The notes under the pieces were generated by a model that did not search any database, was not told the DNA's origin, and worked only from the letters and a program-made list of their open reading frames with translations. A stretch of DNA of 64,000 nucleotides from Desulfofustis limnaeus. GTDB taxonomy: Bacteria; Desulfobacterota; Desulfobulbia; Desulfobulbales; Desulfocapsaceae. Shown here one piece after another: positions 1-64,000 of the stretch (the stretch's first letter is position 1; each line of letters starts with the position of its first letter). A program made the position numbers and the translations under genes. Location: assembly GCF_023169885.1 (NCBI RefSeq), contig NZ_AP025516.1, positions 3,141,501 to 3,205,500 of the forward strand, read 5' to 3'.

Positions 1-6
1 GCACCA

Positions 7-900
7 GTGGCACGAGCTTCTCAGGCAACCGGCGCGCGCAGCTGCCTGCTGATCCTGGTTCTCTGTATCCTGTTGGTTACGACGGCGGCGGTGGCCCGCG
101 AGGTGCCGCCGCTGCAGGGTCGGGTCAACGACCTGGTCGGCATGCTCTCGCCGGCCACCATAAACCAGTTGGAATCGGTTCTGGCCGACCTGGAGGTCAG
201 CGACTCGACCCAGATCGCGGTGCTGATCATCGATTCGCTGCAGGGAGACAGCCTTGAGGATTACTCTCTACGGGTCGCCGAACAGTGGCAGATCGGTCAG
301 AAGGGCCGCGACAACGGGGCTCTGTTATTGGTCGTCCGCGACGATCGCAAACTGCGTATCGAAGTTGGTTACGGCCTGGAAGGCGTCCTCACCGATCTGG
401 TCGCCGGCCGCATCATCCGCAGCGTCATCACGCCCCACTTTCGTCTGGGCAATTTCAACCAGGGAGTCATCGACGGGGTCGGTGCCATGATCAGCGCCGT
501 CAGAGGCGAATTTCAGGCCGATGTCGAAAAACGACAGACCGGTCCTGCCGGAGTCGACCCGGGCGGTCTGCTGGTTTTTCTGATGGTCATTCTGTCGTTC
601 ATCGGATCACTGTTCCGCCGCGCCAAACCGCTTGCCGCTGTCGCCGGCGGCATCGTCGTGCCGACACTCGCCTTTCTGCTTTTTGGTATCACCGGTATGG
701 TGTTGCTGCTGCTCATCCCGGTCGGTATCATCGGCGGCCTGGTGGCCGCCTCGATCATGGGCCAGGCCGGAACCCGGCGGGGCAGCTCGGGTGGATTCTT
801 TCCATCCGGCACCACGTTCGGTGGCGGATTCGGCGGTGGTGGCGGTTTCAGTGGCGGCGGTGGCGGCTTCGGCGGCGGTGGCGCCTCGGGAGGCTGGTAG
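7..900 (+). CDS. TPM-domain membrane protein with Gly-rich tail (YgcG-like)
   Basis: About 297 residues: a hydrophobic signal-like segment (roughly residues 13-30), a TPM domain (about 33-165, starting VNDLVGMLSP and including VEVGYGLEG-type residues and a conserved RIIRSVITPHF segment), one or two membrane segments (about 183-250) and a C-terminal tail almost entirely Gly, Phe and Ser. Known TPM proteins of this architecture are exported or membrane-anchored and of uncertain biochemical role; some TPM domains have been linked to acid phosphatase activity or photosystem repair. The GTG at position 7 is only the first start visible, and the window begins six bases earlier, so the true start may lie outside. 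It is followed after 6 bases by a second TPM gene, so the two are probably cotranscribed. Confidence 0.75.
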   Translation: MARASQATGARSCLLILVLCILLVTTAAVAREVPPLQGRVNDLVGMLSPATINQLESVLADLEVSDSTQIAVLIIDSLQGDSLEDYSLRVAEQWQIGQKGRDNGALLLVVRDDRKLRIEVGYGLEGVLTDLVAGRIIRSVITPHFRLGNFNQGVIDGVGAMISAVRGEFQADVEKRQTGPAGVDPGGLLVFLMVILSFIGSLFRRAKPLAAVAGGIVVPTLAFLLFGITGMVLLLLIPVGIIGGLVAASIMGQAGTRRGSSGGFFPSGTTFGGGFGGGGGFSGGGGGFGGGGASGGW

Positions 901-906
901 ACAACG

Positions 907-1557
907 ATGAAAACCCTGGCCCAGAAATTTCTCACCGAAGAAGAACAGCAGCGGATCACAGCGGCAGTCCGCCAGGCGGAACGGCAGACCACCGGCGAAA
1001 TCGTGCCGATGGTAGTCTCGTCCAGCCATGAATACCCCTTGGCACCAGTGATCGGCGGTGCGGTTCTGGCCCTACCCCTGGGTCTGCTCGGCAGCCGCCT
1101 CATAGCGCACTATTTCTGGCTGGGGATCGATCAGCTCTGGCTGTTTTTCCTCTGCTTCCTGCCCTTCTTCGTTCTCGGTCATCAGGTGGGTAAACGGGTG
1201 CCGGCCCTGATGCGCCTGTTCCTCCTGTCCCGCCAGGCCGAAGAAGAGGTGGCGAAAGCGGCCGCGCTTGCCTTTTTCACCGAAAAGCTCTACCAGACCA
1301 AAGCCGAAAACGGCATTCTTCTTTATGTCTCGGTCCTGGAACAGCGGGTCTGGGTGCTTGGCGACCGCGGCATCAACGAAAAAATCGACCAGCAGCGCTG
1401 GCAGGAAATCGTCTCGCTGGTAGTCGACGGAGTCAAGGCCGGCAACCAATGCGACGCCATCTGCAACGCCGTCTCCCGCATCGGAGCGATCCTGAAGGAA
1501 TCGTTTCCTATCGCGCCGGGCGACAAAAACGAACTGCACAACCTGATCATCCGATAA
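907..1557 (+). CDS. TPM-domain protein, two membrane segments
   Basis: 216 residues. The N-terminal part (about 5-40, with TGEIVPMVV) and the part after the membrane hairpin (about 105-190, with YVSVLEQRVWVLGDRGI) match the split TPM-domain membrane protein family often found next to YgcG-like proteins and LemA. Two hydrophobic segments lie at about residues 45-65 and 75-100. The ATG is six bases after the stop of the preceding TPM gene, indicating an operon. The specific function is unknown; the pair may act together at the membrane. Confidence 0.75.
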   Translation: MKTLAQKFLTEEEQQRITAAVRQAERQTTGEIVPMVVSSSHEYPLAPVIGGAVLALPLGLLGSRLIAHYFWLGIDQLWLFFLCFLPFFVLGHQVGKRVPALMRLFLLSRQAEEEVAKAAALAFFTEKLYQTKAENGILLYVSVLEQRVWVLGDRGINEKIDQQRWQEIVSLVVDGVKAGNQCDAICNAVSRIGAILKESFPIAPGDKNELHNLIIR

Positions 1558-1587
1558 CCAGCAGTACTGAACAAGATAGCCAGATAG

Positions 1588-3513
1588 ATGCCAGAATCAT
1601 CCCGTCCAGACGCAAGCCGCCACTCATTCTATCAGGGTAAACATATCCTCGTCACTGGAGCCTCCGGCGGTCTCGGTTCGGCGCTCATGCGCCGGCTCGT
1701 TGAACCGGCGGCCGTGCTCGTCCTGCACGCCCGCCTGGAGCAGCATCTCGAGACAGTAGTGTCGTCTCTGCCGCACCGCGATAAAATTATTCCCCTGGCC
1801 GCCGACCTCTCCGTGCCCGGAGAGGCGGCAGCGCTTGCCAAACGGGCACTGGCCGCCGCCGGGCGCATCGACCTGCTGGTCAACAATGCCGGCATCGGCT
1901 ACTTCGCCCTGATGGAAGAGACCGAGGAAGAGAGGATCCGCCATCTCTTCGAGGTCAATACGTTCTCACCCCTGATGCTGATCCAGGAATTGCTCCCGTC
2001 GATGATCAGGCGTGGTTCCGGACGCATCGCCAACATCGTCTCCAGTGCCGGCAGGGTGCCGATACCGACGGTTGGGGTCTATGGCGGCAGCAAGTCGGCC
2101 CTGGCGGTGATGGCCAACACCATGCGCCTCGAGTTGGAGCCGAAAGGGATCGACATCGTCAACATCTATCCGGGCACCATCAATAACTCCTTCGAGCGAA
2201 ACGCCATGCGGGAGTCCGATCGCCCCGGACTCTGCCCGACCGTCGATTGCGGCGATGATGACGAACTCATCGCCGAACAGGTATTGACGGCCGCCTCCGG
2301 CCCGCCCGGAGAAGTCTGGCTGGAGCGCACGGGCCGAATCATGGCCCTGGCAGCCATCGCTTGGCCCACCGTGGTGGACAATCGGCTCAAGCACCTGCGG
2401 GACAAGACGCTCAGCCAGACCGACCGCATCAAACCACCGGAATTCAGACGCTGGCGTCTGTGGCAGCTGGAATCGAGCTTTGCCTGCAATCTGCGCTGCA
2501 TCATGTGCCCCTGGGAAGGGGTCCGCCGCTCGGCTACAAACGGCGGCCACATGAGCGATCAGGTCTGGCAGGCTCTTGTTCCCTACCTCAACGAGGTGAA
2601 ATCCATCGATTTCACCGGCGGCGGTGAACCGCTGCTGCAGAAGAATCTGCTCAGTTGGATCCGACAAGCACGGACCGCCGGCTGTGAAGCCGGCTTTCTG
2701 ACCAACGGGCTCCTGCTGAACGAAGAGACGATAGAGAGTTTGCTTGACACCGGCGTTACCTGGATCGGTATCTCCCTGGACGGCGCGGACCAAGAAACCT
2801 ATGAAACGATCCGTCGCGGCTCCGATTTCGCCCGAGTCTGCGCCAATATCACCACCCTCACTTCCCGACGGATCGACCGCCGCCCTTTGGTCATGATCAA
2901 CTTCGTCATCATGACCGGCAATCATCAGCAACTGGAGAAGATGATCGACCTGGCCGAACGGCTCGGGGTCGACCAAGTGAACTTCAAACAATGCGACGTG
3001 ATCCGGGGCAACCACGGGAAAACCTTCGGCCTGTTCGCCGACCGCGAGACCAAACAGATACGCCAGTTACAAAAAGCCCTCAAAAAGGCCGAGCGGCGAG
3101 CCCGCAAACGTGGCATCCGTACCACGTCCTTTTCCTTCACCCCGGAGGAGATGCCGGTCTGCGATCAGGACCCGCGAGACTCGCTGTTCATTCGCCATGA
3201 CGGGACCGTCGCCCCGTGCATCAATCTGGCCATCAGCGGCCCCTCGAGCTTTTTCGGCCGAGATGTCACGTTTCCCAGTGTTCATTACGGCCGTTTACCC
3301 GATATGAGCCTTGACGAGATCTGGCAGAGCGACGCCTGCATCTTCTATCGACGCCGATTCGAGCAACGGGTGCAGGCCCATGACGGCTCCCTGGCGGCGG
3401 CCGACATCGGTCACGACCTGATTAAGATGAAGGAGGCCTTCGCCGCTGCCGTCGAGGCCATGCCGGAGGCGCCGGAAGGGTGCCGGACTTGCCATTACCT
3501 CTACGATGTGTAA
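1588..3513 (+). CDS. Fusion of short-chain dehydrogenase and radical SAM/SPASM-like enzyme
   Basis: 641 residues in one uninterrupted frame. The N-terminal half (about 10-265) is a classical SDR: TGASGGLG nucleotide-binding loop, NNAGIG, a Ser in VSSAG and the YGGSK catalytic Tyr/Lys. The C-terminal half (about 285-641) is a radical SAM domain with the cluster motif CNLRCIMC near residue 300, the GGGEPLL motif of the SAM-binding strand, and a C-terminal Cys-containing region (CDQDP...APCINL...CRTCHYLYDV) like a SPASM or twitch auxiliary-cluster domain. The two activities are normally on separate proteins, so the fusion suggests sequential steps on one substrate, with the radical SAM half oxidising or rearranging and the SDR half handling a carbonyl or alcohol. 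The substrate cannot be inferred. A histidine phosphatase follows 99 bases downstream. Confidence 0.85.
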   Translation: MPESSRPDASRHSFYQGKHILVTGASGGLGSALMRRLVEPAAVLVLHARLEQHLETVVSSLPHRDKIIPLAADLSVPGEAAALAKRALAAAGRIDLLVNNAGIGYFALMEETEEERIRHLFEVNTFSPLMLIQELLPSMIRRGSGRIANIVSSAGRVPIPTVGVYGGSKSALAVMANTMRLELEPKGIDIVNIYPGTINNSFERNAMRESDRPGLCPTVDCGDDDELIAEQVLTAASGPPGEVWLERTGRIMALAAIAWPTVVDNRLKHLRDKTLSQTDRIKPPEFRRWRLWQLESSFACNLRCIMCPWEGVRRSATNGGHMSDQVWQALVPYLNEVKSIDFTGGGEPLLQKNLLSWIRQARTAGCEAGFLTNGLLLNEETIESLLDTGVTWIGISLDGADQETYETIRRGSDFARVCANITTLTSRRIDRRPLVMINFVIMTGNHQQLEKMIDLAERLGVDQVNFKQCDVIRGNHGKTFGLFADRETKQIRQLQKALKKAERRARKRGIRTTSFSFTPEEMPVCDQDPRDSLFIRHDGTVAPCINLAISGPSSFFGRDVTFPSVHYGRLPDMSLDEIWQSDACIFYRRRFEQRVQAHDGSLAAADIGHDLIKMKEAFAAAVEAMPEAPEGCRTCHYLYDV

Positions 3514-3612
3514 GCGGGGAACACGGCGGATCGGGCCGGCGACATTCCGGCTTGCCGGCCGTTTGCGGTGCAGCGAAAAGTTCCATACCACCCGTCGGGG
3601 AGTGAGCCATCT

Positions 3613-4212
3613 ATGGGCATTATCTATTTGATCCGGCACGGAGAAATACCCCAAAGCGCGCCCCGGCGCTTCATCGGCCAACGTGACCTCCCGCTGACCG
3701 ACAAGGGTAAGCTGCAAATCGCCCGACTCGCCCCGTTTCTTCTGGCCCGATCGGTGGGGCGGGTGGTCTGCAGTCCGCTCTCCAGGTGTGTGGACAGCGC
3801 CCGCATCATCTGTCTGCGTCTGGAGTGCCAACCGGAAATTCAGCCAGCGCTAAAGGAAATCGGCCTGGGCGGCTGGGAAGGACTGCGGGTCAGCGATGTT
3901 CGCGCTCGCTACCCAGGTAGCTACGAGGCTCGGGGACGCGATATCGCCGGTTTTCGGCCGCCGGGTGGCGAGAGTTTCGCCGATCTGCAGGAACGGGTCT
4001 GGCCGGCCTTTACCACGCTAGCCAATGAGACCGAGACGGCCACCGCCATCGTCGCCCACGCCGGGGTCAACCGAGTGATACTGTGCCGCCTCCTCGATAT
4101 TCCCTTGGCCAATCTCGTGCATCTCGAGCAGGATTACGGCTGTCTCAACGTCATCGAAACGGACAAGGGAACCTTTCGTGTCCGTCGTCTCAACTGTCTG
4201 ACCGGTCGCTAA
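3613..4212 (+). CDS. Histidine phosphatase family protein (CobC/phosphoglycerate mutase-like)
   Basis: 199 residues from the ATG preceded by GGGGAGTGA, chosen over an upstream in-frame start because the family begins at the catalytic strand. The phosphate pocket RHGE is at residues 8-11, followed by RFIGQRDLPLTDKG and, near residue 155, the second catalytic His in VAHAGVNR. The RFxGxxDxPLTxxG pattern resembles alpha-ribazole phosphatase (CobC) and small-molecule phosphatases; no cobalamin biosynthesis genes are adjacent, so substrate specificity stays open. It follows the SDR/radical SAM gene on the same strand. Confidence 0.85.
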   Translation: MGIIYLIRHGEIPQSAPRRFIGQRDLPLTDKGKLQIARLAPFLLARSVGRVVCSPLSRCVDSARIICLRLECQPEIQPALKEIGLGGWEGLRVSDVRARYPGSYEARGRDIAGFRPPGGESFADLQERVWPAFTTLANETETATAIVAHAGVNRVILCRLLDIPLANLVHLEQDYGCLNVIETDKGTFRVRRLNCLTGR

Positions 4213-4219
4213 CAAAATA

Positions 4220-4485
4220 AGGTTCATCCGGATTGAGCGTACTTTTTTGAGTTACCGGCAAAGAACCCGGCTAAGGGCATCGCTTCCAAACGCTGCTCTT
4301 CGGCCTGGTCGCCGTCACACCACGGCTGACAGACAGGCCATCCATGGCCCGCTGTCAGTTGCGGACGTCCTGTCCGCAACCCTTCGGGCCTGCTGTGACG
4401 CGCCGACGGGCCTCCGCGAGGCGTTTTCCAGCGATACCCGCCGCCTCCCCGGTTGCAGAGACGTACGCTTGAGTCGGATGAACCT
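4220..4485. mobile_element. 266-bp foldback element resembling a MITE, with 6-bp target duplication
   Basis: The ends (4220-4242 and 4463-4485) are 23-base inverted repeats, both beginning AGGTTCATCCG and ending AGCGTAC on their own strand, differing only in the central five bases. They are flanked directly by AAAATA on both sides (4214-4219 and 4486-4491), as expected of a target-site duplication. The interior continues as an imperfect palindrome: around 4273-4320 it pairs with about 4390-4450 (shared blocks ATCGCT, AAACGC, GGCC, CGTCACA). The centre has two hairpins, CTGACAG/CTGTCAG and GTTGCGGAC/GTCCGCAAC. There is no credible gene inside. It sits between convergent genes. A non-autonomous foldback MITE is the simplest explanation; the mobilising transposase is not in view. 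Confidence 0.7.
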
Positions 4486-4504
4486 AAAATAAGTCCCTTA
4501 CCGC

Positions 4505-5338
4505 TCAGACGACCAGCGACAGTCCGGCGTGGCCGCGCAGTACCTGACAGCTCAGCTGCCGCTCAAGATAATCCACGGCTGCATCGCCGGTACAATGACA
4601 GGCCACCAACCGCTCAATCTGCAAATCGTTGAGCGCTGCCACGGTCTTTTCCAGGCGTTCCTGGCCGGCATGGAGGAGGTGGAGCCCCCCGATGATCGTA
4701 TGGATCCGCCGCTCGCCGGTGATCTCCATGATCGCCTCGGCGGTGTTGACGATGCCCGCATGGGCACAGCCGACACAGATCACCAACCCTGTATCGCAGC
4801 GAAGCCACATGGCGATGTCGTCATCGATCAGATCCGGTCGCGACCCCGATTGATCAAAGAAATAAGGGGCGCCGGGGTCCTCGAACGTGGTTTTTCGGGG
4901 AATCGGACCGGTAATGCCGATGTCTTCGGTCATCGAGATCGGCCGCGTCAGCCAGCAGATCCGTTCCTCGGGCAACCGGTCCAGGGACTGCATGGATAAT
5001 TCCGGCATTCGCACCGGCTCGATGTTTTTTCCTTGCCGCAATACATAACGGGGCTGGAGGGCTGCCTGATGAATATAGACACGAGCGCCGACAGCGCGTT
5101 CCAAAACAGGGGCAATTCCGCCGGTGTGATCGTAGTGGCCGTGACTCACGACCAGGTCGGTGACCCGCGCCAAGTCGAAACCGAGGGCCTCGCTGTTGGG
5201 TAGCAAGCCCTTACTTTCACCGGTGTCGAAGAGGATGACCCGTTCACCGGACTCAAGCCACAGAGCATAGCCGTGCTCGGCGACCAGGCCGTCGGCAGCC
5301 CGGTTGTCGACCAGCACGGTCAGTTTTGTCGTTGTCAT
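4505..5338 (-). CDS. MBL-fold metallohydrolase (MJ0296-like)
   Basis: 277 residues from an ATG that overlaps the stop of the upstream gene (ATGA), which selects this start over a longer one. It carries the metallo-beta-lactamase signature SHGHYDHTGG (about residues 67-76), an early DTG motif, a CVGCAHAG loop supplying the next metal ligand, GGLHLL and a terminal HC segment. The arrangement resembles the MBL family annotated as 7,8-dihydropterin-6-methyl-4-(beta-D-ribofuranosyl)-aminobenzene-5'-phosphate synthase relatives, whose bacterial roles are mostly unknown. Translationally coupled to a membrane-anchored IscU/NifU-N-like protein. Confidence 0.8.
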   Translation of the reverse strand: MTTTKLTVLVDNRAADGLVAEHGYALWLESGERVILFDTGESKGLLPNSEALGFDLARVTDLVVSHGHYDHTGGIAPVLERAVGARVYIHQAALQPRYVLRQGKNIEPVRMPELSMQSLDRLPEERICWLTRPISMTEDIGITGPIPRKTTFEDPGAPYFFDQSGSRPDLIDDDIAMWLRCDTGLVICVGCAHAGIVNTAEAIMEITGERRIHTIIGGLHLLHAGQERLEKTVAALNDLQIERLVACHCTGDAAVDYLERQLSCQVLRGHAGLSLVV

Positions 5339-5808
5339 ATCTGCAGTTCCTCGCCGCGCTCTGCCGCCGATTGCTGCGGGGCAGCGTTTTTCGGCGGATT
5401 GGCGTGTGTTTGTTGATCCTTCAGGTAATTCTTTATCGCCTGTTGCATGGTGGTTTCGGCTAGCTGGGCGCAATGCAGATGCGACTCGGGGAGACTGCCC
5501 ACTTCCTCGATCACATCCATCATGGTGACTTTTGCCAGGCGCTGCACCTCTTTTCCGTAAGCCAGGCGGGCTGCGGCATCCACACAACTCCGGCTGGTGG
5601 CACAGCCGTCGGTCCAGGCGTGGGTCTCGACTACCCGGTCCTGGTGAATCTTGAAGGCCAGTTCCATGGTATCACCGCAGTTACCGGTGATGCGAGCATG
5701 AGCATCCGGATCCGTCATGGTCGACGAAAAGAAATAGCTCAGCCCATACCAGACCGCCACAAAAGCGAAAAGAACCCCAACCAGAACCAGAAAACCACCC
5801 AGAGTCAT
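5335..5808 (-). CDS. Membrane-anchored IscU/NifU N-domain-like protein
   Basis: 157 residues. One hydrophobic segment at about residues 4-28 (LVLVGVLFAFVAVWYGLSYFF) is followed by an IscU/NifU N-terminal type domain. The three cysteines expected of an iron-sulfur scaffold can be placed: GNCGDTMEL (about 43-50), DGCATS (about 68-73) and HLHCAQLAE (about 112-120). The C-terminus is low complexity and rich in Gln and Ala. Known IscU-like scaffolds are soluble, so the anchor is unusual. The stop overlaps the ATG of the MBL-fold gene, so the two are translationally coupled. Confidence 0.75.
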   Translation of the reverse strand: MTLGGFLVLVGVLFAFVAVWYGLSYFFSSTMTDPDAHARITGNCGDTMELAFKIHQDRVVETHAWTDGCATSRSCVDAAARLAYGKEVQRLAKVTMMDVIEEVGSLPESHLHCAQLAETTMQQAIKNYLKDQQTHANPPKNAAPQQSAAERGEELQI

Positions 5809-5842
5809 GGACTTGATCTACCCCATCAGCAACATTTTCACG

Positions 5843-6253
5843 TCAAGCCGCGGCAGCATGGGCCTCGACGATACGTCCCTGCACATAGGCAACCAGTGAC
5901 GAGTCGGTCCCCTCTATATCGAAGCAGTGGCCGTCCTCACCCAGCAAACCACCGGGAACGAAATCACCCCGCTGCTCCGGATCGGTTATGGCCTGTCCAT
6001 AGAAGCAGACGGAAAGCCATCGGGGTTCGTCGTCGATCACATCAACCATGACGAACAACGGCCGAACGGTCCGCTCCTGACGAACACCGCGCAGAGAGTA
6101 ACTGACTCCGGGCCGGGCATGAAACTCCAGTCTACTATCGGCCAGACCCTGCAGTTGTTTCAGAAAAAGCAGAAAAATATCCCTGGCCGGTGCCGAAGAT
6201 GACGGCCACTCCTGAACGAACGTTTCGATCTGCTGTTGAGAGGTATCCACCAT
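5843..6253 (-). CDS. Conserved hypothetical protein
   Basis: About 136 residues from the ATG beginning MVDTSQQQIETFV; upstream in-frame starts would give up to 172 residues, but the added sequence looks non-coding. It has no transmembrane segment, and the composition suggests a small cytosolic alpha/beta protein. The conserved-looking stretch is EFHARPGVSYSLRG (about residues 45-58), then VMVDVIDDEPRWLSVCFY. I do not recognise a named family or catalytic motif. It lies 34 bases upstream of the IscU-like gene on the same strand, so it may be the first gene of that small operon. Confidence 0.55.
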   Translation of the reverse strand: MVDTSQQQIETFVQEWPSSSAPARDIFLLFLKQLQGLADSRLEFHARPGVSYSLRGVRQERTVRPLFVMVDVIDDEPRWLSVCFYGQAITDPEQRGDFVPGGLLGEDGHCFDIEGTDSSLVAYVQGRIVEAHAAAA

Positions 6254-6676
6254 ATCGCCTGTAACCATGTGATTGTGAGTGGCTGTATGACCAATCTCGC
6301 TTCTGAACATATGCCCAATTGAGGAGGTTGCTATACTACATCTCCACCGCTTCCCTGTCAACGACTGTTGGTCGCCACTACAGTCCGTCGTATCAAGCCC
6401 ACGAACCTACCACACTGTGTTATTGATAATTTTTATCAAATGAGTTTATCTCCCATGTGGTGCAGGTTGCAAAGAGCGCTATCTCTGCATCATGCTCGTT
6501 TGCTGACGATTCGCTTCCCGCCCGGTCTTTTTGAGGCAGTCAAGCCGGCGGCCGGGCCCCGGATAGACGGATCGTCACGCAGGTGAAGGAAGCACGCTTC
6601 CGGCTGGCACTTGTCCGCCGGGGGCGATCGGTCGCGCCCGGAAGGCGTGACATGAATCTTTTCCGAGGAGGCGTCT
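6254..6676. other. Intergenic region between divergent genes
   Basis: About 420 bases between the divergent hypothetical gene and the selenoperoxiredoxin. It holds a perfect 17-bp inverted repeat (listed separately) and a GC-rich stretch at about 6535-6600. The short open frames here have no plausible start context or composition and I see no RNA gene. Confidence 0.5.
6423..6439. promoter_or_regulatory. Candidate Fur/PerR-like operator
   Basis: TTGATAATTTTTATCAA is a perfect 7-bp inverted repeat with a 3-base spacer in an AT-rich patch between divergent genes, about 240 bases upstream of the selenoperoxiredoxin. Its AT-rich GATAAT/TTATC half-sites resemble Fur-family boxes. Assignment to a peroxide- or iron-responsive regulator is an inference. 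Confidence 0.4.
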
Positions 6677-7396
6677 ATGGCGCAAGAAGAACAAGTAGGC
6701 TGTGCCCGGCCAACCGGAGGAGTGGTTGGGGAACCGGAGCCCGAAAAGGCGGCACCGGCAAAGGACAAACCAGTTAAGGAGAAACGTATGCTTACCGTTG
6801 GTCAGAAAGTGCCGGATTTTTCCGCTCCCGGCTATCACAAGGGTTCTTTTGTTACTATCAAGCTGTCAGATTATCTGGGTAAGTGGGTCGTGCTCTGCTT
6901 TTATCCCGGTGACTTCACCTTCGTCTGAGCTACCGAGATTTCGGCGGTCGCCGAAAAATTTCCGGAATTTCAGAAGCTTGGTGTAGAGGTCTTATCTATG
7001 TCCATCGACTCCATGTTCGTGCACAAGATGTGGGATGACGACGAATTGAGCAAGATGGTCGCAGGCGGTATTCCGTTCCCCATGCTCTCCGATGCCGGCG
7101 GCAAAGTCGGCACCGCCTACGGTGTCTTTGACGAGAATGCCGGGGTTGAGGCACGGGGCCGGTTCATCATCGATCCGGATGGTGTTCTGCAGGGATTCGA
7201 GGTCTTGACGCCGCCCGTCGGCAGGAATGTCAACGAAACCATCCGCCAGATCCAGGCATTTCAACTGATCCGGGAGACCAAAGGCGCCGAGGCGACACCG
7301 TCCGGCTGGCGACCCGGGAAGAAGACTCTGAAGCCGGGTATCAATTTGGTAGGAAAAGTCTGGCAGGAGTGGAAGACCTCCCAAGCCTTCGATTAA
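6677..7396 (+). CDS. Selenocysteine peroxiredoxin (AhpC/1-Cys-like), in-frame TGA read as Sec
   Basis: 239 residues when TGA at 6926-6928 is read as Sec84. The context is PGDFTFV-Sec-ATE, where the peroxiredoxin family has the peroxidatic Cys (FTFVCPTE), and the frame continues for 155 more residues of clear family sequence. A SECIS-type hairpin follows. The C-terminal position where AhpC has its resolving Cys (CPxxW) reads TPSGW, so a thiol partner such as glutathione, thioredoxin or Cys9 of the N-terminal extension would be needed. The role is reduction of hydrogen or organic peroxides in an anaerobe. Two starts have good ribosome sites: 6677 (GAGGAGG) and 6788 (AAGGAG), the latter giving a form without the 37-residue Pro/Ala/Lys-rich leader. 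Confidence 0.9.
6939..6956 (+). promoter_or_regulatory. SECIS element of the selenoperoxiredoxin
   Basis: TTTCGGC-GGTC-GCCGAAA: a perfect 7-bp stem with a GGUC apical loop, starting 10 bases after the TGA, so the loop begins 17 bases downstream. This spacing and the loop guanines match bacterial SECIS elements recognised by SelB, such as that of E. coli fdhF. Confidence 0.85.
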
Positions 7397-7421
7397 CCTG
7401 CACTCAACCGCCTTCGCGCAC

Positions 7422-7457
7422 GCTGCGCGATCATCCTCTTCCGGGCGATCGCGCAGC
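7422..7457. terminator. Hairpin between convergent genes, probable bidirectional terminator
   Basis: GCTGCGCGATC and GATCGCGCAGC form a perfect 11-bp stem around a 14-base loop. It is placed between the stop of the peroxiredoxin and the stop of the convergent TrmO-like gene. There is no long T tract on either side, so termination efficiency is uncertain. Confidence 0.5.
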
Positions 7458-7493
7458 ATCACTGTTCTGGGCGCCACCCGGTCGCACCCCCCT

Positions 7494-7961
7494 TCAGATA
7501 AACCGGTCGTCCGAGCGCTTATGGCTGATGGTGGCTGCATCGGCCCGCATCCAGCCGGAGCGGCAATCACCAACCTCATCAAAAGCCTTCACATAGGGCT
7601 TGATGTCAAGCAGCGGCGTACCGTCGAGAATATCGACTCCTCGTACCGTCAATCGGTTGCCCGTCACCGCGACCAGTTCCACAATGGATAGCCCGATATG
7701 GTTCGGCCGCAGCGGCGAACGCGTGGCAAACACCCCCCGGGGCTCCGAGTCGAGAAAAGGGACCACCGTCAATTGCATGCGCCGGGCCTGATGAAACTGG
7801 TAAAGCAGATAGATGTGGCTGAATCCGTCGAGATCGGCAAGACCTTCGAGATAGGACTCCGCCACGATGACAGTACCGGTTACGGCAGCCCCGCCCTTCG
7901 GCTGGATCGGCATGTCTTCCAGACGCTGGAAGGGGGTGTGGATGACACCAATCGGTTTCAT
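7494..7961 (-). CDS. TrmO/TsaA-like (VirR-type) methyltransferase family protein
   Basis: 155 residues from the ATG of MKPIGVIHTPF. Family landmarks are IGVIHTPF at the start, DLDGFSHIYLLYQFH in the middle, FATRSPLRPNHIGLS (the conserved RSPxRPNxIGxS loop that binds S-adenosylmethionine in this fold) and GVDILDGTPLLDIKPYV. Members methylate t6A37 of tRNA (TrmO); this one has the length of the single-domain archaeal-type members and lacks the C-terminal domain of E. coli TrmO, so its exact substrate is less sure. It lies 22 bases downstream of the binding-protein gene. Confidence 0.75.
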   Translation of the reverse strand: MKPIGVIHTPFQRLEDMPIQPKGGAAVTGTVIVAESYLEGLADLDGFSHIYLLYQFHQARRMQLTVVPFLDSEPRGVFATRSPLRPNHIGLSIVELVAVTGNRLTVRGVDILDGTPLLDIKPYVKAFDEVGDCRSGWMRADAATISHKRSDDRFI

Positions 7962-7983
7962 GGACGTCTCACCACCACCCAGG

Positions 7984-9144
7984 TTAGGGTTGATAGAGGA
8001 CGAAACGACCGTCCTTGACGGTGAGCATGGCAAAGGCATCGATCCCCAGCCCACTGTGGTCCGTGGCGGAAAAGTTGAATTCTCCGGCGGTGCCGTAATA
8101 TCCGCGCAGATTCTCGATCGCTTCCCGAACCTTGTCACGATCGGTCCCTGCCGTCTCGATGGCTTGAGCAAGAATCATCAAGGCATCGTAGGTGTGCCCG
8201 CCGAACGTGGAGACTGCCTCGTTGAACCGGCTTTCATAATCGGTCTTGAATTTCATCAAAAACGATTTCTGCGGCCCTTCCGGAAGGCTGTTAGCCACGA
8301 TCAGACGGCTGGCCGGGAAGACGATCCCCTCGGCTGCGGCTCCCGCCGCTTCCACATACTTGATATTGGCGAAACCGTGGCTCTGAAAGATCGGCACGTC
8401 CCAGCCAGCTTGGCGGATATTCTTGGCAATGATCGACTGGGCCGGCACCACCGACCAGTTAACTACCGCCTGGATGTCCGTATGCGCCTTCATCTTGGCC
8501 ACCAGGGCGGACAGATCGTTAGCATCCTTGTCGTAGACCTCGTCGACGACAATTTCAATCCCATACTCCGGTGCGATCTCGGTCATCTGCGTCCGGCCGG
8601 CATTGCCGAATCCGGTATTGCCGGTGACAATGGCGATCCGGCTGATACCCAGGTCGTTCATGGTCATGAAGATCCGGCGGGCAGCGAACGAGTCACTTGG
8701 CGCCGTCTTGAACACGTAGGCCGCCACCGGATCGACGATCAGCTCCGCCGAAGCACAGGAGATGAGGATCATCCGGGCCTCTTCGCACATCTTCTTGATC
8801 TTCAGCGTCTCCCCGCTCGTCGAAGGGCCGATGATGGCAAACACCTGCTCCTCTTCGATCAGCTGTTTGGCAAAGGAAATCGCCTTCTCCGGGCTGCCGC
8901 CGCTGTCCTTGATCACCAGCTTGATCGTGTCGCCATTGATGCCGCCGCCTGCGTTTATCTGTTCAGCCAGCATCTGCAGCGCGCGTGACTCAGGGCCGCC
9001 GAGAAACGATGCCGGCCCGGTCTCGGCCAGGATCGCGCCAATCTTGATCTCCGCCGACACCGCCGGCCCAGTCAGCATCAGCAGCAATGCCATGGCCCCC
9101 ACCAGCATCGACAGTCCCACCCGTTGCATGTAGTGCCCATTCAT
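7984..9144 (-). CDS. Branched-chain amino acid-type ABC transporter substrate-binding protein
   Basis: 386 residues from an ATG preceded by GGGAGG. There is a Sec-type signal peptide (about 1-28, LSMLVGAMALLLMLTGPAVSA), then the periplasmic-binding-protein type 1 fold of LivK/HAAT proteins: EIKIGAILAETGPASFLG, the INAGGGINGDTIKLV motif, IIGPSTSGET and the C-terminal GTAGEFNFSATDHSGL segment. It would bind branched-chain amino acids, amides or aromatic acids. No permease or ATPase genes are nearby, so it is an orphan receptor either sharing a transporter encoded elsewhere or acting as a sensor partner. Confidence 0.85.
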   Translation of the reverse strand: MNGHYMQRVGLSMLVGAMALLLMLTGPAVSAEIKIGAILAETGPASFLGGPESRALQMLAEQINAGGGINGDTIKLVIKDSGGSPEKAISFAKQLIEEEQVFAIIGPSTSGETLKIKKMCEEARMILISCASAELIVDPVAAYVFKTAPSDSFAARRIFMTMNDLGISRIAIVTGNTGFGNAGRTQMTEIAPEYGIEIVVDEVYDKDANDLSALVAKMKAHTDIQAVVNWSVVPAQSIIAKNIRQAGWDVPIFQSHGFANIKYVEAAGAAAEGIVFPASRLIVANSLPEGPQKSFLMKFKTDYESRFNEAVSTFGGHTYDALMILAQAIETAGTDRDKVREAIENLRGYYGTAGEFNFSATDHSGLGIDAFAMLTVKDGRFVLYQP

Positions 9145-9472
9145 CGGAACTCCCTCCCTGAATGTCGTCCATAACCGACCCGCTTCCAGATCTGCCGTCC
9201 CACCCCGATCCGGAACCAACCAAACCGGCTGATCCGTGACGAGAGACGGCGATACCAAGCCGGGCCCCTTGCAAACTGTACTTACCGCATCCCGTTGCCT
9301 TGTCAAGAACAATCCCGCCCTCGGCAGGACCCGTCCACCAATCGTTCTGCCCTCCAGGCCCACACCAATTGGGATTGCACTGCCGGCACGAATACATTAG
9401 GGTTCGAGGCGTCGCACTACCGGCCGGCAGGTCCCCGGTTCTGCCACCTGCAACCCGTCAGCTGGAGCCGTC
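9145..9472. other. Intergenic region between divergent genes
   Basis: About 330 bases containing the promoters of the divergent binding-protein and EamA genes. I see no RNA gene, repeat or convincing sigma-70 promoter. Confidence 0.4.
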
Positions 9473-9898
9473 ATGCCGTATCTGTTGCTTACCCTGTCCG
9501 CCCTGTTCTGGTCTGGAAATTTCGTGATCAGCCGTGGCATGCACGCCGAGATTCCGCCGCTCGGTCTGTCTTTCTGGCGTTGGCTGGTGGCATTGCTGAT
9601 CCTCTGCCTGTTCGGTGCCCAACACCTGATTGCTCAGCGCCACGTCGCCCGCCGGCATTGGCGCTTTATCGTTGTGCAGGGGCTGCTCGGTGTCGCCGGC
9701 TTCAACACCCTCATCTATCTGGCCATGCAGACCACCACCGCCATCAACGCCGTTCTGGTCAACTCCTGCATCCCGGTACTCATCGCCGTCTGTTCCTGGG
9801 TCATGTTCCGCGAGGCCTTGAGCCTGCGGCAAGGCGTTGGGGTACTGCTGTCTCTTGGTGGCGTGGTGCTGATCATGGTCAAGGGGAGTTGGGAGTAC

Positions 9899-9907
9899 CT
9901 CCGGGCC
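9899..9907. repeat. Left copy of 9-bp target-site duplication (CTCCGGGCC)
   Basis: CTCCGGGCC directly precedes the left inverted repeat of the IS element and recurs right after its right end at 11234-11242. Excluding one copy restores the EamA frame. Confidence 0.9.
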
Positions 9908-11233
9908 CACTGGTGTCCCAACGTTGATTGAAGATCAGCGATTAACTGTTTGATAATAATATATATTTCAAACAAAATGCCGGTTAACGATTTGAAATTC
10001 GCAGCTCTCTGCGTTACTCCCTCTCAAACTACCAAGAGGGGGGCCGGCAATGAACTCAGGCAAATTGGTCTTCTCGCAAGTGATCGATCACTTGCCCCTG
10101 CATCATCTGCGTCAGTGTATTTCTCGCTACCGCGGCAATCGCAAAGTCAAGCAGTTCAGCTGCTACGACCAATATCTCAGCATGGTATTCGCTCAACTCA
10201 CCTATCGGGAAAGTCTACGCGATATCGAAGCCTGTCTTCGAGCCCAAAAAAGCAAGTTGTATCATATGGGCATCCGCGGCGGTATATCGAGAAACACCCT
10301 CGCCAATGCCAACAAGGTAAGAGACTGGCGCATCTATGCCGACTTTGCTCAAGTTCTTATCGCCATTGCTCGAAACCTCTACAGCAAAGACGATTTCGGG
10401 ATCGAATTGGACGAAACGGTCTACGCGCTCGATTCCACTACCATCGATCTCAGTCTCACAACATTTCCTTGGGCCCATTTCCGTTCAACCAAAGCAGCCG
10501 TCAAGCTTCATACGCTGTTGGATCTGCGTGGCAATATCCCGACATTTCTGTCGATCAGCGATGGCAAAGTGCACGATGTCAACATCTTGGACGAACTGAT
10601 CCCCGAGCCAGGCAGCTTTTATGTCATGGATCGTGGCTATCTGGACTTTTCTCGTCTTTATGCCCTGAACCAGTGGGCCTCCTTTTTTGTCATTCGAGCA
10701 AAATCAAACTTCAGATTCGCTCGCATCTATTCTCACCACGTGGACAAGGATACCGGCTTGCGGTGCGATCAGACGGTTCGTCTCACTGGTTTCTATTCGG
10801 CCAAGGATTATCCGGCCCCCTTGCGCCGAGTGAAGTTTTACGATGCCGAAACCGACAACATCCTCGTTTTTCTGACCAACAACTTTACCCTCCCTGCACA
10901 GACCATCGCCGATCTTTATCGGTGCCGCTGGCAGGTGGAGCTGTTTTTCAAATGGATCAAGCAGCACCTGCGAATAAAATCGTTTTTCGGCACCTCAGAG
11001 AATGCGGTCAAAACCCAGATCTGGATAGCTGTTTCAGTATACGTTGCCGTAGCGATCATCAAAAAACAGTATCGAATTGAGGCCAGCCTGTACACAATGC
11101 TACAGATTTTGAGCGTAACCGTATTTGAAAAAGTTCCACTATTACAAGTGCTTGATCAAGGCGATCACAAATCCACCCCGAGCGATACGGGCAAGCAGTT
11201 AAGATTATTCGATTAAACGTTGGGACACTAGTG
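9908..11233 (+). mobile_element. IS4-family insertion sequence, 1326 bp, apparently intact
   Basis: Bounded by 18-base terminal inverted repeats, CACTGGTGTCCCAACGTT at the left (9908-9925) and the same with one difference (CACTAGTG...) on the opposite strand at the right (11216-11233). It is flanked by a 9-bp duplication and contains one full-length transposase whose stop codon ends inside the right repeat. Size, repeat layout and transposase type fit the IS4 family, with the DUF4372 N-terminus typical of the ISPepr1-type subgroup. Confidence 0.93.
10050..11216 (+). CDS. IS4-family DDE transposase
   Basis: 388 residues. The N-terminus MNSGKLVFSQVIDHLP is a DUF4372-type domain, followed by the DDE catalytic core: first Asp in YALDSTTIDLS (about 131-140), second in YVMDRGYLDFSR (about 192-200), and the YREK signature YRCRWQVELFFKWIK (about 291-305) with the catalytic Glu. 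It would catalyse cut-and-paste transposition of its own element. The frame is intact and the start is preceded by a purine-rich AGAGGGGGG. Base composition is less GC-rich than the neighbours, as expected for a newcomer. Confidence 0.95.
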   Translation: MNSGKLVFSQVIDHLPLHHLRQCISRYRGNRKVKQFSCYDQYLSMVFAQLTYRESLRDIEACLRAQKSKLYHMGIRGGISRNTLANANKVRDWRIYADFAQVLIAIARNLYSKDDFGIELDETVYALDSTTIDLSLTTFPWAHFRSTKAAVKLHTLLDLRGNIPTFLSISDGKVHDVNILDELIPEPGSFYVMDRGYLDFSRLYALNQWASFFVIRAKSNFRFARIYSHHVDKDTGLRCDQTVRLTGFYSAKDYPAPLRRVKFYDAETDNILVFLTNNFTLPAQTIADLYRCRWQVELFFKWIKQHLRIKSFFGTSENAVKTQIWIAVSVYVAVAIIKKQYRIEASLYTMLQILSVTVFEKVPLLQVLDQGDHKSTPSDTGKQLRLFD

Positions 11234-11242
11234 CTCCGGGCC
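11234..11242. repeat. Right copy of 9-bp target-site duplication (CTCCGGGCC)
   Basis: Identical to 9899-9907 and adjacent to the right end of the IS element; the EamA coding sequence resumes in frame immediately after it. Confidence 0.9.
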
Positions 11243-11795
11243 GTTTCCTTCAACCCCGGCGATCTGCTGGTGCTGGTCGCCGCCCTGCTCTGGGCCCTCT
11301 ATTCCACCAACCTGAAACGCTACCCCCGCGAAATGCACCCCTTTGCCTACCAGACAGGAATCGTCATCAGCGGCCTGGCGGTGCTGCTCCCCTGCTATCT
11401 CTATGAATTGTCCCTGGGCAAAACCATGGAGTTCGGCCTCCCGACCCTGCTGACTATCATCTATGTCGCCCTGTTCGCGTCGATCCTTGCCTTCATCTTC
11501 TGGAACCGGGCGGTACGGACCGTCGGTCCGAACAAGGCGGGGCCCTTCATTCATCTGATGCCGGTCTTCTCCACCCTGCTGGCCGTGGTATTTCTCGACG
11601 AGACTATCGAACCCTTCCACCTGGCGGGCATCGCCCTGATCTTCACCGGCATCGCCATGACCACCATGTATGTCCAGACGAGACGCTGACCTCCCCCCTC
11701 AGCATTGCAATTATCGCTGTATTCTGGTACCGATACGGTAATCGGCTTAGCCGGCCGGTTATCCATCTTTCGTCATCCAGCACAAGGAGTTCATC

Positions 11796-12794
11796 ATGAG
11801 ATACTGGTACGTGGCCGTCGCCGGTCAGCAACAGGGGCCGTTCGAGCAACAGCAGATTCTCCAGGGACTCGCTTCCGGACAGTACAATCAATCCACCATG
11901 GTCTGGACAGAGGGGTACCAGAACTGGGTCCCCGTATCACAGGCTAGAGAACTGCAGCAGCCGGTCGCCTCACAGCCGCCGCCGGCCGTCTACGGCCAGA
12001 CCGCCCATGAAATCGATTTCGAGATCCACGGCACGGAAATGCAGTTCGTGGAGATCGAACTCGACCCGCAGGAAAGTGCGGTGGCGGAAGCGGGAGCCAT
12101 GATGTACATGACCGACGGTATTACCATGGAAACCGTCTTCGGAGACGGCAGTCACCAATCCCAGCAAGGCGGTTTTCTCGACAAGATGCTTGGCGCCGGC
12201 AAACGGCTGATCACCGGGGAAAGCCTGTTCACCACGGTGTTCACGCAAAACGGCACCGGCAAGGGACGGGTCGCCTTCGCCGCACCCTATCCGGGCAAGA
12301 TCATCCCCCTGGACCTAGCCGCGTACCAGGGCCACCTGGTCTGCCAGAAGGATGCCTTTCTCTGCGCCGCCAAAGGGGTCGCCATCGGCATCGCCTTCCA
12401 GAAGAAGATCGGCGTGGCCCTGTTCGGCGGTGAGGGGTTCATTATGCAGAAACTGGAAGGGGATGGTCTGACCTTCATCCACGCCGGCGGAACGATCGTC
12501 GAAAAAGACCTACAGCCGGGAGAGACGCTACGGGTCGACACCGGTTGCCTGGTGGCCTTGACCCACACGGTCCAATACGACATCCAGTTCGTCGGCGGCA
12601 TCAAATCCGCGATCTTCGGCGGCGAGGGCTTCTTCTTCGCCACCCTCCGGGGGCCGGGCCATGTCTGGCTGCAGTCGCTGCCCTTTTCCCGACTGGCCGG
12701 CCGCATTCACGAGGCTACCCCCCAGAATGTGGGCTCATCCGGTATCGGCGAGGGCTCGGTGCTGGGCGGGTTAGGTAACCTCTTCCAACGCTAG
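11796..12794 (+). CDS. GYF_2-domain plus AIM24/TIGR00266-family protein
   Basis: 332 residues. An N-terminal GYF_2-like domain (about 1-50: [18 protein letters not shown] ... [11 protein letters not shown]) is joined by a Gln/Pro-rich linker to an AIM24-type double-stranded beta-helix domain (about 70-300). That domain has recognisable [13 protein letters not shown], a Gly-rich [14 protein letters not shown] block and [25 protein letters not shown]. Proteins of this family are widespread but of unknown function. GYF_2 domains are thought to mediate protein interaction, often at membranes. Alone on its strand and preceded by AAGGAG. Confidence 0.8.
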
Positions 12795-12817
12795 CCCGCT
12801 TCGCTGTCGACTGACAA

Positions 12818-13534
12818 TCAACCGGCATCCTGCTCGATGAAACGCTGCATCGCCGGCGACACGCCGAGCGATGCAGCCAGGGCATCGAGCCAACGCCGCT
12901 CCTCATCGGTATCGATGACGATCGCTGCCACCGCCAGGCTATAGAGCGTCTGGGCAATCAGCGGACTGTCCACACCCGCCGTTAACTCCTCAATCCCCTT
13001 CGGGGCATGCAACTCCAGCAACAGAAATTGTCGTTCTTCCCTACTCAAGCCCTGCTCCTGCAACCGCTCCAGGATGCGTCGTTCCTCTTCTTCATCCAGC
13101 TGTCCATCGGCATGGGCGGCCGCCACCATGACCCTGATCAGCCGTACCGCCAACTGCTGCTCAGCCGTCGCTTCGCCGGCGGGTGTCGGCGGTGTTATCG
13201 CTGGACCGGCAGGAGTTCCGTGCGGGGGCAGGGGCGGCGGCATCGCCGATGAAACCGGCGCAGCCGCAGGAGCCGGCGGCGGTGCCGGCATCGGCTGATG
13301 ACCGGTGCCGCCAATCACCCCCGTTGCCCCTTTGGCCGAAGACTGGCGCAGGATCTCATAGGCGCCGACGCCAAGCCCGATGGCGGTGATCAGGCCCTTG
13401 CCGGAGGCAAGACCCCCAACAAGGGAGCCGACCAGGTTGTCGCTCGATCGTTTCTTTTTCTTTTTCCCTTTTTTGACGTGGCCCTGCATCGCTCCCGACA
13501 ACACCTTTCCCAGCAGCTTTTCAGCATCGAACAT
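12818..13534 (-). CDS. DUF533/TerB-like protein (YebE-like)
   Basis: 238 residues. The N-terminal region (MFDAEKLLGKVLSG, a run of Lys residues, then a Gly-rich hydrophobic stretch LVGSLVGGLASGKGLITAIGLGVGAYEIL) is followed by a Pro/Ala-rich linker (about 80-130) and a helical TerB-like domain (about 135-238: LAVRLIRVMVAAAHADGQLDEEEERRIL ... ARSLAVAAI-type helices). This matches the DUF533 inner-membrane-associated family. The function is unknown; TerB-like domains often bind metal through acidic residues, and ADGQLDEEE is such a patch. Convergent with the AIM24 protein. Confidence 0.75.
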   Translation of the reverse strand: MFDAEKLLGKVLSGAMQGHVKKGKKKKKRSSDNLVGSLVGGLASGKGLITAIGLGVGAYEILRQSSAKGATGVIGGTGHQPMPAPPPAPAAAPVSSAMPPPLPPHGTPAGPAITPPTPAGEATAEQQLAVRLIRVMVAAAHADGQLDEEEERRILERLQEQGLSREERQFLLLELHAPKGIEELTAGVDSPLIAQTLYSLAVAAIVIDTDEERRWLDALAASLGVSPAMQRFIEQDAG

Positions 13535-13679
13535 GTTCTTCCACCTTATCTCGTTTCATGGTTGTATCACCGTAATTTTCAAACCCTTCCCGCCACAGAC
13601 CAGAAGAGCGGCCACGCAGTCGTGAAACGATGACGGGCGCTCCGGCGCAAAACAAGATACACTGCGTTACCGCCGTACC

Positions 13680-16600
13680 TCATGACGCTAAGCCCGCGCC
13701 GCTATCCAGCACCTCCCTGACCTTGTTCGCCAGCCCTTCCAACGAATAGGGCTTTTGGATGAAAGCCCGGCAACCGCGAGCGAGAATGGCTCGAGCCCGT
13801 TCATCGACACTATAACCACTGGCGAGGAGGACCTTGATGTCGGGCACCAACTCGCGCAAGCGATCAAAGATGGCGCTGCCGTCCATATCGGGCAGTACCA
13901 TGTCGAGAATCACCAGGTCGATTCCCTGTCGATCCTCTGCCACCAACTGCAACGCCGCAACACCACTGTCAGCGACCAAGACCCGGTAGCCGAGTTCCTG
14001 GAGCAGGTCCCGGCTGACGGCCAGAATCATTTCCTCGTCGTCGACTACCAGAATGGTCTCCTGCAACCCTCCGGCGACATCCGGCCGTTGGGCGTCAGGT
14101 CCCGGATGAAGTGGCTGACGGCTGGCCGGCAGATGAATGGTAAAGGTACTGCCACCCCCGGGCGAACTCGCCACCTGGATCGAACCGCCGTGATTCTTGA
14201 CGATGCCATAGGCAGAGGCCAGGCCCAGGCCGGTCCCCTTGCCGACCGGTTTCGTGGTGAAAAAAGGATCAAAGACCCGCTGCATGGTCTTCTCGTCCAT
14301 ACCGTGGCCGGTATCGCTGATGGCCAGTCGGACATAAGGGCCGGCCAGCAGCGAGCCGCCGTGAACCAGTTCCCCATCGATTTCCTCAACGTTGGAACGG
14401 ATGGTCAGGGTGCCGCCGTTCGGCATCGCCTGCGCGGCATTGATGAAGATATTGAGCAGCACCTGATGCATTTGACCCCGGTCGATCTCCACCGGTGGCA
14501 AAGGGTTTGTGAGTTCACAGCCAATGGTTATCTCTCGGTGGGCCCGACCGAACATGTCCAGGCTCTCCTCCACCAGCCGGTTGAGATCGGCGGGACGCAC
14601 CTCATATTTCCCCCCTTTGGCAAACCCGAGCAATTGCTTGGTCAGATCCGCCCCGCGCTGGACCATCTCCTCGATCACCCGGATTCGCTCGCGCACCGAT
14701 GGTTCCAACTGGTGTCTATGTTGGATCAGCGCGACGTTACCCATGATGGTGGTTAACAGGTTGTTGAAATCGTGGGCAATGCCACCGGCCAGCGTACCGA
14801 TGGCCTCCATTTTCTGGGCCTGGCGAACATGTTCTTCAAGCTGCCGCCGCTCCTCCTCGGCGTGAATCTGCGCAGTGACATCGTGGATCAGGGAGAGCAT
14901 CACCCGTTGCTCGCCAAGCATGATGGTTTCAGCCGACCAGAGGACATGGCGGTGATCACCGGTCTTGGTGCGCATAACCGTTTGCATGTCACGAAACGAG
15001 CCGTCGGCTTTCAGCCGGGCAATCATCCGGTCCCGATGGTCCGGATCGTCCCAGATCCCGATCTCCTTGGAGGTATGGCCGATGGTCTCTTCCCGGGAAT
15101 GACCGAGCATGGCCAGCCAGCGCTCGTTGACGTCGAGAAACAGGCCGGTCTCGATGTCGGAAATGACAATTGGTCCGGGGTTGGCATGAAACGCCTTGGC
15201 AAAGCGCTCCTCACTTTCCCGGACCTTGCGCTCGTTCAGCTTCCGGTTGGTGATATCGCGGTAAATCGCAAAGGCACCGGTTATCTCATTGCCGATGAGG
15301 ATCGGGTAACCGAGCACCGCCACCTCCACCGGGCTGCCGTCCTTCCTGCGGCGCACTGTTTCCGACCGCACGATCTTGCCGTCGTGAACTACCTCGTGGG
15401 AGATGTTCTGCGCATCGGCGCACAATTCGGTACTGGCCACCAGATCGTTGATCGGCCGACCGACCGACTCGCTCGGGTCGTAACCAAACACGGTGGTAAA
15501 AGCGCGATTAACGGCCACCACCCGATCGCTTCGATCGACGATGGCGATGGCCTCGGGCGAGCCGGCAAACAGGCTCTCGAACAGAGTCTTTTGCCGTAGC
15601 AGCTCACTTTCAGCCTGTTTGCGTTCGGTGATATCGCGAAATACCCCCTCGATCCCCAGAATGGCGCCGTCCGCATCCCGATAAAACGAACTGCTGGTGG
15701 ACACCGGGACCGGTACGCCATCCTTGCGGACCAGTACCACTTCGTAATCGAAGACACTGCCGGTACCCTCGAGCCGGGCCAGCAGATCGGCTCGCTGTTC
15801 GGGAAGTGCCCAGAATTCGGAATTATGCCTCCCAAGCATTTCCAACTCTGAGTCGTAACCAAGCAAGGTCACACCGGCCTGACTGACCATGATCAAGTGG
15901 CCCTGTGCGTCGGTACGGTAAAAAACGTCCTGGATGTGCTCAAGCACCGATCGATAGGAGGCCTCGCTCTGGTGCAACGCCTCCTCCGCCGCTTTGCGGT
16001 CGGAGACATCCTGGACAACCCCGATGCAGTACCGTGGCTCCTCACCGGGTTCCCACATGGGAGAGACGGTAATGGATGCCCAGACGCTGCTGCCGTCCTT
16101 ACGCAGATACCGCTTTTCAAACGTGTATTGGCGAATCGTTCCGGCCAGCAGGGATGCCAGACGTTCCCTATCTTTCGGAAAATCATCCGGATGGGTGATA
16201 TCGCGGACCTTCAGGGACGTGACTTCTTCCGCTCCGTATCCAAGGATCTGGTAGAAGCGGCGGTTGGCCTTGATCACGGCTCCGGTCCACACGTCCACCT
16301 GCGCCACACCGACGCCGGCCTGCTCAAAGACCGCGCGAAACTGCTGCTCGCTGGTCCGTAACGCGGCCTCAACGGCGAGGCGGTCGCTGCTCTCGCGAGC
16401 GGCAACCGAAACGGCCGGAAGTTCATCCTCGGAGGCTCGACTGCAGGGGCAACCAATCGCCAGGTAGGTTTGTTCCGCACCGCCATCGTTCTCACGGACG
16501 AAGGTCCATAGCAATTCGTTGCCGACCCGATCTTTGAGGCGCCGACAAAGAGCTGGTTCATGGTCGGCAAGAGACGCCAGGTCGGCAGCCAAGCGGGCCG

Positions 16601-16769
16601 CCGACGACGGGACGAAGGTGTCTATAAAGCTGCCGGGCGAATCAGTTGACGCTTGGGTCCCGGCAAGGAACGGGCGGTTGGTTTCCAGTACCTTCCCGTC
16701 GGTGCGAAACCGACAGGCCGGTATCGGTAACTGTTCACAAGGGATCTTTTGTCTCGCCTGCCGAACCAT
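13680..16769 (-). CDS. Multi-PAS hybrid sensor histidine kinase with C-terminal receiver
   Basis: 1029 residues, no membrane segment, so a cytosolic sensor. There are four or five PAS/PAC modules in tandem between about residues 130 and 630 (repeated pattern SEQQFRAVFEQAG..., DVSDRKAAEEAL, DITERKQAESEL, DITNRKLNERKV). Next come a HisKA dimerisation domain with the phospho-acceptor His in GGIAHDFNNLL (about 665), a HATPase domain with DTGHGMDE and GTGLGLASAYGIV, and a receiver domain (about 905-1025) with VVDDEE, the phosphorylated Asp in LVILDMVLPDMDG and a conserved Lys in IQKPYS. PAS domains bind haem, flavin or small ligands; which ones cannot be told here. No cognate regulator is adjacent. 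Confidence 0.93.
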   Translation of the reverse strand: MVRQARQKIPCEQLPIPACRFRTDGKVLETNRPFLAGTQASTDSPGSFIDTFVPSSAARLAADLASLADHEPALCRRLKDRVGNELLWTFVRENDGGAEQTYLAIGCPCSRASEDELPAVSVAARESSDRLAVEAALRTSEQQFRAVFEQAGVGVAQVDVWTGAVIKANRRFYQILGYGAEEVTSLKVRDITHPDDFPKDRERLASLLAGTIRQYTFEKRYLRKDGSSVWASITVSPMWEPGEEPRYCIGVVQDVSDRKAAEEALHQSEASYRSVLEHIQDVFYRTDAQGHLIMVSQAGVTLLGYDSELEMLGRHNSEFWALPEQRADLLARLEGTGSVFDYEVVLVRKDGVPVPVSTSSSFYRDADGAILGIEGVFRDITERKQAESELLRQKTLFESLFAGSPEAIAIVDRSDRVVAVNRAFTTVFGYDPSESVGRPINDLVASTELCADAQNISHEVVHDGKIVRSETVRRRKDGSPVEVAVLGYPILIGNEITGAFAIYRDITNRKLNERKVRESEERFAKAFHANPGPIVISDIETGLFLDVNERWLAMLGHSREETIGHTSKEIGIWDDPDHRDRMIARLKADGSFRDMQTVMRTKTGDHRHVLWSAETIMLGEQRVMLSLIHDVTAQIHAEEERRQLEEHVRQAQKMEAIGTLAGGIAHDFNNLLTTIMGNVALIQHRHQLEPSVRERIRVIEEMVQRGADLTKQLLGFAKGGKYEVRPADLNRLVEESLDMFGRAHREITIGCELTNPLPPVEIDRGQMHQVLLNIFINAAQAMPNGGTLTIRSNVEEIDGELVHGGSLLAGPYVRLAISDTGHGMDEKTMQRVFDPFFTTKPVGKGTGLGLASAYGIVKNHGGSIQVASSPGGGSTFTIHLPASRQPLHPGPDAQRPDVAGGLQETILVVDDEEMILAVSRDLLQELGYRVLVADSGVAALQLVAEDRQGIDLVILDMVLPDMDGSAIFDRLRELVPDIKVLLASGYSVDERARAILARGCRAFIQKPYSLEGLANKVREVLDSGAGLAS

Positions 16770-17120
16770 CGCTCGTAACCTCGTTCATGTCCCCAGAATA
16801 GTGCTTAAACGCAGCACAGCATAGCGCAACGTCTGAGGATGCGCAATGAACAACGGATCGTCGCCACGTTCGCGAGATGTTCGGTGGCGCCAACACGGCA
16901 CGCGGGGTCAGGGTCGCCAGCGGGAATGGTGGCGACATCAATCGGTGACTACGGCGACAAAGACCGCAACGACTGGCGGCAGCCCCATCTAGCTGAGCCT
17001 GTGTGAGAACAACGTCACCCCCACAAGACAACGGGAACCTTTGGCCAGGTTCCCGTTCTTTCCTCCTATCACCAGGTGATTCAAGCTCGTCGACAGAGGA
17101 GTTAGCTGTTGAAGCACTTG
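16770..17120. other. Intergenic region with one hairpin
   Basis: About 350 bases between the hybrid kinase gene and the end of the DUF5320 gene. Apart from the hairpin at 17030-17057 I see no RNA gene, repeat or open frame with coding character. Confidence 0.4.
17030..17057 (-). terminator. Probable terminator of the DUF134/DUF5320 operon
   Basis: AACGGGAACC and GGTTCCCGTT form a perfect 10-bp stem with an 8-base loop, about 60 bases past the stop of the DUF5320 gene. The trailing sequence is only moderately T-rich on either strand. Confidence 0.55.
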
Positions 17121-17444
17121 TTATTCCGGTTTTTGCTGCAGATTACCGAGACGGTCGTTAATCCTCTGCAACTGCTGCTCGAGCCGCTGCGCCTCAGTCT
17201 TGAGAAAATCCACTTCCTGCTCAGCCGAAACGTTCGGCATGGCAGGTGGGTAGCCGGCAGCATACCCCCTCCCCCGTCCACGGCCAGATCCTGTGGAGAA
17301 CGCCCAGCCGCGTCCACAACCACGGCCACGTCCCATTCCCCGGCCAAACACGCCACTCGGAACCTCAACTCCGGTGCATCGGCCAAGGCCTCCGCCGGTC
17401 ATCGGGCCGACTCCCATCGGGCCGGTCTTGTCAAATCCTGGCAT
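17121..17444 (-). CDS. DUF5320 family protein
   Basis: 107 residues, preceded by AAGGAGG. The N-terminal two thirds are Gly/Arg-rich with the typical opening MPGFDKTGPMGVGPMTGGGLGRC, and the C-terminal third is a short predicted coiled coil (QEVDFLKTEAQRLEQQLQRINDRL). DUF5320 proteins occur in anaerobes beside DUF134 regulators and NifX/NifB-type iron-molybdenum cofactor-domain proteins; their function is unknown. Second of two small Gly-rich proteins in this cluster. Confidence 0.75.
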   Translation of the reverse strand: MPGFDKTGPMGVGPMTGGGLGRCTGVEVPSGVFGRGMGRGRGCGRGWAFSTGSGRGRGRGYAAGYPPAMPNVSAEQEVDFLKTEAQRLEQQLQRINDRLGNLQQKPE

Positions 17445-17486
17445 GTTACTACCTCCTTCATACTGAATTCCGGTCTCCGGCTGCTC

Positions 17487-17696
17487 TCAGCCGAGTTGAC
17501 CACGTCTGCCGCCACGGCCACCTCCACCGCGGCCCATACCGCCACCGGTGCCGTCACGACGACCTTTGCCACCGCCGCGACCAAGGCCACGGCCGGGGCG
17601 CATTCCTCCCGGCACAGGTGGTTGATTCGCCGGTCGTTGTTTCGTTTGCTCTTGCTGGTCACTATTCATCGGACCTGTTCCATCTTTTTGTGGCAT
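17487..17696 (-). CDS. Small Gly/Arg-rich protein with DUF5320-like start
   Basis: 69 residues from the ATG of MPQKDGTGPMNS, which has AAGGAGA at a better distance than the ATG six bases upstream. The opening MPxxDxTGP is shared with the DUF5320 protein downstream. The remainder is a low-complexity Gly/Arg run (GRGLGRGGGKGRRDGTGGG) and could bind nucleic acid, but that is only a guess. It is placed between DUF134 and DUF5320 genes on the same strand. Confidence 0.6.
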   Translation of the reverse strand: MPQKDGTGPMNSDQQEQTKQRPANQPPVPGGMRPGRGLGRGGGKGRRDGTGGGMGRGGGGRGGRRGQLG

Positions 17697-17799
17697 ACGC
17701 ATTCTCCTTTTCTGCTCCGCCCGGTGGGCCTAGGTGACTCTCGGACACCGCTGCCGATCTGGCCTCTGGGCGGATGGTTATTTACCTGCAGGTGCAGCC

Positions 17800-18138
17800 T
17801 CACCGGCGAGGGCCACCGCGACGGCGATGCCGTCGCCCATGGCAGTCTGGCGTGTTCAGACAATGATGACCGCCGCCGATGTTGAGACTTTTGCCATCAA
17901 GCAAAGCCCGGGCGACGGTCGCCCGGGCTTCGGCCAACACCCGACCATACGTCTGACGAGATACTCCCATCCGTTGAGCGGCAGTCTCGTGATCATATCC
18001 TTCGCCGTCACTGAGACGGATCGCCTCCAACCCCTCCACGGACAATTCGAGGGCACCGGACGGTTCTCCATCCGCCGGCATATATCGAGAGATTACCGGG
18101 TAATGGGAGACGAATCTGAGCTTTTTCGGGCGCGGCAT
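17800..18138 (-). CDS. DUF134 (UPF0251) predicted DNA-binding protein
   Basis: 112 residues from MPRPKKLRFVSHYP, with GGAGAT upstream. The family hallmarks are the MPRPKK start, FxPxG-like hydrophobic segment, ELSVEGLEAIRLSDGEGYDHETAAQRMGVSRQTYGRVLAEAR (a helix-turn-helix resembling sigma-factor region 4) and ALLDGKSLNIGGG. The C-terminus ends with a His/Arg-rich HCLNTPDCHGRRHRRRG. DUF134 proteins are thought to regulate the adjacent DUF5320/NifX-type genes, which matches its position as first gene here. Confidence 0.85.
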   Translation of the reverse strand: MPRPKKLRFVSHYPVISRYMPADGEPSGALELSVEGLEAIRLSDGEGYDHETAAQRMGVSRQTYGRVLAEARATVARALLDGKSLNIGGGHHCLNTPDCHGRRHRRRGGPRR

Positions 18139-18263
18139 GGTATCTCCATATTGTTCATTTGCACATAATATAGCCATGACCTCAGCGGGAGACAAGTCTC
18201 ATTATGGGCGAATGACCAAAATAATTCTTGCCTTGTCCGCTTCACGGTAACAGCTCATTTTTG

Positions 18264-18292
18264 TTGACAAAGGCCAGAGAGCCGACTATCGA
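18264..18292 (+). promoter_or_regulatory. Candidate sigma-70 promoter of the riboswitch transcript
   Basis: A perfect -35 TTGACA (18264-18269), a 17-base spacer and a weak -10 TATCGA (18287-18292) lie immediately upstream of the cobalamin riboswitch. Confidence 0.45.
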
Positions 18293-18294
18293 TG

Positions 18295-18450
18295 AGGGAA
18301 CAAGGTGTCGTATCGACCGAAGAGGGAATCCCGTGCAAATCGGGAACGGGCCCGCCGCTGTAACCGGGAACGCTCGTTGCATAGGCCACTGGCAGGTGCC
18401 GGGAAGGCGCAACGAAACGGAAGATCCGGAAGTCAGAAGACCTGCCTTGT
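18295..18450 (+). ncRNA. Cobalamin (B12) riboswitch
   Basis: It contains the hallmark blocks in order: GGGAATCCCGTGCAAATCGGG, the core GCCCGCCGCTGTAACCGGGAA, GCCACTGG...CCGGGAAGGC and GGAAGTCAGAAGACCTGCC. This is the AdoCbl-type riboswitch consensus. A strong intrinsic terminator about 60 bases downstream implies transcriptional control: bound cobalamin favours termination. The controlled gene is unclear, since only a 64-codon frame follows on this strand before a convergent gene. Confidence 0.93.
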
Positions 18451-18510
18451 TGAAATCGGCCTGCTCTCCGCGGAATAGGGACAGCCGGAAGTTGCGTCTG
18501 TGGGACAGGG

Positions 18511-18542
18511 CCCCCGGATCGTTATCGATCCCGGGGGTTTTT
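18511..18542 (+). terminator. Intrinsic terminator of the cobalamin riboswitch
   Basis: CCCCCGG/CCGGGGG plus the inner ATCG/CGAT form an 11-bp stem with a TTAT loop and a single bulged C, followed by TTTTT. It is the expression platform of the upstream riboswitch. Confidence 0.9.
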
Positions 18543-18593
18543 CGTCCGGGATCTCCTCGAATACCCAGTACACCTCTACCACAGGAGACCCCC

Positions 18594-18788
18594 ATGCACC
18601 GTCACGAAATCGCTTTCGCCAAACAGTCAGCCCTGGCCACCACCGATTGGGATGCCTTCCAAGTGATCATCAGGACTTGTCTGCATCACGACAGGATCCA
18701 ACCCGGCCCGGCGTCCTCAACACCCACCGGTCTGCACCCGGACAGACACACCGGACAAGCGAAACACGGGATTACGGTATCGAAGTAA
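18594..18788 (+). CDS. Small hypothetical ORF downstream of the cobalamin riboswitch
   Basis: 64 codons starting MHRHEIAFAKQSALATTDWD, with AGGAGA seven bases before the ATG. It is the only frame on the plus strand that the riboswitch could control. It contains RTCLHHDRIQPG and a His/Pro-rich tail but no recognisable domain. The last 17 bases overlap the convergent gene. It could be a real small B12-regulated protein or the remnant of a degraded B12-related gene such as a transporter or CbiK. Confidence 0.4.
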   Translation: MHRHEIAFAKQSALATTDWDAFQVIIRTCLHHDRIQPGPASSTPTGLHPDRHTGQAKHGITVSK

Positions 18789-19497
18789 CGAACCAGCGCG
18801 CTCGTAACAGATACTGAACGAAAGCGGCAGGGTCAGCCAGGCCGGTCAGGTGAAGGTACGATTTCACCGCAAAGCCGGTCTGGTTGATGGCCATGTAGGC
18901 ATCGGCGAGAGTATCTCCCGACTCCCAGGCCTCCACGTTGGCCCGCTCGATAATCCGCTGACGCCGCTCGGCCGGCAATACCGCCAGTTGGATGGCGTGG
19001 GCCAGGTATTCCTGCGGCGTGGGAGACAGCGGCCGAACCTGCAGATGTTGCTGGACCACGGCGTGCGCGACCTCATGGGCAACGGCGCCGCCGTAGTGGA
19101 TGTCGTCGAACGGTTCGTCGTAGACCTGGGGAGACGAAACCCCCTCCTGGATGGCGGCTGGTGACATGAGGCGGATCCGATCGATGCGGCTATCGTAACT
19201 GCCATAGGCGATATAGCCATGGTTGTCGATGGAAACTTCGACCATATCGATAATGATCCCCTGCTTTAACGGCAGGCCGTAAAGCTCCAACTCCGCCAAC
19301 GCCCGCCCGGCAAAAAGACAGACGAGGCGCACCGTCTCAGAATCCGCACCAAATACCTCCACCCGAGGCTGATCCGGACAGACCGGATTTTCGTGGTGGT
19401 CGGCCCGACTGTTTTCTTTGAGTGCAAACTGTAGGACAAGCAACACGACCAGGGAAGCAAGCCAGGTACCTGTCGGATTTTCGCTCCTCTTCCGCAT
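18772..19497 (-). CDS. HExxH-containing exported or anchored putative metalloprotein
   Basis: 241 residues from the ATG preceded by GGTGGAG; a longer start is possible. There is an N-terminal hydrophobic segment (about 11-27, WLASLVVLLVLQFAL). The mature part has VEVFGADSETVRLVCLFAGRALAELELYGLP and the zinc-binding signature GGAVAHEVAHAVVQQH (about residue 150). The pattern resembles DUF6639-type exported proteins with a gluzincin-like HExxH helix; a third ligand and substrate are not identified. Convergent with the riboswitch-linked ORF. Confidence 0.65.
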   Translation of the reverse strand: MRKRSENPTGTWLASLVVLLVLQFALKENSRADHHENPVCPDQPRVEVFGADSETVRLVCLFAGRALAELELYGLPLKQGIIIDMVEVSIDNHGYIAYGSYDSRIDRIRLMSPAAIQEGVSSPQVYDEPFDDIHYGGAVAHEVAHAVVQQHLQVRPLSPTPQEYLAHAIQLAVLPAERRQRIIERANVEAWESGDTLADAYMAINQTGFAVKSYLHLTGLADPAAFVQYLLRARWFVTSIP

Positions 19498-19755
19498 GCT
19501 CTCCACCTTCATCACCGCACTCGATAACGCACCTCCTCGTCTGTTTGGTGCGCTATCGTAGATCACCTTGATGATGTCACGATAATCATTCCCATGTGCA
19601 TAACAACGTCAGAAGTCTTGGACAACGACCCGGCAGGCACCACACCGCTTCACCTTTCAACCTGCATAGTGAATTGTTTTTCTAGCAGAAATATTCTACA
19701 CTGAAAGGACAGATGCGTTTGGCATCCCTGTTACAAACGACAACCCGGAGCGGGC

Positions 19756-20814
19756 ATGATCGGCAAAAAAGACATTGTCGACAACGAACTGATCAAGGAA
19801 ATCATCACCATCCGCTTCGATACGTTATGCCGGATGCTGGAACATGAGCGTATGGGGTTCATGCCCGGGGTGGACGACGAAGGCGCCACCGGACGATTCG
19901 ACAACAAAGGAGCCATTTTCATTCCCGGCGGATTGATCTACCAGGATGTGGACGAGCGGTTCATCAGATACGAGCCGTATGGACCGATCAATGGCGGCGA
20001 GTTCCGTCGCAAGATTCGAGACGCCATGCGCAACGATAACGCCACCTTGCTCTACCCGGACGGCATCGCCCCCAGCGTCAACCTGGACAGCGGCTTTTTC
20101 TCTAAAGCGGCACGACGCATCTTCACCTACAAAAAAGCCGCCCACCGGCGCTCGAGAAAAGTCGGCACTGGTCCGGTCATCGAAATCGACTCCGACGACA
20201 TCATCAAAAGCCATTGCCCCACCTACATGAAACCACCCTACGGGGCTCGCACCCGGATCAGCTCTTGTATCTCTGTTGGCCTCATCGAACCGCCGATGTT
20301 TTTCGCCTATTACAAGACAGAACTGAACTTCTCCGAGAAGCAGACCCGGCGTTTTATGGCCGACCTGGACCGCACCCGGGACAAGGCACTGTCTTCCGAC
20401 AACACCATCCTCTACCCGCCTTATGTGGTGGTCTGCCACGACACCCGCTACAAAAGCAACAACTATACCGGATTGACCAGGATCCTGGGCATCGGCAGAT
20501 TCGGTGAATTCGCCACCTTCACCTTCGAATCGGTGAACAAACAACTGGCCGGAGAAATGAAACGGCGTAACCAGGGCTTCACCCCGGACGACATCTTTGC
20601 CGAAATCCATGGTCTGCCCATCCTCGGCATCATACGTATCTACAATCGAACCAATCCTGGCAAACGATTATTGAAATATCAATTAGTTATAGTGTCGCCA
20701 AAGGATGATGTAGGGATCGATGTCCAGAGCGTTGGCTCCCTGGCCAGAAAACACTATCAGGAACGGGCAGCAAACGACGCAGACACCGATAGTGGACCGC
20801 ACGAAACCGCCTGA
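19756..20814 (+). CDS. Hypothetical protein, family not recognised
   Basis: 352 residues, preceded by CGGAGCGGGC. No signal peptide, membrane segment or catalytic motif that I can name. Notable stretches are MGFMPGVDDEGATGRFDNKG near the start, RFIRYEPYGPINGGEFRRKIRDAMRNDNATLLYPDGIAPSVNLDSGFF, a cysteine-containing ISSCISVGLIEPPMFFAYYKT, ILYPPYVVVCHDT and IHGLPILGIIRIYNRTNPGKRLLKYQ. The even mix of charged and hydrophobic residues suggests a soluble globular protein. It is alone on its strand, convergent with the ATPase gene. Confidence 0.7.
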   Translation: MIGKKDIVDNELIKEIITIRFDTLCRMLEHERMGFMPGVDDEGATGRFDNKGAIFIPGGLIYQDVDERFIRYEPYGPINGGEFRRKIRDAMRNDNATLLYPDGIAPSVNLDSGFFSKAARRIFTYKKAAHRRSRKVGTGPVIEIDSDDIIKSHCPTYMKPPYGARTRISSCISVGLIEPPMFFAYYKTELNFSEKQTRRFMADLDRTRDKALSSDNTILYPPYVVVCHDTRYKSNNYTGLTRILGIGRFGEFATFTFESVNKQLAGEMKRRNQGFTPDDIFAEIHGLPILGIIRIYNRTNPGKRLLKYQLVIVSPKDDVGIDVQSVGSLARKHYQERAANDADTDSGPHETA

Positions 20815-20840
20815 CGGGCCATGGAGTTCGGACGCCCAGC

Positions 20841-23246
20841 TCACCCCCCCAATGCAGGTGGAGGAACCATCTCCCAGAGCAAGCAGGCCTTGACGTCAAA
20901 AACGTCAGCCCGCCGCGGTTTCAGCGAAAACGACTCGACCTTCGCCCGCTCCGGATCATGTTCTTCGGCCAACGCCAGGAGGGCTGCCTCCTGTTCGGTG
21001 TCCAAACGACCGATTTCCTCTTCTATGACCGCCAGCGCCTCTTCAGCCCGCCGGACGTCTTCCTGTTCTTTGGTTACGCGCCCGACACTCCTGAGGCCGC
21101 CGGCCGCCCTGGTGACCGTGGTGGAAGACAGCGCCTTGCGCCCGAGAAAGGCCCCGAGGATGGCTGAGCCGAAGGAAATCAGCGTGTCCGTTTTTCTGGC
21201 GCTCACATCGCCGCGTTCCTTGTCGACTTTCAGCGCCGCCGCCTCCAACTGCTTTTCCAATCGCTCTCGCTTGCCCTGAAAGCTCTTCAAAATCTTTTCC
21301 GCCGCTCCTTCCTTTGTTTCACGCAGGCAATCGGCAATGCGCACCCGGAAATCGGCCTCGCTCTCGCCGGGGCGGGATTCGAGCTTGAGGTCCGGAGCAC
21401 GCAGCAGTTCCAGGCGCTCATGCTGATACAGGTGATCACCGTAGTCGCGTGCGAAAATTTGCAGATCTTTGCGGGCCGACAACGAACTGGGTAACGGCCG
21501 ATAGCGACTCCCCTCGGGTGGCGCCGTCGGACACGCTTCCAGTTCGACTGGCAGCGATTCGGCATGCCGCCACTCGGGTTGGGTAAATGCTTCATCGAGC
21601 GACAGGTGCCGGACACAGCGGCGAACTTCATCAATGCCCCGGGCGGCATGATAAAACCGCACCGCTGCCGATACCGCCAGCCACGGTTCAAATACCGGCC
21701 GCTCAACCAGCAGCGGCGGTAGCATATAGCGTTGTTCGATGGCGGAACTGAGCATCCCCGGATGCTCGGCCAGTTGGTCGGACCAACTGCCGGCACCCTT
21801 TGCCGGTACCGGCTCTGCAGTGGGGTTGACGGAGCTGTCCTGCATCAGGGTGGCAATCTCCGGCAGGCCGATGGGGCCCTTCAGATAGGACATGACCCAG
21901 CGAGTCTCAAAGAGCAACGGTTCGTCCCGGTGAGCCGAGGCCAGGATGAAATGGCGCCCTTTCATATCGGCCAGTAAGCGCCGCACCTGCTCTCGGGAAA
22001 ACCCACTCCCTCCGGCGCCGACGATGCCGTCCAGCACTCGGTTCTGATCCTGCGAGGTCTGCAGCCGGCCGATGAACCAGCTGCCGATGTTGGCCAACCC
22101 CTTGTAGTCAAGGTCCACCGGATTCTGTGTCGCCAGCACCACCCCGAGGCCATAGGCCCGGGCCTGCTTCAGCAACAACAGCATCGGCCGTTTCGATGGC
22201 GGGTTGGCAGTCGGCGGGAAATAGCCGAAGATCTCGTCCATGTAGAGCAAGGCCTTGAGCGACGAAGTCCCCTGCTGGCGGCGCATCCAGGCGATCACCG
22301 CATTGAGCAGCAAGGTAACGAAGAACATCCGTTCGGCCTCGCTCAGATGGGAGATGGAAAAAATCGCCGTCCGTGGCCGCCCCGTCTGGTCGTAGAGGAT
22401 ACGCTGGATATCGAGCGGCTGGCCATGCAGCCAGCTGGCGAACGACGGACTGGCCATGACGTTGTTGATCTTCATCGCCAGTTCCATCCGCTCGGCCTGC
22501 GGGAAAAAGCGGGCCAACCCGAAGACGCCTACCTTGTCGAACGGTGGATTGACGATGGCGCCGATCAGCGATTCCAGATTCAAATCCTCACCGCCTCGCC
22601 AGTAGTGCAGCAGGATGGAAGATACCAAGATGTGCTCGCGACTGGTCAACGGGTCGCCCTCGATCCGGACCAGTGACAATAGACTCGTGGCGGTCGACCC
22701 GACCAGGGCCTGCAAACCGTCCTGATCACGGAGCAGTGGTTCGTCCGGGGCAGCGAACCCGGCTAGGATGGAGACGGGGGCGCCGCTGCTGCTGCCCGGC
22801 GTATAGATGGTTATCTCGGTCTTCTGCCGCAGCGCTGCGATCCGCTCCGGCCCCTGGCCCCAGCCGGCCAGACCTTCTCGCCAGGTGGTGGCGGTCTGCT
22901 CGGCAAGCTGATCGATGGACAGATTCTTCCGCGAAGCCTCGGCCGGATCGATCCAGGGCAGGAAATCGTCCCCGCGTAATTGCGGAAAGGTCAACAGCAG
23001 GTTGGCCATATCGCCTTTCGGGTCGACGATGATCGATGGGATGTCATCCATGATCGCTTCTTCGATCAAGCCGACACCAAGGCCGGTCTTGCCGCTGCCG
23101 GTCATGCCGATGATCACCCCGTGCGTGGTCAGATCCTTGCTCTTCAACAGAAATGGCCGATCAGGTGAGGCGGCACCGACCTCGACTGCCTTCTCCCGGC
23201 CCAGATAAAACAACCCAAGCTTTTCGTAAACTCGACTGGCGTCCAT
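20841..23246 (-). CDS. HerA/VirB4-like ATP-binding protein (DUF87 type)
   Basis: 801 residues. P-loop GMTGSGKTGLG at about 48-58, Walker B-like SIIVDPKGDM soon after, then a long ATPase core with LYMDEIFGYFPPTANPPSKRPML and ATQNPVDLDYKGLANIG sensor motifs. The C-terminal 200 residues are largely helical and charged (KEGAAEKILKSFQGKRERLEKQLEAAALKVDKERGDVSARK), interrupted by the short SFGSAILGAFLGRKAL. HerA-type hexameric ATPases move DNA or act in membrane secretion; no nuclease partner (NurA) is adjacent, so its function is open. Confidence 0.85.
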   Translation of the reverse strand: MDASRVYEKLGLFYLGREKAVEVGAASPDRPFLLKSKDLTTHGVIIGMTGSGKTGLGVGLIEEAIMDDIPSIIVDPKGDMANLLLTFPQLRGDDFLPWIDPAEASRKNLSIDQLAEQTATTWREGLAGWGQGPERIAALRQKTEITIYTPGSSSGAPVSILAGFAAPDEPLLRDQDGLQALVGSTATSLLSLVRIEGDPLTSREHILVSSILLHYWRGGEDLNLESLIGAIVNPPFDKVGVFGLARFFPQAERMELAMKINNVMASPSFASWLHGQPLDIQRILYDQTGRPRTAIFSISHLSEAERMFFVTLLLNAVIAWMRRQQGTSSLKALLYMDEIFGYFPPTANPPSKRPMLLLLKQARAYGLGVVLATQNPVDLDYKGLANIGSWFIGRLQTSQDQNRVLDGIVGAGGSGFSREQVRRLLADMKGRHFILASAHRDEPLLFETRWVMSYLKGPIGLPEIATLMQDSSVNPTAEPVPAKGAGSWSDQLAEHPGMLSSAIEQRYMLPPLLVERPVFEPWLAVSAAVRFYHAARGIDEVRRCVRHLSLDEAFTQPEWRHAESLPVELEACPTAPPEGSRYRPLPSSLSARKDLQIFARDYGDHLYQHERLELLRAPDLKLESRPGESEADFRVRIADCLRETKEGAAEKILKSFQGKRERLEKQLEAAALKVDKERGDVSARKTDTLISFGSAILGAFLGRKALSSTTVTRAAGGLRSVGRVTKEQEDVRRAEEALAVIEEEIGRLDTEQEAALLALAEEHDPERAKVESFSLKPRRADVFDVKACLLWEMVPPPALGG

Positions 23247-23554
23247 CGTTGTACCTCACGTCGCTGTGGTAGGCAGCCATCGACCGTGATGTCGTGCTCT
23301 TCAGCTGGCCGGTGTTCCGCATTTATCGGTTGGCAGACGGATCCGCTTATCGTCGCCCCTTTTTGCCTGCTTCTTGTAACATATCGGACACGTGCTCTGC
23401 GGGCAAACGTTTCTTTTGCCCCACTGCAGTGAAGTGGTTATAGTGGGATGGCACGTGTTTGAGGATTTTCAAGTCTCAGCCGCACCCGACACGACTGACG
23501 CCTGTAACCAGTCAGGCCGACTTGGCCGAGACGCCAACCAGTTCTTGCACTCTT
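23247..23554. other. Intergenic region upstream of apbE
   Basis: About 300 bases between the divergent ATPase and apbE genes. No RNA gene or repeat was recognised. An in-frame upstream extension of apbE exists but has no ribosome site. Confidence 0.4.
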
Positions 23555-24595
23555 ATGACAAACCCTTCATCGGAAACAGCCAGCGCCGGCGGCACCGGCC
23601 TGAACCGGCGACAGCTGTTGCAATGGGGAGCAGCCGCCGCTGTCGTGGGTACCGTTCTCTACCTTACTTTCGGCCGCTCACCCGGAGTCCGGGTGCTCCG
23701 TTACAGCCAGCCGATGATGGGAACCACCGTCAATATCACCGTCTGTGGGACCAGCGACGATCAGTGTCGGCACGCGGTCGATGCCTGTCTGAAGCGGATG
23801 AAACCGCTGGCCCAGCTGTTCAGTACCTACGTCGCCGACAGCCCGGTCTCGCAACTCAACCGTCACGGCATCCTCACCGATGCCCCCGCGGAGCTGATTG
23901 AAGTTCTAGAGTTATCGAGAAAAATCAGTGATCTCACTGACGGCGCCTTCGACCCGACGGTCCTTCCCCTGCTCGGTCATTATCGCCACCTTCAGCAATC
24001 CGGCACGCTTCCCGACCCATCGGTAATCGCGGAAACCTTGCACCTGGTTGATTATCGGAATATCCTGATCGAAGATCGGCGCACCGTGCGCTTTTCCCGT
24101 CCGGGCATGGGCGTTACCCTGGACGGCATCGCCAAGGGATATATCGTCGACCAGGGCATGAACGCTCTGCGCGGGACCGGAATCACCGACGCTTATGTGG
24201 AAGCGGGAGGCGACCTGATGGTGATCGGTACTCGCCAGGACGGCAACGACTGGCACATCGGCATCCGCAATCCACGCAGTGACAACCTGGAACATATGGA
24301 CACCATCTCCCTGAGCAACCGGGCCATTGCCACCTCCGGTGATTACCTCCAATATTTTACCGAGGACAAGATGGTGCATCATATCATTGACCCGCACTCC
24401 GGCTTTTCTCCCCTGCAGATCGCCAGCAGTTCGATCCTGGCCCCCTCCGTGGCCCTGGCCGATGGACTGGCCACCGCCACCATGGTACTTGGGGCCGAGC
24501 GGTCCCTGGACCTGCTCGAGTCTCTGCCCGAGTGCGAAGGGTATTTCTTCGACAAACACCTCAACAAATACTCGACCAAAGGATTTTTCAGCTGA
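23555..24595 (+). CDS. apbE: FAD:protein FMN transferase ApbE
   Basis: 346 residues from the ATG of MTNPSSETASAG. There is a twin-arginine-like signal (LNRRQLLQWGAAAAVVGTVLYLTFG, about 16-41), then the ApbE domain: QPMMGTTVNITVCG, FDPTVLPLLGHY, VTLDGIAKGYIVDQG, AYVEAGGDLMVIG, RAIATSGDYLQYF and HHIIDPHSGF. The enzyme attaches FMN covalently to Thr residues of NqrB and NqrC outside the cytoplasm. It sits one base upstream of nqrA, so it is the first gene of the nqr operon and serves it directly. Confidence 0.93.
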   Translation: MTNPSSETASAGGTGLNRRQLLQWGAAAAVVGTVLYLTFGRSPGVRVLRYSQPMMGTTVNITVCGTSDDQCRHAVDACLKRMKPLAQLFSTYVADSPVSQLNRHGILTDAPAELIEVLELSRKISDLTDGAFDPTVLPLLGHYRHLQQSGTLPDPSVIAETLHLVDYRNILIEDRRTVRFSRPGMGVTLDGIAKGYIVDQGMNALRGTGITDAYVEAGGDLMVIGTRQDGNDWHIGIRNPRSDNLEHMDTISLSNRAIATSGDYLQYFTEDKMVHHIIDPHSGFSPLQIASSSILAPSVALADGLATATMVLGAERSLDLLESLPECEGYFFDKHLNKYSTKGFFS

Positions 24596-24596
24596 C

Positions 24597-25940
24597 ATGA
24601 GAGAGATACGCCTGAGCAAAGGAGTCGATATCCCTGTCGGCGGCCGGCCGGACCGCGAGATAACCGACGGCAATCAGCCGCGCCATGTGGCTCTGATCGG
24701 TGACGATTACCCAGGGATGAAACCGACCATGCTGGTTGACGTCGGCGACCGGGTACAATGCGGACAACCGGTCTTTTCCGACAAAAAAAACGAAGGGGTG
24801 GTCTTCACCGCGCCCGGCAGCGGTGAGGTGGTGGCGGTACATCGCGGCGAAAAACGGCGTTTCCTGTCATTGGTCATCCGCCTCGACGGCGACGACAGCG
24901 TTCAGTTCTGCCCGCCGGAAAGCCGTCCTGACGCCCAATCACCCGACCAGTTACGCCGGCTGCTGATCGACTCCGGCCTCTGGTGTGCCCTGCGGACCAG
25001 GCCGTACGGGAAGATTCCGGCGGTCACGACGACCCCGGCCTCGCTGTTCGTCACCGCCATGGACACCACCCCCTTGGCGCCGGACATGGACCTGATCATT
25101 GCCCAGGGACGCAACGATTTAATCAGCGGCTTGACTGCCTTGCGTCACTGTCTCGATCGGCCCATTTTTCTCTGCCTGGGGGAAGGCAGCCAGGAGCCGG
25201 TCGCAGTGGAAGGCGTCGAACCGGTACGCTTCATCGGACCGCACCCGGCCGGATTACCGTCCACCCATATCCATTTTCTCGATCCGGTCAAGGAAGGAAA
25301 GACCGTCTGGCACATTGGCGTCCAGGACGTCATCGCCATCGGGGCCCTGCTACGGAACGGCCGCCTGATCCCGGAACGAATCATCAGCCTCGGCGGACCG
25401 TCGGTGAAGCGGCCGCGCCACCTGCGCACCCGTTTGGGAGCTGCCGTTGCCGATATCTGCAACGGGGAGCTTGTCGAAGGTGAGATCAGGAAGCTCTCCG
25501 GTTCGGTGCTGGATGGTCGCCAAGCCGACGAACACGTCGGCTTTCTCGGCCGCTACCATCAACTGGTGAGTTGTCTTCCTGAAGGGACCGGACGTTCTTT
25601 TTTCGGCTGGCTGCATCCCGGTACCCAACGATTCTCGGTGACCCGGGCCTTTTTTTCGGCCTTCCGCCGACCCTCCCATTTTCCTTTTGACACCGCGGTC
25701 TGGGGCGGGCACCGGGCCATCTTCCCGCTCGGCACGTACGAGCGGGTCATGCCGCTCGACATCATTCCCGTCTATCTATTGAAGAGCCTGGCCTCGGGCA
25801 ATACCGAAAAAGCCAAGCAACTCGGCTGCCTGGAATTGATTGAGGAGGATCTGGCCCTCTGCTCGTTCGTCTGCCCCGGCAAAAACGACTTTGCACCGAT
25901 GCTCCGCGAAACCCTGACCTCCATCGAAATCGAAGGCTAA
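24597..25940 (+). CDS. nqrA: Na+-translocating NADH:quinone reductase subunit A
   Basis: 447 residues from MREIRLSKGVDIPVGGRP, the canonical NqrA opening; a longer frame upstream overlaps apbE and is discarded. It continues with the characteristic VALIGDDYPGMKPTMLVDVGDRVQCGQPVFSDKK biotinyl-like segment and the conserved HPGTQRFSVTR block near residue 340. NqrA is the peripheral cytosolic subunit that contacts quinone. It starts one base after the apbE stop. Complete Nqr systems pump Na+ using NADH oxidation; in an anaerobe this would link NADH to menaquinone. Confidence 0.96.
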   Translation: MREIRLSKGVDIPVGGRPDREITDGNQPRHVALIGDDYPGMKPTMLVDVGDRVQCGQPVFSDKKNEGVVFTAPGSGEVVAVHRGEKRRFLSLVIRLDGDDSVQFCPPESRPDAQSPDQLRRLLIDSGLWCALRTRPYGKIPAVTTTPASLFVTAMDTTPLAPDMDLIIAQGRNDLISGLTALRHCLDRPIFLCLGEGSQEPVAVEGVEPVRFIGPHPAGLPSTHIHFLDPVKEGKTVWHIGVQDVIAIGALLRNGRLIPERIISLGGPSVKRPRHLRTRLGAAVADICNGELVEGEIRKLSGSVLDGRQADEHVGFLGRYHQLVSCLPEGTGRSFFGWLHPGTQRFSVTRAFFSAFRRPSHFPFDTAVWGGHRAIFPLGTYERVMPLDIIPVYLLKSLASGNTEKAKQLGCLELIEEDLALCSFVCPGKNDFAPMLRETLTSIEIEG

Positions 25941-25958
25941 CCCTCACCGGACACCGTT

Positions 25959-27156
<1,198 letters not shown>

Positions 27157-27164
<8 letters not shown>

Positions 27165-27942
27165 AGAACATCCCCTGAAACCATTTTACTCCGTCCTCGT
27201 CCTGGCCTTTGCCTGTTCGACGCTGGTGGCGCTGGCCGCGGTCGGCCTCCAGCCATACCAGCAGGCCAACCGCAGTCTCGATCAGAAGAAGAACATCCTG
27301 GTGGCAGCCGGGCTTTTCCAGGATGAACTGCCGATCAGCGAGCAATTCAAGACCATCGAACCTCGACTCGTGGAACTGGCCACCGGACGCTTCGTCGACC
27401 CACCGGATATCGACCCGGAGACTTACGATCAGAGAAGCGCCGCACTATCCGATGATACCGGGCGGGCCCTGGCACGGGAGAATGACCCGGCTGGGATCAG
27501 GCGGCTGGAGGATTATTCGCTGGTCTACCTGGTTCGCCAGGACGGCGCCATCAGCCAGGTGGTCTTGCCGGTACGCGGCAAGGGACTCTGGTCCACCATG
27601 TATGCCTATGTGGCGATCGAGGCCGACCTCAACACGATCAACGGCATTTCCTTTTACGAACACGGTGAGACACCAGGGCTGGGCGGCGAGGTGGAAAACT
27701 CGCGCTGGCAGAAACTCTGGCAGGGCAAGCAACTCTTCGACAGCGACGGCGCCCTCGCCTTTACCGTGCGCAAGCCGAGTCCCGGCAGCGACCCAGCGAC
27801 CCAACACCACCAGGTCGACGGTCTGTCCGGCGCGACGCTGACCTCGGACGGTGTCGATCGCCTGATGCAGTTCTGGTTCGGAGAACACGGTTTCAAACCG
27901 TTTTTTGAACAGGTGAGAGAACAGGGAGGCTTCAATGGCTGA
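27157..27942 (+). CDS. nqrC: Na+-translocating NADH:quinone reductase subunit C
   Basis: 261 residues: one N-terminal anchor (about 12-32, [18 protein letters not shown]) and a periplasmic FMN-binding domain. The covalent FMN-accepting Thr lies in [13 protein letters not shown] (about residue 228). The [12 protein letters not shown] motif of the family is present. Overlaps nqrB and nqrD by 8 bases each, so translation is coupled. Confidence 0.96.
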
Positions 27943-28558
27943 GACACCCCGGGAACTGCTGTTCCGCTCCATTTTCAGGCGTAATCCCATCGCCCTGCTG
28001 GTGCTCGGTATCTGCTCGGCACTGGCGGTCACCGGCCAGATGGCCACCGCGTTCGTCATGTCCATCTGCGTAACGCTGGTCGTCGCCTTCTCAAGCCTGA
28101 CCATATCCATCGTCCGTTACCAGATCCCCAACACGGTTCGCATCGGCATCCAGATCATGGTGATCGCCACCCTGGTCATCATCATCGACCAGATTCTCAA
28201 GGCGTTCTTTTTCGAACTGTCCAAGCAGCTGTCGATCTTTGTCGGGCTGATCATCACCAACTGCATCGTCATGGGCCGGGCGGAAGGTTTCGCCATGTCC
28301 AATCCGCCTATACCAAGCTTCATCGACGGTATCGGCAACGGTCTCGGCTACGGTTTTATCCTGATGAGCGTCGCCTTTGTCCGTGAATTGTTCGGCTCCG
28401 GCTCCCTGTTCGGTTTCGAGATCCTGAGGCTGACCACCAACGGCGGCTGGTACGTGCCGAACGGCATGCTCGTCTTGCCGGCCAGCGGGTTCTTTCTGAT
28501 CGCGCTGATCATCTGGATACTGCGAACCGTCGACCCGTCTCAGCAGGAGAAAAACTGA
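27935..28558 (+). CDS. nqrD: Na+-translocating NADH:quinone reductase subunit D
   Basis: 207 residues, six membrane helices. Family block [38 protein letters not shown], with a half-channel Cys in NC; NqrD and NqrE together ligate an intramembrane iron-sulfur centre. The stop overlaps the nqrE start by one base. Confidence 0.96.
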
Positions 28559-29163
28559 TGCATTACGTCGATATCATCTTCCGCGCCATCTTTATCGAGA
28601 ACCTGCCGCTCAGCTTTTTTCTCGGCATGTGCACGTTCCTGGCCATCTCCAAGCAGGTCAAGCCTGCCCTCGGTCTGGGGCTGGCGGTTCTGGTACTGAC
28701 CGCCATCACCGTCCCGATCAACAACCTGGTACTCACCTATCTGCTCAAACCGGGGGCGTTGGCCTGGCTCGGACAACCGGAGGTGGATCTGACTTTTCTC
28801 GGCCTGCTCATCTATATTGGTATGATCGCTGCCGTGGTCCAGGTCCTGGAGATGGTGCTCGATCGCTTTGTCCCGGCGCTGTACAACACCTTGGGGATCT
28901 TTCTGCCGTTGTTGACGGTAAACTGTGCCATCCTCGGGGCCTCGCTGTTCATGGTGGAACGTGATTATACTTTTCTTGAAAGTGCCGCTTACGGTTTTGG
29001 GGGTGGCGCCGGGTTCCTGCTGGCGGTCGTGGCCCTGGCCGGGATCAGGGAAAAGTGTGAATACGCCCACCCACCTGCCGGTCTCCGCGGTCTGGGCATG
29101 ACCTTTATCAGTGCCGGGTTGATGGCTCTGGCCTTCATGGGCCTGGCGGGCATGGGCGGATGA
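28558..29163 (+). CDS. nqrE: Na+-translocating NADH:quinone reductase subunit E
   Basis: 201 residues, six membrane helices. Landmarks are the inverted-repeat partner of Nqr[21 protein letters not shown] with its conserved Cys, [20 protein letters not shown] with the second half-channel Cys, and a final [26 protein letters not shown]. Starts with TGATG coupling to nqrD. Confidence 0.96.
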
Positions 29164-29216
29164 GGCGGCAGGAGGCAGACGAGCCGATCTGAACCGTATC
29201 TTCTGGAGGTTGCACG

Positions 29217-30437
29217 ATGCAGGAAATCATTCTCGGGGTAACCGTCTTCGTGGTTATCCAGTTTATCCTCGTGAGCTTGATCGTCTTCGCCAAGAAGTCG
29301 CTGCTTCCCGGAGGAGATCTACACATCCTGATCAATGACAAGAAGGAGCTGAAGACCAAACCCGGCGGCAAATTGCTGACGGCCCTAGCCGATCAGGGTG
29401 TCTTTCTCTCGTCGGCATGCGGTGGCGGCGGCAGTTGTGCCCAGTGCCGTTGCATCGTCAAGGAGGGCGGCGGCGCCATCCTGCCCACCGAAGAAGGGGC
29501 GATCAGCCGCCGGGAGGCCCGGGAAGGCTATCGCCTGGCCTGCCAGGTTCCGGTCAAGAGGGATCTGTCCATCGAAGTGCCCCCGGAAATGCTGGAGACC
29601 AAGAAATGGCAGTGCATCGTCAAATCCAACGATAACGTGGCCACCTTCATCAAAGAACTGGTACTCGTGCTGCCGGAGGGGGAACAGGTGGATTTCAAGG
29701 CCGGCGGCTACATCCAGATCGAGGTGCCGCCCCATGAGTTGGAATACCAAAGTTTCGAAATTGACGAACGATTTCTCAGTGACTGGCGCAAGTTCAAGAT
29801 GTTCCAATACAAATCCCATGTCTACATCCCGGTCACCAGGGCCTATTCCATGGCCAACTATCCCGGCGAAAGAGGCCTCATCAAACTCAACGTGCGCATC
29901 GCCAGCCCGCCGCCGGGAGAACCGGCCGCCCCGCCCGGCCAGGCATCCTCCTACATCTTCAACCTGAAAGCGGGCGATGAGGTGACCATCTCCGGACCGT
30001 ACGGCGACTTTCTCATCGACGAGGGAACGGAGGAAATGATCTATATCGGCGGCGGCGCCGGCATGGCACCGCTGCGTAGCCACATCTTCGACCTGTTCAA
30101 GCGGCGCCACACCACCCGCACGGTCTCTTTCTGGTACGGCGGCCGCTCCATGAAAGAGGTCTTCTATCAGGACGAATTCGAGCAGCTGGCCCGCGAACAC
30201 GAGAATTTCTCCTTCCACCTGGCCCTGTCCGCACCGTTGCCCGAGGACAACTGGGAAGGTCCGGTCGGCTTCATCCACCTGGTCCTCTATCACACCTACC
30301 TCAAGGACCACCCGGCGCCCGAGGATGTGCATTATTACATCTGCGGCCCGCCGATGATGCTGCAATCGGTTCTGGAAATGCTCGACAACCTGGGCGTCGA
30401 ACGGGAGAACATCCATTTCGACGACTTCGGAGGGTAA
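29217..30437 (+). CDS. nqrF: Na+-translocating NADH:quinone reductase subunit F
   Basis: 406 residues, the NADH-oxidising subunit. One N-terminal membrane anchor (about 3-25), a plant-type [2Fe-2S] domain with [14 protein letters not shown] and a distal Cys in RLACQVPV, then a ferredoxin-reductase-type FAD domain with [11 protein letters not shown] and GPYGDF, and an NADH domain with [15 protein letters not shown] and [10 protein letters not shown]. Preceded by CTGGAGGTTG and a 53-base gap after nqrE. Confidence 0.96.
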
Positions 30438-30441
30438 CCCC

Positions 30442-30639
30442 ATGACCCTGTTTTTCACCACCCTTGTGCTGACCATACCCCTGTTCATCGGGGCAGCGCT
30501 GCTGATCAATTTCTGCCGGCGCCGGGCCGGTGGGCGGACAAGCGCATCGTCATCCTCCGGGACCTGCCAGCCGGGCGGTCATTCGGGCTGCGGATGCGCG
30601 GCGGCCGTGCAACAGCGTATCGATCGTCTGCCGCGTTAA
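30442..30639 (+). CDS. Small Cys-rich membrane-anchored protein, NqrM-like by position
   Basis: 65 residues beginning four bases after nqrF. One hydrophobic segment (about 3-22, LFFTTLVLTIPLFIGAALLI) precedes a short tail with four Cys: NFCRRRAGG, GTCQPGG and SGCGCAAA. In other Nqr operons the gene in this place is nqrM, a small membrane protein with a Cys cluster needed to deliver iron to the NqrD/E centre. The layout fits, but the Cys spacing differs from what I recall for standard NqrM, so this may be a functional analogue. Confidence 0.65.
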   Translation: MTLFFTTLVLTIPLFIGAALLINFCRRRAGGRTSASSSSGTCQPGGHSGCGCAAAVQQRIDRLPR

Positions 30640-30698
30640 CCGGGCGCTGGACGAACTCTCGCCTTTTCGCCGCAGAAATCTGGTTTCAGGGGAAGATG

Positions 30699-31991
30699 CT
30701 ATTTCCGGAAAGGTGGTCGCTGTTCGAGCGAACCATCTGCTGAACTGCCGGTACGACTGCGAACCAGCCGAGCCAGATGCACCACCGGTATCTCCCGGCC
30801 TGCCGCTGCCATCGCCGTTTTCAGCTGCATCAGGCAACCGGAGCAGGTGGTGGTTATGACGTCTGGAGCCAGTTCGATGATCTTTCTGGCCAAATCGTCC
30901 CGAATCGCCGCAGAAAGCTCCGGCGCCCCCAGATGAAACAGCCCGCCCTGCCCACAACACTGTGGTCCATCCGGTAGCTCCAGCAGTTCCACCTGAGGCA
31001 GACTGCGCAGGATCGCCCGCGGTTCGGAAGTGATCGGCATACTATGCCCGTGTCGGAGATGGCACGGGTCATGGTAAAACACCCGCAGCAGCGGCTGGTG
31101 TTGATCCGGTGCCACCGACTGGTGGAGCAGTTCCTCGACGAAGCGGCTGATCTCCACCGCCCGTTCACTGACGGATCGCGCCTTTTCCCGCCACGACTCG
31201 TCGGTGGCGAACACCTCCCCGTAACGAGCCAGCTGGGCATAACAAGAACCGCAGGAGACCAGGATTGGGCCGTTGGTCTGTGACAGGAGGTCGATCGTGG
31301 TTCGGGCGGCTCGCCGTGCCTCGTCCGGATGCCCGGCAGCCTGCATGGCCAGACCGCAGCAAGCGAGACCGTCAGGCCGGTGCAACCCCAGTCCGTAGCC
31401 GGCGAGCAGCTGTTCGATGTCGTCGATAATCTCCGGATACAAATAACGCGCCGCACAGCCAGGGTAGTAGACCACCTTCGCCAGTTCCTTTTCCGCACCG
31501 GAGGACGGGGCGGAAAGGGCTGCCGGACGCTCATCGTCGCCATCTTCGGCAAACATCGCCAGACGCAGGCGCAGGCCGCTGTCGGCGGGAAGTCGAGCAG
31601 CGAGCAGAGCGGCGGCTCGACGGCCGATTTGCCGGGCAGCACCAAGCAGGGAGGGGTGATTGAGTACTTTCCGGGCCAGATATTTCTGATACCCGTGTCC
31701 CCCGTAAAATGGGGAAAAGCCCTGCCGGGCGGCCATCACGTCACCGGTAATATCGATCTTACGCGGGCACACCGAGGCACAGGCACCGCACAGCAGACAC
31801 GTGCTGTAGATATCCTCGAAAACCGGCCCCGGTCGGCGCTCTTTATATACCTCAGCCAGGTGCTGTTTGCCGCGGGCGCTGTAGATCTCGTGGCCGGTAG
31901 CCCGGTACACTGGGCAGACCGCCGTGCAGGCGCCGCACTTGGCGCACCGGTTACGCCCTGCAGGAACTGCCGATTCCTCACGGTCCTTCAT
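30699..31991 (-). CDS. GlcF/LutA-type (Fe-S)-binding protein with two CCG domains
   Basis: 430 residues. Two N-terminal [4Fe-4S] motifs (CAKCGACTAVCPVY at about 16-29 and CLLCGACASVCPRK at about 66-79) precede two CCG domains: YYPGCAARYLYP ... ACCGLAM ... SCGSC and YHDPCHLRHG ... QCCGQGG ... TTCSGC. This is the architecture of glycolate/lactate oxidase iron-sulfur subunits. Its ATG follows the prfB stop without any gap. No FAD-linked oxidase subunit (GlcD-like) is in the window, so the electron donor partner must be elsewhere. Confidence 0.88.
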   Translation of the reverse strand: MKDREESAVPAGRNRCAKCGACTAVCPVYRATGHEIYSARGKQHLAEVYKERRPGPVFEDIYSTCLLCGACASVCPRKIDITGDVMAARQGFSPFYGGHGYQKYLARKVLNHPSLLGAARQIGRRAAALLAARLPADSGLRLRLAMFAEDGDDERPAALSAPSSGAEKELAKVVYYPGCAARYLYPEIIDDIEQLLAGYGLGLHRPDGLACCGLAMQAAGHPDEARRAARTTIDLLSQTNGPILVSCGSCYAQLARYGEVFATDESWREKARSVSERAVEISRFVEELLHQSVAPDQHQPLLRVFYHDPCHLRHGHSMPITSEPRAILRSLPQVELLELPDGPQCCGQGGLFHLGAPELSAAIRDDLARKIIELAPDVITTTCSGCLMQLKTAMAAAGREIPVVHLARLVRSRTGSSADGSLEQRPPFRK

Positions 31992-33102
31992 CTATTTCGC
32001 CCAGAGCAGATAGGCCTTGATGAACGAGTCGAGACGACCGTCCAGGACCGCGTCGACATTTCCCACCTCGTAATCGGTGCGGTGATCCTTGATCAACCGG
32101 TACGGCTGCAGGACATAGGAGCGAATCTGGCTGCCCCAGGCAATCTCCTTCTTCTCGCCGTGCAGGCTCTCCTGTTCCTGCGCCTGCCGCTCTCGCTCCC
32201 GTTCGTAGAGCTGGGCCATAAGCATTTTCATGGCCATATCTTTGTTACGGTGCTGGGAGCGCTCGTTCTGGCACTGGACGACAATACCGGTGGGCAGATG
32301 AGTGATCCGGATCGCCGAATCGGTCTTGTTGACGTGCTGACCGCCGGCACCGCTGGAGCGATAGGTATCGATGCGCAGCTCCTTCTCGTCGATCTCGACG
32401 TTGACTGTATCGTCCAGCTCCGGCATCACCATCACCGAGGCAAACGAGGTGTGCCGCCGCCCGCTGGCATCAAAGGGAGAAATTCGGACCAGGCGATGAA
32501 TGCCCAGCTCCGAGCGCAGATAACCGTACGCGTATTTGCCTTTGAATAAGATGGAAACGCTCTTGACGCCGGCCTCATCTCCGGCGAGATAATCGAGGAT
32601 CGCCGTCTTGAAACCCTTGTCTTCAGCCCAGCGCAGATACATGCGTAACAGCATGTCCACCCAGTCCTGGGCCTCGGTACCGCCGGCTCCGGCATGGATG
32701 GAGACGATCGCGTTGTTGGCATCGTGCTCGCCGCCGAACATGCATTCCAGCTCGGTGACGTCGATGTCCCGTTCGATGGCCGCCAGGCTCTGAGCCACCT
32801 CCCGTTCGGCATCCGCGTCCCGCTCTTCGACTGCCATCTCCAGCAGGAGATGTGCTTCCTCTATCTCCTTCCAGGAAGCCTCCCAACTCGTGATAATATC
32901 CTGCATCTGTCCGAGCTGTTTCTGGATCCGCTGGGCCCGCTCCTTATCGTTCCAGAAATCCGGGGCCAGCGTCTGCCGCTCCAGCTGTTCCACTTCTTCT
33001 TTTTTAGCGGCTAAGTCAAAGATGCTCCTTCAAGGCCAGCATCCGCTCTTTCATCTCATCAAGTCTTTGAAACGATATTGCCGCTCCTGTTTCCTGTGCC
33101 AT
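31992..33102 (-). CDS. prfB: Peptide chain release factor 2, with programmed +1 frameshift
   Basis: 28 codons from ATG at 33102-33100 (MAQETGAAISFQRLDEMKER...) end in CTT TGA. The frame then shifts +1 to read GAC and continues 341 residues, giving a 369-residue RF2. The slippery CTTTGAC and the AAGGAG six bases before it form the classical autoregulatory site: low RF2 slows termination at UGA and favours shifting. The GGQ catalytic motif is in SGAGGQHVNKTDSA. The tripeptide SPF is present in RISPFDASG, so it should read UGA and UAA. UGA is also the Sec codon in this genome, and RF2 competes for it. Confidence 0.97.
33015..33021 (-). other. prfB programmed frameshift site
   Basis: On the minus strand CTT-TGA-C, with the in-frame UGA at 33018-33016 and an internal Shine-Dalgarno AAGGAG just upstream. 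Reading resumes at GAC (33017-33015). Confidence 0.97.
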
Positions 33103-33181
33103 ACTTCCACTCTTTCCCATGATTCTTCTTCGTTCGGGCCACACCGGGACGCCCGCCCCGGCCCACCCACTATACTACGTA

Positions 33182-34744
33182 TCAGACCCTTCGTTGAGGT
33201 CTTTTCACCAGCACCACAAGAATAAGCAGCGCCGCCAGACCGCACAACGGTGCAAAGAGAAACCCGACCCGCACAAAAAACGTAACCTGATCGAGCAGGT
33301 GGACTGGAGCGGCGGCAGCGAACGGGACGAACAAGCCTGACTGCAAAACGACCCGACCGAGCGGGTCGACGATACCACTGATGCCGGTGTTGGCGGCCCG
33401 AACCAGGCTCCTGCGGGTCTCGACCGCCCGGAAGACGCTCATCGCCCAGCTCTGATGCGGGGCGCTGGAACGACCGTACCAGGCATCGTTGGTCACATTG
33501 ACCAGCAGATTAGCGCCACGCTTCACCCAGTCCCGGCCCAACTTCCCGAAAATCGATTCGAAACAGATCAGGACCCCGGCCTCGATTCGTCCGGTGGTCA
33601 GCGGTCTCTCGATGCTGCCCGGAGTGAAATTGCCGGCCGCCTCCACCAACGGCGCCAGGAAGGGAAGCAAACGCTGCAGCGGGACATACTCGCCGAAAGG
33701 CACCAGATGGCTCTTGAAATAGAGGCCCTGCTCCTGCCCATACCCGTTGAGCAGCAGCGCCCCATTGTAATAAAACACGAGCCGGTTTCCTTCCTCTTCC
33801 CGCACCTCATACCAGGGCGCCCCGGTGAGCAGCGGTTGCCGCGAGGAACCGACGAAACTAAGCACCGGCCCCATCAATTCAGAGGCGTGGGGATAAAACG
33901 GTAAGGCCGTCTCGGGCCAGACGATCAACTCGGGCCGATGATTGTCGACCAGCTCACCGCTGAGGGCCAGATAATTCCGCACCGTCTTTTCCCGTTCCAC
34001 CGGCGACCATTTCCGCCCCTGCTCCACATTCCCCTGAACCAGGCCGATGACCGGGGCCTCGGCAGCGCCTACGACCTGGCGATAATGGTGCCAGCGGTTG
34101 ACCGAATAGCCGCCCAGCACCAGCACGACGGCAGCCACCGCTGCCGCGGCAAAGGCGGTCTGCCGCCCGGGAAACTGCCGGAAGACCAGCATAGATACCA
34201 GAGCGTTGATGGCAACAACGAGGAACGTGTACCCCGCGTGACCGAACAAATCGGCCGCCTGGAGGAGGAAGGGCAGATGCCAGACCCCGTAGCCGACATC
34301 CATCCAAGGGAAGCCGGAAAACAGCCAGGACCGCACCCAGTCCAGCCCGACCCACAGAGCCGCCCCTCCGAAGATACCGGTCAGTGGCCCGCCCCGCCTG
34401 GCCAGTATCGAGAAGCCGAGAGCGAAAAGTGCAAGATAAACAGCCAGATAAGCGGCCAGCAACAGTAACGCCGGTACCGCCAGGAACCACGGCAGGCCGC
34501 CGTAGGTCGTCAGGACCGGGACAATCCAATAAATCTGCAGCAGGTGGAAGAGCACACCGGTCAACAGCGCGAACCAAAATACCCGACGGAGGGGCAGCCG
34601 AGCATCGGCTAAACAAGCCAGCAGCGGCACCAGACAAACCAGCAACAGTGGCCACCAGGAAAAGCGGCCGGGCAACGCCAACCAAGCCAGGACCGGGGTA
34701 AGCAGCCACCCCCAGCGACCAATCATCTTCCGGACCGGCTCCAT
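33182..34744 (-). CDS. lnt: Apolipoprotein N-acyltransferase
   Basis: 520 residues. Six or more N-terminal membrane helices (about 5-190) are followed by a periplasmic nitrilase-like domain with the catalytic triad: Glu in VWPETALPFYPHA, Lys in LYFKSHLVPFGEY and Cys in VLICFESIFG. A final helix lies near the C-terminus. Transfers the third acyl chain to lipoproteins. The ATG shares the A of the corC stop (TGATG), so it is translationally coupled; corC-lnt adjacency is common in Gram-negatives. Confidence 0.95.
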   Translation of the reverse strand: MEPVRKMIGRWGWLLTPVLAWLALPGRFSWWPLLLVCLVPLLACLADARLPLRRVFWFALLTGVLFHLLQIYWIVPVLTTYGGLPWFLAVPALLLLAAYLAVYLALFALGFSILARRGGPLTGIFGGAALWVGLDWVRSWLFSGFPWMDVGYGVWHLPFLLQAADLFGHAGYTFLVVAINALVSMLVFRQFPGRQTAFAAAAVAAVVLVLGGYSVNRWHHYRQVVGAAEAPVIGLVQGNVEQGRKWSPVEREKTVRNYLALSGELVDNHRPELIVWPETALPFYPHASELMGPVLSFVGSSRQPLLTGAPWYEVREEEGNRLVFYYNGALLLNGYGQEQGLYFKSHLVPFGEYVPLQRLLPFLAPLVEAAGNFTPGSIERPLTTGRIEAGVLICFESIFGKLGRDWVKRGANLLVNVTNDAWYGRSSAPHQSWAMSVFRAVETRRSLVRAANTGISGIVDPLGRVVLQSGLFVPFAAAAPVHLLDQVTFFVRVGFLFAPLCGLAALLILVVLVKRPQRRV

Positions 34745-35628
34745 CAAAGATCGTTCAGCCGGTCGGGCAGGATGATTTTTATCTTTTTGATCCGACGCCG
34801 TCCGGCAGAGTGGACGATCAACCGCACCGCACCGACGCTCACCTCATCGCCTTCGACCCCGATCCGGCCCAGCAGATGGATAACCAGCCCGCCGATCGAT
34901 TCATAGGGCCCTTCCGGTAGGGAAATGTGCAAACGCTCCGCCACATCCTCGACATCGACGCGGGCCCGGACCAGGGCTGTCCGGTCATCGAGCATCTCAA
35001 AGTCATCGTTGTCGGTGTCGTACTCGTCATCGATCTCCCCGACGATCTCCTCCAGGACGTCTTCCAGCGTCACCAGGCCACGAACCGCACCAAACTCATC
35101 CATGACGATGGCCATATGGTTCTTCTGTCTCTGGAATTCCTTGAGCAGATCAACGATCGGCTTGTCTTCCGGAATGAAGTACGGTTCGTTGAGAAACGCC
35201 TGCAGCCCCCCCAGTTTCTGAGCCTTACCGGTACACAGCTGCAACAGGTCCTTGACGTGCAGGATGCCGATGATGTTGTCCCCGTTGCCCCGGTAGACGG
35301 GAATCCGCGTGTAGCCCTCCTCGATCACCTTGTCGATAATCTCCGGCAGCGGGGTCGACTCTTCCAGACTGAAGATCTCGGCAGCCGGAGTCATCACCTC
35401 CGAGGCATAGGTTTCACGAAACTCGAAGATCGACGAAATCATCCGCTCTTCGAGACTGGTGATCAGACCTTGCTCTTCACCTTCCTCGAGCAATTCCTGG
35501 ATTTCATGTTCAAGCGCCTTGGTGGTGTCGGGGGAGCGCCCGAACGGGATGAATTCTCGCAGACGTTTGATAAGAGAAAACTGCTCCGCCTCCTCCGCGG
35601 GGGGTTCGGCGTCCTTACTCTTGTCCAT
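34744..35628 (-). CDS. corC: CorC/YbeX-type CBS-domain protein
   Basis: 294 residues, no membrane segments. A CBS pair (about 75-200: VMTPAAEIFSLEESTPLPEIIDKVIEEGYTRIPVYRG ... HMAIVMDEFGAVRGLVTLEDVLEEIVGEI) is followed by the CorC_HlyC domain (about 215-285). Family members bind nucleotides and influence Mg2+/Co2+ resistance and ribosome function. First gene of a corC-lnt-prfB-glcF-like run, with a promoter visible upstream. Confidence 0.9.
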   Translation of the reverse strand: MDKSKDAEPPAEEAEQFSLIKRLREFIPFGRSPDTTKALEHEIQELLEEGEEQGLITSLEERMISSIFEFRETYASEVMTPAAEIFSLEESTPLPEIIDKVIEEGYTRIPVYRGNGDNIIGILHVKDLLQLCTGKAQKLGGLQAFLNEPYFIPEDKPIVDLLKEFQRQKNHMAIVMDEFGAVRGLVTLEDVLEEIVGEIDDEYDTDNDDFEMLDDRTALVRARVDVEDVAERLHISLPEGPYESIGGLVIHLLGRIGVEGDEVSVGAVRLIVHSAGRRRIKKIKIILPDRLNDL

Positions 35629-35959
35629 AAATCGTATAATTCGGTTGAAACAACAGGGCAGGGTCCGCCGGTAATCAATCTCGTCGGCGGTCTGTTAAAA
35701 AGACGATAATCGATATTTCTAGGTATTTTTCCAACGAAAGTCAAGGAAACTCGAACAAAATATGGCTCGAAGCGGCGATCTTCGACCGGCGAAACACGAC
35801 GATGCAGGTCTTTTTTCTTCCCATCATTATTTCATCCGGATATAATATGCAGTTTACTCATCAGTTATTACTGCTCACCTGAAACGCGGCCAGATACGCC
35901 GACACGACACTTTCCGCGTGAATCAATCACCCATTTCAGCAGCACAAAAGAGGATCTGA
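35629..35959. other. Intergenic region between divergent corC and biotin carboxylase genes
   Basis: About 330 AT-rich bases holding the promoters of two divergent operons. A minus-strand promoter is listed separately; a plus-strand TATAAT lies at 35841-35846 without a good -35. No RNA gene is seen. Confidence 0.45.
35716..35744 (-). promoter_or_regulatory. Candidate sigma-70 promoter of the corC-lnt-prfB operon
   Basis: On the minus strand, TTGACT (35744-35739), a 17-base spacer and TAGAAA (35721-35716), about 90 bases upstream of the corC start. Confidence 0.55.
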
Positions 35960-37363
35960 GTGGAAGGAAAGGTACTTATCGCCAACCGTGGCGAAATTGC
36001 CATCCGCATCATGAATGCCTGCCGGGATCTGGGACTCGACTACGTGGTGGTATACACCGAAGCCGACAAAGAGTCCGAGCATGTCCAACGCAATCGCACC
36101 GGCGGCACAGACCAGAATGCCTGGCGCATCACCAGTTATACCGAGCCCAACGATATCCTGGCCGTCGCCGACCATACCGGCTGCACTGCCATTCACCCCG
36201 GCTACGGCTTTTTCTCCGAAGATTTTCGTTTCGCCCGTCGCACGGCGACCCGCAACCGTCCGATTACCTTTATCGGTCCCGATTGGAAGGTCATCAAGCA
36301 CCTGGGCGACAAAATCAATACCAAACGGGTGGCCAACCAGCTTGGCATCCCCACCATCCCCGGTACCGACTCACCCATCTACAACGAGATGGAGGCTGAG
36401 GAAATCGCCTTGGAACTGCTTGAAAACCAGCGCGAACAGGGAATAGAGGACCCCTCCGTCCTGGTCAAGGCAGCAGCCGGCGGCGGCGGCATGGGCATTG
36501 AGGAAGTCAAGGAAATAGAACATTTCCGACGCATTTACCGACAACTGCAAAATTATGCCAAACGCCAGTTCGGCGACGGCGGTGTCCTTATCGAACAGTG
36601 TTTACGCGACTACAACCATCTTGAAGTACAACTGGTATGCAGTCGTTATAACGAGCGAGTCCATTTCAGCTCGCGGAACTGCACCATCCAATCCACCGGC
36701 CGGCAAAAGCGCGTCGAAGCCGCGCCCGGCTTTCACTCGTCCTGCTACCACTATGACTTCGATGAGCAGAAAGTCTTGGATCAGATCGTCAGCTATTCGC
36801 TGAAACTCGCCGAACACGTAAATTACGACAACGTCGGCACCTGGGAATGGATCGTCAGCCGTGACGGCCAGCCCTACCTGCTCGAAGTCAACACCCGGAT
36901 CCAGGTGGAAAATGACGTCTCAGCCCGTATCAGCTATCTCGACAACAAGCAGCCGAACTTGATTCGCGAGCAGATCCGGCTTGCCCTCGGTGAGCGGATC
37001 GGTTTCAAGCAGCACGATATCATGTTCCGCGGGGCTGCCATCGAATTGCGCATCGTCGCCGAGGATCCGCGCCGCGGTTTTGCCCCCTGGATCGGGACGA
37101 TCACCGAGTTTTCTTTCCCGTGCCATGACTGGTCAACGATTTACACCCATGTGCCGGCCGACCGACCCTACACCATCCCCAGCGATTTCGATCCGAACCT
37201 GGCCCTCGCCTTGGTCTGGGGAGACTCCATGGATGAAGCGAAACAAAGGGCTGCCCGCTTCATCGATGAAACCAGTATCCGCGGCACTGACTCCGCAGGC
37301 GGACCGATCGTTACCAATCTCAACTATCTCAAGGACAACCTGGACCGTCTGTTGACATTCTAG
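35960..37363 (+). CDS. accC: Biotin carboxylase of acetyl-CoA carboxylase
   Basis: 467 residues from a GTG preceded by AGAGGAT. ATP-grasp biotin carboxylase: KVLIANRGEIAIRIMNACRDLG at the start, HPGYGFFSED, the Gly-rich loop KAAAGGGGMGIEEV, ERDCSxQ-like segment here HFSSRNCTIQSTGRQKRVE, and the catalytic EVNTRIQVEN. It carboxylates biotin on a carrier protein for malonyl-CoA synthesis. It ends 25 bases before the fused carboxyltransferase gene. No biotinyl carrier gene is in the window, so the carrier must be elsewhere. Confidence 0.93.
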   Translation: MEGKVLIANRGEIAIRIMNACRDLGLDYVVVYTEADKESEHVQRNRTGGTDQNAWRITSYTEPNDILAVADHTGCTAIHPGYGFFSEDFRFARRTATRNRPITFIGPDWKVIKHLGDKINTKRVANQLGIPTIPGTDSPIYNEMEAEEIALELLENQREQGIEDPSVLVKAAAGGGGMGIEEVKEIEHFRRIYRQLQNYAKRQFGDGGVLIEQCLRDYNHLEVQLVCSRYNERVHFSSRNCTIQSTGRQKRVEAAPGFHSSCYHYDFDEQKVLDQIVSYSLKLAEHVNYDNVGTWEWIVSRDGQPYLLEVNTRIQVENDVSARISYLDNKQPNLIREQIRLALGERIGFKQHDIMFRGAAIELRIVAEDPRRGFAPWIGTITEFSFPCHDWSTIYTHVPADRPYTIPSDFDPNLALALVWGDSMDEAKQRAARFIDETSIRGTDSAGGPIVTNLNYLKDNLDRLLTF

Positions 37364-37388
37364 GCGTCTTTTCCAAACCGGCCGTTAT

Positions 37389-39656
37389 ATGAAGGAACAG
37401 CTCAAACAGCTTTTAAAGATTGAAGAACGGATCAATTACCTGAACCAGGTCAAGGACTATTCAAACTGGGGCAACCTGGACGGGTTCAAGACCAGTTGCG
37501 AGCGGCTCAAGCAAAACGTCTACGAATACCCCGTAGACCAGTTGTGGGGGGAGGTGCGCAAGCTGCACGACTCGATCAGCTTTCTCGAGCAGCGAGCTGA
37601 AGAACAGCTCACCCCCATGGAACGGGTCCGTATCGTCAGGAACACCCAGCGCTTCAGCCTCAAAGACATCCTGGAAAACGTCTATGACGATTATACCGAA
37701 CTGGGAGGCCAGGAAGATGCCAATATTGACCCGGCGATGATCTGCGCCAAGGCCACCCTGACCCGCAAAGGCAAGAAAAAGCCGTATACCGTTACGGTCA
37801 TGGTGATTGGTCAGGAGAGCGGACATGGTGAGGAGTTTCGCAACGGCGGCTCCTGCCGGCCGGAAGGAAACGAGAAAGCCCTGCGCTATATGCGGGTGGC
37901 TGAAACCGAAGGTATCCCGATCCACTTCTACGTGTTCACCCCGGGCTCCTACCCGGTTGAAGAGTATCCAGGCGCAGCCCAGCAGATAGCCCGCAACATC
38001 TACGCCATGACCAAATTGCGGGTCCCGAGCGTCTCTTTCATTTCCGAGGGGGGCTCGGGTGGCGCCGAGGCTATCGGTCTCAGCGACTACCGATTGATGG
38101 CCAGCCACGGTTATTATTCGGTTATCTCACCGGAAGGCGCCGCAGCCATCGAAGGCCGGGTCAAAGAAGGGAACAAGGCCCCCGCCGAGTTGATCGAACT
38201 CTGTGCCGAACGACTGCGCCTCACCGCCCTGGACAACCTCAATCACGGCATTATCGACCGTATCATTCAGGAGCCTCCTCTGGGCGCCCGCCGCGACGAC
38301 TTCGCCTTTTTTGCCACATTGCGTTCGGAGATGATCAGCGCCACCGATCGGGTGGTGCTTTCCACCAAGAGTTTCAAGTCGTTTCGCACCTGGGAGATCC
38401 ACCGCCGAAAGAGCAAAAAGGCAAGCGAGGAGGTGGATGTCGGGGTATCTTGGGACCTGAGTCGGGACGAGGTTGAACGGTTGTTACAGCAACGTTCGCA
38501 AAAATACCTGGCCATGGCGACCCACGGCTACCAGGGACGGCCCGAGGCGCAACAGGGACTACTGCGCCAAGCCGTGGTATCGACGGAACATCTTTACTAC
38601 ACGTTGCGCTACGACATCCTGAAAAACCAGAAACGCCAAGTCCGCAAGGTGCTCAGCGACGTCTCCGGAGAGGGTTTGGTCATGCTTAAACGCCTTACCG
38701 AACCGTTGCGCAATGCCGTCAGCTTTTTCAAGGAACGAAACAACAAGAGGCCCAGCCGGCTCATCACCTATAGTGGCAACGGCCAGAACGGCAGTCCCCG
38801 CCCCGATCCCCTGGAGTTGACCGATACCTACACCAGCCCGCTGGCCAACGAGGACCGGACCGTGACCTGCCCCAACGCGGCCAAACACGGCTGCAAGGAT
38901 CTCTGGGTCCCCGACCTCTATGGCGAATTCGCCGGGGTGTGTGAGACCTGCGGCCACCACTTTCCGCTGGAATACCACTGGTATTTGAAAAATATCTTCG
39001 ACCCCGGCTCGATCCGCTTTTTCAATGCCCACCTGACGGCTCAGAATCCGCTCGGTTACACCGGCTTTGCCGAACGGATCGAGGCTGCCCGAGAGAAAAC
39101 CGGAAGGCGCAGCAGCAACATCACCTTCACTGCCGCCGTCGACGGCATTCAGATCGTGGTGGCGGTGCTCTACTCCGAGTTCCGCAACGGCACGGTCGGT
39201 TCCGCCGAGGGCGAAAAGTTTGTTCAAGCGTGTAAATTGGCGCAGCGCAAGAAACGACCGTTGCTCGCCTACGTGCACACCACCGGCGGCATCAGGATCC
39301 AGGAAGGGACTCTGGGCGTTATCCAGATGCCCAAGTGCACCATGGCCGTCCGTGAATATATCGACTCCGGCGGTCTCTACCTGGTGGTCTACGACAACAA
39401 CTCCTACGCCGGTCCGTTGGCCTCATTCCTCGGCTGCTCGCCGTATCAGTTTGCCATCCGTTCGTCGCGAATCGGTTTCGCCGGCCCCCGAGTCATCCGG
39501 GAGACCACCGGCATCGATATCCCACCGGATTATCACTCGGCCCGTAACGCACTGAGACGGGGACACATACAAGGGATTTGGGATCGCCGCGAGTTTCGCC
39601 GAAACCTCTACAAGGCATTGCTCACCATGGGCAGCCCCAGTCTCTACTACCGGTAG
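37389..39656 (+). CDS. Fused acetyl-CoA carboxylase carboxyltransferase (AccA-like then AccD-like)
   Basis: 755 residues. The N-terminal half (about 1-350) aligns by motif with AccA: MERVRIVRNTQRF, GSCRPEGNEKALRYMRVAE, YVFTPGSYPVEEYPGAAQQIA and SEGGSGGAEAIGLSDYRLMASHGYYSVISPEGAAAI. A linker is followed by an AccD half (about 490-755). That half has a four-Cys zinc ribbon (CPNAAKHGC and CETCGHHF), the GTVGSAEGEKFVQA strand, TTGGIRIQEG oxyanion loop and IGFAGPRVIRETTG. The order alpha-then-beta in one chain differs from the separate E. coli subunits. With the adjacent biotin carboxylase it forms acetyl-CoA carboxylase minus the carrier. Confidence 0.9.
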   Translation: MKEQLKQLLKIEERINYLNQVKDYSNWGNLDGFKTSCERLKQNVYEYPVDQLWGEVRKLHDSISFLEQRAEEQLTPMERVRIVRNTQRFSLKDILENVYDDYTELGGQEDANIDPAMICAKATLTRKGKKKPYTVTVMVIGQESGHGEEFRNGGSCRPEGNEKALRYMRVAETEGIPIHFYVFTPGSYPVEEYPGAAQQIARNIYAMTKLRVPSVSFISEGGSGGAEAIGLSDYRLMASHGYYSVISPEGAAAIEGRVKEGNKAPAELIELCAERLRLTALDNLNHGIIDRIIQEPPLGARRDDFAFFATLRSEMISATDRVVLSTKSFKSFRTWEIHRRKSKKASEEVDVGVSWDLSRDEVERLLQQRSQKYLAMATHGYQGRPEAQQGLLRQAVVSTEHLYYTLRYDILKNQKRQVRKVLSDVSGEGLVMLKRLTEPLRNAVSFFKERNNKRPSRLITYSGNGQNGSPRPDPLELTDTYTSPLANEDRTVTCPNAAKHGCKDLWVPDLYGEFAGVCETCGHHFPLEYHWYLKNIFDPGSIRFFNAHLTAQNPLGYTGFAERIEAAREKTGRRSSNITFTAAVDGIQIVVAVLYSEFRNGTVGSAEGEKFVQACKLAQRKKRPLLAYVHTTGGIRIQEGTLGVIQMPKCTMAVREYIDSGGLYLVVYDNNSYAGPLASFLGCSPYQFAIRSSRIGFAGPRVIRETTGIDIPPDYHSARNALRRGHIQGIWDRREFRRNLYKALLTMGSPSLYYR

Positions 39657-39704
39657 CCTGAGGACACGTGGCCACCCGGTAACCACCCTCTGGAGGATTG
39701 CGCC

Positions 39705-42224
39705 ATGCCCCGCCTTTCTTCGGAGCAGCTGCGCCAGGTGAGATCACAGCATTTCGCCATCCCGCTGCGATTGCTTCTGATTGTCCCGTTCACCGTGCTG
39801 CTGGTCGCGACCACCGCGTTGGTCGGCTACCTGTCGTTTCACAACGGCCGACGTGATGTCAATCTGGTGGCCGGCCACCTGCGTGGCGAACTGAACCAGC
39901 GCATCGCCGACCACGTCCAGCATTTCCTCGATACGCCGCGCCAGATCGGCAGTACCCTTGTTCACCTCCTGCAGCACCGCATCGTCGATGCCGATGACCC
40001 GACCATTTTGGAAGCCTATTTGTGGCAGACTATCAGACGTCACCCTTCCGTGACCTCCATCTACTTCGGTAACACCCGCGGCGGACTGGTCGATGCCGGA
40101 CGCGAGGGTGCAGATGGTTCGCTCTACGTTATGACCACCGACGATTTCCGCAGCGGTCCGCTCCGCAAGTTCGCCATCGACGATCAGGGCCGGCGCGGAG
40201 CGCTGCTCACCTCCATCGAGCACTTCGACGCCCGCAGTCGAAGCTGGTACCAAGCTGCCATCACCACGAGAAAACCGATCTGGACTGAAGTCTATCCACT
40301 CATTACCGGACAAGACCTGGCGGTTGCCGCCGGCGAACCAGTCTTCGACCAGACCGGAGCCCTACTCGGTGTCGTTTCCGTCGACCTGTTTCTCTCCCAC
40401 CTCGGATCCTTTCTCAGCTCATTGAAGATAGGCACAACCGGGCAGGCCTTCATCGTTGAACGCTCCGGGCTGCTGATCTCCTCGTCTGCCGATCCACAAC
40501 CGCTTCAGATGGTGTCTATTGAGCAACCGCCGGAGCGTTTGCCGGCCGTCAAAAGCAGTTCGCCGTTGATCCGGACAGCGGCCGAGGCACTGACCTCTCG
40601 CTTCAGCAACCCCGGACAGAAGCTCGACGAACAATTCGAAGTCGAACGGGACGGCAAGCGGATGTTTTTGCACGTATCATCGCTTAACGGTCTCAATGCG
40701 CCCGACTGGCTGATCGTCACGGCCATTCCCGAGGCCGATTTTATGGGCCATATCACCCGCAACAGCGTCACCACCTCCCTGTTGATCGGGATCTCCGCCC
40801 TGCTGGTAACCGGCCTCGGAGTACTCATCGCCTTTCTGGTCAGCCAGCCCGTTCTTCAGCTCAATCGAAACGCCCAGATGCTGGCCAAGGGTACCCTCTC
40901 TGCTTCCGGAACGAAGAGTCAGGTCAAGGAAATCAACCAACTCTCCGAGACCTTTGCCGGCATGGTGCGGGATATTCAACATCTGGTGGGGCAACTCCAT
41001 ACCGAGATCCTGGAGCGCCAGGAAACAGAGCAGGCTTTGCGCGAACGGGAGGAGCAACTGCAGTTGACGTTGCAGGCGGCTGAACTGGGGACCTGGGATT
41101 GGGATATCCAAACCGGGGCCGTCCGTTTCAATGATCATTGGGCCCGCCAGCTCGGCTATTCACCCGACGAGATCGAACCGGACGTGCGCAGCTGGCAACG
41201 ACTACTGCACCCGGATGATGAAACCCTGATTCGGGATACCCTGGCCGATCACCTGGCGGGCAAGACACCGCTCTATCAGACCGAACACCGTTTGCGGACG
41301 AGAACGGGCCGCTGGATATGGATTCTGGATACCGGCAAGGTGATCGAAAGAGATGCCCAGCAGCGCCCCCTGCGAGCCATCGGCATCCACCAAGATATCA
41401 CGATCACCAAAGAGATGAGAGAGCAACTTTCACGGCAGGAACGGCTGGCGACGATCGGCCAGATGGCTGCCGGCATCGCCCATGATTTCAACAACATCAT
41501 GCATGGCATCATGGGATACGCCGATCTCCTAATCCTGACCACTCAGCCAACCGAAGAACAGTTGATAACGTTGCATAAAATCCAGTCCCTCGGCCAGCAG
41601 GCCTCCTTCAAGGTTCGCCAGCTCCTCGATTTCAGCCAAAAGACCAATCGTATCCTGCAGCGCCTCGACCTACGGGCCCTGATCGCCGAATCGCTGCAGC
41701 AAACGGCATCGAGACTGCCCGCCACCATCGAACTGGTGGCCGATCTCGCTGGAGACCTCCCGGAGGTAGACGCTGACCCCGAGCAGCTGCGCCAGGTCGT
41801 TGACAATCTGACGGCCAATGCCATCAATGCCGTGTCGGATGGCGGTCGAATCCACGTGAACCTGTCACGCCAGATCATCGACCAGCATAGCGGGCGCCTC
41901 TGCGTGGTATGCAATGAACCCCTGGTCGGCACCTGGATTCGGATCGACATCAGCGACACCGGACACGGCATCGCCGACGACATCCTGCCGCACATCTTCG
42001 AACCGTTTTTCACCACCAGGGAAATTGGCCAGGGGACCGGCCTGGGACTCCCTCAGGTGGCTGGAATCATAGCCCAACACGGGGGTCACGTGACGGTTAT
42101 CAGCAGAACCGGGGTAGGAAGCGGCACGACCATCAGCGTCTTCCTGCCCCTCTCCCTGGAGCCAGCGGACAAGAACGAACAACGGGATGCGTCAACCGTT
42201 CGGCGCAAAGGTCGCTGGAATTAG
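39705..42224 (+). CDS. Membrane sensor histidine kinase (dCACHE-HAMP-PAS-HisKA-HATPase)
   Basis: 839 residues, preceded by CTGGAGG. Two membrane helices (about 20-42 and 350-378) bracket a long extracytoplasmic double-CACHE sensor (about 45-345, with FDARSRSWYQAAITTRKPIWTEVY). Then come a HAMP linker, a PAS/PAC domain (about 450-570, LGTWDWDIQTGAVRFNDHWARQLGYSPDEI), HisKA with the phospho-acceptor in AAGIAHDFNNIMHGIMGYADL (about 591) and HATPase with DTGHGIADD and GTGLGLPQVAGI. No receiver domain; the partner regulator is not adjacent. CACHE domains usually bind small extracellular metabolites. Confidence 0.92.
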   Translation: MPRLSSEQLRQVRSQHFAIPLRLLLIVPFTVLLVATTALVGYLSFHNGRRDVNLVAGHLRGELNQRIADHVQHFLDTPRQIGSTLVHLLQHRIVDADDPTILEAYLWQTIRRHPSVTSIYFGNTRGGLVDAGREGADGSLYVMTTDDFRSGPLRKFAIDDQGRRGALLTSIEHFDARSRSWYQAAITTRKPIWTEVYPLITGQDLAVAAGEPVFDQTGALLGVVSVDLFLSHLGSFLSSLKIGTTGQAFIVERSGLLISSSADPQPLQMVSIEQPPERLPAVKSSSPLIRTAAEALTSRFSNPGQKLDEQFEVERDGKRMFLHVSSLNGLNAPDWLIVTAIPEADFMGHITRNSVTTSLLIGISALLVTGLGVLIAFLVSQPVLQLNRNAQMLAKGTLSASGTKSQVKEINQLSETFAGMVRDIQHLVGQLHTEILERQETEQALREREEQLQLTLQAAELGTWDWDIQTGAVRFNDHWARQLGYSPDEIEPDVRSWQRLLHPDDETLIRDTLADHLAGKTPLYQTEHRLRTRTGRWIWILDTGKVIERDAQQRPLRAIGIHQDITITKEMREQLSRQERLATIGQMAAGIAHDFNNIMHGIMGYADLLILTTQPTEEQLITLHKIQSLGQQASFKVRQLLDFSQKTNRILQRLDLRALIAESLQQTASRLPATIELVADLAGDLPEVDADPEQLRQVVDNLTANAINAVSDGGRIHVNLSRQIIDQHSGRLCVVCNEPLVGTWIRIDISDTGHGIADDILPHIFEPFFTTREIGQGTGLGLPQVAGIIAQHGGHVTVISRTGVGSGTTISVFLPLSLEPADKNEQRDASTVRRKGRWN

Positions 42225-42280
42225 ACCAGAACCTCGGCTGAGCCTTGCTGCCCGGAGACAAGGCCGTGTCCGGTTGCCGC

Positions 42281-42628
42281 TCAGAAGGTGATCAACTGGT
42301 ATCCCTGGTCGAGATAACGCTCGACGGACGGATGCCCCATCAAATCGCCGTGGACGCGCAGCCCCTGCGCTTCGGCATCGGCCAAGCTACCAAGTTTGGC
42401 CGAGCAGGCCCGGCAGACGCAGTCAATCAGCCCCTTGGCTTTCACTTTTTCGTACAATTCATAAAACGGTGTGTGCCGATCTTTCAGCTTACTGATCAGT
42501 TGTACGGCGCCCCCTTCAATAACGACCTTGGTGTCGTATCCTTTTTCCTGGAAATCGATCGCATAGAGCAGCACGTGGGCAAAACACATCAGTTCCGGGT
42601 TATACGTGATCAGCACGACTTTTTTCAT
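42281..42628 (-). CDS. DsrE-family protein
   Basis: 115 residues, preceded by AAGGAGGG. DsrE/DsrF-like fold: MKKVVLITYNPELMCFAHVLLYAIDFQEKGYDTKVVIEGGAV, with a conserved-looking Cys pair in DCVCRACSAKLG. DsrE proteins handle persulfides or act in sulfur relay; single-copy members like this one are of unknown specificity. Encoded alone on the minus strand, divergent from aroC. Confidence 0.8.
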   Translation of the reverse strand: MKKVVLITYNPELMCFAHVLLYAIDFQEKGYDTKVVIEGGAVQLISKLKDRHTPFYELYEKVKAKGLIDCVCRACSAKLGSLADAEAQGLRVHGDLMGHPSVERYLDQGYQLITF

Positions 42629-42851
42629 ACATCCCTCCTTGTTTCGGGTTTTCTGCCTTCAGTCTTGCACCAAGGCGCGGTTCATGGCAAGGAATAAGTG
42701 GGCCGTATCGGCATCTCTCCCGCAACAGCCCGGTGAACTGCAGACTGCCAGCTCTTTGAGCCTGATCAGGATTTTCTTTTGACTCGCACCACCTGGATCG
42801 GTATAACAACCCATGCTCCCGCACCATCGTAATCATTGACCAGGAGTTATC

Positions 42852-43952
42852 ATGTCCAGTCATTTCGGTACTCTTTTTCGTATCTCCACCTTTGGGGAGT
42901 CCCATTGCAAGGCCGTCGGTGTCGTTATCGACGGTTGCCCGTCCGGACTGAAATTGACCGAGGCGGACATTCAAACCCAATTGGATCGTCGTCGTCCCGG
43001 GCAGTCGCGGCTAACCACCGATCGACAGGAGGCGGACCGGGTCACCATCCTGTCCGGTACCGAAAACGGCGTGACACTCGGGACACCGATCGCCCTCAAG
43101 GTCGACAACCTCGACCAGCGTCCCGGGGATTACGGCGATATGGCGACCATCCCCCGCCCCTCTCATGCCGACTATACCTACCTGGCAAAATACGGAATCA
43201 AGGCGTCATCCGGGGGCGGACGCTCCAGTGCTCGCGAGACCATCGGCACCGTCGCCTCGGGCGCTGTGGCCGCCAAGATTCTCACCGAGAAATACGGCGT
43301 CGAAATCGTTGCCTGGGTCAGCTCCGCCGGGCCATACCGGGCGACCGAGGTCGATCATCAGACCATCTCCAGAGCAGCGGTGGATCAGAACGACCTGCGC
43401 TGTCCGGACCCGGAGACGGCAGAAAAAATGCGCACGCTCATCACTAGTCTCAAAGAGGCCGGCGACTCCACCGGCGGTATCGTCTCCTGCGTCATCCGCA
43501 ACGTCCCCGCGGGACTCGGGGAGCCGGTCTACGAAAAACTCGAAGCCAAATTGGCTCAGGCCATGCTGGCCATTCCGGCAACCAAGGGATTCGAGATCGG
43601 CTCCGGCTTCGCCGGGGCGGCCATGCGCGGCTCGGAGCACAATGACCCCTTCGTCATGAAGGAGGGCGGACGACTGGGGACCATAACCAACAACTCGGGC
43701 GGCATCCAGGGCGGCATCTCCAACGGCGAACCGATCCACTTCCGGGTCGCCTTCAAACCTCCGGCCACCATCTCCCAACCGCAGCAGACCGTCAATTATG
43801 CCGGTACGTCTCAGGTCCTGCAGGCTAAAGGCCGGCACGATCCGTGTGTCGTCCCGCGGGCGGTGCCCATTGTCGAATCGATGGCGGCACTGGTGTTGGT
43901 CGATCTGGCCCTGCGGCAGGAAGCTCGTCAGGCGTTGCACTTCGACAGCTAG
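42852..43952 (+). CDS. aroC: Chorismate synthase
   Basis: 366 residues, preceded by CAGGAG. FMN-dependent chorismate synthase signatures: [47 protein letters not shown], the [20 protein letters not shown] block and [20 protein letters not shown]. Converts EPSP to chorismate. Length matches the family. It stands in a short plus-strand pair with a ClC channel. Confidence 0.97.
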
Positions 43953-43967
43953 CTGGTACCTTTTACC

Positions 43968-46070
43968 ATGCCCCGTAAACCGAAAACCGTCTTCAGTAGG
44001 CTGATCGACCGTTTTTCACCGCCGGTGGGTCTGCTGCTCCTGATCCTCTCGGCGGTGGTCGGAGCCGGTACCGGTCTGGCGGCAGTGGTTTTCATCAAAC
44101 TGATCGCGGTGGTCCACACCTTCTGCTTCACCACCCTGCCGGAACTCTTCCCGGCGTTCGGTCCCTGGGTGTTCCTGCTGGCTCCGATTGGCGGAGCGCT
44201 CCTTATCGGCCCGCTCATCATCTATGCCAAGGAGACCAAAAGCAGCGGAGTCCCGGAGGTCATGCAGGCGCTCATCCTGCACGGCGGCAGAATCCGCGCC
44301 CGTGTCGCCGGTACCAAGATCATCGGCTCGGCCCTGTGTATCGGCAGCGGCGGCTCGGCCGGACGAGAGGGGCCGATAGTCCAGATCGGCGCCTCTCTCG
44401 GGTCAGCCATCGGCCAATTGTTCAGACTCTCAGACGACCGCATCAGAAATCTGCTGGGCTGCGGCACCGCCGCCGGGATCGCCGCAGCCTTCAACACCCC
44501 GATTGCGGGCGTGGTCTTCTCCATTGAAGTCCTGATGGGCAACCTGCAGGTCCGCTCGTTCGGCAACGTGGTCATCGCCGCCGTCGCCGGCTCGATCGTC
44601 AGCCGTCATTTTCTCGGTAGCCGCCCCGCCTTCGCCGTTCCCCTTCACGCCTTCGGGTCACCTCTGGCAATCTTCTTTTACCTGCTGCTCGGTCTGCTCT
44701 CGGCTCTGGTCGGCATCATGTTCATCAAGATGCTCAGCAGGTCCGAATCCTTTTTTGAGAACCTGGCCTGTCCCCAACTCCTGAAACCGGCCGCCGGTGC
44801 TGTTCTGCTCGGTCTTCTTGGGCTTCTGTTCACCGCTGTTCCCACCGGTAACGGTGGTGTCTTCCCACAACTCTTCACGGTGGATGTGGGGGAGGCGCTC
44901 GCCTATCCCCATTTCTACAGCCAGGGTTTTGTCTTTATCGAATCCGTCCTGCACGGCGGTATCCCGTTCTGGTTACTGTTGCTGTTGCTTTTCCTGAAAC
45001 CGCTGGCAACGGCGTTGACCCTCGGATCCGGCAGTCCCGGTGGAGTATTCGGCCCATCGCTGTTCATCGGAGCCATGCTCGGCGGCTGCCTGGGCATCGT
45101 ATTCAAGAACTATTTCCCTGAGATATCGGGGGAACCAGGTGCCTATGTCCTGGTCGGCATGGCCGCCATGTTCGCAGCCACCGCCCGGGCGCCGCTCACC
45201 GGGATGCTGACCGTCTTTGAGCTGAGTAACGATTACCTGATGATTCTGCCGATCATGGTTGCCGCCATTACCGCCAGCTATTTCGCCAGTTGGCTGCACC
45301 CCGAATCGATCTTCACCATAAAGCTGGCCAAGCGCGGTATCCGCTTCTACGAGGGCCGAGACATGGATATCATGCAGGGCGTCAAGGTCGAGGAGGTGAT
45401 GCGCACGCAGGTGATCTCGGTAGACAAGGATCAGCCATTGCCCGAACTCATGGCCCTGTTCCAGGAGACCAACCTGGTCGGTTTCCCGGTGGTCACCCAG
45501 GGTAGGAAACTGTGGGGTATCATCACGTTGCAGGATGTCCACCGCGCCCAGTCACAGGGCGACGGCCTGGTTCGCGACCTGAAGGTGGCCGACCTCGCTG
45601 TGGAAGGACCGATATCCGTCTTCCCGGATGAACCGATCTGGGTCGCCATCCAGAAAATGTCTCCACGCGATCTGGCCCGCTTGCCGGTCATCTCCCGCGA
45701 CGGATCGATGCGGCTGGTGGGCATGATCAGCCGCAGCGACATCCTCCGCGCCTATGATGTGGGGGTGGTGCGCAAGCAGCGAGGACAGATCATGGAACAG
45801 CAGACCACGTTGCGCTCCTCCACCGAGACCGGTTTTGTCGAGTTCGTTCTCAACGAGGACGACAGCTGCTGTAACGTCAGCGTCAAGGACCTGCCGCTGC
45901 CGCAGCATGTCAATCTGGTGTCGATCCGCAGAGAAGGAAAGACCATCATCCCGCGCGGCAACCACCAGCTGCTGCCCGGCGATGTGCTCACCGTGTTCGG
46001 ACGGCTGGAAGAAATAAATCACCTGAAGGACTTCCTCAACTCCTGCCCGCTGCCGTCACCGCATGAGTGA
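43968..46070 (+). CDS. ClC-type chloride channel/transporter with CBS pair and TrkA-C domain
   Basis: 700 residues. The ClC core (about 15-430, ten or more helices) has the selectivity-filter motifs GSGGSAGREGPIVQIG (about 124-139), GSGSPGGVFGPSLFIGAMLGG and a following ARAPLTGMLTVFELS. A CBS pair (about 470-600) precedes a TrkA-C-like regulatory domain (about 620-700). This three-part build occurs in bacterial ClC proteins and suggests nucleotide regulation. Whether it is a channel or an H+/Cl- antiporter cannot be settled here. It starts 15 bases after aroC. Confidence 0.9.
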   Translation: MPRKPKTVFSRLIDRFSPPVGLLLLILSAVVGAGTGLAAVVFIKLIAVVHTFCFTTLPELFPAFGPWVFLLAPIGGALLIGPLIIYAKETKSSGVPEVMQALILHGGRIRARVAGTKIIGSALCIGSGGSAGREGPIVQIGASLGSAIGQLFRLSDDRIRNLLGCGTAAGIAAAFNTPIAGVVFSIEVLMGNLQVRSFGNVVIAAVAGSIVSRHFLGSRPAFAVPLHAFGSPLAIFFYLLLGLLSALVGIMFIKMLSRSESFFENLACPQLLKPAAGAVLLGLLGLLFTAVPTGNGGVFPQLFTVDVGEALAYPHFYSQGFVFIESVLHGGIPFWLLLLLLFLKPLATALTLGSGSPGGVFGPSLFIGAMLGGCLGIVFKNYFPEISGEPGAYVLVGMAAMFAATARAPLTGMLTVFELSNDYLMILPIMVAAITASYFASWLHPESIFTIKLAKRGIRFYEGRDMDIMQGVKVEEVMRTQVISVDKDQPLPELMALFQETNLVGFPVVTQGRKLWGIITLQDVHRAQSQGDGLVRDLKVADLAVEGPISVFPDEPIWVAIQKMSPRDLARLPVISRDGSMRLVGMISRSDILRAYDVGVVRKQRGQIMEQQTTLRSSTETGFVEFVLNEDDSCCNVSVKDLPLPQHVNLVSIRREGKTIIPRGNHQLLPGDVLTVFGRLEEINHLKDFLNSCPLPSPHE

Positions 46071-46088
46071 TCGCCCCTCCTGCCCGGA

Positions 46089-47504
46089 TCACCCTTCAAG
46101 GTAGGTCAGCATCGCTTCGGCAGCCTGCCGCCCTTCAGCAATGGCGGTCACCACCAGATCTGAGCCGCGTACGGCATCGCCGCCGGCAAAAATTTTATCA
46201 ACCCCGCTCTGATAGGGCAGACGCGCCCCGCCTCCCACGACGATCCGGCCCCGTCGGTCAAAGCTTACCCCGGCAGCCTCCAACCACGGGGTCGGCTCCG
46301 GGGTAAAGCCGAAGGCTAGAATGACGGCATCGGCTTCCAGGATGTGCTCGGTTCCTTCCTGCTCCAGTGGGCGCCGGCGCCCACGTTCATCCGGTGGGCC
46401 CATCTCAGTCTTGACCACCTCGACACCGGTGACCCGACCGGCGCCATCGACGATCATGGCGCGCGGCTGCAGGTTCCAGAGGAACTCCACCCCTTCATCC
46501 CGGGCATTAGCAACTTCCCGGACCGATCCGGGCATATTCTGTTCGTTGCGCCGGTAAGCGCAGCGCACCCGGTCCGCCCCCTGACGAATCGCTGTACGCA
46601 GACAATCCATGGCCGTATCGCCGCCACCGAGCACCAGAACCTGTCGGCCCCGCAGCGACACGTACTCGGTCCCTGGCCAGGAAAAGCCGCGCTCGTGGCA
46701 GACGGTGCCGACCAGATAGGCCAGGGCTCGATAGACGCCGCTCGCCTCCTCATTGGCAAAGCCGCCGCTGATCGGCCGATAGCTGCCGGTGGCCACGAAC
46801 ACGGCGTCATACTCGGCCAGGAGATCGGCAAAAGCGATGTCTGTGCCGACCTCCCGGCCAAGCCTGAATTCGACGCCCATATCGGCAAACACCTGCCGGC
46901 GCCGCACCATGACGTCCTTTTCCAACTTGAATTCGGGAATGCCAAAGGTAAGCAGCCCGCCGATTTCGGGATACCGATCAAAAACCGTCGGCCGTATGCC
47001 GTTGCGCACCAGAACGTCAGCGCAACCAAGCCCGGCCGGCCCGGCCCCGATCACTGCCGCCCGCTTACCGGAATAAATCACCCGGGACAGATCCGGCCGC
47101 CAGCCTAGAGAGAAGGCGGTGTCGACCAGGTATTTCTCGACCGAACCGATGGTCACCGCCCCGTACTCGTCATGCAGCGTGCAGGCTCCCTCACAGAGCC
47201 GATCCTGGGGACAAACCCGGCCGCAGACCTCGGGCAGGCTGTTGGTGAGATGACAACGCTCCGCCGCCTCGAAGATCCGTCCTTCGCCGGCCAGCTTCAG
47301 CCAGTCCGGGATGTGGTTGTGCACCGGGCAGCGCCACTCGCAGTAGGGATTGCCGCAGCCGAGGCAACGGTTGGCCTGCAGACGCATCTGGTTGTCGGTA
47401 AAGAGGCGGTAGACTTCTCGGAAGGTGGTAATCCTCGTCCGTAACGATTTTTTTTGTGGATCGACCCGCTCCACCTCGAGGAATTGAAAGACGTTCTGGT
47501 CCAT
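46089..47504 (-). CDS. gltD: Glutamate synthase small subunit
   Basis: 471 residues. Two [4Fe-4S] Cys sets near the N-terminus (CLGCGNPYCEWRCPVHNHIP and VCGRVCPQDRLCEGACTLHDE), an FAD-binding GAGPAGLGCADVL, an NADPH-binding GGGDTAMDC and the C-terminal IFAGGDAVRGSDLVVTAIAEGRQAAEAM. It passes electrons from NADPH to the large subunit. Lies 22 bases downstream of gltB. Confidence 0.95.
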   Translation of the reverse strand: MDQNVFQFLEVERVDPQKKSLRTRITTFREVYRLFTDNQMRLQANRCLGCGNPYCEWRCPVHNHIPDWLKLAGEGRIFEAAERCHLTNSLPEVCGRVCPQDRLCEGACTLHDEYGAVTIGSVEKYLVDTAFSLGWRPDLSRVIYSGKRAAVIGAGPAGLGCADVLVRNGIRPTVFDRYPEIGGLLTFGIPEFKLEKDVMVRRRQVFADMGVEFRLGREVGTDIAFADLLAEYDAVFVATGSYRPISGGFANEEASGVYRALAYLVGTVCHERGFSWPGTEYVSLRGRQVLVLGGGDTAMDCLRTAIRQGADRVRCAYRRNEQNMPGSVREVANARDEGVEFLWNLQPRAMIVDGAGRVTGVEVVKTEMGPPDERGRRRPLEQEGTEHILEADAVILAFGFTPEPTPWLEAAGVSFDRRGRIVVGGGARLPYQSGVDKIFAGGDAVRGSDLVVTAIAEGRQAAEAMLTYLEG

Positions 47505-47526
47505 GTGCTGTTCTCGTGGGATCAGA

Positions 47527-50500
47527 CTATTGAGTGGTAAGCAGCAATTCGACGGCGGAACGCCCGCGTCGGCCGAGCAGATCCTCCACGCGCAGCCCTT
47601 TCGGCTTGATCAGCTTGAAATGATCACTGCAAATAGCAAAATCCTCAAGAAGCTGCTCGGCGCGGCGGCTCCCGGTCTCGGCATGGTGGGCGGCGATCAT
47701 ACCCCGCAGATATTCCTTGAGCTGCAGGTGGTCGGTCAGCGACAGGATCTCCACCAGTTCCCGGTTTATCCGCCGCCGACAGGTGTCGGTTTCGTCGTAA
47801 AGGTAGGCGAATCCGCCGGTCATACCGGCACCGAAATTGATGCCGATCTCACCAAGAATCGCCACTACGCCGCCGGTCATGTATTCACAACCGTTATCGC
47901 CGATCCCCTCGACCACTGCCTGGGCCCCCGAGTTGCGGACGGCGAATCGTTCGCCGGCCCGACCGGCCGCATAGAGGCGGCCGCCGGTGGCGCCGTAAAG
48001 GCAGGTATTGCCGATAATCACCGACTCGTGCGAACGATACGAGACCCCAGCCGGCGGTCGGACGACCAGCATGCCGCCGGCCATTCCCTTGCCCACATAA
48101 TCGTTGGCATCACCGGTCAACACCAGGCGCAGGCCGCCGGTGTTCCAGACCCCGAAACTCTGGCCGGCGGTACCGCTCAGTTCGATGGTGATCGGGTTGG
48201 CTGCCAGTCCCTGGTTGCCGTAGCGGGACGCGATCTCTCCGGACAGCCGGGCCCCGACCGATCGATCGGTATTGCGTATCGGAAAAAACCCATGCCCGCC
48301 GCTCCCCGACTCGACCGATTCGGCGAATCGTTCCAGCAGCTTCTGGTTGAGCGTTCCCGGGTCATGCGGCGGATTCGTCTGGCACCGATAGGGGACAGAC
48401 CCGGCGGGCAACGGCGGCGCCACCAGCAGATCATCGAGCACCAGCCGGGCCTGCCGACCGTCGCGCACCGCAACGATCTCGAGCAGATCGGTGCGGCCGA
48501 TCAGCTCTTCCAGGCGGGGAACGCCGAGATAGGCCAGCCATTGCCTGGTTTCCCTGACCAGAAACCGGAAATAGTTCATCACCATCTCGGGCAATCCGCT
48601 GAAATGCTCGCGCCGCAGGGTCTCATCCTGGGTGGCCACACCGGTGGCGCAATTGTTGAGATGACAGATGCGCAGATATTTACACCCCAACGCGATCAAC
48701 GGTGCGGTACCGAACCCGAAGCTCTCGGCCCCGAGAATGGCTGCCTTGATGATATCGAGCCCGGTCTTCAAACCGCCATCCACCTGCAGTCGGACCTTGG
48801 CGCGCAACCCGTTGGCCACCAGGGCCCCATGGGTTTCAACCAAGCCAAGCTCCCAGGGGCTGCCGGCATACTTTACCGAGGTCAGCGGGCTGGCTCCGGT
48901 GCCCCCATCATAGCCGGAGATGGTGATCATATCGGCATACCCTTTGGCGACGCCGACCGCAATCGTGCCGACGCCCGGCTCGGAAACGAGCTTGACGGAA
49001 ACGAGCGCACGCGGATTGATCTGTTTCAGATCGAAAATCAACTGCGCTAAATCTTCAATGGAATAGATGTCATGATGCGGCGGCGGTGAGATCAGCGTGA
49101 CCCCGGGCATGGAATAACGCAGCTTGGCAATCATGGCCGTCACCTTGTGACCGGGCAACTGCCCCCCTTCCCCGGGTTTCGCGCCTTGCGCTATCTTGAT
49201 CTGGATGACGTCGGCATTCATCAGGTACTCGGGGGTCACGCCGAAACGGCCGGACGCCACCTGCTTGATCCGGGAAACCCGCTCGGTACCAAAACGAGCG
49301 CGGTCCTCCCCACCCTCGCCGCTGTTGGAAAAACCGCCGAGCCGGTTCATGGCGATCGCCAGGGCCTCATGCGCCTCGGCACTGAGGGCCCCGATGGACA
49401 TGGCGGCGGAATCGAACCGCGAGAAAAACGCCTGATCCGGCTCCACCTGAGCGATGTCGATCGGTTTTTCAGGAGTCTTCAGACGAAGCAGATCGCGCAA
49501 GCTCGCCACCGGCCGATTGTTGACCTCCTCGGCATAACGGCAATAATCGTCCCAGGAGCCACTGCGCACCGCCCGCTGCAGGGCTTGCACCACGTCAGGA
49601 TTGAAGGCGTGGTATTCGCCACCGTGCACGTATTTGTGAAAGCCGGCAGCCAACAGTGGGCGAAACGGTTTCCAGGCCTGTTGGGCACGCCGGTCCGTAT
49701 CATGCTGGATATCGGCGAAATCGACACCGCCAATACGGCTTGTCACCCCCCGAAAACACAGCTCGATGACCGATTCCCCCACACCCACCGCCTCGAAGAG
49801 TTGAGCACAACGGTAGGAGGCGATGGTGGAGATGCCCATCTTGGAGATGATCTTCATCAACCCCTTGTTGATGCCCGCCCGGTAATTGCTCATCACCATA
49901 CGCAACGGCGCGGTGATGGTACCGTCCTCCACCAGGCGGGCCAGCGTTTCGTAGACCAGATACGGGTAGACGGCAGTGGCGCCGAAGCCGATCAGCACGG
50001 CGAAGTGATGCGGATCCCTGGCTTCGGCGGTCTCGACGATAAGATTGGTGTCGCAGCGCAGGTTGTTTTTCGCCAGCCCCTCCTGCACCGCGCCCACCGC
50101 CGCCAGGGCGGGAATCGGCAGCGTGTCGCTGCCGATTCGCCGGTCGGAAAGAATGAGCAGCACCGCCCCGGCCCGGGTCTGTTCGATGGCACTGGCCACC
50201 ACTCGCTGTACGGCCTTTTCCAACCCCTCGGCAGGCCGGTAATTGAGGTCGATGACCATATGCCGGTAATGATCGCTGTCCAGGCTTTTGAGTTGCTGCA
50301 AGTCACTGAAGACGAGAACCGGAGAGGCAAACTGGTAACGATGGGCTTGGCCCATGGTTTCTTCGAAGACATTATGCTCCCGACCGATGCAGGTGACCAA
50401 CGACATCACATGCTGCTCACGCAACGGATCGATGGGGGGGTTGGTCACCTGGGCGAATTTCTGTCGGAAATAATCGAACAACAGCCGCGGCCGGTCGGAC

Positions 50501-51987
50501 AGAACCGCCATCGGCGTATCGTCGCCCATCGAGGCCACGGGCTCATGGCCGGTCTCGCCCAACACCCTGATAACTTGATCGATCTCGTCGAGTGAATAGC
50601 CGAACAGCTTCTGGTAGGTTAACAACTCATCGTCGGAAAGCGACCGACGGCCCGCCTGGTCCTCGGCCAACTGCTCGGTCGGTATCAGACAATGGCAATT
50701 CTGCTGCAGCCATTGCCGATACGGATGCCTGGTCTTCAGCTCATTGTCGATAGCCCAGGAACTCCAGATCCTGCCGTTCATGGTATCGACAACCAGCAGT
50801 TCGCCGGGTCCGACCCGGCCCTTCTCCACCACTTCGTCGGCGCTATAATCCCAGATCCCTATTTCCGAGGCCAGGGTGATGAATCGGTCCCGGGTCACCA
50901 CATAACGGGCCGGGCGCAGCCCGTTGCGGTCCAGACCGCAGGCGGCGAATCGCCCGTCGCTCATGACGATACCGGCTGGACCGTCCCACGGCTCCATGTG
51001 CATCGAGTTGAAATCATAGAACGCCCGCAGATCTTCATCCATCTCCGGATGATTTTGCCAGGCCGGCGGGATCAGCAAACGAAAGGCCCGAAACAGGTCC
51101 ATGCCACCGGCCAGGAAGACCTCGAGCATGTTGTCCAAAGATGAGGAATCGGACCCTTCCGTTCCAACGAACGGCGCCGCTTCCTGGATGTCCGGCAGCA
51201 GCGGGGAATGAAGTTTGTAGGAACGATTCCTAGCCCAATTCCGGTTGCCGGTGATGGTGTTGATCTCACCGTTATGAGCGAGGTAGCGAAATGGCTGGGC
51301 CAGCTGCCAACGCGGCAGGGTATTGGTGGAAAATCGTTGATGGAATAGACAGATTGACGATTGCAGCCGCAGGTCGCCGAGGTCACGATAGAAATGGGGC
51401 AGATCGCCGGGACGGCACAATCCCTTGTACACCACCACCAGATTGGAAAGACTGACGATATAGAAATCAGGGTCATCAACGATCCGCTTTTCGATGCGCC
51501 GTCGCACCATGTACAGGCGCCGCTCGAAGTCACGCGGTCCCCAGCCGTAAGGCGCATTGACAAAGACCTGCATGATCGCCGGCAGTGAACTGCGGGCGAT
51601 CGGCCCGAGGGCATCCGGGTCCAGCGGGACCTGACGCCAGCCGACCAGCGATAACGTTTCCCGGGCAAACTCTTCGGCGCATACCTGTTGCACCAGCCGA
51701 CCTCTGTCGGGATCATGACCGAGAAACAGCATCCCGACCGCATATCGGTTGCCCAGTCGCCAGCCCTGCTCCCGGGCCACCGACTGAAAAAAGCTGTCCG
51801 GCTTCTGCAGCAGCAAGCCGCAGCCATCCCCGGTCTTCCCGTCCGCTCCGATGGCACCGCGATGATCCATGCGGTCAAGGGCGCCGATGGCGGTGCGCAC
51901 CAAACGATGGCTCGGCTCCCCGTCCAGGTGGGCGATCAGGCCGAACCCGCAATTGTCACGATGTTCATCACGATAAAGCTTCGACAC
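47527..51987 (-). CDS. gltB: Glutamate synthase large subunit
   Basis: 1486 residues from a GTG preceded by AAGGAG. The class II amidotransferase nucleophile is the Cys of DNCGFGLIAHLDG after a short propeptide. The FMN-binding synthase domain follows, with SGEGGEDRARFGTERVSRIKQVASGRFGV and the [3Fe-4S] set CKYLRICHLNNCATGVATQ. The C-terminus is a GXGXG beta-helix with repeated GGxxYVxD-like elements (GIGDNGCEYMTGGVVAILGEIGINFGAGMTGG). Assimilates ammonia with GltD; the two form an operon. Confidence 0.96.
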   Translation of the reverse strand: MSKLYRDEHRDNCGFGLIAHLDGEPSHRLVRTAIGALDRMDHRGAIGADGKTGDGCGLLLQKPDSFFQSVAREQGWRLGNRYAVGMLFLGHDPDRGRLVQQVCAEEFARETLSLVGWRQVPLDPDALGPIARSSLPAIMQVFVNAPYGWGPRDFERRLYMVRRRIEKRIVDDPDFYIVSLSNLVVVYKGLCRPGDLPHFYRDLGDLRLQSSICLFHQRFSTNTLPRWQLAQPFRYLAHNGEINTITGNRNWARNRSYKLHSPLLPDIQEAAPFVGTEGSDSSSLDNMLEVFLAGGMDLFRAFRLLIPPAWQNHPEMDEDLRAFYDFNSMHMEPWDGPAGIVMSDGRFAACGLDRNGLRPARYVVTRDRFITLASEIGIWDYSADEVVEKGRVGPGELLVVDTMNGRIWSSWAIDNELKTRHPYRQWLQQNCHCLIPTEQLAEDQAGRRSLSDDELLTYQKLFGYSLDEIDQVIRVLGETGHEPVASMGDDTPMAVLSDRPRLLFDYFRQKFAQVTNPPIDPLREQHVMSLVTCIGREHNVFEETMGQAHRYQFASPVLVFSDLQQLKSLDSDHYRHMVIDLNYRPAEGLEKAVQRVVASAIEQTRAGAVLLILSDRRIGSDTLPIPALAAVGAVQEGLAKNNLRCDTNLIVETAEARDPHHFAVLIGFGATAVYPYLVYETLARLVEDGTITAPLRMVMSNYRAGINKGLMKIISKMGISTIASYRCAQLFEAVGVGESVIELCFRGVTSRIGGVDFADIQHDTDRRAQQAWKPFRPLLAAGFHKYVHGGEYHAFNPDVVQALQRAVRSGSWDDYCRYAEEVNNRPVASLRDLLRLKTPEKPIDIAQVEPDQAFFSRFDSAAMSIGALSAEAHEALAIAMNRLGGFSNSGEGGEDRARFGTERVSRIKQVASGRFGVTPEYLMNADVIQIKIAQGAKPGEGGQLPGHKVTAMIAKLRYSMPGVTLISPPPHHDIYSIEDLAQLIFDLKQINPRALVSVKLVSEPGVGTIAVGVAKGYADMITISGYDGGTGASPLTSVKYAGSPWELGLVETHGALVANGLRAKVRLQVDGGLKTGLDIIKAAILGAESFGFGTAPLIALGCKYLRICHLNNCATGVATQDETLRREHFSGLPEMVMNYFRFLVRETRQWLAYLGVPRLEELIGRTDLLEIVAVRDGRQARLVLDDLLVAPPLPAGSVPYRCQTNPPHDPGTLNQKLLERFAESVESGSGGHGFFPIRNTDRSVGARLSGEIASRYGNQGLAANPITIELSGTAGQSFGVWNTGGLRLVLTGDANDYVGKGMAGGMLVVRPPAGVSYRSHESVIIGNTCLYGATGGRLYAAGRAGERFAVRNSGAQAVVEGIGDNGCEYMTGGVVAILGEIGINFGAGMTGGFAYLYDETDTCRRRINRELVEILSLTDHLQLKEYLRGMIAAHHAETGSRRAEQLLEDFAICSDHFKLIKPKGLRVEDLLGRRGRSAVELLLTTQ

Positions 51988-52216
51988 CCGATCTTCTCCT
52001 TGCAGCGGCCAGCTCGGTCATCTCTGTTGCCAGAACGTCAAGGCGTGTGGTGGAACCCGCAGCATACGGCATACGCTTGGTAAAATCCAGATAAACGAGT
52101 CTAATTATCGTCGCTGTCTCAACCCTGCCAGGGGCCTCGTGCCGCCGTGCTTCTCCACGTGGTTCGTCATGCACCTGTTGCCTTGCCCATCGCTTTCTGC
52201 CATGCTACAATCAAGT

Positions 52217-52558
52217 ATGGAAAAACAAGCGCTTACCCCCGTACACTGGATTCTGTCTCTGCTGGCAATCAGTGGCCTGGCTGCCGTTTTCATCACCCTT
52301 CTGCTGCCCACAATCAAACCGGCAATCACCGGTTCTCTCAGGGTTTGCGGTCTTGGTCTGCTGTTCTTCGGCGTCGGCGAGTTTCTCAATCGACCACTGC
52401 CCCCCTTCCGCCTCGCTGCTGGCGGCACGGATGACGATCCGCCACTGCCGGCAGAACCGGCTCGAGCGCCCTGCATGCTCGGAAACCTGTTTCTCATAGC
52501 CTCGATAATCTGCGTCTTCGTTGCCACCGCACTCTTTTTTTTCCCGTACCAGAATTAA
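52217..52558 (+). CDS. Small hypothetical membrane protein
   Basis: 113 residues from MEKQALTPVHWILSLL. About three hydrophobic segments (residues 8-33, 38-56 and 90-111), with a Pro/Asp-rich loop LAAGGTDDDPPLPAEPARAP between the second and third. No family recognised. It lies between gltB and a PilZ gene, divergent from gltB; an in-frame upstream start exists but has no ribosome site. Confidence 0.55.
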   Translation: MEKQALTPVHWILSLLAISGLAAVFITLLLPTIKPAITGSLRVCGLGLLFFGVGEFLNRPLPPFRLAAGGTDDDPPLPAEPARAPCMLGNLFLIASIICVFVATALFFFPYQN

Positions 52559-52721
52559 TCGACGAGCGATCGTCCCGGTGGCTTTGACGACACCATTTGT
52601 TCGTTACTCCCTGAATTGACTTCTCTCCTCCGATGCGTATACTATTGAGATAGCCACGCGGTGATCTCCGGCCCATCAAGGGTTGCAGGTGAGGCGAGTA
52701 GTAGAGAGCCGGAGGAAGTAT

Positions 52722-53078
52722 ATGGAAGGTGACGTAATGGAAAAACGTAGACACCCCCGTATGGTCATGACCAATCTCGAAGCGGATATCTCCGACGGCA
52801 AAGGGTTCTTCAGCGGTGTCGTGCATGACATTTCGCGCTTCGGCCTCTCGATAACCGATGTTCCGAAACGGCTCGACCGAACAGCCGACATCTATTCCGT
52901 CATCCTCGACGGCCCTGGAACACACTTCAAGTTGTTGGCCCGACCCATTTGGGAGGAAGACGACGGGACCTACAAAATCATCGGAGCGCAGATCGAAAAC
53001 AGCCCCTGGACCTGGACTGAATTCGTCATGCGCCACGAACCTGAAAGTGACGAGGATCTCCCGTCAAAATCAAACTAA
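52722..53078 (+). CDS. PilZ-domain protein
   Basis: 118 residues from MEGDVMEKRRHPR; a second start at 52737 (MEKRRHPR) also has a good ribosome site. It carries the c-di-GMP-binding motifs of PilZ: KRRHPR (the RxxxR region, about residues 8-13) and D-I-S-R-F-G near residue 37 (D/NxSxxG). Single-domain PilZ proteins act as c-di-GMP receptors for motility, exopolysaccharide or secretion. No partner gene is adjacent. Confidence 0.85.
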   Translation: MEGDVMEKRRHPRMVMTNLEADISDGKGFFSGVVHDISRFGLSITDVPKRLDRTADIYSVILDGPGTHFKLLARPIWEEDDGTYKIIGAQIENSPWTWTEFVMRHEPESDEDLPSKSN

Positions 53079-53084
53079 CGAAAT

Positions 53085-53136
53085 CCAGCAGCAGCCGGTA
53101 TCGCCGGAAAAATCAACCGGAGCCGGCGGCTGCTGG
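53085..53136. terminator. Long hairpin between convergent genes
   Basis: CCAGCAGCAGCCGG and CCGGCGGCTGCTGG form a 14-bp stem with one mismatch and a 24-base loop between the PilZ stop and the HypD-like stop. It is placed as a bidirectional terminator would be, but lacks T tracts. Confidence 0.4.
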
Positions 53137-53233
53137 ACCAGCGGGTGGTAAAGCAGCCTTTGTCCAGACAAGGCTCCTGCCCCGGAGAGGGAAGCTGCGC
53201 GTCAGCCGATGGAGGTGCTGCTCTGCGGTGGTT

Positions 53234-54355
53234 TTACAGCCTGCCGTAGGTATAGCGGAAATAGGACGCACAGATCCCTTCTTGGGCCACCATGCAGGGT
53301 CCGATGGGATGTTGCGACGTGCACGATATCCCAAAGGCGGGGCACTCGTTGGGAGTGCTGCGACCGGAAATGATCTCGGCGCATTGACACTGAATCTGCT
53401 CCTCGCCTTTCAAAAAGCGAATATTGAATCGTTTCACCGCATCATAAAGAGATAATTCTTCACGAATAACGAAGCCGCTTCCTTCAATGCTGCCGAGACC
53501 GCGCCAATCGGTTTCGACGGCGAAAAACACCTCTGAGAGCATTTTCTGGACACGGGCCGTTTCTTCGCTGGGCGTGATACCGGCGAAAGGATTTTCGTTG
53601 AGCGGACGGCCGCCGCGCACTTGCCTAACTATTTCTATGAGCCCATTGAGAATGTCGTTAATGCCGAAGCCGGCAACCGCACAGGCGAGGTGATGCTGTC
53701 TGGCCAGATTGGCATAAGCATCGCTATCGGTGATAGATTCTATGTGGCTGGAGAACAGCAGACCACGGATATTGAGTTCCGGATCGCGCAGAAGACTGGC
53801 AAGCGACGGCGGCAGGAGGCGAATCGAAGGAATAACGCAAAAGTTGGAGACGCCTTGACAGGCAGCCTCTAGAATGGTCTCGGCCACATCTGGCGCGGCT
53901 CCCTCGAAACCGACCGCGGTAAACACTACGATTTTGTCGGGAAATTTACGGGCCAGATCGAGGGCCTCCATGGGCGAATCGACCACTTCCACCTGCGCCC
54001 CTTTACGCCGAATTGAATCCAGCGATTCTCTGCTGCCGCTGACCCGGAGCAGATCTTCACAGGTGGCGGTGATGACATCGGGCTGCAGACCGATTTTAAC
54101 AAAGGCATCGATATGCCCGGCAGGCATGACACAGACGGAACAGCCCGGTCCGGCGACCACATCGAGATTGTCGGGCAGGACCTCTTCCAAGCCGTACTTC
54201 AGCAAGGTACGGTTCTGAGTGCCGCAGACCACCATTACCCTGATAGGTCGATCGACCAGCGACTTCAACTCCTGGACCAGAGCGGCGGAAATCTGGGCTT
54301 CGCCCTGTTCTGTTCGGCTCTCCATTGCTTCCATCACTGCATCTGTTCCCGGCAT
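53234..54355 (-). CDS. Divergent HypD-family protein
   Basis: 373 residues. The C-terminal [4Fe-4S] region is HypD-like (CQCAEIISG, CPAFGISC, PIGPCMVAQEGICASYF), and the overall length fits HypD, which assembles the Fe(CN)2CO unit of NiFe hydrogenases. However, the motifs I recall as near-invariant are changed: VCGGHTH is VCGTQNR, GPGCPVCV is GPGCSVCV, GFETT is GFEGA and VAGFEPLD is VAGFGIND. The Cys of VCG and the two Cys of GCxVC remain. It ends the NiFeSe hydrogenase operon, so a role with that enzyme is likely, but it may not do the standard HypD reaction. The start is uncertain. Confidence 0.75.
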   Translation of the reverse strand: MPGTDAVMEAMESRTEQGEAQISAALVQELKSLVDRPIRVMVVCGTQNRTLLKYGLEEVLPDNLDVVAGPGCSVCVMPAGHIDAFVKIGLQPDVITATCEDLLRVSGSRESLDSIRRKGAQVEVVDSPMEALDLARKFPDKIVVFTAVGFEGAAPDVAETILEAACQGVSNFCVIPSIRLLPPSLASLLRDPELNIRGLLFSSHIESITDSDAYANLARQHHLACAVAGFGINDILNGLIEIVRQVRGGRPLNENPFAGITPSEETARVQKMLSEVFFAVETDWRGLGSIEGSGFVIREELSLYDAVKRFNIRFLKGEEQIQCQCAEIISGRSTPNECPAFGISCTSQHPIGPCMVAQEGICASYFRYTYGRL

Positions 54356-54410
54356 CGCTGCGACGATACCGGGACAGAGCTGTTACTGCTGTTGACGTGA
54401 CACCTGCCGA

Positions 54411-54665
54411 TCAAGACTCCTCGGCCTCTTTCACCATATCAGCAAAATATTCGGTATCACTTATTTTTTCAGCCTCAACCGCTTCGATATCGGCGCGCGT
54501 GAGATGAAACATGCCGCAGGCGGGACAACTGCCATCGAAATTGTCACCAACGGCTCGTGCCTTGAGCTCGTCGATCGTCATGTGATCGACGTTGCCGCAC
54601 GCACCGCTCGGATTTTCAGCCCGCACCTGGATACGGCCAGGTTTCTGTTCATGTTGTTCTGTCAT
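54411..54665 (-). CDS. Small Cys-containing protein of the hydrogenase operon
   Basis: 84 residues, preceded by GGAGAGT. It has four Cys or Cys/His ligands suggestive of a small zinc or iron site: ACGNVDHMT and GSCPACGMFHLTRADIEAVEAEK. It carries an acidic C-terminus. Family not recognised. It lies between the hydrogenase large subunit and the HypD-like gene, so an accessory role in hydrogenase assembly is a reasonable inference. Confidence 0.6.
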   Translation of the reverse strand: MTEQHEQKPGRIQVRAENPSGACGNVDHMTIDELKARAVGDNFDGSCPACGMFHLTRADIEAVEAEKISDTEYFADMVKEAEES

Positions 54666-54780
54666 AACGACTCTCCATGGAGGAAACGATGCGGTTCACG
54701 GTACCGAAGCTGAAAATTCCCGCAACGAATCGCTTTCGTCATGGTGCTTGATACCGGAAAAAGGGGGTTCCGTCAAGTCT

Positions 54781-54817
54781 ACCCGGCCGTTGACTGGCGA
54801 TCAGTCAACGGCCGGGT
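54781..54817 (-). terminator. Strong hairpin after mvhA
   Basis: ACCCGGCCGTTGACTG and its exact complement form a perfect 16-bp stem with a 5-base loop, 19 bases past the mvhA stop. Without a T tract it may be a partial terminator or mRNA-stability element that lowers expression of the two downstream genes. Confidence 0.55.
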
Positions 54818-54835
54818 CAGATGTGAGAAACTGGT

Positions 54836-56284
54836 CTAATTTTTAAGGGTTTCAATCACATTGCCTTGCGCATCAACAATGTCTACGGCCAGGGGAATGC
54901 CGCCATCCAGGCGGTGAGTGGCACAAGACATTCAGGGGTCATAGGCGCGAACCGCCATTTCCACCTTATTCAAGATGCCCTGGTCATAGACCCCATCCTT
55001 GATCAGCGAGGTGGCGGCCTGTTTGACGCTCATGTTCATCGGCCCGATATTGTGGGTGGTGCCGACAATCAGGTTAGCCGACTCGATGCACCCGTCGGCG
55101 TCCGTGGTGTAATCGTGAATCAGCGTGCCTCGCGGTGCCTCGACGACACCGACGCCTCGTCCTGCCTTTGGCTCTACCTTGGCCCTGACGTTGGTGTCGG
55201 TGATACCTTCCCAGTTGAGCAGTTCGATGGTCCGTTCACAGGCGTAAACCAATTCGATCAACCGGGCATAATGATACAGCAGGGTTGCCTGGGCCGGTCG
55301 ACCGAACGCAGCCCGAAACTCCTCGAGCGCCTCCTGGGCGCGTGGGGTGGACATCTTGTCGCAGACATTGATCCGGGCCAGGGTATTGGCGCGGTAAATG
55401 CCTTTCGGCTGGTCGAGATCCAACGAAAATCCCTCGTTCCAGGAACGTGCATAGGGCATCTTCCCGTAGCCCCACGGCTCCACGTGCTCGCCGAGATAAT
55501 CGAGATAATCGGCACCTTCAAAATCCACATAGCTGCCATCCGGTTTCATCAACCGCTGCTTGCCGTCAAAGACCCGCAGAGAACCGTCCTCGCGATCAAC
55601 GGTCCCAAGAAAACCGGTGGTGATCACGCCCAGCTGGCCGATCACGTCAAGATACTTGTTGAACACGTTGTTTTTGGCAAAATCCAGCGCATACAGGGAA
55701 AAATCAAGCAGCGTCTGGGTGTCTTTGAGCATCGCTTGGCGCTCCGCCTCCGGCAGCGGCTTGGAAAAGCCACCGACCACGCAGGCGATCGGGTGAATGG
55801 CCTTGCCGGCAAAACGATCGATCATCATCTGGCCGAGTTGCCGCATCTTCACCACCTGGGTGGCCAGTTCCGGCGCCGCCTTGACCACGCCGATGACGTT
55901 GCGCACGGAATAGTCGGCATCCGGCCCAAGCACGAAATCGGGCGCCGCCAGGAAAAAGAAATGCAGGATCTTGTCGTTGATGTGGGCCATGACCTGCAGC
56001 AGTTCCCGCAACCTCTGGCCGGTCGGGGTCGGGGTGACGCCGAAGCAGCCATCGACCGCCTTGTTGGAGGCGGTATGGTGCATCCACGGGCAAATGCCGC
56101 AGATCCGATTGACGATGCGGGGCACTTCCTCGGCCGGACGCCCTTCGATGAATTTTTCAAACCCGCGCAGGGACATCAGGCTCATATAGGCGTTCTCGAC
56201 ATTTCCGGCATCGTCGAGATGAACCGCTATACGGGCATGCCCCTCAATGCGGGTAACAGGTTGAATATTGAGTACCTTACCCAT
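54836..56284 (-). CDS. mvhA: NiFeSe hydrogenase large subunit (MvhA-type), in-frame TGA as Sec451
   Basis: 482 residues from MGKVLNIQPVTRIEGHARIAV, whose ATG has AAGGAG and begins one base after mvhG ends. N-terminal nickel ligands are in RICGICPWMHH. Near the C-terminus the frame meets TGA (54934-54932) in RAYDP-Sec-MSCATH, the place of the first Cys of the DPCxxCxxH nickel motif, and then runs 31 more residues to a TAG. A SECIS-like hairpin follows. The tail after CATH fits the peptide removed by a maturation protease, encoded at the head of the operon. Group 3-like Mvh enzymes deliver H2 electrons to MvhD and HdrA. Confidence 0.93.
54900..54914 (-). promoter_or_regulatory. SECIS-like hairpin of mvhA
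   Basis: In the transcript CCGCC-UGGAU-GGCGG, a 5-bp stem with a UGGAU loop starting 17 bases after the UGA. The spacing and loop guanines fit a bacterial SECIS, and the loop is identical to the mvhD one. Confidence 0.65.
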
Positions 56285-56285
56285 G

Positions 56286-57233
56286 TTATGCTCCTTCCTT
56301 GACGGCAGCTTTTTTCTTCGGCCGCAGATTCCCGTGGGCGCCGCTGAAGCGCAACAAGGACCGGCGATCAACTACCGATTTCGTATCAATGCCGTTGCTG
56401 GCCAAGGCATTCATCATGTCCAGCATCTGGTTGCCGTCCGGTCGTACCGGGCCGAAGCAGCCGCGGCAGGGAACCCGCGCCTCGATACAGCTGGGAGCCC
56501 CGTACTTGGCACACCCGGCGGCGGTTACCGGCCCCATGCAGACAAATCCCTGCTCCAGCAGACAACGCATCTCGCTGACCGGCTTGTTCGGATCGAATTC
56601 GGCATTCTCCGTAAACCGCTTCACCTTGGTCACGCCCCCCTTCCCTTCCCTGCGAGTCGGACAGGTATCGCACACACTCTTCGTGGGCAGCACCGGCTCG
56701 CGATTTTCCAGCAGCGAAATCACGACTTCGGCGATATGGGCCGGATTCGGCGGACAACCCGGCAGCATCAGATCTACCTTGACCTTCTCGTCGACCGCAT
56801 AGACCCGGTCGAGGAGTTTTGGAACCACCTGGTCCGGTACCGTGGCACCCGGGTCGGTGGATGGGGTTCGATAGACGGCGGCGAAACTCTCTGGCCCGTT
56901 CTGACCGTTCATCAGTGCCGGAATGCCGCCGCTGGTAGCGCATGAACCAAGCGCGATGAGCACCTTACATTTCTTGCGCATCTCTTCGATAACTTCGAGA
57001 TGCTCCTCATTGGCCACACCACCGGTGACGATACCCACCACCGCTTCCGGGATCTGCAGGTGCGATCCTTCATCACCGCACTGCCCGTAGTACTTGTGGT
57101 CCATGATGACCGGCGCATGAACGATGTCCAGATGTTCGGTCAACAACGGGACGAGCGCTTCACCGATATTGAGGATGGAAATCTCGCACCCGGCACAGGA
57201 GCTCAGCCATTCCAAAGCAGTTGTTACACCCAT
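56286..57233 (-). CDS. mvhG: Mvh-type hydrogenase small subunit
   Basis: 315 residues from MGVTTALEWLSSCAGCE, chosen over the GTG five codons upstream because GGAGGAG fits it. Proximal cluster ligands are CAGC, then GSCATSGG, GCPPNP and the C-terminal extra cluster region with CDTCPTRRE, CLLEQGFVCMGPVTAAGC and CIEARVPCRGCFGP. It carries iron-sulfur clusters that move electrons between the NiFeSe site and MvhD/HdrA. It starts 11 bases after mvhD and ends one base before mvhA. Confidence 0.93.
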   Translation of the reverse strand: MGVTTALEWLSSCAGCEISILNIGEALVPLLTEHLDIVHAPVIMDHKYYGQCGDEGSHLQIPEAVVGIVTGGVANEEHLEVIEEMRKKCKVLIALGSCATSGGIPALMNGQNGPESFAAVYRTPSTDPGATVPDQVVPKLLDRVYAVDEKVKVDLMLPGCPPNPAHIAEVVISLLENREPVLPTKSVCDTCPTRREGKGGVTKVKRFTENAEFDPNKPVSEMRCLLEQGFVCMGPVTAAGCAKYGAPSCIEARVPCRGCFGPVRPDGNQMLDMMNALASNGIDTKSVVDRRSLLRFSGAHGNLRPKKKAAVKEGA

Positions 57234-57244
57234 TGTCTCCTCCT

Positions 57245-57679
57245 TCACGCCGCCTGAGCGTTGCTGTGGGCCGGCCCCAGTTTCTTCACCCGGGCGGTCA
57301 TCTCATTCACCGCCTTGACGAACTTGTCCGGCTCGGCAGAGGATACCCACGTAATCGCAAACCGTTCCGGTTCATAGCCGTAGTCCTCGAGAATCTCGGT
57401 GATCATGTCCGAGCGCGCCATCGCTTTGTAATTACCATCCAGGTAATGACATTCCCCGAGGTGTCAGCCAAGCACCATGACGCCGTCGGCGCCCTGGTCG
57501 AGCGCTTTGGTGACGAATTCCGGATGCACCATACCGGAACACATGACCCGGATGATCCGGACGTTTGCCGGATATTGCATTCTGGCGGTACCGGCGAGGT
57601 CCGCAGCGGCGTACGAACACCAGTTGCAACAGAATGCTATGATTTTTGGTTCAAAACTCATTGCCTCACTCCTTTGCAC
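57245..57679 (-). CDS. mvhD: MvhD-type hydrogenase delta subunit, in-frame TGA as Sec72
   Basis: 144 residues. [24 protein letters not shown] is the classic MvhD opening with CCNWC. After GVMVLG the frame has TGA (57466-57464) followed by [14 protein letters not shown], matching the GCHxGxCHY [2Fe-2S] motif of the family with its first Cys replaced by Sec. A perfect 6-bp SECIS-like hairpin follows 16 bases on. The protein then runs to a normal TGA at 57247-57245 outside any conserved motif. MvhD transfers electrons from the hydrogenase to HdrA; Methanococcus VhuD uses Sec at this position. It lies 28 bases after hdrA with AAGGAG upstream. Confidence 0.94.
57431..57447 (-). promoter_or_regulatory. 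SECIS-like hairpin of mvhD
   Basis: In the transcript AUUACC-UGGAU-GGUAAU: a perfect 6-bp stem with a UGGAU loop, beginning 16 bases after the UGA. Confidence 0.75.
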
Positions 57680-57707
57680 ATCGTGCAGTTATCGTGCAAC
57701 CGGCCGA

Positions 57708-60700
57708 TCAGATGGCGAGCGCCGCCTCGATCTGGCTGCTGATTTGTTCCATGGTGAAACCCTGGACCACCACCCCGCGTTTGGGACAAGTCCCCTGGCA
57801 GAGGCCGCATCCCTTGCATTGTGCCTTGTTGATCTGGATATAACGGTGCGGCTGGCTATCCGGTGTCTCTGCCGCCCCCTCCACCAGTTCGATGGCATGG
57901 TACGGACAGACGTCGACGCAGAGAGCGCAACCGTCGCAATAGCGCAGATCGGGTTCGGCCTTGATGGCGTCGAGGTTGACCGCGGAGCGGGACAGCAGCG
58001 TGGCTGCCCGGCCGGAAGCCGCCAATGCCTGGGCCACCGATTCTTCCACCGGTTTCGGATAATGGGCCAGGCCGGCCACGAACATGCCGTCAGTGGCGAA
58101 ATCCACCGGCCGCAATTTGGCGTGGGCCTCCTGGAAGAAGCCGTCGCCATCCAGCGAAACCTTGTAGATCTTGTTCAGTTTCGCAGCGTCGGGGTTGGCC
58201 ACGATGGCCGTGGCCAGGACCACCATATCCGCCTTGATCCGCAGCGGCCGGTGCAACACATGATCCCAGACACCGACGTTGACCTGCTTGTGTTCCACCT
58301 CCACGGTCGGTTTGCCGTGTGTCTCGTAGTTGATGAAGATGACGCCAAGCTGTCGCGCCTTTTTGTACAGCGCTTCTCGCTGGCCATACGTACGCATGTC
58401 ACGATAGAGGATATAAATCATCCGTGACGGATCTTCCTGCTTCAACTCGATGGCCGACTGCACCGAATGAGTGCAGCAGACCTTGGAGCAGTACATCCGA
58501 TCTCCCTCCCGGGAGCCGACACACTGAATGAAGACGATGGTCTTGGCCTTGGCGGCGTGCTGTTCCTTGAGTTTGAACAGGCGATCGAACTCCAGGGCCG
58601 TCACCACGTTGGGGATACGTCCGTACCCGTATTCCTTGGGTCGCAACGCACCGCCGCCGGTGGCAACAACGCCGACGCCGTGCTCGATGACCTTGGTGAG
58701 GCCGTCGCGAGTGGTGATCGTCGTCTGGAAATTACCGACAAATCCGTGTGCCTCGGTGACCTCGAAGCCGCGATGGATGATGATCCGCTCGTTTTTCTGC
58801 ACTTCGTCGATCAGCTTCCGGGCCTTGTCATGAATCGCCTCACCCGACCAGGTATGACCGAGATACACAGCGTTCCCGCCAAGGGCCTCGGTCTTCTCCA
58901 CCAGGTGAACTTCAAAGCCCTGCTCGGCCATGTTCAAGGCCGCCGTCATGCCGGCGATACCGCCGCCGATGACCAGACCTTTCTGATTGATCGGCACCGA
59001 AATCGGCTGCAGCGAGATCTGCCTGGCCACCTTGGCAACAGCCATGCGTACCAGATCCATGGCCTTCTGGGTAGCCTTCTTCGGATCGTTGCTGTGAACC
59101 CAGGAGTTCTGGTTGCGGATATTGGCCATCTCCACCAGATACTCATTGAGCCCTGCCGACTTCAAGGTCTCCCGGAACAGCGGCTCGTGGGTCCGCGGGG
59201 TACAGGCGGCCACAACCACCCGGTTCAACCCCTTGCTCTTGATGGTCTGCACCATCTGTTCCTGGGTGTCTTGCGAGCAGCTGAACAGGTTGCGTTCCAC
59301 ATGCACCACGCCGGGCAACGTCTCGGCGTATTTTTCCACCGCTTGGACATCAACGACACCGGCGATATTGGAACCGCAGTGACAGACGAATACCCCGATC
59401 TTCGGTTCCTCCGTCACCACGTCACGTTCCTGCGGGAAGGTCTTTTCCTGAGTCAGCTGACCACGGGCCGGAGCCAGGACATCGGCCACCGCTGCGGCAG
59501 CGGCGGAACCTTCCATGACCGACTGCGGGATGTCTTTGGGACCGGCAAAGGCGCCGCAGGTGAAAATCCCTTTTTTCGACGTGGATACCGGTGAGAAATC
59601 GGAAGTGGCGGCAAATCGGTCGTTGGTCAGACGGACGCCGGCCATGTCAGCCAAGGCTTTGACATGCTCGGGAATCTGCAGACCGACCGAGAGTACGACC
59701 AGATCGAAATATTCCTCGACCTGCCGTCCTTCCTCGTTGATATAATGCAAACGCAGGTCGCCGCTGTCACCTTCGGGCTCAACCCCATGCACCCGGCAGC
59801 GAACGAACCGAACACCCGCATCTTCCTTGGCGCGCTGATAGTAGCGGTCAAAATCCTTGCCATGGGTCCGCATGTCCATCATGAAAATAGAGGTGCGCAA
59901 CCCTGGCACGTGATCCTTGGCCATCACCGCTTCCTTGATGGCGTACATGCAGCAGACCGATGAGCAATAACCGTTCCCGCATTTATTCTCGTCACGGCTA
60001 CCGACGCATTGCAGAAACGCCACCTTGGTCACTTCCTTCCCGTCGGACGGCCTGATCAGATGCCCTTCGGTGGGGCCGGAGGCGGACAGGTACCGCTCGA
60101 ACTGCATGGCGGTAACCACGTTCGGATATCTGCCAAAGCCCCAAACGCCTGCAGCCTTCGGATCAAAGGTCTCAAAACCGGGGGCAAGGATGATGGCCCC
60201 GACGTTGACCTGGTGGAGCTTTTCGGTGTCGTCGAAATTGACCGCGCCAGCTGGGCAGACCTTTTCGCAGAAACCGCAGGCCCCCGCTTTTTTGAACCGA
60301 ATACAATTATCGGCGTCGATCTGATATTTCAGCGGCACCGCCTGAGCGTATTTCACATAGATCGCTTTACGCTTACCGGTGGCGGCATCGTACTCACTGT
60401 CCACCTTCTTCGGACACTTCGCCGCACACTCACCGCAAGCGATACACTTGTCCATATCCACATAGCGTGGACGTTCTTTTACCGTTACCTGGAAGTCGCC
60501 TACGTCGCCTGAAATGGCAGCGACTTCACTGAGCGTCATCAACTTGATATTTAAGTGCCGACCGCACTCAACCAATTTTGGCGCGATGATTCACATCGAG
60601 CAGTCGTTGGTCGGGAAGGTCTTATCCAGTTGCGCCATGGCGCCGCCGATGGCGCCGGTTCGTTCCACCAGGTAGACATAGTACCCGGAATCGGCAAGAT

Positions 60701-60773
60701 CCAAGGCCGCCTGCATACCGGTGATACCGCCACCAACGATCATCACCGAGCCGACTTTTTTGCTATCCAGCAT
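57708..60773 (-). CDS. hdrA: HdrA-like flavoprotein with tandem modules, in-frame TGA as Sec61
   Basis: 1021 residues when TGA at 60593-60591 is Sec61. Start [20 protein letters not shown] has AGGAGA. The Sec is in FPTNDCSM[11 protein letters not shown], where HdrA normally has the second Cys of DCxxC; Methanococcus HdrA uses Sec there. A ferredoxin insert follows ([12 protein letters not shown] at about 110-120 and CGFCEKVCP). There is a second Rossmann motif [13 protein letters not shown] near residue 600 and a C-terminal pair of [4Fe-4S] motifs ([12 protein letters not shown] near 950, [12 protein letters not shown] near 990). The length and two nucleotide motifs suggest tandem HdrA modules. 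HdrA is the flavin-based bifurcation centre, taking electrons from MvhD. A strong SECIS is present. Confidence 0.95.
60551..60571 (-). promoter_or_regulatory. SECIS element of hdrA
   Basis: In the transcript UUGAGUGC and GCACUUAA form an 8-bp stem (one G-U pair) around a GGUCG loop, starting 19 bases after the UGA. It closely resembles the E. coli fdhF SECIS apex. Confidence 0.87.
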
Positions 60774-60876
60774 CTGGGAATCTCCTTTTTCCTATTTTCG
60801 TACGGGACCCCGACAACAGCGGGCCGCCGCATACGGGTTGTCTCTTCTCACATGCACTATTTTGCGTGAGCAACGC

Positions 60877-62364
60877 TTACGCCTCGCTGGGCTCAGGCGT
60901 CACCTCGCTCTCCTGGCCCGGAAGGACCAGGGAATCGGCAACCAGTTCCCACAGGTACTTGACCTCCATCCCGAGGTCATATTCGTTGTTGAGCGACTTC
61001 ATGAGCTGATCGCGGCAGTTGTGGCAGGGAGCCACCACCAGATGAGCGCCCGTTTCCCGGATCTGGCGGGCCTTGATCCGACCGTAATAGACCCGCTCCG
61101 GAGCAAACGGCATGGCCCAGGCGCCACCACCGGCGCCGCAGCAGTAATTGGACTCGCGGTTTGGCTCCATGTCCTTGTAGTCAGTAGAGCAGAGCTGGGT
61201 GATGATGCGGCCTTCCTCGTAGTAGCCCTTGCCGAAGGCCTTCTGCGACTTACGTCCATAGTTGCAGGGATCGTGATAGGTCGCCCGCATGGGATGCTTG
61301 TTTTTGTCGAGCTTGATCTTGCCGTCGTTGATGTATTCCATCAGCAGGTCGAAGACCGAATAGATCTTGAATTCCTTCAGCGCTTCCGGAAACCATTTGT
61401 TCAACCCGGACCGGGTTGCAAAGTAGGCGTGGCCTCACTCGGGTAAGAGCAGTGCCTCGCACTTCAACCGGCGCATGTTATCGACGATGCGGCCGACAAT
61501 CGTCTTCATCGCCTCGTCATCACCGGAAAACAGCCCCCAGTTGACGCCTTCCCAGTTCTCCGACGAAAGGGTCCAGGATTCGCCGGCGGCATGGAAGATC
61601 CGCCACCAGTACTTCATATCGTCCGGCTCGGCGAACGGTTCCTTCGAGTTCACCGTAACCAGGATCCGAGCGCCAACCACGTCGATCGGAGTCTTAAAAC
61701 CGGTCAATCCTTCCTCGGCCAGTTCCTCTCCCAGTTCCTCGCAGAGGAAGATGAAATCGTCTTTGGGTATACCAAGATTGTTTCCCCGTTCAAGACAGGT
61801 CTGTACCCCTTTGTGAATCGGCCCCGGTACCAGGTTACGCTCGCGCATGCCGCGCAGGCGCCGTATCAAAGCAAGGATCTGGACACCGGCCGGACAGGCG
61901 TTCTCACACTTGCCGCACATGGTGCATTTCCACGGCCAGTTGCTGTCCAGCAGCTCTTTTTCCAGGCCGAGGATAGCCATCCGCACGATCTTGCGCGGAT
62001 CAAGACCGTCAACACCGGCAATCGGACAAGCGCTGGCGCAGGTACCGCAGGTCAGACAGATATCGGCCCATTGCGCGTCCTTATAGATGGTCTTCTCCGG
62101 GAAACCGATCTCCAGTGGTTCCGGCGCCTGCCGCTGCGTTTCCAGTTTATGGATCTTCTCCTCGTCCACATTGCTGGTCGGCTTGATCTGCGGCTTGCGA
62201 CCGAACTTGGCGCACAAGGCCTGGTAGTCCTCGAACTTCATCAGGTACTTGCGACCAGGTCCCTCCTTGGCACGAAGAGTCCCGGAATTAATCCAGTTCC
62301 GGATGGTGTTCCGATGAACACCAAACTCATCGGCCATTTCGCTGACTCTGAACTCATACATCAT
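60877..62364 (-). CDS. HTH-HdrC-HdrD/DsrK-like fusion, in-frame TGA as Sec310
   Basis: 495 residues when TGA at 61437-61435 is read as Sec310, in LLLPE-Sec-GHAYFATR where HdrD/DsrK-type proteins have PECGHAY. Residues 1-50 (VSEMADEFGVHRNTIRNWINSGTL ... GRKYLMKFEDYQ) are an excisionase/MerR-like helix-turn-helix, unusual in this family. Two [4Fe-4S] motifs (CLTCGTCASACP near 103 and CTMCGKCENACP near 148) form the HdrC part. The C-terminal CCG domain has DPCNYG, NYCCGAGGG and APCHNC. In Hdr and DsrK this site carries an unusual cubane cluster reducing disulfides. It precedes hdrA by 103 bases. Its start overlaps the protease gene by 11 bases. Confidence 0.92.
61402..61418 (-). promoter_or_regulatory. 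SECIS element of the Hdr fusion gene
   Basis: In the transcript CAACCC-GGUCC-GGGUUG: a perfect 6-bp stem with a GGUCC loop, 16 bases after the UGA. Confidence 0.85.
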
Positions 62365-62857
62365 GTAGGGTCACCTCATGTGGCTGATTTGATAGAATGT
62401 GCATGATCATTTCGCATGCTCGGGAAACGGCATCATTCATGGACGGCGTGAGACCCGGTTCGATCTCAGCCGGGATATATTCTGCCTGAGCGGCAATGAT
62501 GGTCACCTGAATGCCGGTGTGTTGCTCCAGTTCGTGCAGCAGATTGACGGTGGGGAATTGGTGCAGCGAAAAGTCGTGGATTTTTTTTGCCGGGATAGAC
62601 TGTGAATCGATAAAAAACACTTCGCCGGGTTGTCGCTGTGGAAAATCAACGGCATCGAGGATGATAATCTGCTCCGGTCGCCCCTCCTCAGTAAGCAGGT
62701 AGTCAAAGAGATATTCCCTGATACCGGTCATGGCGTCGACCGCCTCCACCCCGTCCGGCAGCTGGTAACGGGTATTCAAGGCCTCCACGACGGTCGGACC
62801 GAAACCGTCATCGCCCATCAATAGATTGCCACAGCCAAAGATCATCACGGAAGACAT
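62354..62857 (-). CDS. NiFe(Se) hydrogenase maturation protease
   Basis: 167 residues. Family opening MSSVMIFGCGNLLMGDDGFGPTVVEAL with the nickel-sensing Asp/Glu in GDDGFG, then VDAMTGIREYLFDYLL, IIILDAVDFPQRQPGE and HQFPTVNLLHELEQ. It cleaves the C-terminal peptide of the large subunit after metal insertion. As first gene of the operon it would process MvhA, which has a 25-residue tail after the CATH motif. The downstream gene overlaps it by 11 bases. Confidence 0.9.
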   Translation of the reverse strand: MSSVMIFGCGNLLMGDDGFGPTVVEALNTRYQLPDGVEAVDAMTGIREYLFDYLLTEEGRPEQIIILDAVDFPQRQPGEVFFIDSQSIPAKKIHDFSLHQFPTVNLLHELEQHTGIQVTIIAAQAEYIPAEIEPGLTPSMNDAVSRACEMIMHILSNQPHEVTLHDV

Positions 62858-62867
62858 GGTTGTTCTC

Positions 62868-62885
62868 TTTGTGCAAATTTTGCAA
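62868..62885. promoter_or_regulatory. Candidate operator, copy 1 (TTTGTGCAAATTTTGCAA)
   Basis: On the minus strand it contains the perfect palindrome TGCAAA-A-TTTGCA, located 11-28 bases before the protease ATG. A near copy lies at 62993-63010. Binding by a regulator of the hydrogenase operon is an inference. Confidence 0.45.
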
Positions 62886-62992
62886 TAATAATTCTCCGCC
62901 CGAGCAAACTACTCCTACAACCGGTGAACTTCAAGTGATTTTTAACGAAAAAATCATGATATTTGATAAGCCGTTTGCATCTCATTGAATTT

Positions 62993-63010
62993 TTTGTGCA
63001 AATGATGCAA
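62993..63010. promoter_or_regulatory. Candidate operator, copy 2 (TTTGTGCAAATGATGCAA)
   Basis: Sixteen of eighteen bases match copy 1, in the same orientation, 125 bases further upstream of the hydrogenase operon. A further half-site GATGCAAA lies between them on the minus strand. Confidence 0.45.
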
Positions 63011-63098
63011 ACCGCTAGAAAGCGCGCCACGAGGGCGTTGGCGAGGGGAGAGGGCTCTTGGAAGGAGGCAAAAACGAGAGGGCGACGATGGGGCAGGG

Positions 63099-64000
63099 TC
63101 AATAACCGGACGGATTCCGCACCTGCCAGTTCCAACTGTCCCGACACATCTCCTGCAATCCCAGATGGGCCTGCCAACCGAGTTCACGGGCAGCCTTGGT
63201 GGGGTCGGCGTAGCAGGCGGCGATGTCTCCGGAACGTCGGGCAACAATGCGATAGGGAACTCGCCTGCCACTGGCCGCCTCAAAGGCTCGGATCACTTCC
63301 AGGACCGAATAGCCGCGACCGGTACCGAGGTTGTAGACAACCACCCCGGGATTCTCCAGCAGCTTGTCCAGGGCCTTGATGTGACCGCGAGCCAGGTCCA
63401 CCACATGGATATAGTCGCGGACCCCGGTGCCATCCGGCGTCGGATAGTCATCACCGAAGACGGATAGAGCCTCGATCGTGCCGATCAAGACCTGGGTGAT
63501 GAACGGGGTGAGATTGTTCGGCCGACCGGTCGGGGCTTCGCCGATCAACCCGCTCGGATGCGCGCCGACCGGGTTAAAATAGCGCAACAGGGCCACTTGA
63601 AAATCCGGGTGCGCCTGGTTGATATCGCGCAGGATCTCCTCAATCATCAATTTGGTACGGCCATAGGGGTTGGTGCAGGAGAGCGGAAAATCCTCGGTGA
63701 TCGGGACCGTGGCGGGATCACCGTAGACCGTTGCCGACGAGCTGAAGATGAGGCGGCGCACACCAAACTCGAGCATGGCCTCGCACAAGATCATGGTGCC
63801 GACGAGGTTGTTCCGGTAATAGCGAAGCGGCTGCTCGACCGACTCACCGACCGCCTTCAGGCCGGCAAAATGGATGACCGCAGCGAATGGCTCAACAGCC
63901 GCGCGAAAGACGCGCCGCACTTCAGCGCGGTCGCAGAGGTCGACCACCTCCAACGCCACCGAGCGGCCGCCGGCAAGACGGGAGACACGCTCAAGAGCGG
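63099..64000 (-). CDS. galE: UDP-glucose 4-epimerase, N-terminus outside the window
   Basis: At least 300 residues; the frame is open to the window edge, so the Rossmann GxxGxxG start is not visible. Visible are VIHFAGLKAVGESV, SSSATVYGDP, the catalytic YGRTK, the LRYFNPVGAHPSGLIGE block, RDYIHVVDLARGHI and YNLGTGRGYSVLEVI. It interconverts UDP-glucose and UDP-galactose for polysaccharide synthesis. It is transcribed on the same strand as the hydrogenase operon, about 240 bases upstream of it. Confidence 0.95.
   Translation of the reverse strand, partial: ALERVSRLAGGRSVALEVVDLCDRAEVRRVFRAAVEPFAAVIHFAGLKAVGESVEQPLRYYRNNLVGTMILCEAMLEFGVRRLIFSSSATVYGDPATVPITEDFPLSCTNPYGRTKLMIEEILRDINQAHPDFQVALLRYFNPVGAHPSGLIGEAPTGRPNNLTPFITQVLIGTIEALSVFGDDYPTPDGTGVRDYIHVVDLARGHIKALDKLLENPGVVVYNLGTGRGYSVLEVIRAFEAASGRRVPYRIVARRSGDIAACYADPTKAARELGWQAHLGLQEMCRDSWNWQVRNPSGY

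Follow-up and report, generated by a model that had tools for sequence, protein, structure and literature searches.

Two conserved start signals and a candidate resolving thiol on the leader of a PrxU selenoperoxiredoxin in Desulfofustis limnaeus

A gene for a selenoperoxiredoxin was identified in a stretch of 64,000 nucleotides from Desulfofustis limnaeus (contig NZ_AP025516.1, positions 3,141,501 to 3,205,500 of the forward strand), which is called the window here and belongs to a host genome of a single contig of 4.23 Mb. The locus raises two connected questions: which thiol could resolve the oxidised selenocysteine (Sec) of a protein that lacks the usual C-terminal resolving cysteine, and whether both of its in-frame start codons are used.

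The gene, its selenocysteine and its surroundings

The gene at 6677-7396 is a member of PrxU, a known family of selenoperoxiredoxins, which confirms the observation of the first-pass annotation. The open reading frame was found as described there, with a start ATG at 6677, an in-frame ATG at 6788 (Met38) and a stop TAA at 7394-7396, and the peroxidatic site indeed carries an in-frame TGA at codon 84 in a PxxxTxxU context. The features discussed below are collected in Table 1.

Table 1. Features of the prxU locus, in window coordinates
Feature	Position	Strand	Basis
Shine-Dalgarno GAGGAGG of the long form	6665..6671	+	Sequence; anti-SD duplex -11.8 kcal/mol
prxU long form, 239 aa, Sec84	6677..7396	+	ORF and NF040737 profile match
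Leader, 37 residues; motif GCARPTGGVVGE, then variable linker	6677..6787	+	Alignment, structure model
Cys9, proposed resolving thiol	6701..6703	+	Invariant in alignment
Internal Shine-Dalgarno AAGGAG	6776..6781	+	Comparative sequence; duplex -9.2 kcal/mol
Candidate internal start ATG (Met38); short form 202 aa, own-numbered Sec47	6788..6790	+	Comparative sequence
Cys74, conserved	6896..6898	+	Alignment
UGA read as Sec84, peroxidatic residue in PxxxTxxU	6926..6928	+	ORF reading and alignment
SECIS hairpin, GGUC apex	6939..6956	+	Covariation
TPSGW at the AhpC resolving CPxxW site; Cys replaced by Thr207	7295..7309	+	Alignment

The NCBIfam PrxU model NF040737 matched the protein with 411 bits (cut-off 270), aligning residues 7-235 to positions 2-232 of the 233-position profile; since the match begins at residue 7, the leader is part of the curated family. 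The name of this model, thioredoxin-dependent peroxidase, is a name only, and the activity is putative for this protein. PrxU and AhpC models gave the top NCBIfam matches, with the AhpC cut-off being missed (TIGR03137, 193.8 bits against 272). Of 395 genomes sampled from the phylum, 133 contain a match to NF040737, leader-bearing and leaderless members taken together. The gene also occurs elsewhere in the genus (G026), with 86% identity in Desulfofustis glycolicus. The predicted monomer (mean pLDDT 85.7; blocks from residue 41 onward 81-98) has the AhpC/Prx1 fold, its best PDB matches being typical 2-Cys peroxiredoxins (PrxA, PRDX2 and AhpC chains) with a TM score by target length of about 0.9. 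The window protein thus shares the fold and the PxxxTxxC/U site with the typical 2-Cys AhpC/Prx1 proteins, but these have a C-terminal resolving Cys where it has Thr207, and it differs further by its N-terminal leader Cys and by Sec in place of Cys.

Sec insertion was assessed on the hairpin downstream of the UGA codon and on the host machinery. Folding of the query stretch alone was unremarkable (z -1.46, with 14 of 200 shuffles equally good) and too weak a guide, so covariation was used instead, on 31 family sequences located after the Sec codon and chosen for diversity. In these, the eight-pair hairpin had 96% of its cells paired against a shuffled mean of 75.5%, its covariation score of 0.591 (shuffled mean 0.179) was reached by none of 500 shuffles, and 60 cells were changed on both sides against 19.9 after shuffling. 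Sliding the partner strand along destroyed the pairing. Double-change pairs and further pair types showed no excess over shuffles in the same 31 sequences (221 and 145 of 500). Across all 82 sequences, standard pairs occupied 636 of 656 cells, and the apex read AGUU in 43, GGUC in 38 and GGUU in one. The hairpin of the 'textbook GGUC-loop SECIS' proposed earlier is therefore upheld by covariation, its GGUC apex being one of two family solutions. The host genome encodes a tRNA-Sec (72.5 bits, cut-off 47) and selB (364.7 bits, cut-off 242). By its in-frame UGA followed by a covarying SECIS hairpin, the window gene is judged to be a bacterial selenoprotein gene. Elsewhere in the same genome, a locus matching AhpC-TSA with two in-frame TGA codons (L004, G000:C1:1445013-1445330) is perhaps a UxxU Prx-like selenoprotein.

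Open reading frames in the vicinity of prxU, taken from the window and from two further loci (L145 and L146), were matched against the surroundings of prxU at 72 loci, matches on the strand opposite prxU being shadows of prxU itself. Operon context was dropped as a clue: the most recurrent neighbour, an MBL-fold gene of the window, was present in 12 of the 72 loci. A scaffold-like NifU_N protein whose N-terminus is hydrophobic (5335-5808, minus strand) is encoded beside an MBL-fold gene, and MBL-fold and Mrp-like genes also lie near the prxU of Peptoclostridium acidaminophilum. At 9473-11689, a transposase (DUF4372 and DDE_Tnp_1, 10050-11216) flanked by the inverted ends GTGTCCCAACGTT and AACGTTGGGACAC lies between two EamA halves (9473-9931 and 11231-11689), so that an insertion sequence appears to split a transporter gene. 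In an open reading frame of 641 amino acids at 1588-3513, a short-chain dehydrogenase domain is joined with a radical SAM and SPASM domain.

Two start signals in one reading frame

Homologues were collected at 246 loci, 243 of them with a core match and 223 unique by their last 500 nt; these counts cover most, though not all, family members found in the sampled genomes. The leader-bearing set comprised 184 genes, of which 183 were recognised by a pattern requiring the Cys and one (L200) by eye, and it includes a distant, doubtful row (L246, 45% identity). The leaderless set of 36 was obtained from 39 rows after removal of three of low identity (L241, L244 and L245). The codon test of the internal signal was done earlier on 98 of 99 unique genes, L034 being left out as it is without the motif used.

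The linker that follows the leader motif is widely variable in sequence, and its conserved feature in the 184 leader-bearing homologues is a nucleotide signal, AAGGAGG, ahead of the ATG. Positions -15 to -9 of the Met38 codon held 1.1-1.9 bits per base in the 98 genes, against 0.1-0.6 bits for the remaining bases from -27 to -1 (except -26, with 1.03 bits); in the 184 genes the peak at -15 to -9 was 0.83-1.70 bits, with at most 0.42 elsewhere. The Glu codon within the signal was GAG in 89 of 91 cases (575 of 1811 elsewhere in the 98 genes) and the Lys codon AAG in 59 of 67 (709 of 1913 elsewhere). In some genes this Lys was swapped for Gln, Arg, Thr, Glu or Met, and GGAG stayed.

A Shine-Dalgarno (SD) match of at least 5, 6 or 7 nt precedes the in-frame ATG in 174, 154 and 108 of the 184 genes, respectively. 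Synonymous resampling (200 resamples) gave means of 89.9, 38.9 and 27.8 and maxima of 105, 51 and 39, and for other in-frame ATGs of the same genes the counts were 119, 31 and 7 of 960. The internal site compares with the upstream start, where 171, 149 and 110 of 181 genes have matches of these lengths. Among the genes with core identity below 72%, 38 of 42 retain at least 5 nt, and of the ten genes with a weak internal signal, eight keep 4 nt, only L192 and the doubtful L246 having none. The median anti-SD energy was -11.6 for the internal ATG and -5.0 for other ATGs.

The start codon itself moves with its signal. The Met38 column is occupied by another residue in 28 genes, 27 of which have a Met at most four residues upstream, and 25 of these 27 have an SD of at least 6 nt; Met makes up 20 of the 4529 residues elsewhere in leader and linker. 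Such joint shifting would be expected of a start codon and not of a structural Met. For the window gene itself, the internal anti-SD duplex is of moderate strength (-9.2 kcal/mol): it falls short of the upstream duplex (-11.8) and only slightly exceeds the one formed before an ATG further downstream (7082, -8.4), which was not taken as a start, so the case rests on the family. On these comparative data, prxU is a dual-start gene in that two conserved SD and start signals share one frame, and both sites are under selection as judged from their conservation. The first-pass proposal that two starts give two forms is strongly supported at the level of the signals, and a second protein form probably accumulates from the internal one.

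The leader cysteine and the C-terminal resolving site

The leader motif is conserved as protein. Its commonest residues in the 184 homologues are M-A-E-E-A-K-V-G-C-A-R-P-T-G-G-P-V-G-E, with the Pro after CxR present in 177 and the Gly preceding Cys in 163, the counts for the two Gly being 155 and 170. A subset of 133 of the 184 was selected by the motif C[A/T]RPTGG, which fixes these residues; in it, the Gly, Ala, Arg, Pro and Thr use every synonymous codon. Codons thus vary while residues stay, which points to selection on the protein and hence to a translated leader. The leader (GCARPTGGPVGE) appears to be under protein-level constraint, hence both starts look used.

Cys9 was invariant in 44 of 44 chosen alignment rows and is present in 184 of 184 leaders, the latter by construction because the recognition pattern requires Cys. 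A homologue lacking the leader Cys had been named as a refutation of its role; no leader-like stretch without Cys was met in 38 leaderless rows scanned with a looser pattern (L241 lying outside the scan). Use of the motif independently of prxU was considered and rejected: among 91 family genomes the DNA pattern had 32 occurrences, spread over 31 genomes and always related to prxU, with 31 of them inside prxU matches and the 32nd (G033) being the leader, linker and internal start of a prematurely ending prxU. The match at that locus (L253, G033:C176) ends after the linker and may be a pseudogene or an assembly error, as may two prxU matches in broken frames with extra stops (G086:C18:10679-11397 and G042:C23:51821-52363).

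At the C-terminal site, residues 207-211 read TPSGW and align with CPxGW of wild-type AhpC/Prx1 proteins. The absence of the resolving Cys, noted at the outset, is the family norm, TPSGW being found in 151 of 184 leader-bearing homologues. A Cys at position 207, 209 or 229 was present in 8 of 184 leader-bearing proteins against 32 of 36 leaderless relatives. Six of the eight have C207 (L034, L162, L174, L183, L188 and L198), thereby keeping both the leader Cys and the C-terminal CP Cys, and two have C229 (L201 and L204). Leader and C-terminal Cys therefore nearly exclude each other in the aligned sequences, and together with the invariance of Cys9 this supports the earlier idea of Cys9 as a substitute resolver. 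The statement that Cys9 is the only other candidate thiol did not hold, because Cys74 (VVLCFYP), conserved in 181 of 183 leader-bearing homologues, had been overlooked. The long form consequently has two thiols, Cys9 and Cys74, and the short form would have only Cys74.

The distribution of the leader was followed on a quick, unrooted tree of 120 rows, built without columns 207, 209 and 229. Three changes of the leader label are needed, two of them forced by starred branches. With only two to three independent leader changes, the coupling of leader and Cys loss cannot reach significance, and a sign test on this tree gave a median p of 1. Two leaderless proteins within a mostly leader-bearing clade (L207 and L208) carry CPAG; these close PrxU relatives constitute a natural test of a resolver swap. 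Another four leaderless proteins nested among leader-bearing rows (L215, L224, L228 and L231), which represent the other secondary loss of the leader, have no Cys besides Sec, which indicates that a resolver is not obligatory. In three of the four cases (G299, G322 and G457) the genome contains a leader-bearing copy too. A Cys-for-Sec PrxU paralogue with leader Cys, internal GGAGG and ATG was also found (L185, G374:C1:2345934-2346623), in a genome that has a Sec copy as well.

Proposed mechanism, rival readings and wider occurrence

We regard it as probable that prxU is a dual-start gene in which the resolver of the long form is Cys9 on a mobile leader and the short form is free of a resolver. 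Translation from 6677 would give a 239-residue peroxiredoxin of AhpC/Prx1 fold, the Sec84 of which would be oxidised by peroxide. Cys9, on the flexible leader with its GCARPTGG motif, would then resolve it in place of the lost C-terminal CPxxW Cys, presumably through a selenenylsulfide between Cys9 and Sec84. From the retained internal site at 6776-6790, a form of 202 residues would arise that shares the Sec site but lacks the leader thiol, resembling a 1-Cys enzyme. As in 1-Cys peroxiredoxins of the Prx6 type, no known resolver would accompany the peroxidatic residue of this short form; the long form differs from them by Cys9. By analogy with the AhpC fold, long and short forms presumably co-assemble into mixed oligomers, in which the ratio of starts would set the share of active sites with a built-in resolver, and the two forms may use different reductants. 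That start choice determines how many subunits of a single mixed oligomer bear the resolver relative to those that lack it, the detachable leader thus being a translational dial on the redox cycle, is a more tentative proposal, to which we give slightly less than even chances. In the simplest reading, on an unrooted tree that leaves the direction unproven, a leaderless ancestor would have acquired the leader together with a new start upstream, its original start being retained and its C-terminal Cys lost.

The two thiols and the two starts each permit other readings. Both forms could be made with the leader serving as a peptide by which a reductant or partner is docked or tethered, Cys9 lying in the contact and a 1-Sec peroxiredoxin being recycled by an external thiol. 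The conservation of RPTGGPVGE beyond the Cys exceeds what a bare resolver needs, the four Cys-free leaderless relatives fit as well, and the leader is disordered in the AlphaFold monomer (pLDDT below 50 for residues 7-12 and 14-35), a model that gives no information on docking at Sec84 or on a Cys9-Sec84 contact. This reading is unlikely, however, as the near-exclusion (8/184 against 32/36) and the CP of the leader-lost L207 and L208 are what a resolver swap predicts. Very unlikely is Cys74 as the resolving thiol, in a Cys74-Sec84 bond within a single chain, with leader and internal start serving something else. Cys74 occurs in 10 of 37 leaderless homologues, far fewer than among leader-bearing ones, and its position ten residues before Sec84 fits the atypical 2-Cys peroxiredoxins, in which the resolving Cys can precede the peroxidatic one by 10-15 residues (PMC7465337). 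Against it, the model places Cys74 in a core strand (70-75), and nine leaderless relatives have it alongside the C-terminal CP Cys. It does not, then, replace that Cys and seems rather to accompany the Sec site.

As to the starts, leaderless homologues begin at about Met38, and the internal AAGGAGG-ATG could have arisen as a relic of such an ancestral start, kept by chance or through a preference for K-E-x-x-M. This is highly improbable given a linker that is otherwise variable, nucleotides that hold while Lys becomes Gln, Arg, Thr, Glu or Met, the GAG bias and an ATG that changes column yet keeps its SD. The chance that the internal start alone is used and the leader remains untranslated is close to negligible: over the family as a whole, internal and upstream SDs are of similar strength (174/184 and 171/181, respectively, with at least 5 nt), but the leader amino acids are conserved while their codons vary, and those 171 upstream signals stand in front of the leader.

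Loci with leader and internal signal were found in Desulfobacterota, in a plasmid gene of Chloroflexota, in prxU of P. acidaminophilum (Bacillota) and in metagenome bins, with tentative names, of KSB1, Anaerolineae, Solibacteraceae, Neomarinimicrobiota, Krumholzibacteriia, Fibrobacter and Chitinivibrionales. The P. acidaminophilum (Eubacterium) protein is 67.8% identical to the window protein over residues 1-239 and shares its Sec site; like the window gene, it has the leader Cys in GCARP and an internal SD and ATG, but its leader continues after GCARP with KSQ, not TGG. From the annotated upstream start it has 240 amino acids and Sec84, from the internal Met 203 and Sec47. The founding description of PrxU (2001) reportedly used the numbering Sec47, that is, the internal Met, and found the enzyme thioredoxin-dependent; the Sec47 obtained here is presumably that of the published numbering. 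If the protein so described did start at the internal Met and was thioredoxin-dependent, this activity does not require the leader.

Among bacterial dual-start genes, clpB encodes a different protein and is not known to toggle an active-site residue. Bacterial clpB gives full-length and N-terminally truncated products (PMC6168691), and the human peroxiredoxin gene PRDX5 has two in-frame starts (PMC3759418), the choice of which adds or removes a mitochondrial targeting sequence, where in prxU it would be a catalytic thiol. Among the literature matches listed, none described PrxU as having an internal start or a leader thiol, most subscription papers lying outside the search; PrxU itself is known, and the putative combination of a dual start and a relocated thiol was absent from those matches.

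Annotation usually assigns one start per gene, and the P. acidaminophilum record gives the upstream one only, so a second product would go unseen. If the proposed reading is true, PrxU expressed from the internal Met left out a conserved thiol. It would also add a position at which AhpC-type peroxiredoxins can carry their resolving residue, one that is N-terminal and start-controlled, and would mean that a catalytic thiol can relocate while the old start site persists.
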